Source: Sideroxydans sp.
GTDB taxonomy: Bacteria > Pseudomonadota > Gammaproteobacteria > Burkholderiales > Gallionellaceae
Assembly (NCBI GenBank): GCA_013140695.1
Contig: JABFSI010000057.1
Coordinates: forward strand, 1 to 34,051
DNA length: 34,051 bases
Direction: 5' to 3'
Shown: piece by piece, positions 1-34,051 of the stretch
Numbering within the stretch: position 1 is the stretch's first letter
Layout of the letters: every line of letters starts with the position of its first letter
Made by a program: the position numbers and the translations under genes
The notes under the pieces: generated by a model
What the model saw: only the letters and a program-made list of their open reading frames with translations
The model's database searches: none
What the model was told of the DNA's origin: nothing

Positions 1-1656
1 CTCACCAGCTTTACACCGAGTACGGGCGCAGTGAACACAGCCATGGTGCTCACGGGTACAAAACTAGATGTTGTTACGGATGTGTTATTCACGGGCCCCG
101 CTCCTAGCACGGCCTTTGTAAGTGGCGGGATTGCCAGCAAAGCATCCACCACTATAGCCACCACCGTCCCCGCAACATTAAGCGCAGGCGACTACACTAT
201 TTCGGTCGTGCATCCGGGGGGTGAAGCGGTAGCGGCAAATAAATTTACGGTAACGGTGGTGGGGGGAAGCACAACCCCTACCGTGACTGGTTTTAGTCCG
301 AATACGGGCGCGGCAGGCACAGTGGTGACCATCACCGGAACGAATCTGGTTTTGGGCTTTCCCCCTGCGCCTACCGTAAAGTTTGGCACAACCAATGCGG
401 GCGGACCCTATACCAATGTGAGTAACACGGGAGTTACCTTTACTGTACCTGCGGGCTTGGCGGTTGGCACGCACACCCTCACCATCGGCGGGATGTCGGG
501 TGTACCAATGACGGTGGGGACGTTCACGGTGACGGCGGCACCAGCACCAGTGGTTGCTGTACCTGCTGCACCTGTAGGAATCTCAGCAACAGCGGCTAGT
601 GCTACTCAAATCGACTTGACCTGGACGGCGGTAGCAGGAGCAAGCAGCTACAACATCTATCGTGGTACGGCGGCAGGTGTGCTGGTGGGGGCGGCGAGCA
701 AGATCAACGCAACGCCCATTACGGTTACTACCTTCAACAACACAGGTTTGTTCGGTGCGACACCCTATTTCTACGTGGTCACTGCAGTTAATGTGAATGG
801 GGAAAGCGTTGGCTCTGCGGAAATGTCGGCAACGACCAGTGCTGTGCCTGTGGGGACAATTATTTCCACGGGGCCGGATTTGATCGTGCAAACTTTTTCC
901 GTGCAACAAACTGCGACAGGAGCCGCCGCACCACTACCCACACAAATTCAACTTTTTGTGTCGGGAGGGAATGCAGGGGTCCGCTACAACTTTTATCGAA
1001 GCACATTTCCGAATGTGGCAATTGCAGCAGCCAACTTGATTAATCCAACGCCTGCTAATGCTTTCTATCATGATAACGGATTGACTGCTGCAACCAAGTA
1101 TTACTACAAGGTTACGGCTGTGAACGCTGCGGGTGAAGGCCCTGCCTCGCCAGAGTTGGCAACAGTTACACCGTTGGCGACGCTCGGTAGTGGGGTTGGC
1201 TTGACCCTGACACCCGCTTTTGGCTTATTGGCATCAATGCCCAATGCAATCCCCTATCAAGGCGGCTCTGTATTGCCATCAGGTTATTATCCGACCGCGA
1301 GTACGGGAACGAGTATGTTTTTCTACGGAAACGTGGTTGCGGGTATGAATTCACTGCCACGATTTAATTTGGAATACCGTAAAGATTCAGTGAATACAGA
1401 ATTTATTACTCTAAATATTTTAAACGGAACCCTAAACACCAGCGCCGACTTGGATGTGCCAGCAGTTAACTTGCCCAATTTCAACACAGAAAAACGCTGC
1501 ACTTTGGGCGTGGTGGCTGGTGAAACAGATTGTGTAAGCAAAGGGATTACTTTGGATCGGCTCAACGGCACAGTTACGTTTGTAAATACGCCAATGATTG
1601 ATGTGGTTGGTACAGTCTTTTCAATCTCAGGATCGTATAGTTTCGTGCCGTTCTGA
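1..1656 (+). CDS. TIG/FN3-domain secreted protein, 5'-truncated by the window edge
   Basis: The reading frame is open from base 1, so the true start and any signal peptide lie outside the window; 551 codons are visible. The visible part reads as an IPT/TIG-like segment (SFTPSTGAV, nt 10–270), a second TIG domain (VTGFSPNTGAAGTVVTITG, nt 283–535), two fibronectin type III domains (nt about 560–840 and 890–1180; ATPYFYVVTAVNVNGES and ATKYYYKVTAVNAAGEG are typical FN3 G-strand segments), and a C-terminal domain (nt about 1183–1653) shared with the proteins at 3281 and 4039. That domain ends in a Cys-X10-Cys pair, GITLDRLNGTVTF and a terminal FVPF. TIG and FN3 are extracellular beta-sandwich modules used in adhesion or polysaccharide binding; the exact role is unknown. 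By analogy with its neighbours it is probably a lipoprotein, but that cannot be seen. A terminator follows directly. Confidence 0.85.
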   Translation, partial: LTSFTPSTGAVNTAMVLTGTKLDVVTDVLFTGPAPSTAFVSGGIASKASTTIATTVPATLSAGDYTISVVHPGGEAVAANKFTVTVVGGSTTPTVTGFSPNTGAAGTVVTITGTNLVLGFPPAPTVKFGTTNAGGPYTNVSNTGVTFTVPAGLAVGTHTLTIGGMSGVPMTVGTFTVTAAPAPVVAVPAAPVGISATAASATQIDLTWTAVAGASSYNIYRGTAAGVLVGAASKINATPITVTTFNNTGLFGATPYFYVVTAVNVNGESVGSAEMSATTSAVPVGTIISTGPDLIVQTFSVQQTATGAAAPLPTQIQLFVSGGNAGVRYNFYRSTFPNVAIAAANLINPTPANAFYHDNGLTAATKYYYKVTAVNAAGEGPASPELATVTPLATLGSGVGLTLTPAFGLLASMPNAIPYQGGSVLPSGYYPTASTGTSMFFYGNVVAGMNSLPRFNLEYRKDSVNTEFITLNILNGTLNTSADLDVPAVNLPNFNTEKRCTLGVVAGETDCVSKGITLDRLNGTVTFVNTPMIDVVGTVFSISGSYSFVPF

Positions 1657-1678
1657 TTTCTTGGCTGCGCTTTATTGC

Positions 1679-1707
1679 AACCGCCCGACTTGTTCGGGCG
1701 GTTTCGC
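1679..1707 (+). terminator. Rho-independent terminator, copy 1 of a repeated type
   Basis: A perfect 8-bp stem CCGCCCGA/TCGGGCGG closes a CTTGT loop (1681–1701) and is followed by a T-rich tail. It starts 24 bp after the stop of the preceding gene. Near-identical copies follow four other genes in this window. Confidence 0.85.
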
Positions 1708-1766
1708 TTCTAGCCCCCCAATTTAAATCTGTTGCAATAAAGCGAATTCAGTTTTGTTTTGTGAAG

Positions 1767-3050
1767 TTAGCTTGTCGTCATTACACGGCTGCTCGCCAAA
1801 GTCGAGAGAGGGACGGCCCAAAGTGGGCAATCATTCACGCGGCCTAGCGGCAAAGTGTCGATGCCGTCGTATAAAACAATGCCTAATTTGAATTGTTGTG
1901 GAGCCAGTTGGGCTAATTTTTTCAAGCCCACCAAGTCGCTCACCGAAACGCTTGCCGCCGCTTTCACTTCGATGCCGATGATCTCGCCAGAGGCGTTCTC
2001 AATCACGAAATCAACTTCGTACTGATCTTTGTCGCGGTAGTAATAAATTTCATATTCTCCTTCGGCCCAGGTGATGTGTTTGCGCAACTCGGCAAACACA
2101 AAACTTTCCAGCAGTTGCCCAAATAGTTTGCGTTGTTGCAGTGCATCAGAAAAATCAACCATCACGCTTAATAAACCCGAATCCACAAATTGCAGCTTGG
2201 GCGTTTTTAACAATCTTGAGAGGCGATTCCCTGACCACACGTGAACGCGTTGCATCAAATACATTTGCTCAAACACGGTGATGTATTTGCTTGCGGTTTT
2301 GTGGTTGATACCAATCTGTCCACCCAATTGGCTGTAATTGCAAAGCTGGCCTGATGTGTGTGCTAATGCCTTGAGCAGATGCGGTGCTTGGTCTAATTTA
2401 TCGAGGCTGGCGATGTCTTTAATGTCGCGTTGCATGAGCGATTCTATGTACTGTCGCGCCCATGTTTTACGTCGACGGTTGTTGCTTCGAGTGAGCGCTT
2501 CGGGGTAACCGCCCATACTTACTTTTTCTACTAGCGCCTCACCTACAACAGGGGCGGAGGCGATCAGCATCTCGCCTCCGAACAAGGCATCAAGCCACTT
2601 CGAAGAAGCGTTTGGAGCAATCGCCATTTCACATTGCGCCAACGGTAAAAGAGTCAACGTTTCCATACGCCCCGCCAGTGAATCAGCAAGGGTGGGAAGC
2701 ATCATTAAATTAGCAGATCCCGTCAGCAAAAATCGACCCGGCCTACGATCTTCATCAACGGATTTTTTAATCGCCAACAGCAAATTGGGCGCACGTTGCA
2801 CTTCGTCTATCACCGCGCTGCCGATACTACGAATCAGCCCAACGGGATCTTCTTGTGCCGCCACCCGAGTGGCTTCGTCATCCAACGTTAGATAGCGTCG
2901 CGTCGCACCAGCCAACTGGCGCACCAAAGTGGTTTTGCCCGCCTGCCGTGGGCCATTTATCAATACCACGGGCGTATCGTTTAGTGCATCCAGCACTCGT
3001 GGCAAGATGGCGCGCGGGAAAATAGAGGGTTCAATTTTGGCTTTAGACAT
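1767..3050 (-). CDS. AAA ATPase with DUF4143 and PD-(D/E)XK-like C-terminus
   Basis: This 427-aa protein belongs to the AAA_14/DUF4143 family of predicted ATPases. It has a Walker A GPRQAGKT at residues 33–40, a Walker B-type AVIDEV at 79–84, and LLTGSAN at 108–114, which resembles a sensor segment. The DUF4143 part includes a winged-helix-like stretch (LGGQIGINHKTASKYITVFEQ). The C-terminus carries EVDFVIE...GIEVKAA, the usual D...ExK nuclease-like signature of this family. The biochemical role of the family is not settled; members are common in accessory regions. It is the only minus-strand gene in the first 14 kb and sits between two plus-strand lipoprotein genes, where it seems to have been inserted into a spacer. 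The ATG at 3050 is preceded by a weak GGAAACC-like site. Confidence 0.88.
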   Translation of the reverse strand: MSKAKIEPSIFPRAILPRVLDALNDTPVVLINGPRQAGKTTLVRQLAGATRRYLTLDDEATRVAAQEDPVGLIRSIGSAVIDEVQRAPNLLLAIKKSVDEDRRPGRFLLTGSANLMMLPTLADSLAGRMETLTLLPLAQCEMAIAPNASSKWLDALFGGEMLIASAPVVGEALVEKVSMGGYPEALTRSNNRRRKTWARQYIESLMQRDIKDIASLDKLDQAPHLLKALAHTSGQLCNYSQLGGQIGINHKTASKYITVFEQMYLMQRVHVWSGNRLSRLLKTPKLQFVDSGLLSVMVDFSDALQQRKLFGQLLESFVFAELRKHITWAEGEYEIYYYRDKDQYEVDFVIENASGEIIGIEVKAAASVSVSDLVGLKKLAQLAPQQFKLGIVLYDGIDTLPLGRVNDCPLWAVPLSTLASSRVMTTS

Positions 3051-3174
3051 AGCGGTTTCCTCTCAAACTATTGGGATTATTCTATCGTCTATTTGGGATT
3101 AATAAGTGAATAATTTGGGAATTTATACCTGAAAGCAGGGGCTAATGTCGTGAAAATACAACAAAAATCATGGG

Positions 3175-3224
3175 CCTACCCCCTAGAACGCGGGATGGCG
3201 TAAATCGCTTTTACTCGTCACCAT
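3175..3224 (+). promoter_or_regulatory. Conserved upstream block A, copy 1
   Basis: Identical over 24 bp (3177–3200) and again over 18 bp (3207–3224, GCTTTTACTCGTCACCAT), with a 6-bp variable spacer, to the block at 8715–8765. Both lie 56–58 bp before the start of a gene whose signal peptide begins MLK..QLFAAA. The block contains ACCCCCTAGAACGCGGG and is preceded by an AAAATACAAC tract. It is probably a promoter/operator or 5' UTR element; no known sigma-factor or riboswitch consensus was recognised. Confidence 0.55.
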
Positions 3225-3280
3225 ACCTTTAGAGTTTTTGACTGTCAGAGACTCAATTTAATTTTGCAAAGGGGAGCGCC

Positions 3281-3808
3281 ATGCTTAAAACCAAGATTCA
3301 ATTATTCGCCGCCGCGTTAATTACTTCACTGTTAGTGGCTTGTGGGGCGGGAGGTAAATCAACTGCGGCAACACCTGTTACGCCAACCCCAACCCCAGCG
3401 GCACCTTCGGCCAGTTTGGGTCTCACAATGACGCCCCCCTTTAGTGGCTTATCGACCTTCGCGAACATCGCGCCGATGATAGCGGGTACTCAATTTTTAT
3501 ATATGAAGGGTACAGATATCGTCACCATTACATATTACCCAGCCACATCAACAGTGCCGGCCAACTTATATATTCTGTTTAATCAGGGCGCGGTAACCAG
3601 CGGACTAAATGCACCGCGTCTTGGATCGGCTGGCTACATTTGCATGGAGGGAGCCAATTCAAGCAACTTCCCACTCTGTTCTAGTTTGGGCGTGAGTTTT
3701 GATAAGGTAGCAGGCAAGGTGAGCTTTACTAATACACCGATGGCAGCAACGGGATCTACAACTACGCTATACACAATGACGGGCACATTGACTTTCACCC
3801 CGTTCTAA
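3281..3808 (+). CDS. Small lipoprotein made only of the shared F-x-P-F C-terminal domain
   Basis: A 175-aa protein with a type II signal peptide: MLKTK, a hydrophobic stretch, then lipobox LVAC with Cys21 as the predicted lipidation site. A Thr/Pro/Ala-rich linker (about residues 28–44) follows. The rest matches the last ~130 residues of the proteins at 1–1656 and 4039–5805: LGLTMTPPFSG, a Cys-X11-Cys pair, LGVSFDKVAGKVSFTNTPM and a terminal FTPF. It therefore shows that the C-terminal domain can stand alone on the membrane surface. The start is supported by AAGGGGAG 6–13 bp upstream. Its signal peptide and upstream DNA closely match those of the 1123-aa protein at 8824, whose mature part is unrelated. 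Function unknown; the domain was not recognised as any named family. Confidence 0.88.
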   Translation: MLKTKIQLFAAALITSLLVACGAGGKSTAATPVTPTPTPAAPSASLGLTMTPPFSGLSTFANIAPMIAGTQFLYMKGTDIVTITYYPATSTVPANLYILFNQGAVTSGLNAPRLGSAGYICMEGANSSNFPLCSSLGVSFDKVAGKVSFTNTPMAATGSTTTLYTMTGTLTFTPF

Positions 3809-3831
3809 ATTTCGCATTGTTCCTTTAGAGA

Positions 3832-3861
3832 AGCCGCCCGACTTGTTCGGGCGGTTTTGCT
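3832..3861 (+). terminator. Rho-independent terminator, copy 2
   Basis: Stem CCGCCCGA/TCGGGCGG with loop CTTGT at 3834–3854, followed by TTTTGCTTCT. Identical in stem and loop to the copy at 1681. Confidence 0.85.
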
Positions 3862-3879
3862 TCTAGTTTTCCAAAAAAT

Positions 3880-3933
3880 GGCTGTTGCAAAAACGCAACA
3901 TTATTTGCCTAGCACCCCCCGCGTTTAAGGGAT
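3880..3933 (+). promoter_or_regulatory. Conserved upstream block B, copy 1
   Basis: Matches 12277–12329 with one substitution and one extra C. It contains an inverted repeat TGTTGC-N6-GCAACA, then TTATTTGCCTAGCACCCC and GCGTTTAAGGGAT. It begins about 25 bp after a terminator and lies 105 bp before the start at 4039. The same layout is seen at the second copy. Probably a regulator-binding site or promoter; the regulator is unknown. Confidence 0.55.
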
Positions 3934-4028
3934 TGCGCGAAGTGAATTGAGCCTTGAGAATCTGCCTGCGCTAGAAGCGCGCGCAATTCATCGCCCCTAT
4001 CGTCTGCGCAAACCGATTACTCACTCAT

Positions 4029-4033
4029 GGAGG
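4029..4033 (+). promoter_or_regulatory. Ribosome binding site that fixes the start at 4039
   Basis: GGAGG lies 5 bp before the ATG at 4039. It overlaps the in-frame ATG at 4027, so that upstream ATG is unlikely to be the start. Confidence 0.75.
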
Positions 4034-4038
4034 TTGCA

Positions 4039-5805
4039 ATGTCGCTCACCCGTAAATTTATGCTTACCTTGTTGGTCGCACTGCTCATGGCGGGTTGTGG
4101 CGGCGGCGGTAGCACCCCCACAAACGGATCACCCAATACAGGCACGCCTACTGCTACGGTACCTGCGGTACCAACAGGGGTGGTAGCAACTCTTCAGGCC
4201 GCTTCGGTTATCAACATTGGTTGGACGGCGGTAACGGGCGCAACTGGGTATAACGTGTATCGCGCTACGACTTCCCCCGTTGCCATCTCGGCGACCAGCA
4301 AAGTCACAGCAACTCCCGTTGCAGATACCGCATTTGGCGATTCTGGTTTGACTGCTGGGACACAGTATTTTTACAAAGTAACCGCAGTGAATGCGGCAGG
4401 TGAAAGTGCAGTTTCAACGGAGGTGACGGCCACCACCAGCGCCGCAGGGACACCAACCCCAACACCAACCGTGACAGGATTTAGTCCGAGTTCGGGTGCA
4501 GTGGGAACTGTGGTCACCATCACCGGAACGAATCTGGTTTTGGGCTTTCCCCCTGCGCCTACCGTTAAGTTTGGAACGGTTAATGCAGGCACCCCTTATA
4601 CCAATGTAAGCAACGCAGGGGTTACGTTCACTGTGCCAGCAGGATTGGCGGCTGGCACGTACACCCTCACCATCGGCGGGATGTCGGGTACGCCATTGAC
4701 GGTGGGTACGTTCACGGTGACGGCGGCAGTAGTGCCTGCGGCACCAGCAGCACCAACTGGAGTGGTGGCAAACGCGTTCAGTGCGACTCAAATCGACTTG
4801 AGTTGGACGGCGGTAGCAGGAGCAACGGGGTACAACATTTATCAATCGACATCGCCAGGTGTGGTCGTCAGTGCGGCTAATAAAGTTGGCACAAAAACCA
4901 TCACGTACTTCAGCAGCACTCCTTTGTATGGTGCGACACCGTACTACTATGTTGTTACTGCGAGGAATGCGGTGGGTGAAAGTATCGGCTCTGCTGAAGT
5001 AAGCGCCACAACGAGAGCAATTCCTGTTGGCGTAACTGCACCAACTGGGGCTGGTAGCCCAGATCAAGTTGGCAACTTTCAAATTGTTGGCTCGGTTATG
5101 AATCCACCTTTAGCTGGTCAAATAGGCATATATGTGGGCGTTTTCACTGGCACGGACGGAATTAATGTGTATCGAAGCTCAACGCCAAATGTGATGATTA
5201 CCCCGACTAATTTAGTTAACCTCAGGCCCATTGGCATTACCTCAATGTATGGCTCGACTTGGTCAGGTTATACCGACAGTGGATTGGCACCAGGCACTAA
5301 GTACTACTACAGAACAACGGAAGTTAATGCGGCTGGTGAGGGGCCTGGTTCAACGGAACTGATTGCACGTACACCTCTTGCTTCAGTTGGCGCTGGGGCA
5401 GGGCTTACACTATCACCAGCATTTAAGGGGGTTGCAGCAATTCCCAATAGGATTCCATATGAACTAACCCAAGGAGGAGTATTTACGAGCGCATATGAAG
5501 ATGCGGTATCTAGAGAGTTTAGGTTTTCGTATATGGTTGACGCTGTAAATGGGGATCGACTAGCTTTGGCTTTAACTGATACGGTGGGTGGGGTTGATTC
5601 TGCGAACTTGGATGTCACTGTTGTTGGCCCATCTTGTGCAGTAACTACAGCAGTTGGCTATCCAACTTGTGCTTCACTTGGAATTACGTTAGACAGAGTT
5701 GCAGGCAGCATAGGTTTTAGCAGTACTCCGATGAAAAGCGTTAGCGGTACCACCTTGGGCAGTGTCTTTAATTTAAGTGGCACACTGAACTTCACCCCGT
5801 TCTAA
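4039..5805 (+). CDS. FN3/TIG-domain lipoprotein with shared C-terminal domain
   Basis: A 588-aa lipoprotein starting MSLTRKFMLTLLVALLMAGC; lipobox LMAGC puts the lipidated Cys at residue 20, followed by a Gly/Ser/Thr/Pro linker. Domain order is FN3 (about 45–135, ATGYNVYR and TQYFYKVTAVNAAGES), TIG (about 145–230, VTGFSPSSGAVGTVVTITG), FN3 (about 235–325), a more divergent FN3 (about 345–440) and the shared C-terminal domain (about 450–588) ending in a Cys-X10-Cys pair, LGITLDRVAG and FTPF. It is a close paralogue of the truncated gene at 1–1656, with tracts of identical DNA (for example 4516–4565 against 328–377). Architecture suggests a cell-surface adhesion or carbohydrate-binding role, but no ligand can be assigned. 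An upstream block B and a downstream terminator frame the gene. Confidence 0.88.
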   Translation: MSLTRKFMLTLLVALLMAGCGGGGSTPTNGSPNTGTPTATVPAVPTGVVATLQAASVINIGWTAVTGATGYNVYRATTSPVAISATSKVTATPVADTAFGDSGLTAGTQYFYKVTAVNAAGESAVSTEVTATTSAAGTPTPTPTVTGFSPSSGAVGTVVTITGTNLVLGFPPAPTVKFGTVNAGTPYTNVSNAGVTFTVPAGLAAGTYTLTIGGMSGTPLTVGTFTVTAAVVPAAPAAPTGVVANAFSATQIDLSWTAVAGATGYNIYQSTSPGVVVSAANKVGTKTITYFSSTPLYGATPYYYVVTARNAVGESIGSAEVSATTRAIPVGVTAPTGAGSPDQVGNFQIVGSVMNPPLAGQIGIYVGVFTGTDGINVYRSSTPNVMITPTNLVNLRPIGITSMYGSTWSGYTDSGLAPGTKYYYRTTEVNAAGEGPGSTELIARTPLASVGAGAGLTLSPAFKGVAAIPNRIPYELTQGGVFTSAYEDAVSREFRFSYMVDAVNGDRLALALTDTVGGVDSANLDVTVVGPSCAVTTAVGYPTCASLGITLDRVAGSIGFSSTPMKSVSGTTLGSVFNLSGTLNFTPF

Positions 5806-5828
5806 ATTTCAATGTTGTTTCAAGAGGA

Positions 5829-5858
5829 ATCGCCCGACTTGTTCGGGCGGTTTCGTTT
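5829..5858 (+). terminator. Rho-independent terminator, copy 3
   Basis: CGCCCGA/TCGGGCG stem with the same CTTGT loop at 5831–5849, then TTTCGTTTTG. One outer stem base differs from the other copies (T at 5830). Confidence 0.8.
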
Positions 5859-5875
5859 TGTGGGGTTGTGTCGGC

Positions 5876-5881
5876 TAGAAT
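5876..5881 (+). promoter_or_regulatory. Candidate -10 element for the histidine kinase gene
   Basis: TAGAAT, 26 bp before the ATG at 5908. The layout (terminator tail TTTCGTTTTG, about 16 bp, TAGAATrCT, then GCACATCATG) is also seen before gshA at 14326–14386. No good -35 is visible; the assignment is inference. Confidence 0.4.
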
Positions 5882-5907
5882 ACTTTCTCCAATTTCTAAT
5901 GCACATC

Positions 5908-7764
5908 ATGCGTAATTATTTTAGTAACGCGTTGCACGCGCTTCACCGCTACAGCAGCAAGGCGGGGTTGATAGTCGCGGTGACTTTAGGGTTTGCATAT
6001 ACATTGCCAGCGCAGGCTAATAGCAGTGTGCTGCGTTTAACTGAGGCGCAAGCAGTAACGCTAGGTGAGACTGTGCAACTCCCTCACCAATGGACACACG
6101 ACCCTGCGGGCATGTTGGGTGTGGTGCATTACCGCCTCACTTTTCCCAAGCCAACGCAATCGAATGCGTTGCAGGCGGTGTATTTGCCGCACATTAATAT
6201 GGCGGTGAAGGTGCAGCTAAACGGGCAGGTGATTGGCGATAGCGGCTTTGATAGTGAGCCAATGGGGCGTTATTTTCATACGCCGATTTTGTATTCGTTT
6301 TCTTCCAACTTGTATGTGGAAGGTAACAATACCTTGGACATTGAAATTAAAGCCTATGCCAATCGTTTTGGGGCGTTATCGCCTGTCAGCATTGGCGAGT
6401 ACTCAATGCTGGAGCCGATATTTGCAAGGGACTATTTCGAGAACCACACCTTGCAGGTGATTAGCACGGCGCTCTCGGCGATTTTTGTATTGCTGTTGAT
6501 TCCTGTCTGGTGGATGCGCCGCAAGAGCATGTTTGCTTGGTTTATAGGTGGGTCAGCAGCATGGAGCGTAAGCAGCTTGAACGTTTTTTTGCATGACGTA
6601 CCGCTGCCAGCAGCGTTGTGGGAATGGATTATTCATATCTCGGTGGGACTCATTCCTTTATGTTACGGCTTATTCATTTTCCGTTTGAGTGACTTGAGTT
6701 ATCCCAAATTAGAACGATTCATGCTGCTTGCTTCTGGGGTTTTCATTGCCTTCTCTACCTTGTTTGCGGGCACGGCTCAATTCTTTTTCCTAACCAGTTT
6801 ATGGCACGCGAGTTTGCTCATTTTCGGCGCTTTTGCGATTTACCGTTTGTTCAGATTTTTAGTCAGCAAGCGCGACTTCAGTGTGTTTTACATCGCCTCG
6901 GCTTTGCTGTTGGTGTGTGTGCTGGCTGTGCACGATTTGGTGATTCAGCAACTCACCGCGCAACAAAATGGCTTCTGGCTAAATTACGCCGCTCCCTTAT
7001 TGCTTACCGCGATGGGACTATTGATGGTGAGGCAATTTGTCACGGCCGTGCAAACAGCCGAGTCTTTGAATGTGTCCCTTGAATCTCGCGTGGCTGCCGC
7101 GCAAACCGCGCTAGGGGCAAGCTACGCCGAACTCCGCGTATTAGAGATGAACCGTGCGGCGCTAGATGAGCGTGAACGCATCTATCGCAATCTGCATGAT
7201 GATGTGGGCGCGAAGTTGCTTGGCTTGGTGATTTCTGCACAACGCGCTAATCAAACGCGCGAGGCCGATATGGCTCGCTCCGCTCTGCAAGATTTGCGTG
7301 ATGTGGTTTCGCGATCCTCTACATCGTCCATTTTGCTCGCGGATTTAATGGCGGATTGGCGCGCCGAAACAAATCAGCGCATCAGCAGCACGCAATTAAA
7401 TTTGCAGTGGAATTCCTCCGGCTTGGAAGTTTCCACCCTGATGGTCAATCCTGAAGCCGCGCTTAATTTAAGCCGTATCCTGCGTGAAGCGATCAGCAAT
7501 GTTCTACGTCACGCAGAGGCGTCTTGCATCACGCTAGCTGTGCGTATCGAAGCTGAAATGCTATGCCTCGATATTGCCGATGACGGCGTAGGGTTGGCTG
7601 AAAATTTCAAAGCACATCGCGGCATGGAGAGCATGCGCGCTCGCGCCGAAGCCTTGCAAGGCACGCTGCATTTGGAAGAGATTAGCCCACAAGGCATAGC
7701 GCTCCACCTAAAAGTCCCCGTCTCATCTTTAGCTGCCATCGAACTTCCCCTAGTCACTCACTAA
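5908..7764 (+). CDS. Membrane sensor histidine kinase, NarL-type HisKA_3
   Basis: The 618-aa form from 5908 starts with a signal peptide (to about residue 34, ending TLPAQA). It then has a periplasmic beta-rich region (about 35–180) of the 7TMR-DISM-like sensor kind, and about seven membrane helices (about 185–375). A short coiled coil follows, then the HisKA_3 dimerisation/phosphoacceptor motif YRNLHDDVGAKL with His430. The HATPase_c part shows EAISNVLRHAEA (N box), DIADDGVGL (G1) and GMESMRARAEALQG. It would autophosphorylate and pass phosphate to a LuxR/NarL-type response regulator, none of which is in the window. The frame is open back to 5812, but starts before 5899 would lie across the terminator; 5899 is a second possible ATG. 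The gene sits inside the lipoprotein locus and 10 bp before the hydrolase gene. Confidence 0.88.
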   Translation: MRNYFSNALHALHRYSSKAGLIVAVTLGFAYTLPAQANSSVLRLTEAQAVTLGETVQLPHQWTHDPAGMLGVVHYRLTFPKPTQSNALQAVYLPHINMAVKVQLNGQVIGDSGFDSEPMGRYFHTPILYSFSSNLYVEGNNTLDIEIKAYANRFGALSPVSIGEYSMLEPIFARDYFENHTLQVISTALSAIFVLLLIPVWWMRRKSMFAWFIGGSAAWSVSSLNVFLHDVPLPAALWEWIIHISVGLIPLCYGLFIFRLSDLSYPKLERFMLLASGVFIAFSTLFAGTAQFFFLTSLWHASLLIFGAFAIYRLFRFLVSKRDFSVFYIASALLLVCVLAVHDLVIQQLTAQQNGFWLNYAAPLLLTAMGLLMVRQFVTAVQTAESLNVSLESRVAAAQTALGASYAELRVLEMNRAALDERERIYRNLHDDVGAKLLGLVISAQRANQTREADMARSALQDLRDVVSRSSTSSILLADLMADWRAETNQRISSTQLNLQWNSSGLEVSTLMVNPEAALNLSRILREAISNVLRHAEASCITLAVRIEAEMLCLDIADDGVGLAENFKAHRGMESMRARAEALQGTLHLEEISPQGIALHLKVPVSSLAAIELPLVTH

Positions 7765-7774
7765 AGGAGCGCAA

Positions 7775-8533
7775 ATGAGCCACGCCCGTAATCGCATTAT
7801 TTACATTCATGGTTATGAACATCACGGGCAGGGCTACACCATGCCCGCAATCGAATCATTAGTGCGGAGTACGATTCCCAATACCTGTTATTCGAGTTAC
7901 GTCGAACACTGGTCACCATTGATGGACACTCGCAACCACACATTCAAAGAAGTGGCGGAACAGTTGGCGCAAAAAATCCGTGACGGCGGCGCATATGAAA
8001 AGCAGTACGCCGTGTGCCATAGCATGGGCGGTTTAATTGCGCGTCAGATGTGTCTTATGCCCGGGGTTCGTTTTGATGGGATTCTGACGTTATGTTCGCC
8101 GCACGAGGGGACAGCGTCGTGGATAAGCGTAGGCAGCAACTATGCTGATTGGTATTTTGGCGCAGGGCCTAAATCATTGATTGCTGAATCGCCGGACTTG
8201 CGCTTACTCAACGAAAGCGATGAAAAACATCATCGTCTGTATCACTGCGTTGGTGTTGAGTGCTTTGGAAAAACGATTTTGCATAATGGCCTTAACGAAA
8301 ATGACTCGGTGGTGGAGCTTAAAAGTCAGCACCTCCATAATTCGAATAGCCCTATCCAGCGTTACACAATGCGCGTTGACTATGGCAATCACGATGTTCC
8401 CCAGGGCGCCACGGGCGACAAACTATGCCCTCACAATTTCGTGGTGGATCATGCGGAGGATACCTCGCAAGGCCACATCTCTTTCGATAACACGCCCTTA
8501 ATTAATGCTATTCGCAATTGCATCAAGCTTTAG
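7775..8533 (+). CDS. Alpha/beta hydrolase (lipase/PGAP1-like)
   Basis: A 252-aa cytoplasmic protein with an alpha/beta hydrolase fold. The oxyanion region is RIIYIHGYEHHG (residues 7–18) and the nucleophile elbow is AVCHSMGGL with Ser83. Candidate acid and histidine residues lie in YGNHDVPQG and QGHISFDNTPL near the C-terminus. The elbow reads C-H-S-M-G where G-H-S-M-G is usual. It resembles triacylglycerol lipase/PGAP1-like esterases, but the substrate cannot be read from sequence. The start is well supported by AAAGGAG 5–11 bp upstream, and the gene lies 10 bp after the kinase gene, so the two are probably cotranscribed. Confidence 0.82.
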   Translation: MSHARNRIIYIHGYEHHGQGYTMPAIESLVRSTIPNTCYSSYVEHWSPLMDTRNHTFKEVAEQLAQKIRDGGAYEKQYAVCHSMGGLIARQMCLMPGVRFDGILTLCSPHEGTASWISVGSNYADWYFGAGPKSLIAESPDLRLLNESDEKHHRLYHCVGVECFGKTILHNGLNENDSVVELKSQHLHNSNSPIQRYTMRVDYGNHDVPQGATGDKLCPHNFVVDHAEDTSQGHISFDNTPLINAIRNCIKL

Positions 8534-8563
8534 AAAATGTCGTAAGGAATCTCTGCTTAAGCT

Positions 8564-8628
8564 GTCATTCCCGCTTTGCGAGCATCCGCTACGCGGCTTG
8601 CCTGCTTACCCCTCTGCGCGGGAATGAT
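8564..8628. repeat. Short dispersed inverted repeat (GTCATTCCCGC type), degenerate copy
   Basis: GTCATTCCCGC at 8564–8574 is mirrored by GCGGGAATGAT at 8618–8628, with a GC-rich middle. It lies between the hydrolase gene and the next lipoprotein gene. It belongs to the same family as the elements near 15683, 21373, 26241 and 31628 but is shorter. Confidence 0.65.
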
Positions 8629-8714
8629 AGATTGGACTTAATCAGACCTTCCTTAAGGCATAAGCGCCTATCCACAGGCTATACATCGTTGCAAAAATAC
8701 AACAATAAATTTTG

Positions 8715-8765
8715 CCTTACCCCCTAGAACGCGGGATGGCGCAGTTTGCTTTTACTCGTCACCAT
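8715..8765 (+). promoter_or_regulatory. Conserved upstream block A, copy 2
   Basis: The second copy of the block seen at 3175–3224, with the same 24-6-18 layout of identical, variable and identical bases. It lies 58 bp before the start at 8824. Just upstream is GTTGCAAAAATACAAC, which resembles the inverted repeat of block B. This hints that blocks A and B are variants of one control region. Confidence 0.55.
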
Positions 8766-8823
8766 GCACCCTGAAATTTTTGCGCTCACCCGTCAGATTG
8801 CAATTTAGCCAAAGGAATACGCC

Positions 8824-11800
8824 ATGCTTAAACCGAACTTTCAATTATTCGCTGCCGCTTCATTCACTTCACTGCTGGTTGCGTGTGGAGGCGGGGGCAG
8901 CACACCTGTGGCGCCTGTTACGCCTGTTACGCCTGTTGCCACCACGGCCAGCGTTACGGGCACGGCACTCGGCGGGCGTTTTTTGAGCGGACAGGTATGC
9001 GCTTTCGCCATTGTTAGCGGCGCAAAAAGCACCTCGCTGGGCTGCGCTACTATTGACCCAGTCTTATCCACGTATCAAATAATCGTCAGCAATTACACGG
9101 GGGAGGTGTTGTTAGAAATTGCTGGCAACGCCACCCACGATGACGAAGCCAATCCCAATGACAACACTACGGGCACACCCGTCGCAAACGGCAGCTTGCG
9201 ATCCATTGCCACGGTCAGTGCAAATGGTATCGCTACCGCCGCACTCACTCCTTTTACAGAAGCGGCCATTCGTAGCGCAGGTAACTTAAACAAAGCTGCT
9301 GTTATTGCCGCCGCACAAACTCTTTCTAGTAATCTCGGCCTCGGCTCTCTTGATTTGTTCGCTACCCAGCCTTCATTAGCGGCTACCACTGGCGCACAAC
9401 TGGGTTACAAAGAAGCATTGCGCGCACTTTCGCAAATGCAATACGCCGCACCCGCTTACAACAACAATCTGGGCGGTTATATCGACTACGTGGTGCAAAA
9501 CCAAAGCTCACTTTCAACACAACTACAAACGCAATTGAACATCGGGCTGTCTTCAAGTTGTGCGATTACCAATAACGCGCTGACCTGTTTAGCTCCCGGA
9601 ACACCTGTGACACCTGTGACACCTGTGACACCTGTGACACCTGTGACACCTGTGACACCTGTGACACCTGTTGCCTCTGGCTCTGGTTTTGCCGCACTAA
9701 ATCTTTGCCCAAACAATTCATGTCGCGCACCTGCGTTGACGGGCGGCATTACGCCTACGTTGCCTACGCCGCTACCAACCCTCACAAGATTGGTTGGCAC
9801 CGATCCTTCTGCCAGTATTGCTAGCGCTTGGGCAGGCGCATCTGCCGCCATGAAAACGCAAATTTTCGGTAATCGCGCGGTGACAAAAGCCGATGTGAAC
9901 GTGAAATACCAAGTACAAACTGGCCAATTCTTTCTCAACGAAAACTACAAATACTCAACGACCGAAAAGAATGCCAGCGGTCTGGCTGTAGGTTATAGCA
10001 ACTACGACATGGGGGCAGATAAGCTCGCTTTTACGGCAGATGACGTCCGCCTATCGCACACCATCCCCACGACAGCGATGCCCGCATCGGCCACCCCCAG
10101 TGGTGCGTGTTTTGACCATCCAGGAGCGGATGCCATTTGGGGTACCGCTGACGATCGCAACCCTGGGACATATTGCCCCAGCGGAGCAAGTACGACCTTG
10201 ACCGGATTGCTGGGTAATGATGGTGTAGGACACCATATTGCGATTGCAACCTTAAACCCTGGCCTAGATAGAACTTTTTTTAATGCGGATGACACAGCGC
10301 CGCTAGGCTGGGATTTAATTTCGGTGAACGCACAAGGCTTCTCGACTCAAATTACCCATTACAGCGGAACACCCGCAGGTGCGAACTCCATAGTGCGTTA
10401 CACGGTATTTATGTTAGATGCGAATGGCAACGCTTTAACAACTCAAATCTATCAACACCCTGGAACAGATGGCGCATGGTTCACGGCTGACGACATTCCG
10501 CAAACTGCTAGTGTGGGGGTCATCAGCGGCACACACTTAACGCACATAGCAACCTATTCATCAGGCGCAGACTTTACTTGGTTCAACGCCGATGACGTAG
10601 TAACTAGCTGGAACTATTTTTCTTATGATGCCGCTGGTAGGTCGCAACTAGCTGCCTCCCATACAGGTATAGGCGTGGATGGAATTTGGTTCACCGCTGA
10701 TGATATTGCCAGTGCCGCATTAACGCTTCACGATGCCGCAGGTAACGTGGTGGTGACCGCTGCTTTGGCAGGAACAGGGTTAGATGGAAAGTGGCTCACC
10801 GCGGATGATTTGATGGGAACAGGCTACACCTTGCTGGCTTATCAAGCACAAGGGCTACAAACCCTGAACATTCCCTTTACAGGCAAGGGCGCGGATGGTC
10901 TGTGGTTCACCGCAGACGATGTGCCGGCCGCCGCTTATTGGGCGAGAACCTATGATGCCAACGGCTTTCAAACTGGGGAGTTTGTTTTCAACGGGGCGGG
11001 GGCGGATGGCCAACCCATTACCGCTGATGACACAGTGAGTTCGTATTTGATGCTAAAACTGGATGCCAGCGGTAATAGAATCGCAAGGGTAGATGGCACA
11101 CAGGGCGCAGATGGCATTGCCTTTACAGGTGACGACGTGCCATATGGTTATTCCATGGCCTTAGGGATCAAATCGGCCGGAATGGGTATTACTTACGTAG
11201 GACGCGGCGCAGATTTAGCTTGGTTCACGGCGGATGACCAACTGAGTACTTCCCCGATTACTAAAGTCATCTACGATGCACAGCATCGACTTATTGAATA
11301 TAGCCGCTTCAGCCTAGGCGCGGATGCTCTTCCCCTTACTGCGGATGACTTATTATTATCTTCTATGACTTATGTTTATGACGATCAAGGTGTGGGGATT
11401 GCCTCTTCCAATATCGTTGCTGGCGCAGATGGCATTGCGTTCACTGCGGACGATTTGCCAGGGACATTTTACTCAGCGGGAATATATGATGCACAAGGCA
11501 ATAAGTGTAGCTATGGGGGCGCAGGCGCGGATAACATTTGGCATACAGCAGATGACGTGATTAAAAGTTGCAGTCATCAAACGTTAGATGCACAGGGTCG
11601 AATTACACGATTGTTCGTTTCGGGTGGCGCAGGCGCTGATGGCGTATGGGGGTCGCTCGATGATTATGTTGCTATCTATTACATCTACAGCTACACAACT
11701 TTAGGTGTCACTGGAAAAGCCGAAATGCGAGCTGGGGCGGACTATCTAATGGGTACAGCAGACGACACCACCAGCCCTATCACAAATGTAGGTCGAGTTG

Positions 11801-12195
11801 ATACATTTGCTAACGGCTCTAAAGTCGATTACTACAACTCAGGGGTTGATGGCGTGTGGTTCACGGCGGATGATGTAGCTTCTTCAATTGGTTACGATTC
11901 TGACATAACGAGTGCTGCTGGCCGCACGATAAGGAGAGGTTTTGCTTCATCGTTTAGCAATCAAGGAGGTGTTTGCTGTGGGGTTGATGCACTTGCGGGA
12001 ACTGCCGATGATTTTAGTAGTTGGACTGAAGACACTCGGGACGCGGCTGGACAACCCGTATCCTACATTCAATACGGTGGGAACGGTGGCGGGGGGCCAG
12101 GCATTATCCCGCCCGCAATTGGTGCAGATGGCATTTGGTTCACTGCCGATGACGTAATCACACAAGGTACTTATTACAACCGTGTTTGGCCATAA
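8824..12195 (+). CDS. Large lipoprotein with 19 G-x-D-G-x-W-F-T-A-D-D repeats
   Basis: A 1123-aa lipoprotein: MLKPNFQLFAAA... with lipobox LVAC and lipidated Cys21. Residues about 40–250 form an N-terminal domain with a beta-rich start (VTGTALGGRFLSGQVCAFAI) and a helical second half. A TPV-repeat linker (about 259–283) follows. From about residue 395 to the end there are 19 copies of a motif best written (G)xDGxWFTADDV, spaced mostly 35–50 residues apart and alternating with YDAxGxx-like segments reminiscent of RHS/YD repeats. The Asp-rich loops could bind Ca2+, but this is inference. The start is supported by AAAGGAA upstream. Function unknown; a surface-exposed filament-like or binding protein is plausible. 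It shares its upstream block and signal peptide with the gene at 3281. Confidence 0.88.
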   Translation: MLKPNFQLFAAASFTSLLVACGGGGSTPVAPVTPVTPVATTASVTGTALGGRFLSGQVCAFAIVSGAKSTSLGCATIDPVLSTYQIIVSNYTGEVLLEIAGNATHDDEANPNDNTTGTPVANGSLRSIATVSANGIATAALTPFTEAAIRSAGNLNKAAVIAAAQTLSSNLGLGSLDLFATQPSLAATTGAQLGYKEALRALSQMQYAAPAYNNNLGGYIDYVVQNQSSLSTQLQTQLNIGLSSSCAITNNALTCLAPGTPVTPVTPVTPVTPVTPVTPVTPVASGSGFAALNLCPNNSCRAPALTGGITPTLPTPLPTLTRLVGTDPSASIASAWAGASAAMKTQIFGNRAVTKADVNVKYQVQTGQFFLNENYKYSTTEKNASGLAVGYSNYDMGADKLAFTADDVRLSHTIPTTAMPASATPSGACFDHPGADAIWGTADDRNPGTYCPSGASTTLTGLLGNDGVGHHIAIATLNPGLDRTFFNADDTAPLGWDLISVNAQGFSTQITHYSGTPAGANSIVRYTVFMLDANGNALTTQIYQHPGTDGAWFTADDIPQTASVGVISGTHLTHIATYSSGADFTWFNADDVVTSWNYFSYDAAGRSQLAASHTGIGVDGIWFTADDIASAALTLHDAAGNVVVTAALAGTGLDGKWLTADDLMGTGYTLLAYQAQGLQTLNIPFTGKGADGLWFTADDVPAAAYWARTYDANGFQTGEFVFNGAGADGQPITADDTVSSYLMLKLDASGNRIARVDGTQGADGIAFTGDDVPYGYSMALGIKSAGMGITYVGRGADLAWFTADDQLSTSPITKVIYDAQHRLIEYSRFSLGADALPLTADDLLLSSMTYVYDDQGVGIASSNIVAGADGIAFTADDLPGTFYSAGIYDAQGNKCSYGGAGADNIWHTADDVIKSCSHQTLDAQGRITRLFVSGGAGADGVWGSLDDYVAIYYIYSYTTLGVTGKAEMRAGADYLMGTADDTTSPITNVGRVDTFANGSKVDYYNSGVDGVWFTADDVASSIGYDSDITSAAGRTIRRGFASSFSNQGGVCCGVDALAGTADDFSSWTEDTRDAAGQPVSYIQYGGNGGGGPGIIPPAIGADGIWFTADDVITQGTYYNRVWP
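9601..9672 (+). repeat. In-frame 9-bp tandem repeat encoding Thr-Pro-Val
   Basis: Seven perfect copies of ACACCTGTG (9601–9663) are followed by one variant copy ending in T (9664–9672). Each unit encodes Thr-Pro-Val, forming a linker between the N-terminal domain and the repeat domain. A similar but shorter CCTGTTACG tract lies near 8916–8939. Copy-number change would alter linker length without a frameshift. Confidence 0.9.
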
Positions 12196-12225
12196 GAGAT
12201 AAGTGAGAAAAAAGAAGTAGAAATA

Positions 12226-12258
12226 AACCGCCCGACTTGTTCGGGCGGTTTTGTTTTC
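12226..12258 (+). terminator. Rho-independent terminator, copy 4
   Basis: Stem CCGCCCGA/TCGGGCGG with loop CTTGT at 12228–12248, then TTTTGTTTT. It lies 33 bp after the stop of the 1123-aa lipoprotein gene. Confidence 0.85.
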
Positions 12259-12276
12259 ACCTTCGCCCAGCAGGGA

Positions 12277-12329
12277 GGCTGTTGCAATAACGCAACATTA
12301 TTTGCCTAGCACCCCCGCGTTTAAGGGAT
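12277..12329 (+). promoter_or_regulatory. Conserved upstream block B, copy 2
   Basis: The second copy of the block at 3880–3933, with the inverted repeat TGTTGC-N6-GCAACA (12279–12296). It lies 79 bp before the start at 12409 and 28 bp after a terminator. Confidence 0.55.
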
Positions 12330-12408
12330 AGACAACTTTTGGTAGATATTTTATTTTTCATCCTGCAAATTTTTGCTGATTTTTTATTTCAATTTGAGAG
12401 GGATACTC

Positions 12409-14280
12409 ATGTTGCTAAATCGTACGATTCGTAATTTCGCCACACTCGGCGTCACATTGATCACAGTGGCCTCACTTGCATTAACAGCTTGCGGCGGCGG
12501 CAGTAGTGGTGTTACCACAACCCCGCCTCCTAATGGCGGAACAACAGTGCCCAGTGCGCCGACTGGTGTGTCTCTCATCTCAGTCAATGCGAATCGAAAT
12601 TTCACTATTGCTTGGAATTCGGTAACAGGTGCGACTGGCTACAACATCTACCGTTCTACAACCTCACCTGTTGAGATAAATCCCTCGAATAAGATCAATC
12701 CCTCTCCTATTGCTTCCACCTCAACAAGTTTCACCGATAACAACACACTCGCGGCTTCGACACTTTATTACTACCGTGTTACTGCACTTAATGCAGCAGG
12801 TGAGGGGAGTGCTTCGGGTGAAGCGTCGTCTACCACGGCAGCAGCAGGTGTAAGCCCTACTGTCACTGGATTCAGTCCCATCAGCGGCGTAGTTGGCACG
12901 ACGATTACGATTACGGGTACGAATTTGAATAGCTACGCATTCCCACCGATGGTGATGTTTGGCACAACACCCTCTCCCAGCGTAACAGCGGCAGGTAGCG
13001 GTAACAGCGTGACTGCAGAAGTTCCAAATGGTTTGGCGCTAGGCAATCACGCAGTCACTATCGGTGCCATCAATGGGACATTAGATGGCATCACAGGGAC
13101 AGCTATTCCAGTGGGCACTTTCGAAGTTGTAGTTGCCCCGCCGCCTGCTGCAACTGGCCCTGTGGGACTGACACCGACTGTCCTCGCATTCAATCAAATC
13201 AGCCTTACATGGACTGCCAATGCGACCAGTGCTTATTTGATCTATCGTTCTACCACCCCTAATTTCACGGTCTCTGGTGCCAATTTGATCAACAGTCATA
13301 GCGGTCAAAAAATTCTCTTGGGCAGCCCTTACGTTGACAACAATTTGTCAGCCGCTACGACTTACTATTACAAGATTACTGAGATCCCCGCAGGCGGAAG
13401 TGAGTCCCAGCCAAGTACGCAAGTCAGCGCAACCACTAATGCACTTTCTGGGATCGTGGGTGTGGATTGGCTGAATAATCCAATCGGCACAGGTGCGGGT
13501 ATTACCAGCGTTGTGTGGTCTGGCACCCAGTATGTTGCTGTCGATATGATTGGCAAGGCGCACGTTTCAACTGATGCAATAACTTGGACGAGTTACAACA
13601 CGGGAGTGATACTGCCTCTCACGGCGGTTACATGGTCAGGAACTCAGTTTGTTGCTGTAGGACAAACAGGTAGCGTTGTGACTAGCCCCGATGGTATTAC
13701 TTGGACAGTGCAGACTTCAGGTTCGAACAGCTACCTTTTTGAAGTCACTTGGTCAGGAACGCAATTTGTTGCCGTAGGTGGAAACAGCACCGTGCTGACT
13801 AGCCCTGATGGAATTACGTGGACATTGCAAAATTCCAGCCTCCAAGTGATCGCATCACTCACCAGTGTGACTTGGTCAGGCAGTCAATTTGTTGCTGTAA
13901 GTTCAGGCGGGCATGTCATTACCAGCACAGACGGTGTGATTTGGAGTACTGCAACTTCTTTTACCACCAACAATTTGCAAAGCGTTGTTTGGAATGGCAG
14001 TAAGTTTTTTGCGGTGGGCGCAGGCGGCCAAGTCTTATCAAGCCCTGACGGAACAACATGGTCGCAAGCCGCAATTGGAAATTCAACCACACTAAATTCT
14101 CTGATCTGGACAGGCCAACAGTTCATAGCAACGGGTAATAGCGGCGTTATTTTACGCAGCCCTGACGGCGTGACTTGGACAACCGCCCCATCTGGTACCA
14201 CGTTGCAGCTCAACTCAATTACAGGCAGCGGCAACACCTATGTGATTGTTGGTAATGGAGTTGCATTGAAATCTTTATAA
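12409..14280 (+). CDS. FN3/TIG lipoprotein with C-terminal seven-unit propeller-like domain
   Basis: A 623-aa lipoprotein: MLLNRTIRNFATLGVTLITV..., lipobox ALTAC (Cys28), then a Gly/Ser/Pro linker. Domain order is FN3 (about 48–140), TIG (about 145–245, VTGFSPISGVVGTTITITG), FN3 (about 250–345) and a C-terminal region (about 360–623) of seven ~38-residue units. Units are of the form LTSVTWSGTQFVAVGxxGxVxTSPDGITWT; the last is incomplete, as expected if the N-terminal strand closes a seven-bladed beta-propeller. It lacks the F-x-P-F domain of its FN3/TIG relatives. The start is chosen because GAGAGGGA lies 6 bp upstream; an in-frame ATG at 12373 would add 12 residues ahead of the signal peptide. 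Probably a surface protein; ligand unknown. Confidence 0.86.
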   Translation: MLLNRTIRNFATLGVTLITVASLALTACGGGSSGVTTTPPPNGGTTVPSAPTGVSLISVNANRNFTIAWNSVTGATGYNIYRSTTSPVEINPSNKINPSPIASTSTSFTDNNTLAASTLYYYRVTALNAAGEGSASGEASSTTAAAGVSPTVTGFSPISGVVGTTITITGTNLNSYAFPPMVMFGTTPSPSVTAAGSGNSVTAEVPNGLALGNHAVTIGAINGTLDGITGTAIPVGTFEVVVAPPPAATGPVGLTPTVLAFNQISLTWTANATSAYLIYRSTTPNFTVSGANLINSHSGQKILLGSPYVDNNLSAATTYYYKITEIPAGGSESQPSTQVSATTNALSGIVGVDWLNNPIGTGAGITSVVWSGTQYVAVDMIGKAHVSTDAITWTSYNTGVILPLTAVTWSGTQFVAVGQTGSVVTSPDGITWTVQTSGSNSYLFEVTWSGTQFVAVGGNSTVLTSPDGITWTLQNSSLQVIASLTSVTWSGSQFVAVSSGGHVITSTDGVIWSTATSFTTNNLQSVVWNGSKFFAVGAGGQVLSSPDGTTWSQAAIGNSTTLNSLIWTGQQFIATGNSGVILRSPDGVTWTTAPSGTTLQLNSITGSGNTYVIVGNGVALKSL

Positions 14281-14302
14281 GCTCCATTTTTTGATAACTT
14301 TC

Positions 14303-14334
14303 AGCCGCCCGACTTGTTCGGGCGGTTTCGTTTT
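14303..14334 (+). terminator. Rho-independent terminator, copy 5
   Basis: Stem CCGCCCGA/TCGGGCGG with loop CTTGT at 14305–14325, followed by TTTCGTTTTG. It ends the lipoprotein locus, before gshA. Confidence 0.85.
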
Positions 14335-14350
14335 GTCTCATCGCATCAGA

Positions 14351-14356
14351 TAGAAT
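14351..14356 (+). promoter_or_regulatory. Candidate -10 element for the gshA operon
   Basis: TAGAAT, 27 bp before the gshA ATG. The sequence from the terminator tail to GCACATCATG parallels that before the histidine kinase gene. No clear -35 was seen. Confidence 0.4.
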
Positions 14357-14383
14357 GCTCGCTCATCAATCTTTGAGCACATC

Positions 14384-15658
14384 ATGGTCCCGCATCTCAC
14401 CACCGCATTGAAAGGCCCGTTGCTGGAATTGGAGCGACGCATCCTCACCGCGCAGCCCACCATCGAGCACTGGTTCCGCACGCAATGGCAGGAACATACG
14501 CCACCCATCTACAGTTCTGTGGATCTGCGCAATAGTGGATTCAAACTGGCGCCTGTGGATACCAACTTATTCCCTGGTGGGTTCAATAATCTCAATCCCG
14601 AATTCTTGCCGCTGTGCGTGCATGCCGTGCAAAGCACCTTGGAAAAGGTATGTCCCGAAGCACGCGGCGTGTTGCTCATCCCAGAGAACCACACGCGCAA
14701 CCAGTTCTATCTGCAGAACGTAGCTCAGTTGGCGCTCATGTTGCGGCAGGCGGGCTTGAAAGTGCGCATCGGCTCTCTGTTACCCGAGATCACCGCACCC
14801 ACCACGCTGGAGTTGGCCAACGGTAGTTCGCTTACGCTGGAGCCCTTGGAACGCAGAGGAAATCGTCTTGGCGTTGAAGGTTTCGACCCTTGCGTGGTAC
14901 TGCTCAACAACGACCTCTCCGCCGGTGCGCCAGACATCTTGAAGAACTTGGAGCAGACGGTGTTGCCCCCCTTGGAAGCAGGTTGGTATGTGCGCCGCAA
15001 GTCAAAACATTTCGCCGCATACCATGAGGTGAGCAAACGGTTCGCCGATATCCTGTCCATTGATCCTTGGTTGATCGACCCCTATTTCGCCGTGTGCAAC
15101 CAAGTGAATTTCCATGAGCGTACGGGTGAAGAGTGTCTTGCCGCACAGGTGGATCTGGTATTGCAACAGACGCGCGCCAAGTACGCCGAGTATGGCGTGA
15201 AGCACGACCCCTTCGTCATCGTGAAAGCCGATGCAGGCACCTATGGCATGGGCATCATGTCGGTGAAAGATGCCAGCGAAGTGCGCGACCTCAACCGCAA
15301 GCAACGCAACAAGATGGCTGTCGTCAAAGAAGGGATGCAAGTCTCAGACGTGCTGGTGCAGGAAGGGGTCTATACTTTTGAAGACCTGAACGGCGCAGTC
15401 GCCGAGCCTGTGGTGTACATGGTGGATCGTTACGTGGTCGGTGGTTTCTATCGAGTACATACCGATCGCGGCGTGGATGAGAACTTGAATGCACCCGGCA
15501 TGCGCTTCGAGCCGTTGGCGTTCGAACAATGTTGCATCCTACCCAATCCTGATTGCGCGCCGGACGATACGCCCAACCGCTTCTATGCCTACGGTGTGGT
15601 GGCAAGGCTGGCGATGTTGGCGGCTTCCATCGAACTGGAAGAACTGGCAGACGAATGA
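14384..15658 (+). CDS. gshA: Glutamate–cysteine ligase, proteobacterial (ferrooxidans) type
   Basis: This 424-aa protein matches the gshA family found in many betaproteobacteria and acidithiobacilli, distinct from the E. coli type. It makes gamma-glutamylcysteine from glutamate, cysteine and ATP, the first step of glutathione synthesis, in the cytosol. Recognisable segments are SSVDLRNSGFKLAPVDTNLFPGGFNNL near the N-terminus (split here as motif only: VDTNLFPGGFNNL), the phosphate-loop-like FVIVKADAGTYGMGIMSV, and the basic/acidic YMVDRYVVGGFYRVH. It starts an operon: its stop overlaps the ATG of apbE (ATGA at 15655–15658). gshB, which usually follows in this group, is not here. The identification rests on recall of the family. 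Confidence 0.88.
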   Translation: MVPHLTTALKGPLLELERRILTAQPTIEHWFRTQWQEHTPPIYSSVDLRNSGFKLAPVDTNLFPGGFNNLNPEFLPLCVHAVQSTLEKVCPEARGVLLIPENHTRNQFYLQNVAQLALMLRQAGLKVRIGSLLPEITAPTTLELANGSSLTLEPLERRGNRLGVEGFDPCVVLLNNDLSAGAPDILKNLEQTVLPPLEAGWYVRRKSKHFAAYHEVSKRFADILSIDPWLIDPYFAVCNQVNFHERTGEECLAAQVDLVLQQTRAKYAEYGVKHDPFVIVKADAGTYGMGIMSVKDASEVRDLNRKQRNKMAVVKEGMQVSDVLVQEGVYTFEDLNGAVAEPVVYMVDRYVVGGFYRVHTDRGVDENLNAPGMRFEPLAFEQCCILPNPDCAPDDTPNRFYAYGVVARLAMLAASIELEELADE

Positions 15659-16905
15659 GTTTAGTCACACCCCTGTCAGTTTCGTCATTCCCGCCCTTCG
15701 ACAAGCTCAGGATAAACTGGCTTACAGCCAAGCGGGAATCCAGTTCTTTAAAACAAAAGGCATTTTTATATGGATGGATTCCCGCTTTCGCGGGAATGAC
15801 GGCTCTTTTTGTCGGAGTGTTATCGCTTTCAGGTTGCGGCAAAGAGCCCATCTATCAAGAACAGGGCTATGTGTTCGGCACACTGGTCGAAGTCACCGTG
15901 CATGGCGTGGAAGAAACGCGCGCCAAACAGGGCATCGCCGATGTGATGCACGAGTTCCAGCGTCTGCATGACTTGCTGCACGCGTGGAAACCCTCCGAGT
16001 TGAGCTCACTGAACACCGCCATCGCGCAAGGCAAACACCAAACGGTCTCCCCCGAATTGGCTGCGATGTTGCAAGACGCAGCGCGACTCTCTGCACAGTC
16101 AGAAGGGCTGTTCAACCCGACCATCGGAGGACTCATCCAGATTTGGGGATTCCAAGCAGATGACTTCAAGGCCGTGCTTCCCGATGAGAAGAAAATCACT
16201 GCGCTGGTGAAGGCGAATCCTCAGATGAGTGATTTGGCTTTTCTCCCCTCGCCCCCTAGGGGAGAGGGGCGGGGGGAGAGGGAACTCGTTGCCAATACTG
16301 CCCTCTCCCCTAACCCCTCTCCCGCCAGCGGGAGAGGGGAATCAGTTAGCAGCCGCAACCCCGCCGTGAAGCTCGATCTCGGCGGCTACGCCAAAGGCTA
16401 TGCGCTCGACCGTGCCGCCGCTATCCTCAAGCAACAGGGCATCAATAACGCGCTCATCAATATCGGCGGCAATGTGCTGGCACTCGGCTCACATGGCAAA
16501 CGCCCGTGGCGCGTGGGCATCCAACATCCACGCAAGCCCGGTGCATTGGCGACATTGGAATTGCGCGATGGCGAGGCAGTCGGCACCTCGGGCGATTATC
16601 AGCGCTACTTCGAGGTGGAGGGGAAACGCTATTGCCACCTCATCGATCCGCGTAACGGACAGCCCGTTCAAGGCGTGCAGGCGGTCACCATCATCACGCA
16701 GGGTGAACATGCCGGGTTGTTGTCCGATGCTTCTTCAAAGCCTTTGTTCATCGCTGGGATGGCGAATTGGCGTGCGGCGGCTGAAAAAATGCACATTGAA
16801 AACGCGCTGCTGATTGATGCGCAAGGCGTGGTTCACCTTACACCCGTCATGCAGAAGCGGCTAGAATTCGTCGACAATAAAACCGTTAGGAGCGTTGCGC
16901 CATGA
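15655..16905 (+). CDS. apbE: FAD:protein FMN transferase (ApbE lipoprotein) carrying two repeat insertions
   Basis: ApbE proteins move FMN from FAD to Thr residues of exported proteins such as Rnq/Nqr subunits, in the periplasm. Family features are GTLVEVTVHG, EFQRLHDLLHAWKPSELSSLN, KLDLGGYAKGYALD, NIGGNVLALG, GTSGDYQRYFEVEGKRYCHL, IDPRNGQPV and LLSDASSKPLFIAG. The lipobox LSGC follows a hydrophobic stretch. With the start at 15655 (ATGA overlap with gshA) the protein has 416 aa and the lipidated Cys at 61, because a repeat (15683–15801) has been read into the n-region. An ATG at 15796, inside the repeat, would give 369 aa with a very short uncharged signal. A second, different repeat adds about 33 residues (SPPRGEGRGE...SPASGRGE) before KLDLGG. 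Without the insertions the length would be typical of the family. It is cotranscribed with gshA and the next gene (ATGA overlap at 16902). Confidence 0.87.
   Translation: MSLVTPLSVSSFPPFDKLRINWLTAKRESSSLKQKAFLYGWIPAFAGMTALFVGVLSLSGCGKEPIYQEQGYVFGTLVEVTVHGVEETRAKQGIADVMHEFQRLHDLLHAWKPSELSSLNTAIAQGKHQTVSPELAAMLQDAARLSAQSEGLFNPTIGGLIQIWGFQADDFKAVLPDEKKITALVKANPQMSDLAFLPSPPRGEGRGERELVANTALSPNPSPASGRGESVSSRNPAVKLDLGGYAKGYALDRAAAILKQQGINNALINIGGNVLALGSHGKRPWRVGIQHPRKPGALATLELRDGEAVGTSGDYQRYFEVEGKRYCHLIDPRNGQPVQGVQAVTIITQGEHAGLLSDASSKPLFIAGMANWRAAAEKMHIENALLIDAQGVVHLTPVMQKRLEFVDNKTVRSVAP
15683..15801. repeat. Dispersed CGTCATTCCCGC element read through as part of apbE
   Basis: It starts CGTCATTCCCGC and ends GCGGGAATGACG in inverted orientation, with an inner AGCGGGAATCCAG and GGATTCCCGCTTTCGCGGG hairpin. 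The left part contains CCCTTCGACAAGCTCAGG, itself a common repeat sequence type. It is open in the apbE frame and encodes WIPAFAGMT at its right end. Confidence 0.8.
16242..16341. repeat. GC-rich inverted-repeat element inserted in apbE
   Basis: Two imperfect hairpins, TCTCCCCTCG...AGGGGAGAGG on the left and CCTCTCCCGCCAGCGGGAGAGG on the right (given here by ends only), flank an AT-richer centre. It is read in frame as SPPRGEGRGE...LSPNPSPASGRGE. This is a known kind of dispersed repeat in proteobacterial genomes, unrelated to the CGTCATTCCCGC family. Confidence 0.8.
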
Positions 16906-17102
16906 GCACAGATGAGCCGTTGCAAAAAAATATTCAGCGTGCGGTGGGCATCAGCGCGCTACGAAAAATACGCACGTTAGTGGATGCCGAAGAGGCAAAC
17001 GATGCCTTTAAGGCAAGGGCTTTGCGCTGGTTATTGGGGTATGGCATGTTGTTGATGCTGGGCGTGGCGTTGCTACTCGCTAAATTTTTAGGAGTGTTCT
17101 GA
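16902..17102 (+). CDS. Small one-TM membrane protein in the gshA–PTS operon
   Basis: A 66-aa protein with a charged N-terminal half (residues 1–42) and one hydrophobic helix (about 43–63, WLLGYGMLLMLGVALLLAKF). Its ATG overlaps the apbE stop (ATGA), and its TGA shares one base with the ATG of the EIIA gene (TGATG). That packing makes it a real gene. The family was not recognised and no function is proposed; it may be a small membrane partner of ApbE or of the PTS proteins, but this is only positional. Confidence 0.72.
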   Translation: MSTDEPLQKNIQRAVGISALRKIRTLVDAEEANDAFKARALRWLLGYGMLLMLGVALLLAKFLGVF

Positions 17103-17494
17103 TGGCCGGAATTTTGGTGGTCGCACATAACAATTTGGGCGAGAGCTTGGCAGATTGTGTGAAGCATGTGTTGGGCGAAATACCGCCGTATTTGAAAGTG
17201 TTGTCGGTGTATGCCGACGATGATCCGCAACAAAAATTAGCCGAAGGCCATGCGCTTATTCAGTCGCTGAATAAAGGTAAGGGCGTGCTCATTTTGGCGG
17301 ATATTTATGGCGCCACGCCAAGCAATGTGGCGCGTCAATTATGCGTGTCCGAGCACATTATGGGTGTGGCAGGAGTGAACTTGCCGATGCTATTACGCGT
17401 GGTGTGTCACCCCAATATAAGCATGCCAGAACTGGCGGACATCGCCCTTAATGGCGGTCGTGAGTGCATCGTCGCCATGCACACAGAAGATTAG
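17102..17494 (+). CDS. PTS EIIA component, mannose/fructose type
   Basis: A 130-aa cytosolic protein of the EIIA-Man family. The N-terminus ILVVAHNNLGESL carries the phosphorylatable His9, and ADIYGATPSNVARQL is the conserved following motif. It accepts phosphate from HPr. No EIIB, EIIC or EIID gene is nearby, so it probably has a regulatory rather than a sugar-uptake role, as is usual for the EIIA-HPr-EI set in betaproteobacteria. ptsH starts 8 bp after its stop. Confidence 0.93.
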   Translation: MAGILVVAHNNLGESLADCVKHVLGEIPPYLKVLSVYADDDPQQKLAEGHALIQSLNKGKGVLILADIYGATPSNVARQLCVSEHIMGVAGVNLPMLLRVVCHPNISMPELADIALNGGRECIVAMHTED

Positions 17495-17502
17495 GATTAA
17501 GC

Positions 17503-17772
17503 ATGCAAAACCAAGACGCACTCATCATTAATAAACTGGGCTTGCACGCACGTGCATCCGCCAAGCTGACGCAACTTGCCACGCAGTTTCCGTGTGAAGT
17601 GTGGTTGTCGCGCAATAACAAACGCATCAACGCGAAAAGCATCATGGGAGTGATGATGCTGGCCGCTGCGAAAGGTTCAACAATTAGCATCGAAACCAAC
17701 GGTGAGCGTGAAGCAGAAGCAATGGCGGCTTTGCTTGCACTTATCAATGATTTTTTTGGAGAGGGCGAATGA
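17503..17772 (+). CDS. ptsH: Phosphocarrier protein HPr
   Basis: An 89-aa HPr. LGLHARASAKL carries the active His15, and NAKSIMGVMML carries Ser46, the site that HPr kinase/phosphorylase uses in species that have it. It takes phosphate from EI and gives it to EIIA. The start at 17503 gives the normal HPr length with His15; an open frame back to 17464 would overlap the EIIA gene. Its stop overlaps the ptsI start (ATGA). Confidence 0.95.
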   Translation: MQNQDALIINKLGLHARASAKLTQLATQFPCEVWLSRNNKRINAKSIMGVMMLAAAKGSTISIETNGEREAEAMAALLALINDFFGEGE

Positions 17773-19496
17773 CCTTTACCCTGCATGGACTCCCTGTTTC
17801 CAGTGGCATCGCCATTGGGCATGCGCATTTGGTGTCGCACACTTCATTAGAAGTGGTGCATTACGTTTTAACCAAAGCGCTGGTTGGTGAAGAAGTGCTG
17901 CGTTTAGATGCTGCCTTGCTCACCACGCGCGATGAATTAAGTGCGTTACGCGAGTACCGTCCGCAACAAGCTGCCGCCGAGTTTGATGCCTTCCTTGATT
18001 TGCATTTGATGATATTGGGCGATGACCACATTAGTCATGCCGCGCGTGAAATGATTCGTACCGAGCATTGCAATGCGGAGTGGGCGCTGAAGACGCAAAT
18101 GGATGCCCTCGTTGCGCAATTTGAAGCGTTCGATGATGCCTATTTACGCGAACGCAAGACGGATGTGATTCAAGTAGTCGAGCGTATTCTTAAAGTTTTG
18201 AGTGGACATCCCAGCCATGTCGCACCCACACCGCAGCACGATAGCGAAATGATTTTGGTGGCGCATGATGTGAGTCCCGCCGATTTGATTCAGCTCAAAC
18301 CGCATCAGTTTTGCGCCATTTTGACCGACTTGGGCGGTGCCACTTCGCACACTTCCATTGTGGCGCGCGGCTTAAACATTCCTTGCGTCGTCGGCTTGCA
18401 TCATGCGCGCGACCTGATCAAGGACCGCGATATGCTCATTGTGGATGGCGAGCAAGGTGTGGTCATCGTCAATCCCGACAAGAACCTGCTGGCGGAATAC
18501 AAGCTGCGTCAAAGCCAATTTGTGTTGGAGCGGCAGAAGTTGAAACGTCTGCGCACCGCACGCGCGACGACCTTGGATGGCACGCGAATCGAACTGCATG
18601 CCAACATCGAGCTACCCACCGATTTGGTGCAGGTGATGGAAAACGGTGCGGCGGGTGTTGGCTTGTTTCGTAGCGAATTTCTTTTTCTCAACCGCGAAAA
18701 TCTGCCCGATGAAGAAGAGCAATTCATCGCTTATCGCACCGTGTTGGAAGGTATGGGCGACATGCCCGTCACGATTCGCACTTACGACTTGGGCGCGGAT
18801 AAGCAGCTTAAAGGGGTGACGCGGGTGGCCAGCAATCCTGCTTTGGGATTGCGTGCGATTCGCTTGTGTTTAGCCGAGCCGCAACTCTTTCGCACCCAAT
18901 TGCGCGCACTGTTGAGAGCCTCAGTGCATGGCAATCTAAAAATTTTGGTGCCTATGTTGTCGGGCGCTTCAGAAATTTTGCAGACCCTGCAAATTATTGA
19001 CAGTGTTAAGCAAGAGCTCGCAGTACAAGGGCTGGCATACAAAGCGGAGGTGCCGATTGGCGGCATGATTGAAATACCCGCAGCGGCCTTGGCGCTCAAT
19101 GTATTTATTAAAAAGTTAGATTTTCTGTCGATTGGCACTAACGACTTAATTCAATACACCTTGGCCATCGACCGCACCGATGAAGAGGTGGCGCATTTAT
19201 ACGACCCACTGCACCCTGCTATTTTGCAGCTATTGGCGCATGTGATTGGCAGCGCAAATAAAGCCAACGTGCCAGTGTCGGTATGTGGAGAAATGGCCGG
19301 CGAAATAGCCTACACCCGGCTATTGTTAGGCATGGGCTTGCGTCAATTTTCCATGCATCCCGTGCAATTATTGGCCGCCAAACAGCGCGTGTTGACCACC
19401 AACTTGCCCGATATTGCGCAACTGACGCAAAAGCTTTTACGTGCAGATGACCCGATAAAAATCAATGAACTGTTAGCTAAATTGAACGCACTGTAG
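17769..19496 (+). CDS. ptsI: Phosphoenolpyruvate–protein phosphotransferase (EI)
   Basis: A 575-aa EI, normal for the family. It autophosphorylates with PEP and passes phosphate to HPr. The swivelling domain motif GGATSHTSIVARG carries the active His194. The PEP-binding barrel shows GVGLFRSEFLFLNR, IRTYDLGADKQL, IPAAALALNVFIKKLDFLSIGTNDLIQYTLAIDR (motif core IGTNDLIQY) and the catalytic Cys in VSVCGEMAGE. A GGAGAGGG site lies just upstream, inside ptsH. It is the last gene of the operon; no clear terminator hairpin was seen in the 40 bp before the convergent gene. Confidence 0.96.
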   Translation: MTFTLHGLPVSSGIAIGHAHLVSHTSLEVVHYVLTKALVGEEVLRLDAALLTTRDELSALREYRPQQAAAEFDAFLDLHLMILGDDHISHAAREMIRTEHCNAEWALKTQMDALVAQFEAFDDAYLRERKTDVIQVVERILKVLSGHPSHVAPTPQHDSEMILVAHDVSPADLIQLKPHQFCAILTDLGGATSHTSIVARGLNIPCVVGLHHARDLIKDRDMLIVDGEQGVVIVNPDKNLLAEYKLRQSQFVLERQKLKRLRTARATTLDGTRIELHANIELPTDLVQVMENGAAGVGLFRSEFLFLNRENLPDEEEQFIAYRTVLEGMGDMPVTIRTYDLGADKQLKGVTRVASNPALGLRAIRLCLAEPQLFRTQLRALLRASVHGNLKILVPMLSGASEILQTLQIIDSVKQELAVQGLAYKAEVPIGGMIEIPAAALALNVFIKKLDFLSIGTNDLIQYTLAIDRTDEEVAHLYDPLHPAILQLLAHVIGSANKANVPVSVCGEMAGEIAYTRLLLGMGLRQFSMHPVQLLAAKQRVLTTNLPDIAQLTQKLLRADDPIKINELLAKLNAL

Positions 19497-19536
19497 CCTC
19501 AGATTTTTAATCTTCCTCGCGGCAAGCAAGCGCAAC

Positions 19537-20019
19537 TTAACCGCAAGAACTTTCAGACGCATTCTCAACAATCGCGGCATCTTGTTTTATTTCTGGCTCG
19601 GGGGTGTGATGGAATGCGAAATATTTTTCGGCCACACCGCCCACAATCGCGGCGGGTAAAAACGCCCATAGCTCCCAATTGGGCGTAGCAATCAAGGCCA
19701 CTGCGGGCCCAGGGCAGTAACCGCTGATTCCCCATCCCACCCCAAACAGCGCCGCACCCACTATCAAAGGGCGATCAATTTGCACATCTTTGGTAATGAC
19801 AAACTGCTCGGCGAGGAGCGGCTTGTGCAATTTCAAAATAAAGCGAAAAGTGATGAGGGTGACGCACACTGCACCACCCAATACAAACAGCAAGCTCGCA
19901 TCCCATGTACCTGCGACATCTAGAAAACCTAGCACTTTTTCGGGGTGTGTCATGCCCGCCAAAGCGAGACCAAAACCAAACACCATGCCCGCCAGCGCAC
20001 TTGCGATATTTCGTTTCAT
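19537..20019 (-). CDS. YeeE/YedE-family transporter subunit, C-terminal half
   Basis: A 160-aa membrane protein with about four helices. FGFGLALAGMTHPEKVLGFLD and GVGWGISGYCPGPA (conserved Cys) are typical of the DUF6691/YeeE-YedE second half. Full-length family members import thiosulfate or related sulfur species; here the protein is split in two, a common form in proteobacteria, often near sulfur-metabolism genes. The start at 20019 (MKRNIASALAG) overlaps the stop of the upstream gene by 4 bp (ATGA), so the two are translated together. The frame is open back to 20127 but that stretch overlaps the partner gene. Confidence 0.88.
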   Translation of the reverse strand: MKRNIASALAGMVFGFGLALAGMTHPEKVLGFLDVAGTWDASLLFVLGGAVCVTLITFRFILKLHKPLLAEQFVITKDVQIDRPLIVGAALFGVGWGISGYCPGPAVALIATPNWELWAFLPAAIVGGVAEKYFAFHHTPEPEIKQDAAIVENASESSCG

Positions 20020-20447
20020 GACAGCACTCCAAAAATATGCCGCACCATAAACGTGGTGACAATGGCAACCGACAAAAAGATAACCGTAGCCACTAACGAG
20101 CGTAAAGACAGTCGCCCTAGTCCGCATACGCCGTGACCGCTGGTACAGCCGTTACCCAGCGAAGTGCCATAACCCACCAGCAGACCAGAGAGAATAAGCA
20201 ACCAGGCAGGGAAGTGTTCGCGCGCCACAGGCGCATCATTAAACATGCCGTAGTACAGCGCTGCGCCCGCTACCACGCCGATTAAAAAGAGAACGCGCCA
20301 CAGTGCATCGCCTGGCTTGGCGAAAAAAGAACGCCACAAAATGCCGCTGATGCCTGCTAGTCGACCATTGAGCCACAGTAGTAACGAGGCCGCTGTACCG
20401 ATAAGAATCCCGCCGATAAGAGCGGGTAAGAATGAGGTGAGGGTCAT
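20016..20447 (-). CDS. YeeE/YedE-family transporter subunit, N-terminal half
   Basis: A 143-aa protein with about four membrane helices. The signature GNGCTSGHGVCGLGRLS, with conserved cysteines, is the classical YeeE/YedE pore motif. With the next gene it probably makes one sulfur-compound channel in the inner membrane. It diverges from rpe; the 227 bp between them hold the promoters for both. The start at 20447 has a GAGGTGAG-like sequence downstream in the complement and no strong Shine–Dalgarno; the hydrophobic N-terminus fits the family. Confidence 0.9.
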   Translation of the reverse strand: MTLTSFLPALIGGILIGTAASLLLWLNGRLAGISGILWRSFFAKPGDALWRVLFLIGVVAGAALYYGMFNDAPVAREHFPAWLLILSGLLVGYGTSLGNGCTSGHGVCGLGRLSLRSLVATVIFLSVAIVTTFMVRHIFGVLS

Positions 20448-20619
20448 AAAAATAGGCGGCCAAGTGAAATGAGAGACGCATGTTAGAAGCGAAGGTTTTT
20501 CTCATCAAGTTATTTGTGGCTATTTGCTTATACCTATTTTTATTAACCATTAAGGAATTGGGCGTGTTCTGTTCTCGGGTCGGTGCAGAGTCGAGTGCGA
20601 TAAAGCGAAGAGTATCGGG

Positions 20620-20625
20620 TAGAAT
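20620..20625 (+). promoter_or_regulatory. Candidate -10 element for rpe
   Basis: TAGAAT within GGGTAGAATGTGCG, 49 bp before the rpe ATG. No convincing -35 hexamer is present at the expected distance. The region 20448–20674 otherwise shows no conserved structure and one weak 61-codon open frame that was rejected. Confidence 0.35.
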
Positions 20626-20674
20626 GTGCGTTCTAAATTTTCGTCCCTTTCAACTTAAAAATTAAGGATTAATC

Positions 20675-21364
20675 ATGACCTATCAAATTGCCCCTTCGAT
20701 TCTCTCCGCTAACTTTGCACGCTTGGGCGAAGAAGTCGACAACGTTCTCGCTTCCGGTGCGGACATCGTTCACTTCGACGTGATGGACAACCACTACGTG
20801 CCTAACCTGACCATCGGCCCTCTGGTTTGCGAAGCACTGCGCAAGCATGGCGTGACAGCAGACATCGACGTTCACCTGATGGTGAAGCCTGTTGATCGCA
20901 TCATCCCTGACTTCGCCAAAGCAGGCGCGACCTACATCACGTTCCACCCAGAAGCTTCCGAACACATCGACCGCACCATCGGCCTCATCAAAGAGCTGGG
21001 TTGCAAAGCCGGTCTGGTATTCAACCCAGCGACACCACTCGACATCCTTGAGTACACATTGCCTAAGTTGGACATGGTGCTGTTGATGTCTGTGAACCCC
21101 GGTTTCGGCGGTCAGAAGTTCATCCCTCACGTACTGGACAAAGCACGCCAAGTGCGCAAGATGATCGACGCGGGCGGCTACAAGTGCCGTTTGGAGATCG
21201 ACGGTGGCGTTGGCCCAGCGAACATCAAAGAAGTGGCTGAAGCAGGTGTGGATACTTTCGTGGCAGGCTCTGCAGTGTTCGGCAAGAAGAACGCTGCTGA
21301 CAAGAACCACTACAACACCATCATCGCTGAGATGCGTGCGGAGTTGGCGAAGGTCGGCAAGTAA
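20675..21364 (+). CDS. rpe: Ribulose-phosphate 3-epimerase
   Basis: A 229-aa TIM-barrel epimerase that interconverts ribulose 5-phosphate and xylulose 5-phosphate. Metal and catalytic residues are His33 and Asp35 ([18 protein letters not shown]), His67 (DVHLMVKP) and Asp176 (LEIDGGVG). [13 protein letters not shown] is the flexible loop motif. A TAAGGATTAATC site precedes the ATG. It leads the rpe-gph-trp cluster. The codon use is more GC-rich and regular than in the lipoprotein locus, fitting a well-expressed core gene. Confidence 0.97.
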
Positions 21365-21372
21365 TTTAACGC

Positions 21373-21543
21373 CGTCATTCCCGCGCTGCGTGTGTTGTTG
21401 GGGCTTTAGCCCCGTACAACCACGGCGTACCCCTTGCGGGTGAAAGCGGGAATCAAGCGTTGTTATCGAAAAGGCAGTTGGTTTTTGTTCTTGCTTCGCA
21501 AGATTATTTATTTGACTGGATTCCCGCTTTCGCGGGAATGACG
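21373..21543. repeat. Dispersed CGTCATTCCCGC element between rpe and gph
   Basis: Begins CGTCATTCCCGC and ends GCGGGAATGACG. It is longer than the others (171 bp) because of extra DNA containing the hairpin GGGGCTTTAGCCCC. A small CTTGCTTCGCAAG hairpin lies inside, followed by TGACTGGATTCCCGC. It fills nearly the whole rpe–gph spacer. Confidence 0.8.
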
Positions 21544-21562
21544 AAAAGTTTAGAGGTGTTTA

Positions 21563-22249
21563 ATGACGTTCAAAAACTTCCCGCTCTCTGTTTCCGCCAT
21601 TGTCATTGACCTCGACGGAACACTGCTGCATACCGCGCCAGAGTTGGCGGAATCGGCGAATCGCATGTTGCGTGACATGGGCCGTCCTGCCGTGTCGCAA
21701 GACCTGCTGATGAGCTACATCGGGAATGGCATCCACTGGTTGGTGAAGCGTGCGCTCACGGGCGACATGCATGCCGAGCCGGATTCGGCTTTATTCGACA
21801 CAGCATTGCCCATCTTCGAGAAGCATTACACCGAGCTGTTGTTGCAGAGCAAACCATTCCCCAACGTGATCGCGGGTTTGGATGCGATGAAGGCGGCGGG
21901 CTATCGCTTGGGTTGCATCACCAACAAGGTCGAGCGTTATACCAATCCGCTGCTCAAAGGCATCGGCATGGCGAAGTACTTCGACATCGTGCTGGCGGGC
22001 GACACCTTGCCTGAGAAGAAACCACACCCCATGCCTTTGTTGCACGCGGCGAAGTTCTTCGACTGTGCTATCGAGCAACTACTGTTGGTCGGTGATTCCC
22101 TCAGCGATGCACAAGCGGCACGTGCGGCAGGCTGTCCCATCATCTGCGTACCCTATGGTTACAACCACGGCGAACCTGTCGAGACGTTGAATGTAGATGC
22201 GGTCATTCCCGATCTGACCGGTGTGTTGCCACTCATCAAACGAGCATAA
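21563..22249 (+). CDS. gph: Phosphoglycolate phosphatase
   Basis: A 228-aa HAD-superfamily hydrolase. Motif I is VIDLDGTLLHTAPEL (Asp16 nucleophile, Asp18), motif II includes CITNKVERYT, and motif IV is LLVGDSLSDAQAARAAG. It removes phosphate from 2-phosphoglycolate, which arises from DNA repair or from Rubisco oxygenation. The position between rpe and trpE is the normal betaproteobacterial arrangement. The start at 21563 has GAGGTGTTTA just upstream. Confidence 0.93.
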   Translation: MTFKNFPLSVSAIVIDLDGTLLHTAPELAESANRMLRDMGRPAVSQDLLMSYIGNGIHWLVKRALTGDMHAEPDSALFDTALPIFEKHYTELLLQSKPFPNVIAGLDAMKAAGYRLGCITNKVERYTNPLLKGIGMAKYFDIVLAGDTLPEKKPHPMPLLHAAKFFDCAIEQLLLVGDSLSDAQAARAAGCPIICVPYGYNHGEPVETLNVDAVIPDLTGVLPLIKRA

Positions 22250-22295
22250 ATATGAAATTGAATAACCTCCTATATTGGCGATGGTGATTTTGTAG

Positions 22296-22353
22296 GGTGG
22301 GCATTGTTGCCCACCATTCATAACAATCATCCGCGTGGGCACGCTATGCCCAC
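22296..22353. repeat. Paired GTGGGCA/TGCCCAC hairpins before trpE
   Basis: Two hairpins: GTGGGCA-N4-TGCCCAC (22297–22314) and GTGGGCA-N5-TGCCCAC (22335–22353). The whole looks like another dispersed intergenic repeat (GTAGGGTGGGCA type). No T-tract follows either stem, so it is not a clear terminator, and no leader peptide rich in Trp codons was seen. Confidence 0.6.
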
Positions 22354-22364
22354 TCAACAAATGC

Positions 22365-22370
22365 AGGAGG
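22365..22370 (+). promoter_or_regulatory. Ribosome binding site fixing the trpE start
   Basis: AGGAGG lies 6 bp before the ATG at 22377. The alternative upstream start at 22335 lies inside a hairpin repeat and has no such site. Confidence 0.8.
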
Positions 22371-22376
22371 TTTTTC

Positions 22377-23864
22377 ATGTTGCATCCCATCACCGAAGCA
22401 GAATTTCAAGCTTTAGCAAAACAAGGCTATAACCGCATCCCTTTGGTCGCAGAGTCTTTCGCCGACCTCGATACACCGCTCTCGCTCTACCTCAAACTCG
22501 CCAACAAACCATTCAGCTATCTGCTGGAATCGGTGCAAGGTGGCGAACGTTTTGGGCGTTATTCTTTTATCGGTTTGCCTGCCGAGACGCGCATCACCGT
22601 GCGCGGTAAGCAGGTCACACTGACCACGCCAAAGGGCGAGACCAAACAAGAAGTCGAGAATCCGCTGGATTACATCAGCGAGTATCAAGCGCAGTTCAAG
22701 GTCGCACCGCTGTCTGGTTTGCCACGTTTTACGGGTGGTCTGGCCGGCTATTTCGGTTACGACACCGTGCGCTACATCGAGCCCCGTCTGGCTAAGACGG
22801 TGAAGAAGGATGTCATCGGCACACCGGATATCTTGCTCATGCTCACCGAGCAACTGGCGGTGGTGGATAACCTCTCCGGCAAGCTCACCTTCATCGTATA
22901 TGCCGATCCAGCACAAGACGATGCTTATGCCATCGCGCGTGAACGTCTGCGTGAACTCATTGGCATGATGCGTCTGCCGGTGGAGATTCCTTACGCGCCG
23001 CCCTCGAAAGCGGTCGAAGCGAAGTCGGAGTTCGGCGAGGTCGCATTCAAAGCGGCGGTGGAAAAGTCCAAGCACTACATCTTCGACGGCGACATCATGC
23101 AGGTCGTGTTGTCGCAACGTATGTCGCAACCTTTCCCTGCATCGCCACTGTCGCTGTACCGTGCTTTGCGCAGCATCAATCCCTCGCCCTACATGTTCTA
23201 TTACGACATGGGCGACCATCACGTGGTCGGTTCATCACCCGAGATATTGGCCCGCCTCGAAGGCGACACCGTCACCGTGCGTCCTATCGCCGGCACCCGT
23301 CCACGCGGCAAGACAGCACAGCAGGATGTTGAGCTGGCCTCCGAGTTGTTGGCGGACCCGAAAGAGCTGGCAGAACACCTGATGCTCATCGATCTCGGTC
23401 GCAACGACATCGGTCGTGTGGCCGAGCGTGGCACAGTGCAACTCACCGACAAGATGGTCATCGAGCGTTACTCACACGTGATGCACATCGTCTCTAACGT
23501 CGAAGCGAAATTGAAGAGAGGCCTTGATGCGATGGACGTACTCAAAGCGACCTTCCCAGCAGGCACGGTCTCTGGTGCGGCCAAGGTGCGCGCAATGGAG
23601 ATCATCGACGAACTCGAACCTTCCAAGCGCGGCATCTACGCCGGTGCGGTCGGCTACCTCGGCTTCAACGGCGACATGGATGTCGCCATCGCATTACGCA
23701 CCGCCGTGGTGAAAGACAAGATGCTGTACGTGCAGGCGGGTGCGGGCATCGTTGCCGATTCCGTGCCGGACAGCGAATGGATGGAGACGCAGAACAAAGC
23801 GCGTGCTGTGTTGCGTGCAGCCGAGATGGTGCTGGATGGTTTAGACGCACAGGTTCATCGCTAG
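22377..23864 (+). CDS. trpE: Anthranilate synthase component I
   Basis: A 495-aa TrpE that makes anthranilate from chorismate with ammonia supplied by TrpG. The N-terminal [18 protein letters not shown] carries the LLES segment linked to tryptophan feedback inhibition. The chorismate-binding part shows [60 protein letters not shown] and [15 protein letters not shown]. The start is set by the strong AGGAGG upstream. A CPBP protease gene separates it from trpG by 758 bp. Confidence 0.96.
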
Positions 23865-23880
23865 TCTGTAGGCTCTCGAC

Positions 23881-24591
23881 ATGAATATCCAGGACATGAG
23901 CCTCAAGCAACGATTGCTGGTGGTCGTGGCGGTCGAGCTTCTGTACATGGTGGGCAGTCGACTCGCTATCCACTATTATTCGGCTGAATCGTTTCAGGCT
24001 GAACTGATCCGCACCACATTGCGCATCGCGACGGCGCTCATCTATTGGCAGCTGATGAAGCCACTCATCCTGTCGAAGAAAGCGTCTTTCGATACAGTGC
24101 GAGTCGCGCCCTTGGTCGTTGGGATATTGGCGCTCTTCGCCATTCCGGTGCTGGTCGGCAATTACGGATTGAGTACAACTCTTGCGCTGTTGTTCGCGCT
24201 AACCAGCATCCCTGTGGCGATCAAGGAAGAGTTCCTGTTCCGTGGCATCGTGCAGAACCTGTTGGAGAGCAGATACGGACAGATGCGTGCGGTGTTCTAT
24301 GCCAGCGTCATCTTCACTGCGTGGCACATCGGTACGTGGGAGCCTTCGGTGTGGACCTTCGGGCAGATATTCTTTGTGGGTCTGGTGCTAGGTCTGGTCT
24401 ACGTTCGTACGGGAAGTATCTTGGCTGCCATCGTGTTGCACACCTTGTACGATGCGGTATTTTCCTTCACGCCGTTGATGCGAGCACCGCTGGATCAGAA
24501 TTGGGGGTTCGTGCCATTGGCTATCGCCGTCGTTGCTGTGTGGTACTGGGCGCAAGCGAACAAAACGAAGAGTGGCGCGACTAGCGTCTGA
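23881..24591 (+). CDS. CPBP-family intramembrane metalloprotease
   Basis: A 236-aa protein with about six to eight membrane helices of the CPBP (CAAX protease and bacteriocin-processing) family. The active motifs are KEEFLFRG (Glu116, Glu117, Arg121), FTAWHI (His149) and VLHTLYD (His187, Asp191). Members cleave within or near membranes; some protect against bacteriocins. The target here is unknown. It starts 16 bp after trpE and ends 31 bp before trpG, in the same direction, so it is probably in the trp transcript, which is unusual. The ATG at 23881 has no strong Shine–Dalgarno; ATG at 23896 is an alternative. Confidence 0.88.
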   Translation: MNIQDMSLKQRLLVVVAVELLYMVGSRLAIHYYSAESFQAELIRTTLRIATALIYWQLMKPLILSKKASFDTVRVAPLVVGILALFAIPVLVGNYGLSTTLALLFALTSIPVAIKEEFLFRGIVQNLLESRYGQMRAVFYASVIFTAWHIGTWEPSVWTFGQIFFVGLVLGLVYVRTGSILAAIVLHTLYDAVFSFTPLMRAPLDQNWGFVPLAIAVVAVWYWAQANKTKSGATSV

Positions 24592-24622
24592 AGATTAGAT
24601 AAAGAGATTTGATGGAGTAGCT

Positions 24623-25192
24623 ATGTTATTGATGATCGACAATTACGATTCCTTCACCTACAACCTCGTGCAGTATTTCGCCGAGCTAGGCGCGGATGTG
24701 GTCGTGCATCGCAACGACGAAATCACGGTGGAAGAAATTGAGAGATTGAATCCACAACATCTCGTAGTTTCCCCCGGCCCATGTACGCCGAACGAGGCAG
24801 GCATTTCGGTCGCCGCGATCAAACACTTCGCCGGCAAGATACCTTTGTTGGGCGTGTGCCTCGGCCATCAAAGTATCGGCCAAGCCTTCGGCGGCAAGAT
24901 CATCCACGCTAAGACCTTGATGCACGGCAAGACCTCGCTCATCCATCACAACAGCAACAGCGTGTTCACCGGATTGCCCAACCCGTTCACCGCCACGCGT
25001 TACCACTCGCTGGTCATCGAGCGCGAGAGCATCCCCGATTGTCTGGAAGTGACTGCATGGACGGACGATGGCGAGATCATGGGGGTGCGCCACAAGACGC
25101 TCGCGGTGCACGGTGTGCAGTTCCATCCCGAGTCCATCCTCACCGAGCATGGCCATGACATGTTGAAGAACTTTCTGGAAGGGAAGAAGTAA
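24623..25192 (+). CDS. trpG: Anthranilate synthase component II (glutamine amidotransferase)
   Basis: A 189-aa class I glutamine amidotransferase. [14 protein letters not shown] is the TrpG/PabA N-terminus. The triad is Cys79 (GVCLGHQ), His168 and Glu170 (VQFHPES). It releases ammonia from glutamine for TrpE, and in many bacteria also serves PabB. GATGGAGTAGCT upstream supplies a GGAG site. trpD starts 2 bp after its stop. Confidence 0.95.
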
Positions 25193-25194
25193 TC

Positions 25195-26223
25195 ATGATC
25201 ACACCACAACAAGCCCTCGTCCGCCTCATCGACCAGCGCGAGATCTTCTACGACGAGATGCTGTCGTTGATGCGCCAGATCATGGGCGGTGAAGTATCGC
25301 CCACCATGATCGCCGCTCTTTTGGTCGGTCTGCGTGTGAAGAAAGAGACCATCGGCGAGATCTCTGCCGCCGCTTTCGTGATGCGTGAGTTCGCCAGCAA
25401 AGTGCCTGTCACCAATCGTGGGAATCTGGTGGATACCTGCGGTACGGGCGGTGATACCTCACATACCTTCAACATCTCCACGGCGAGCGCCTTCGTGGCT
25501 TCGGCGGCGGGTGCGCGTGTCGCTAAGCATGGTGGTCGCTCGGTGTCCTCCACCTGCGGTTCCGCCGATGTGTTGGAAGCGCTAGGCGTGAACCTTACCC
25601 TCACACCGGAACAAGTCGGCCACAGCATCGATCAGATCGGTATCGGCTTCATGTTCGCGCCCAACTTCCACGGTGCGATGAAACATGCCGCACCAGTGCG
25701 TCGTGAGTTGGGCGTGCGCACCATGTTCAACGTGCTGGGCCCGCTCACCAATCCAGCGGGTGCGGATAACCAAGTGATGGGCGTGTTCCATCCCGACTTG
25801 GTGGGTATCCAAGCACGCGTGTTGCAACGCCTCGGCAGTCGCCATGTGTTGGTGGTGAACGGCAGTGATGGGCTGGATGAGATCACCATCAGTGGTGCGA
25901 CCAACGTCGCCGAGTTGAAAGACGGACAGGTGATCGAATACACCGTCACGCCAGAGCAGTTCGGATTCAAGTCGGCCTCGCTCGATTCCATCAAAGTCGC
26001 CAACAAGGAAGAAGCCAAAGCCATGTTGCTCGGTGTGCTGGACAACCAGCCAAGCGTCGCGCGCGACATCGTCCAACTCAATGCGGGTGCGGCCATCTAT
26101 GTGGCGGGCTTGGCCGACTCTTTGGCGAACGGCATCAAGAAGGCGGGCGAGATACTTGCCAGTGGTGCGGCCAAAGCCAAGTTGGCGCAGTTGGTTGAAG
26201 TCAGCAACCAGAGCAATGCTTAA
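25195..26223 (+). CDS. trpD: Anthranilate phosphoribosyltransferase
   Basis: A 342-aa enzyme joining anthranilate to [21 protein letters not shown] is the PRPP-binding loop, followed by [22 protein letters not shown] and a central [36 protein letters not shown] is also typical. Translation is coupled to trpG (stop and start 2 bp apart). The usual next gene, trpC, is missing; a repeat element and relA follow. Confidence 0.96.
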
Positions 26224-26240
26224 GGTCTTCGCTAATAGTT

Positions 26241-26350
26241 CGTCATTCCCGCGAAAGCGGGAATCCAGCGTTTTTATTAAAGATGCCTTGTCTTCGCTAC
26301 GCGAAGGACATTATTTTTCAAACTGGATTCCCGCTTTCGCGGGAATGACA
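26241..26350. repeat. Dispersed CGTCATTCCCGC element between trpD and relA
   Basis: A clean 110-bp copy: a left hairpin (CGTCATTCCCGCGAAAGCGG start), a central TGTCTTCGC-N3-GCGAAGGACA hairpin, and a right hairpin ending GCGGGAATGACA. The outer ends are inverted copies of each other, as in a small non-autonomous mobile element. It ends 42 bp before the relA start. Confidence 0.85.
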
Positions 26351-26392
26351 GAGTTTGAATTTCTTGCATCTTAGATTTATTACTCCCACACA

Positions 26393-28357
26393 GTGGCATC
26401 TGTCCAACATCCCTTCCCTCCCTTGCTCAGCCAAGACAGCGCCGACATCGAGCGCTGGCTGCTGGCGCTGAACGACGTCTACGCGCCCGAAGAAGTCGCA
26501 CTCATCCGCAAAGCCTGCGAGTTCGCAGCGCCGCTGTATCACGACGAAGTGGATGTCACCGGTGCATCGTTGTTGCAACACGCGCTGGGTTCCGCATCCA
26601 TCCTCATCGGTCTGCACATGGATCACGAGACCATCGCGGCGTCCGCATTGCATGCTGTGCCGAATCATCTGCAAGACTGGCGTGAAGTTTTGACGGCGCG
26701 CTTCGGTGCGAACGTCACACGCTTGGTCGCAGGTATCTCGGACATGGAACGTCTGCGTCACTTCAGCGAAGTGCGCGAGGCCGCTATTGCAGACAAACAA
26801 GAAGCCGCGCAGCAGGTTGAAGGGCTGCGCAAGATGTTGCTGGCGATGGTGGAAGACATCCGCGTCGTGCTCATCAAGTTGGCTGAGCGCACCCAGACCT
26901 TGCGCAACCTTTCCTCCGCCAGTCCCGATACGCAGCAGCACATCGCGCAAGAGACGCGCAGCATCTTTGGTCCATTGGCGAACCGTCTCGGTGTGTGGCA
27001 ACTCAAGTGGGAATTGGAAGACCTCTCGCTGCGCTACCTTGAGCCGTTGCTGTACAAAAAAGTCGCCAAACTGTTGGACGAACGCCGTGTCGATCGTGAG
27101 AAATATATCGCTGATATTGTTGCGCAGTTGCAAACCGCACTTGCTGTTCAAGGCATCAAAGGTGAGGTGAACGGACGTCCGAAACATATCCACAGCATCA
27201 TCAACAAGATGAAGCGCAAGCAGATGGAATTCAGCGAGCTGTACGATATTCGAGCCGTGCGAGTGCAAGTTAAAGATGTAGAGAATTGTTATGCCGCGCT
27301 TTCGGTCGTGCATGAACTATGGCCTGCCATCCATAGCGAGTTCGACGACTACATCGCCAATCCCAAGCCGAACGGTTATCAATCGTTGCACACTGCCGTT
27401 CTGGGCCCGCGTGACCTTGCGGTCGAGGTGCAGATACGTACGCCGCAGATGCATCACGATTCCGAGTTGGGCGTGGCCGCGCACTGGCGCTACAAAGAGA
27501 ACAAGCAGAGCGAGTCTGGCTTCGACGAGAAGATCGCATGGCTGCGCCAGATCTTGGCGTGGAAGGCGGAGCTAGCAGATAGCGGTGAGATGAAAGAGCA
27601 GTTCAAGAACGAATTGCTACAAGACCGCGTGTATGTGTTCACGCCGCAAGGCAAGGTCATCGATCTACCCAAGGGCGCGACGCCGGTCGATTTCGCCTAC
27701 GTGGTGCACACCGATCTAGGTCACCGTACGCGTGGGGCGAAACTGGATGGCAGCATAGCTCCGCTCAATACCAAGTTGCAGACAGGTCAGCGCGTGGAGA
27801 TTTTGACCGCCAAACAAGGCGGCCCTAGCCGTGATTGGTTATCACCCAAACTAGGTTTCCTGCAAAGCGCGCGATCACGTGCCAAGGTGCGTCACTGGTT
27901 CTCTGAGCAGAACGTGGACGACAGCATCGCGCAGGGCAGGGCCTTGCTCGATCGCGAATTGGTACGAGTCGGTGTGACAGACATCAATCAAGAGAAACTC
28001 GCGCAGAAACTCAAATTCAACAAGCTAGACGATCTGCTCGCCTCACTCGGTCGTGGAGAAATCACCCCGCGTCGCGTCAGCTTGGCTATCGTACAAGAAG
28101 CACCCGTGAATGCGCCGCGCGCTAGCACGCAGACTATCGCGACATCGGACGGTAACGTGGTGATCGAAGGGGTGGGTAATCTGGTGAGCCGCACCGCGAA
28201 ATGTTGCAGTCCCGCCAAGGGAGACGACATCATCGGTTACGTCACCCGCGACCGAGGTATCACCATCCATCGTCGCGATTGCCCCTTTATGCAGCGCGTG
28301 CCGGAAGAGCGTGAAGATAGATTGCTCGAAGCAAGATGGGCGGCCAAAGGAAATTGA
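26393..28357 (+). CDS. relA: RelA-type (p)ppGpp synthetase lacking the C-terminal ACT domain
   Basis: A 654-aa long RelA/SpoT homologue that makes (p)ppGpp on stalled ribosomes. The pseudo-HD region (about 40–190) reads ASALHAVPN, without the HD pair needed for hydrolysis. The synthetase domain (about 245–365) shows GRPKHIHSI, YDIRAVRV, E316-FDD, NPKPNGYQSLHT and QIRTPQMH; the EFDD form is the RelA rather than SpoT type. TGS follows (about 411–475, YVFTPQGKVIDLPKGATPVDFAY, core DLPKGATPVDFAY). The zinc-finger-like domain (CCSPAKGDDIIGYVTRDRG, about 603–635) is near the end, and the protein stops at EARWAAKGN where the ACT/RRM domain of E. coli RelA would begin. The start is GTG at 26393, forced by an in-frame stop at 26372. 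It ends 3 bp from a convergent gene. Confidence 0.93.
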   Translation: MASVQHPFPPLLSQDSADIERWLLALNDVYAPEEVALIRKACEFAAPLYHDEVDVTGASLLQHALGSASILIGLHMDHETIAASALHAVPNHLQDWREVLTARFGANVTRLVAGISDMERLRHFSEVREAAIADKQEAAQQVEGLRKMLLAMVEDIRVVLIKLAERTQTLRNLSSASPDTQQHIAQETRSIFGPLANRLGVWQLKWELEDLSLRYLEPLLYKKVAKLLDERRVDREKYIADIVAQLQTALAVQGIKGEVNGRPKHIHSIINKMKRKQMEFSELYDIRAVRVQVKDVENCYAALSVVHELWPAIHSEFDDYIANPKPNGYQSLHTAVLGPRDLAVEVQIRTPQMHHDSELGVAAHWRYKENKQSESGFDEKIAWLRQILAWKAELADSGEMKEQFKNELLQDRVYVFTPQGKVIDLPKGATPVDFAYVVHTDLGHRTRGAKLDGSIAPLNTKLQTGQRVEILTAKQGGPSRDWLSPKLGFLQSARSRAKVRHWFSEQNVDDSIAQGRALLDRELVRVGVTDINQEKLAQKLKFNKLDDLLASLGRGEITPRRVSLAIVQEAPVNAPRASTQTIATSDGNVVIEGVGNLVSRTAKCCSPAKGDDIIGYVTRDRGITIHRRDCPFMQRVPEEREDRLLEARWAAKGN

Positions 28358-28360
28358 AAA

Positions 28361-28792
28361 TTACTTCTTATTGTTTTCCGAATGCATCAAATGAACTATC
28401 CCTTCAATGACACGAATATCACGTGGCGATAGCTGTACCAATTGATTCACTATAGGGATGATTCCTTCGAATTCTTTTCCTAAAACGACCAACCCTGTTT
28501 TTTGTGATTGTTGTTGTGAACTGAGCTCTATTTTCGTTCCCGAACCATAACGCAACCATTGTGCGGATACGCCCAACCAAGTGGCAAGCGCCAGTAACTT
28601 TGGTTGTGTCGGCATCGCCTCCGCGAGTAACCATTTCCTGACTGTTTGTGCACTGACGGGCTGCCCAGAAAAGTTTTGGTTAAATTCACGCGCAATCTGC
28701 GTTGCGCTCCCAATTGGCTGTCCTATTCGCCTCAGCTCCTGAGAGAGCCGCTTGCTAAAGGTAATTCGCTGTTGTTCGCTGGTCGTTTCCAT
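28361..28792 (-). CDS. Cro/CI-type HTH transcriptional regulator
   Basis: A 143-aa protein with an N-terminal helix-turn-helix: SATQIAREFNQNFSGQPVSAQTVRKWLLAEAMPTQPKLLALATWLGV (recognition part VSAQTVRKWLL), then SAQWLRYGSG, a combination typical of phage-repressor-like regulators. The C-terminal ~60 residues resemble no recognised domain (IVNQLVQLSPRDIRVIEGIVHLM). ATG at 28792 is preferred; an upstream TTG at 28846 would add 18 residues across the operator-like repeats. It is divergent from the zinc-ribbon gene and probably controls it and itself. The gene is AT-rich compared with relA. Confidence 0.82.
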   Translation of the reverse strand: METTSEQQRITFSKRLSQELRRIGQPIGSATQIAREFNQNFSGQPVSAQTVRKWLLAEAMPTQPKLLALATWLGVSAQWLRYGSGTKIELSSQQQSQKTGLVVLGKEFEGIIPIVNQLVQLSPRDIRVIEGIVHLMHSENNKK

Positions 28793-28830
28793 GTGCGGAA
28801 AATTACCAAGCTTGGCAGTAACTAAATAGA

Positions 28831-28861
28831 AACAATTGGTTTGCAATGGTAACTATTGGTT
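28831..28861. promoter_or_regulatory. Two direct AACWATTGGTT repeats, candidate operator
   Basis: AACAATTGGTT (28831–28841) and AACTATTGGTT (28851–28861) lie exactly 20 bp apart, about two helical turns, with a partial copy AATGGT between. They sit in the 126-bp divergent spacer between the Cro/CI-like gene and the zinc-ribbon gene. This is the expected place for binding sites of the encoded regulator. Confidence 0.5.
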
Positions 28862-28918
28862 GTTATTCTCCGCCCGTTACGGGGCTGTGATTGTGAAATT
28901 TCATACGGGGAGAAACAT

Positions 28919-30331
28919 ATGTTTTGCAGCAAGTGTGGCGTAGAAAATCAAGTAGGAAGTAAATTTTGTGGTGGTTGTGGAGCAGCGATTTCTGCAACAG
29001 AACTTCCATTAGCCAATTCCGCGCCCCTTGTCGCAGACAAAGACTTGGAAATGTTTGTAGGTAAAAACTACTCGTATTACAAAAAAATGTGGGGGATTTC
29101 AGAAGGGGGCAATAAGAAGCTGTCATTTAATCTTGCAGCATTTCTTGTTAGCGTCTTTTGGATGGCATACAGAAAGATGTACTTCAATGCGTCAATGCTA
29201 CTAGCGATTACTTCATCTGTAGCACTACTATCATATTTTTTTAATATCCCATCAGGCTGGTCTGGAGCTTTCAGTCTGCTTGTTGCTTTTGTTTGTGGAT
29301 TCGCTGGTAATCATCTCTACAAGTCACATGCAGAACGTAAGATTAAAACCATTACTGCTACGCAATTAAATCAGGACAATAATAATGAATTGAGTACACA
29401 AGGCGGAACAAATGGGTGGGCAATGGCGGGATTTGTTCTTATCTACATTATGCTGGGCATGACGTTGGGCTTGTTGATGCGAAGCGATCCAGTCAAACAG
29501 GAACTTGCCAAATATAGCAATGAAATTCTCAAGACAGACACTTCACGAAAAGAATTTGCAAGTGCATTGCTTGTGGCGCAACGCACAGAAAATTATGACG
29601 ACATGGTGCAATCTTGGAGTAAGTGCAGCGCATATATGGCAGACCTGCAAAAAATTGCGGGGGGGCTTCAAACTGAAGAGGTGAAGACAGTGCACGACTT
29701 GCTTATCAAATCCACGACTAAAACCTGTGAGGCGCTGGCCGCAGTAGCAGAAGGAATAGGCAACGAAAATATAGTTTTGATGAGTCAGGGTGCAACACAA
29801 ATAATCGATGCCGCCAAATTGCGCGGACAATGGAAAACGCAGCTATTGGATATTGCCGCTAAGCACAAGACTTCCTTGCCTATTGTCTCGATCAATGACC
29901 AATCAAATGATGGAAATAATTTAACTGTCTCTCCTGCGATAGCGTCATCCACAACAGTAGTTTCCACCAAAGACTGTGATGTAACGGGTAACAAGCTTTG
30001 GTATGAGTACGAGCCGACCGTTGTTACATTAAAAGGAAAGCTGATTTCCGCCAAGGGTGAAACACCAGATGAGAAAGAAGTTTCATATCCTGCGCTACAA
30101 CTAGACAGCCCAATTTCTATTCGAGGAAATGGAGAATCAAATAATCCAGAGACGGGCGTTACGATTATTCAGCTAGCACTAAATAAGCAACTATGGCCTG
30201 TTTATGAAAGTTCGAAAGGCACAAGCGTTACTGTCACTGGGACACTATTTCAGCGATCTTCGCCATACCATTATGCGAAGGTACTGATTACCGCAACGCA
30301 ACTAGTTAACAGCAAACCGCTTTGCCCCTAG
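28919..30331 (+). CDS. Zinc-ribbon membrane protein with DUF2628-like and DUF4431-like domains
   Basis: A 470-aa protein. The N-terminus is a zinc ribbon, MFCSKCG...KFCGGCG (Cys3, Cys6, Cys17, Cys20). Residues about 45–145 resemble DUF2628: NYSYYKKMWG, FNLAAFLVSVFWMAYRKMY and two to three membrane helices. A further helix at about 168–190 precedes an extracytoplasmic helical region. The last ~95 residues (YEPTVVTLKGKLISAKGETPDE... ALQLDSPISIRG) resemble DUF4431. The start at 28919 has GGGGAG 7 bp upstream; an open frame to 28856 runs over the operator-like repeats. Function unknown; an envelope-stress or phage-related role is possible but unsupported. Base composition is clearly AT-rich. Confidence 0.8.
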   Translation: MFCSKCGVENQVGSKFCGGCGAAISATELPLANSAPLVADKDLEMFVGKNYSYYKKMWGISEGGNKKLSFNLAAFLVSVFWMAYRKMYFNASMLLAITSSVALLSYFFNIPSGWSGAFSLLVAFVCGFAGNHLYKSHAERKIKTITATQLNQDNNNELSTQGGTNGWAMAGFVLIYIMLGMTLGLLMRSDPVKQELAKYSNEILKTDTSRKEFASALLVAQRTENYDDMVQSWSKCSAYMADLQKIAGGLQTEEVKTVHDLLIKSTTKTCEALAAVAEGIGNENIVLMSQGATQIIDAAKLRGQWKTQLLDIAAKHKTSLPIVSINDQSNDGNNLTVSPAIASSTTVVSTKDCDVTGNKLWYEYEPTVVTLKGKLISAKGETPDEKEVSYPALQLDSPISIRGNGESNNPETGVTIIQLALNKQLWPVYESSKGTSVTVTGTLFQRSSPYHYAKVLITATQLVNSKPLCP

Positions 30332-30344
30332 ATTCAAGAATCTA
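30329..30344. repeat. Perfect inverted repeat at the end of the zinc-ribbon gene
   Basis: TAGATTC-AA-GAATCTA starts at the stop codon and is flanked by CC and TCTAGG. No T-tract follows, so terminator function is doubtful. Confidence 0.4.
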
Positions 30345-30374
30345 TCTAGGCCTGACGAATATAATTTGGACTTC

Positions 30375-30638
30375 ATGATGAACACACAAAATACTGAAAG
30401 AAGTTTATGGCGGCGCGTCTTTGGGCGCAGCATCTTGGCGATGGTATTTGGGAGCTTCTTTGAGAAGAAATCCAATGCTGCATCCATTATCGCGATAATG
30501 CTGGTGGCTACAATTTGCTATGTAGTCGCCTTCAAAGACCAGCTTGATTACATGGCCTATCTTTTGAATCTTGTCTTTGTCGTCGTTGGCTATTATTTTG
30601 GAGCTAAGCAGGAAGTGGTTACGCAAGAAAATGAGTGA
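30375..30638 (+). CDS. Small two-TM membrane protein
   Basis: An 87-aa protein with a basic N-terminus (SLWRRVFGRS) and two membrane helices (about 37–54, ASIIAIMLVATICYVVAF, and 62–78, AYLLNLVFVVVGYYFG). The GYYFGAKQE ending recalls small prophage-type membrane proteins, but no family is assigned. ATG at 30375 or 30378; TTGGA 4 bp upstream could serve as a weak ribosome site, while an earlier TTG at 30366 is less likely. It follows the zinc-ribbon gene by 43 bp and shares its AT-rich character. Confidence 0.6.
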   Translation: MMNTQNTERSLWRRVFGRSILAMVFGSFFEKKSNAASIIAIMLVATICYVVAFKDQLDYMAYLLNLVFVVVGYYFGAKQEVVTQENE

Positions 30639-30727
30639 ATTTGATTTGCCGATGTGATGGTGAAAGCAGTTTTTTGGGGGCAATCATAAGTTAGACTTCG
30701 AGGTATCTCTTAGCTACTCGATATGCA

Positions 30728-31612
30728 ATGCCCCCCATCATCACTGCCACCGACCTAGTCAAACAATATCCCGGCGTGCGTGCCGTGGATGGCATCAACC
30801 TTGAGATACCCCAAGGCATCTGCTTCGGGCTACTCGGCGCCAATGGTGCAGGCAAGACCACCACCATCGAGATGCTGGAAGGCATCCACCAACCCACCAG
30901 CGGTGCGGTGCTTTACAAAGGTGAGCCGCTTGGCGCGCGTTACCGTGAAGAGGTCGGTATCCAGTTCCAGCACACCGCGTTGCAAGATTTTCTGACGGTG
31001 CGCGAGACGTTGAAGTTCTTCGAACGTCTCTATACCGAGACGCTCCCTATCGAAGAAGTCATCGAGCTGTGTTCACTCACCGACATCTTGGATAGAGACA
31101 CACGCAAGCTCTCGGGTGGTCAGCGCCAGCGCTTGTTGCTCGCACTGGCACTTATCAACGATCCCGATCTCATCTTCTTGGATGAGCCGACGACCGGCCT
31201 CGATCCGCAAGCGCGTCGTAACTTTTGGGACTTGGTGAAGCTAGTGAAATCGCGCAACAAGACCATCGTGCTCACCACGCATTACATGGAAGAGGCGTAT
31301 GCACTGTGCGACGAGATCGCCATCATGGACAAAGGGCGCATCGTGTCGCAGGGCACACCGCAGCAATTGTTGACCGAACATTTCGGCGACGTGGTGTTGC
31401 AGATACCGGGTGACGATGCGGGCGGGAAGTTGATGCAGATGGATATCGGCGCAGTGCCCGCCGGCGAGTTGTTCGAGATCAAGACCAATCGTCTGCATCA
31501 CACTTTGCAACAGCTCATGGACAACGGCATCAATCTGGACAGGCTGCGTATCCGCGCGTGGACGCTGGAAGACCTGTTCATCAATGTGACGGGGAAAGAT
31601 AAGGCGGTCTAG
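30728..31612 (+). CDS. ABC transporter ATP-binding protein (ABC-2 exporter type)
   Basis: A 294-aa ATPase: Walker A GANGAGKTT, Q-loop QFQHTALQDFLTVRE, signature LSGGQRQR, Walker B LIFLDEPTTGLD and H-loop TTHYMEEA. The C-terminal ~75 residues end in AWTLEDLFINVTGKD, usual in drug- and polysaccharide-type ABC-2 exporters. It powers export through the permease encoded at 31765. No clear Shine–Dalgarno is visible before the ATG at 30728. The substrate cannot be inferred. Confidence 0.93.
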   Translation: MPPIITATDLVKQYPGVRAVDGINLEIPQGICFGLLGANGAGKTTTIEMLEGIHQPTSGAVLYKGEPLGARYREEVGIQFQHTALQDFLTVRETLKFFERLYTETLPIEEVIELCSLTDILDRDTRKLSGGQRQRLLLALALINDPDLIFLDEPTTGLDPQARRNFWDLVKLVKSRNKTIVLTTHYMEEAYALCDEIAIMDKGRIVSQGTPQQLLTEHFGDVVLQIPGDDAGGKLMQMDIGAVPAGELFEIKTNRLHHTLQQLMDNGINLDRLRIRAWTLEDLFINVTGKDKAV

Positions 31613-31627
31613 TTCAACAAAGAGCCA

Positions 31628-31741
31628 CGTCATTCCCGCGCAGGCGGGAATCCAGTGTATCTATTCATAATGCTTTGGGTTTTGTCTTCGCAATGCGAAG
31701 GAATGTTTAATTGCTGGATTCCCGCCTGCGCGGGAATGACG
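31628..31741. repeat. Dispersed CGTCATTCCCGC element between the two ABC genes
   Basis: A clean 114-bp copy with left hairpin (CGTCATTCCCGCGCAGGCGG start), central TGTCTTCGCAATGCGAAGGA hairpin and right hairpin ending GCGGGAATGACG. It has the same three-hairpin plan as 26241–26350. It separates the ATPase gene from its permease gene and could alter the message between them. Confidence 0.85.
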
Positions 31742-31764
31742 GCTTAATTTTTTGAGATAAACAT

Positions 31765-32772
31765 ATGAAAAAATTCCTCGCCGTACTACATGCCCGCAAC
31801 ATGGAATTCCTGCGCGACCGTTCCGCACTGGTGTGGAATCTCGCCATGCCATTCATGCTGGTGTTCGGTCTTGCGTTCACCTTCTCGGGTGGCAACAAAG
31901 ACATATACAAGATCGGTGTCGTGGGTGGCATCGAACAATTGACGCAAGCCGCACCGAAGTTGCCGACCACGCAGCATCTGCAATTTATTCTTTACGATGA
32001 CCTTGATGCCGCCATCAACAAGGTGAAGCATCACCAGATGGACATGCTCATCGACGTGAGCGCCGCGCCCAAATATTGGGTCAACACCAGCTCACCCAAC
32101 GGCTATCTGTTGGAGCGCATCATCTGGGGTGTGGGTGCAGACAAGTTCGAGCGGCAAGCGGTAGAAGGTGCAGAGATACGTTATGTGGATTGGTTCTTAC
32201 CCGGCATCCTCGGCATGAACATGATGTTCGCCTGCCTGTTCGGTGTGGGCTTCGTCATCGTGCGTTATCGTAAGAACGGATTCTTGAAACGACTCAAAGC
32301 GACGCCGCTGGGCGCCTTCCAATTCCTGTTCGCGCAACTCATCTCGCGCCTGTTGCTGGTCGTCGTCATCACCACCATCGTGTATGTGGGGTGTGACTTT
32401 TTCATCGACTTCAACATGCAGGGTTCGTATGGCACGCTGTTACTCGTCACCACATTAGGCGCGATGAGCCTCATCTCCATCGGTCTTTTAGTCGCCGCAC
32501 ACACCGCAAGTGAAGAGCTGGCGGGCGGCATGTTGAACATCGTGACGTGGCCCATGATGTTGCTCTCGGGTGCGTGGTTCTCATTGGAAGGCGCACAACC
32601 TTGGGTACAGAACATCGCCGAGTTATTCCCGCTGACTCACATGATCTCCGCCACCCGCAGCATCATGAATGAAGGCGCGACCTTGGCTCAGGTGATGCCG
32701 GATGTGTGGGTGCTCTCGCTGACCAGCGCGGTGTTTTTGGCCATCGGAGCGTTCGTGTTCAAGTGGGAGTGA
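31765..32772 (+). CDS. ABC-2 type transporter permease
   Basis: A 335-aa membrane protein. One N-terminal helix (about 20–40, ALVWNLAMPFMLVFGLAFTF) is followed by an extracytoplasmic region (about 45–145) and about five more helices. FLPGILGMNMMFACLFGVGFVIVRYRKNGFLKRLKATPL (core RYRKNGFLKRLKATPL) and the final LFPLTHMISATRSIMNEG are typical of the ABC-2 permease family. It pairs with the ATPase at 30728. The ATG follows a weak GAG-containing site just after the repeat element. Confidence 0.92.
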   Translation: MKKFLAVLHARNMEFLRDRSALVWNLAMPFMLVFGLAFTFSGGNKDIYKIGVVGGIEQLTQAAPKLPTTQHLQFILYDDLDAAINKVKHHQMDMLIDVSAAPKYWVNTSSPNGYLLERIIWGVGADKFERQAVEGAEIRYVDWFLPGILGMNMMFACLFGVGFVIVRYRKNGFLKRLKATPLGAFQFLFAQLISRLLLVVVITTIVYVGCDFFIDFNMQGSYGTLLLVTTLGAMSLISIGLLVAAHTASEELAGGMLNIVTWPMMLLSGAWFSLEGAQPWVQNIAELFPLTHMISATRSIMNEGATLAQVMPDVWVLSLTSAVFLAIGAFVFKWE

Positions 32773-32834
32773 CGCTATAAATTTACGCGGTACTCAACAT
32801 GTTTTTGTATCATGCGAAGACAGGAGCATGATTT

Positions 32835-33101
32835 ATGAGCAAGTCACTTAAAGCCGTACCCAAATTCGCCAACGAGGCAGCAGAGCAAGCCTTCTGGGAA
32901 ACGCACGACTCCACCGAATATGTGGATTGGGCCAAAGCACAACGTGTCGTATTGCCAAACCTGAAGCCAACGACAAAGACCATCTCCTTGCGCTTGCCCC
33001 AACATCTGCTTGATTCAATCAAAGCCGCAGCGAACTCAAGAGATGTTCCGTATCAATCGTTGATCAAGGTGTGGTTGCTGGAAAAGCTACACAGCAACTG
33101 A
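32835..33101 (+). CDS. CopG/BrnA-type antitoxin-like DNA-binding protein
   Basis: An 88-aa protein with a conserved front part KFANEAAEQAFWETHDSTEY (acidic/aromatic) and a ribbon-helix-helix-like back part, TKTISLRLPQHLLDSIKAAANSRDVPYQSLIKVWL. This pattern is that of CopG/BrnA-type antitoxins, which repress their own operon and neutralise a BrnT-like RNase. Only 62 bp separate it from the upstream permease gene and no toxin gene lies on either side, so it may be an orphan. AGGAG 8 bp before the ATG supports the start. Confidence 0.83.
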   Translation: MSKSLKAVPKFANEAAEQAFWETHDSTEYVDWAKAQRVVLPNLKPTTKTISLRLPQHLLDSIKAAANSRDVPYQSLIKVWLLEKLHSN

Positions 33102-33167
33102 TCGGTTGAAATAGGACGGTGATGCTGACCCCAAATGTTGGTATGAAGCGGAAAGGCGGGTAGCGTA

Positions 33168-33779
33168 ATGTTTGCACTAGCGGCCGTTGCGGTGTTGACG
33201 GTTTATCTTGGTATTTCTTTTTTAGTGGTGCGTTGGGCAATTGGTTACGCGAAGAAGAATGGCAAGAGCCGAATGCGTTGGGGAGCTGGCGCTGCACTAG
33301 TGATGTTTATGATTCCCTGCTGGGATTGGCTACCGACGGTGGCGATGCACAAGTATTTCTGCGAGAAAGAAGCAGGGTTCTGGGTCTATAAGACGCTGGA
33401 TCAATGGAAGGCTGAGAATCCGGGAGTGATGGAAACATTGCCTGTACCTAATCCTGAAACTATAGCAACAAAATATGAACCTATTGGTGATGGGAATGGC
33501 AAGAGAGTTACCGACTTTCTAAACGTCCGCTTTAGCTGGATTGATACCCAACAAGACATTTTCAGTTTATTGCCCATTATTCGAACTGAGCAAGTAGTTA
33601 CGGACGTGCAGAAGCACGAAGTGCTGGCGCGCTATGTTGATTTTGGTAGTGGGTATTCAATTAAAAATCCAGAGTCTTCATTTTGGTCTTTGTCACAGCA
33701 AGGGAATTGCAGTGGTGGAGGAATAAGTGAAGACAAAATGAGAAATTTCCGTAACAACTTTTATGAGAGCAAAAAATGA
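33168..33779 (+). CDS. Two-TM hypothetical protein
   Basis: A 203-aa protein with two N-terminal membrane helices (about 3–25, and 38–56 with FMIPCWDWLPT) and a C-terminal domain of about 145 residues. MHKYFCEKEAGFWVYKTLDQWKAENPGV is its most distinctive stretch (core FWVYKTLDQWKAENPG). The C-terminal part ends in a Cys/Gly-rich NCSGGGISED. I do not recognise a named family and propose no function. AGGCGGGTAGCGTA upstream contains a weak ribosome site. Confidence 0.7.
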   Translation: MFALAAVAVLTVYLGISFLVVRWAIGYAKKNGKSRMRWGAGAALVMFMIPCWDWLPTVAMHKYFCEKEAGFWVYKTLDQWKAENPGVMETLPVPNPETIATKYEPIGDGNGKRVTDFLNVRFSWIDTQQDIFSLLPIIRTEQVVTDVQKHEVLARYVDFGSGYSIKNPESSFWSLSQQGNCSGGGISEDKMRNFRNNFYESKK

Positions 33780-33872
33780 GCACAATCCCATCCATATTCA
33801 GAGCACTAAAGGGTTAAGGCTGAGCTCGAATTATTGTTAAGCGACCGTTGGGGGGAGTCTGATATGGCTCTT

Positions 33873-33915
33873 AAGGAAACTAAAGAAGGAAACTAAAGGG
33901 GGCAGGAAACTAAAG
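33873..33915 (+). repeat. Three direct AGGAAACTAAAG repeats next to an IS end
   Basis: AAGGAAACTAAAG at 33873–33885 and 33886–33898, and AGGAAACTAAAG at 33904–33915. The third runs into GGGGTCAG just before the putative IS end. Could be accumulated target-site-like or insertion-hotspot sequence. Confidence 0.6.
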
Positions 33916-33924
33916 GGGTCAGCA

Positions 33925-34051
33925 TGAGCTAACCCGCCTTAAACGGACACTTCAATAGGAGACAATAATGAAGGAGGTGTTCGATGGAAAGCAAGAGCAA
34001 AGACAAAGTAAATCCAGAGAGGAAACGGCAACGTTTCAGCGCGGAATTCAA
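33925..34051 (+). mobile_element. Left end of an IS3-type insertion sequence, cut by the window edge
   Basis: TGAGCTAACCCGCC at 33925 looks like an IS3-family terminal inverted repeat (5' TG start), 59 bp before a transposase-like start. The right end and any target duplication lie outside the window, so the boundary is tentative. Confidence 0.55.
33984..34051 (+). CDS. IS3-family transposase OrfA-like, 3'-truncated by the window edge
   Basis: Only 22 codons are visible: MESKSKDKVNPERKRQRFSA then EF. The RKRQRFSAEF pattern matches the start of IS3-family OrfA (HTH transposase subunit). AGGAGGTG 5–12 bp upstream gives a strong ribosome site. The frame runs off the window. Confidence 0.65.
   Translation, partial: MESKSKDKVNPERKRQRFSAEF

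Follow-up and report, generated by a model that had tools for sequence, protein, structure and literature searches.

A strictly C-terminal, two-cysteine predicted beta domain of lipoproteins from Sideroxydans and its relatives, a putative surface head

Modular outer-membrane lipoproteins with FN3 and TIG modules are a known kind of protein in Gram-negative bacteria. In Bacteroidota, a C-terminal domain takes the cargo of the type IX system to the cell surface. In barrels that are substrates of BAM, the final transmembrane strand includes an aromatic residue at the C-terminus, and strands are about 9 or more residues long. That a lipoprotein such as pullulanase PulA can exit through the type II secretion system (T2SS) is stated in a passage of PMC7857515. 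According to an excerpt of PMC5449769, all predicted Slam-dependent lipoproteins have an eight-stranded barrel. The CR domain of ChtA is described in part of PMC12494546 as having 11 strands and a disulphide loop, and CR domains as needing an axial Tyr. The Gallionellaceae, to which the DNA studied here belongs, are associated with iron cycling in the text seen of PMC10734462.

The window analysed here is a stretch of 34,051 nucleotides from Sideroxydans sp. The proteins P1, P2 and P3, which end at 1656, 3808 and 5805 (Table 1), have in common a C-terminal domain of 131 to 154 residues per copy, as a preliminary description of this DNA had proposed. The contig begins at window base 1, and P1 is therefore truncated at the 5' end and shows no lipobox. 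With the whole genome as the search space, the similarity of P1 to P3 was above chance (E = 2.1e-18), P2 matched P3 at E = 2.9e-9, and P2 matched P1 at E = 8.4e-4, limited to the last 45 residues. When the genome was searched with P2 as a query to E = 10 and with profiles, P1, P2 and P3 were the only copies and no fourth was found. The landmarks noted earlier were largely recovered. All three proteins contain GLT(L/M)(T/S)PxF, the cysteines are spaced as C-X10-C in P1 and P3 and as C-X11-C in P2, and NTPM occurs in P1 and P2 and STPM in P3. The central segment reads GITLDRLNG, GVSFDKVAG and GITLDRVAG in P1, P2 and P3, respectively; the segment itself was thus found, but the suggested choice between Gly and Ser at its first residue was not, as all three have Gly. 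The terminal F-x-P-F stands at the stop of each protein, but it is not invariant, since the relatives show F-x-[PA]-[FY].

Table 1. Features of the window, with positions counted from its first base; the starts of the domain copies are approximate
Feature	Position	Strand	Description
P1	1..1656	+	Open reading frame; stalk of FN3 (Pfam) and TIG-like (by eye) modules, then the C-terminal domain
P1 domain copy	1192..1653	+	154 aa; Cys codons 1498-1500 and 1531-1533; F-V-P-F end
P2	3281..3808	+	175-aa lipoprotein; lipobox LLVAC, short Thr/Pro/Ala linker, domain alone
P2 domain copy	3413..3805	+	131 aa; Cys codons 3641-3643 and 3677-3679; F-T-P-F end
P3	4027..5805	+	592-aa lipoprotein; lipobox LMAGC; stalk of FN3 (Pfam) and TIG-like (by alignment) modules; domain as putative head
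P3 domain copy	5389..5802	+	138 aa; Cys codons 5635-5637 and 5668-5670; F-T-P-F end
Hairpin terminator, copy 1	1678..1709	+	Five copies in the genome
Hairpin terminator, copy 2	3831..3862	+	Five copies in the genome
Hairpin terminator, copy 3	5827..5858	+	Five copies in the genome; among the first codons of the next ORF in its longest reading
Histidine kinase	5812..7764	+	Also follows a domain lipoprotein in G069, 69% identity over 579 aa
Alpha/beta hydrolase (palmitoyl thioesterase/lipase-like)	7775..8533	+	Syntenic in G069, 63% over 251 aa
1123-aa lipoprotein without the domain	8824..12195	+	Signal peptide P2-like (by eye); same terminator
Lipoprotein with P3-type stalk	12373..14280	+	46% over 344 aa through lipobox and stalk; repeat-type C-terminal region (DUF6242 match); same terminator

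Beyond the three paralogues, 14 more copies were found in 11 other genomes, which brings the family to 17 copies across 12 genomes. The window's family, including Gallionella, Sideroxydans, Gallionellaceae and Nitrosomonadales records, holds 14 copies in 10 of 158 genomes, and a second family with a Geobacteraceae record holds 3 copies in 2 of 76. Many matches had been expected and few were obtained; the distribution is patchy and covers relatives of neutrophilic iron oxidisers as well as a Geobacteraceae group. Not counted as copies were partial weak family matches in G003, G147 and G152 (E 6.6e-5 to 0.0028), seven weak phylum matches (E 9.1e-4 to 0.0094), about as many as chance would give in 398 genomes at E <= 0.01, and a fragment adjoining the G140 copy (L018/L033). 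Copies may be missed in the order and phylum searches, where no more than 9 candidates were scored for each genome. A first scan of the genome contigs with a DNA pattern gave 33 stretches, none of them confirmed. At least eight stretches were found with the DNA pattern over the genome contigs, six on contigs already known from the protein search, and this number is a lower bound because the pattern matched 9 of 14 rows and misses the G954 copy.

The domain is C-terminal in all 17 copies and ends with F-x-[PA]-[FY] at the stop; the tail is F-x-P-F in 13 copies, ends with P-Y in three and with A-Y in one. Its codons vary synonymously between genomes (TTC/TTT, CCG/CCC/CCA, TAC/TAT), which argues for selection on the protein. 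Exactly two cysteines at variable spacing were present in 16 of the 16 copies counted, with the G954 copy outside this count, and the invariant columns of the 16-row alignment are Cys, Gly, Phe, Gly and Phe, with no invariant Tyr or His. The carriers are lipoproteins as proposed, since all 15 copies whose N-terminus is complete have a lipobox (lenient pattern) followed by Gly or Ser; the N-terminus is truncated in the other two, P1 and one G115 copy. As described before, the domain stands alone behind the lipobox and linker in P2, and it does likewise in G039 and G029 (193 aa each).

The AF2 model of the P3 copy was all-beta with 11 strands (pLDDT 90.3, pTM 0.83), and the model of the P2 copy had 10 strands in a similar order (pLDDT 79.2, pTM 0.77). 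In the P3 model the last strand comprises residues 126-134, the tail at 135-138 lies outside, and 9 of the 11 strands are 3-8 residues long. The stand-alone copies in three genomes support the proposed independent folding, as does the structure prediction, which is confident for P3 and fair for P2. Foldseek returned no structural match at E <= 0.001, and nothing at this cut-off against viral models. The best VIA matches had a Z of 5.9 over 99 residues (4.3 A) for P3 and of 3.3 over 58 residues (3.0 A) for P2, values below 8 being common among unrelated models. TbpB, fHbp and other known barrels were not among the structural matches listed. Since the matches are weak, the function is not readable from the fold. 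An integral transmembrane beta-barrel with a BAM signal was rejected on the P3 model, where the aromatic tail comes after the final predicted strand and short strands predominate.

No named family had been recognised before, and no convincing match was obtained in Pfam, NCBIfam, PHROGs or PDB sequences. In Pfam the best were DUF7846 (E 0.0055, 1 of 14 rows, under its cut-off) and RhiE_B (E 0.02, 1 of 14 rows). Three NCBIfam families matched one of 16 rows each, with a best E of 0.047, PHROGs matched 0 of 16 rows at E <= 0.01, and the profile search of PDB sequences gave best E values of 0.59 (A3) and 0.84 (A7). Among the open-licence papers listed for Gallionellaceae or Gallionella, no title was about such a domain. 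The part seen of the Gallionellaceae pangenome paper (PMC10734462) contains neither 'fibronectin' nor 'type II secretion', and 'lipoprotein' once (LolD). Of the two outcomes set beforehand as counting against the description, a confident match to a known family and confinement to the three paralogues, neither appeared.

Three explanations for the origin of the copies were rejected. A recent local triplication is unlikely to be the whole story: P3 clusters with the G115 copy (93/91), and a clade of the three window copies appears in 0% of 200 bootstrap trees. In the tree of copies only one branch was starred, and starred branches are compatible with a single origin. A DNA-level repeat behind the shared ends was dismissed despite a 32-nt stretch across the stop that is 91% identical in P2 and P3, as other genomes spell the same residues with other codons. 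For a phage or plasmid origin, 0 viral contigs had the DNA pattern, no PHROG was matched, and a plasmid search with P3 touched the stalk only (residues 254-462).

In about half of the copies the domain is preceded by FN3 or TIG-type modules; the rest have other regions there, and three have a bare linker. Pfam found FN3 or TIG in 4 of the 9 domain proteins scanned whole and none in 5, among them the stalkless P2; in five further proteins, an alignment with parts of the P1 or P3 stalk was obtained. The lipoprotein at 12373..14280 keeps the P3 stalk and the terminator but has another C-terminal region, and is therefore evidence for head exchange. Lipoproteins with TIG near domain copies carry repeats of the kelch type in G140 and of the NHL type in G069. 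The next ORF, in its longest reading, would have terminator copy 3 among its first codons, and it therefore probably starts further on.

We favour, with moderate confidence, the reading that the domain is an exchangeable distal head of an outer-membrane lipoprotein, carried on an FN3/TIG-type stalk, on another N-terminal region or alone. As part of it, and held about as firmly, the shared segment represents a new family, made up of small all-beta domains with two cysteines, that is absent from the curated libraries searched. The lipid would anchor the protein in the outer membrane and the Ig-like modules would form a stalk of adjustable length. The two cysteines, constant in number, may form a disulphide around a loop of 8-25 residues. 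The head, predicted to have 10-11 strands with the F-x-P-F tail beyond the last one, would bind a putative surface ligand or partner, and heads would be swapped among paralogues with anchor, stalk and terminator retained. The domain is probably a surface tip with a putative binding role, and is likely displayed on the outer face of the outer membrane, possibly via the T2SS. The stalk-and-head picture alone leaves unexplained why the domain is always last.

In all 17 copies the domain is strictly C-terminal and F-x-[PA]-[FY] directly precedes the stop. This would fit a C-terminal sorting module, of which a secretion machine, the T2SS likeliest, reads the fold and the aromatic tail and carries the lipoprotein to the surface; we regard this as unlikely. 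The G039 copy (L059:7640-8218) is located between gspK and gspL in the run G-H-I-J-K-domain-L-M-N-D on one strand, where gspJ was assigned by position and N-methylation motif alone, and this gene order makes T2SS export of the lipoprotein plausible. However, the run holds 1 of the 17 copies only, and in its closest relative among the loci compared (G027, L076) K adjoins L without the domain. A GspK match at E <= 1e-9, counted in the genomes of the window's family and not in the two of the Geobacteraceae group, was present in 10 of 10 domain-bearing genomes versus 79 of 158 overall (hypergeometric 0.0007), but this cut-off was picked post hoc: at E <= 0.001 the counts are 10/10 and 134/158 (P 0.18), and at 1e-10 the match is present in 9/10 (P 0.003). 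The domain-bearing genomes are also related to one another, and the GspK Pfam family matches 7 of 14 control genomes as well, some of them Gram-positive. In favour of a sorting role, a CsgG-type ORF follows the domain gene in G156. Against it, three copies have no cargo other than the domain, many genomes with a T2SS are without the domain, and a paralogue that has the same stalk and a similar signal peptide lacks the domain and would need another route. Its extended form is quite unlikely: the domain would be a previously undescribed C-terminal passport in bacteria of two iron-cycling groups, and the T2SS, or a dedicated partner encoded in it, would recognise its fold and F-x-P-[FY] tail and so deliver varied lipoproteins to the outer surface. 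The tail as a C-terminal recognition signal, a speculation of the preliminary description, is not favoured; its support is indirect, namely the position of the tail beyond the last predicted strand and the absence of the domain from a nearby lipoprotein that has the same stalk.

Two further alternatives concern the fold. The N-terminal lipobox combined with a small C-terminal beta domain is as in Slam substrates, and small barrels (OprF, streptavidin, designed barrels) are within the weak structural matches, but Pfam gave no match to TbpB or fHbp domains and no DUF560/Slam gene was among the neighbours scanned, which are part of all neighbours. The domain is very unlikely to be the beta-barrel of a Slam-type surface lipoprotein (TbpB, fHbp, HpuA) moved by a Slam/DUF560 pore. 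We consider it highly improbable that it is a haem- or iron-ligand-binding hemophore akin to the Corynebacterium HtaA/ChtA CR domain. Both carrier groups are known for iron cycling, HtaA CR1 aligned with the P3 model (Z 4.3, 100 residues, 3.5 A, 20% identity) and ChtA CR with the P2 model (Z 3.2, 105 residues, 4.5 A, 12% identity). These Z scores are, however, within the background set by common beta arrangements, with the Qbeta coat protein and designed barrels in the structural lists of both models too, the HtaA family matched 0 of 14 rows in Pfam, and the 16 rows have no invariant Tyr or His, while CR domains require the axial Tyr.

The domain defines a family outside the searched curated libraries, with 17 copies, two conserved cysteines, a nearly fixed terminal motif and a confident fold prediction. 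Relatives of iron oxidisers and Geobacteraceae both handle minerals at the cell surface, and to our knowledge little is known of the non-cytochrome surface proteins of both groups. If the T2SS link were true, the domain would offer a testable sequence handle on how the T2SS recognises lipoprotein cargo, a long-standing question.

Compared with known systems, the Slam-dependent TbpB, fHbp and HpuA have a lipid anchor and a C-terminal small beta domain, as the proteins here do (PMC5449769, in the part seen), but differ in sequence and in their DUF560 partner, absent among the scanned neighbours here. The HtaA/ChtA CR domain has about 11 strands, a similar length and a weak structural match to both models, whereas the domain here is without a sequence match to it and without a conserved axial Tyr. 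The type IX C-terminal domain is likewise a conserved beta domain always C-terminal on varied surface proteins; unlike it, the domain here has no NCBIfam match to such domains and has stand-alone copies. No enzyme domain was found in the domain proteins, unlike in PulA, with which the T2SS context is shared through the copy in the T2SS gene run. The modular FN3/TIG lipoproteins nearby end in DUF6242, kelch or NHL regions, whereas the head studied here matches no family; proteins of this kind are like the window proteins in the lipobox, the low-complexity Gly/Thr/Pro linker and, for about half of the copies, the FN3/TIG modules.

The three neighbouring proteins P1, P2 and P3 on contig C105, which is the window, share their C-terminal ends, and all the motifs that the preliminary description had listed for these ends were found in each of them. 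The similarity was well above chance, with E = 2.1e-18 between P1 and P3 and E = 2.9e-9 between P2 and P3. The contig break falls within P1. The genome containing the contig has a size of 2.5 Mb and a completeness of 99.6%, and when it was searched with P2 and with profiles, no fourth copy of the domain was found.

Genes for domain proteins and terminator copies in the window
Feature	Position	Strand	Remark
P1	1-1656		ORF open at contig start; ends in domain
P2	3281-3808		ends in domain
P3	4027-5805		ends in domain
Terminator sequence	1682-1704	+	after P1
Terminator sequence	3835-3857	+	after P2
Terminator sequence	5831-5853	+	after P3
Terminator sequence	12229-12251	+	after lipoprotein gene 8824-12195
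Terminator sequence	14306-14328	+	after lipoprotein gene 12373-14280

In all 17 copies known from 12 genomes, the domain was the last element of the protein, and a lipobox was recognised with a lenient pattern in 15/15 copies with a complete N-terminus. Exactly two cysteines, 8 to 25 residues apart, were present in each of the 16 copies counted. An alignment of 16 rows showed a Cys, a Gly, a Phe, a second Gly and a second Phe as the invariant columns. The protein ended with F-x-P-F in 13 of the 17 copies, with P-Y in three and with A-Y in one, and the codons of this tail differed synonymously between copies. In three stand-alone copies only a lipobox and a linker precede the domain, namely in P2 (175 aa) and in those of the genomes G039 and G029 (193 aa each). 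When nine domain proteins were scanned whole with Pfam, FN3 modules were found in P1 and P3 and TIG modules in two others, and neither was found in the remaining five. Five proteins aligned to parts of the P1 or P3 stalk, the region between lipid anchor and domain, two of them being among the Pfam-negative ones. Within the stalks, the segments 267-553 (P1) and 4455-4741 (P3) are 83% identical over 287 nt, which can be read as a sign of paralogue duplication or gene conversion. In genome G140, a fragment of a further copy with one in-frame stop lies just downstream of the intact gene (L018 / L033, G140:C252:2410-2514).

The domain is conserved outside the three window proteins: a profile of the three copies matched 10 of the 158 genomes of the window's family, the Gallionellaceae. 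A 14-row profile found the identical ten genomes at E <= 1.1e-27; three weak partial matches were left out of the copy count. At the level of the order 2/399 genomes were matched, both from the same family, and at the level of the phylum 8/398 at E <= 0.01, including the window's genome, with the other seven at 9.1e-4 or weaker and near chance. The central motif was also written as a degenerate DNA pattern and searched for in a contig collection described as 84,980 species, which gave eight stretches. Six were in records titled Gallionella, Sideroxydans, Gallionellaceae or Nitrosomonadales, on contigs already known from the profile searches. The two new ones belong to one MAG titled Geobacteraceae, which from its title we take to be of a phylum other than the window's. 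In both, the open frame extends as far as a stop directly preceded by F-T-P-Y or F-T-A-Y. As the tail was no part of the pattern, this confirms it independently.

Besides the two copies of this MAG, another genome of its family had one (2/76 genomes); wider searches matched 2/141 genomes in the order and 1/395 drawn from the phylum. One contig of the MAG carries cbiM and cbiD, and the 3' hairpin of the copy in the second genome resembles by eye that of one MAG copy, both of which argue weakly against a stray Gallionella contig. In this second genome of the Geobacteraceae group, G954, the copy may stem from recent transfer between the groups or lie on a mis-binned contig, because its domain lipoprotein (L083:7403-12477) shares 68% identity over 372 residues with a protein of a Gallionella-titled record and a phage-type integrase gene lies nearby.

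In our reading, outer-membrane lipoproteins carry the domain as an exchangeable head at their distal end; the lipid anchor and the C-terminal position of the domain are read from the sequence. The lipobox and stalk of the protein encoded at 12373-14280 align to those of P3 (46% over 344 aa), but the C-terminal region of this protein matches DUF6242, and therefore different heads are found on a like anchor and stalk in one locus. Nearby lipoproteins in G069 and G140 bear NHL or kelch heads. The lipoprotein would be exposed on the outer face, with the FN3/TIG modules serving as a stalk, the two cysteines probably forming a disulphide and the head presumably binding something. The hairpin terminator contains an identical 23-nt sequence at five sites, all within the window; with up to two mismatches allowed, the genome holds exactly these five, and all of them fold strongly (z -3.8 to -5.7). 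Upstream of the lipoprotein genes, 3153-3224 and 8694-8765 (72 nt, 85%) and 3880-3919 and 12277-12316 (40 nt, 98%) are repeats, perhaps shared promoter regions. The 1123-aa lipoprotein encoded at 8824-12195 has GADGxxFTADD-type repeats (a 39-nt family, 9 copies) and no informative Pfam match; these Asp-rich repeats resemble an array for metal binding.

The neighbours in relatives varied. Downstream of the domain gene in G069, as downstream of P3, are genes for a histidine kinase (identity 69% over 579 aa) and a hydrolase (63% over 251 aa); this domain gene also has a near copy of the window terminator 3' of it. A gene for an AAA/DUF4143 ATPase is found close to the window copies and also close to that of G140, IS200-type (Y1) transposase genes come next downstream of two domain genes (L060:2918-3751, L063:1422-2129), and in G156 a CsgG-type ORF (L061:6860-7681) begins about 30 nt 3' of the domain gene.

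The main rival reading is that the domain is a sorting module for the type II secretion system (T2SS). This would account for the fixed C-terminal place and for the stand-alone copy of G039 (L059:7640-8218), which lies between gspK and gspL in a run of T2SS genes. The closest relative of this locus among those compared, L076, is without a domain gene there. Of the other GspK loci, the 12 with the best scores were compared: gspK and a gspL-like ORF were direct neighbours in nine, a different 260-aa ORF separated them in two (L068, L071), and in one no gspL was seen. The share of domain-bearing family genomes with a GspK match was 10/10 against 79/158 overall at E <= 1e-9 (P 0.0007), 9/10 against 71/158 at 1e-10 (P 0.003) and 10/10 against 134/158 at E <= 0.001 (P 0.18), where the P values ignore the kinship of the genomes and the GspK model also matches 7 of 14 control genomes. 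T2SS sorting leaves unexplained, however, both the stand-alone copies and the domain-free paralogue with the same stalk, and we prefer the exchangeable head.

The fold of the domain was predicted with AlphaFold2. The P3 copy gave a model with pLDDT 90.3 and pTM 0.83 (11 sequences), consisting of 11 strands without any helix of four or more residues, and the P2 copy one with pLDDT 79.2, pTM 0.77 and 10 strands in a similar order; the tail was placed after the last strand. Foldseek found no match in the PDB or in viral models at E <= 0.001. Since no match was found in the curated families searched, the domain family appears undescribed; it appears new to these libraries, the literature covered being open-licence papers. 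With VIA-align, the best hits of P3 were cyclase barrels (Z 5.9, 99 residues, 4.3 A) and the best Z of P2 was 3.3, values of a size that by the program's own note is common for unrelated models. The HtaA/ChtA CR domains were in the lists of both models (Z 4.3 and 3.2), as were the Qbeta coat protein and designed barrels. The CR family has a conserved axial Tyr, whereas the domain is without it in the 16-row alignment. The architecture around the domain is of a known kind.
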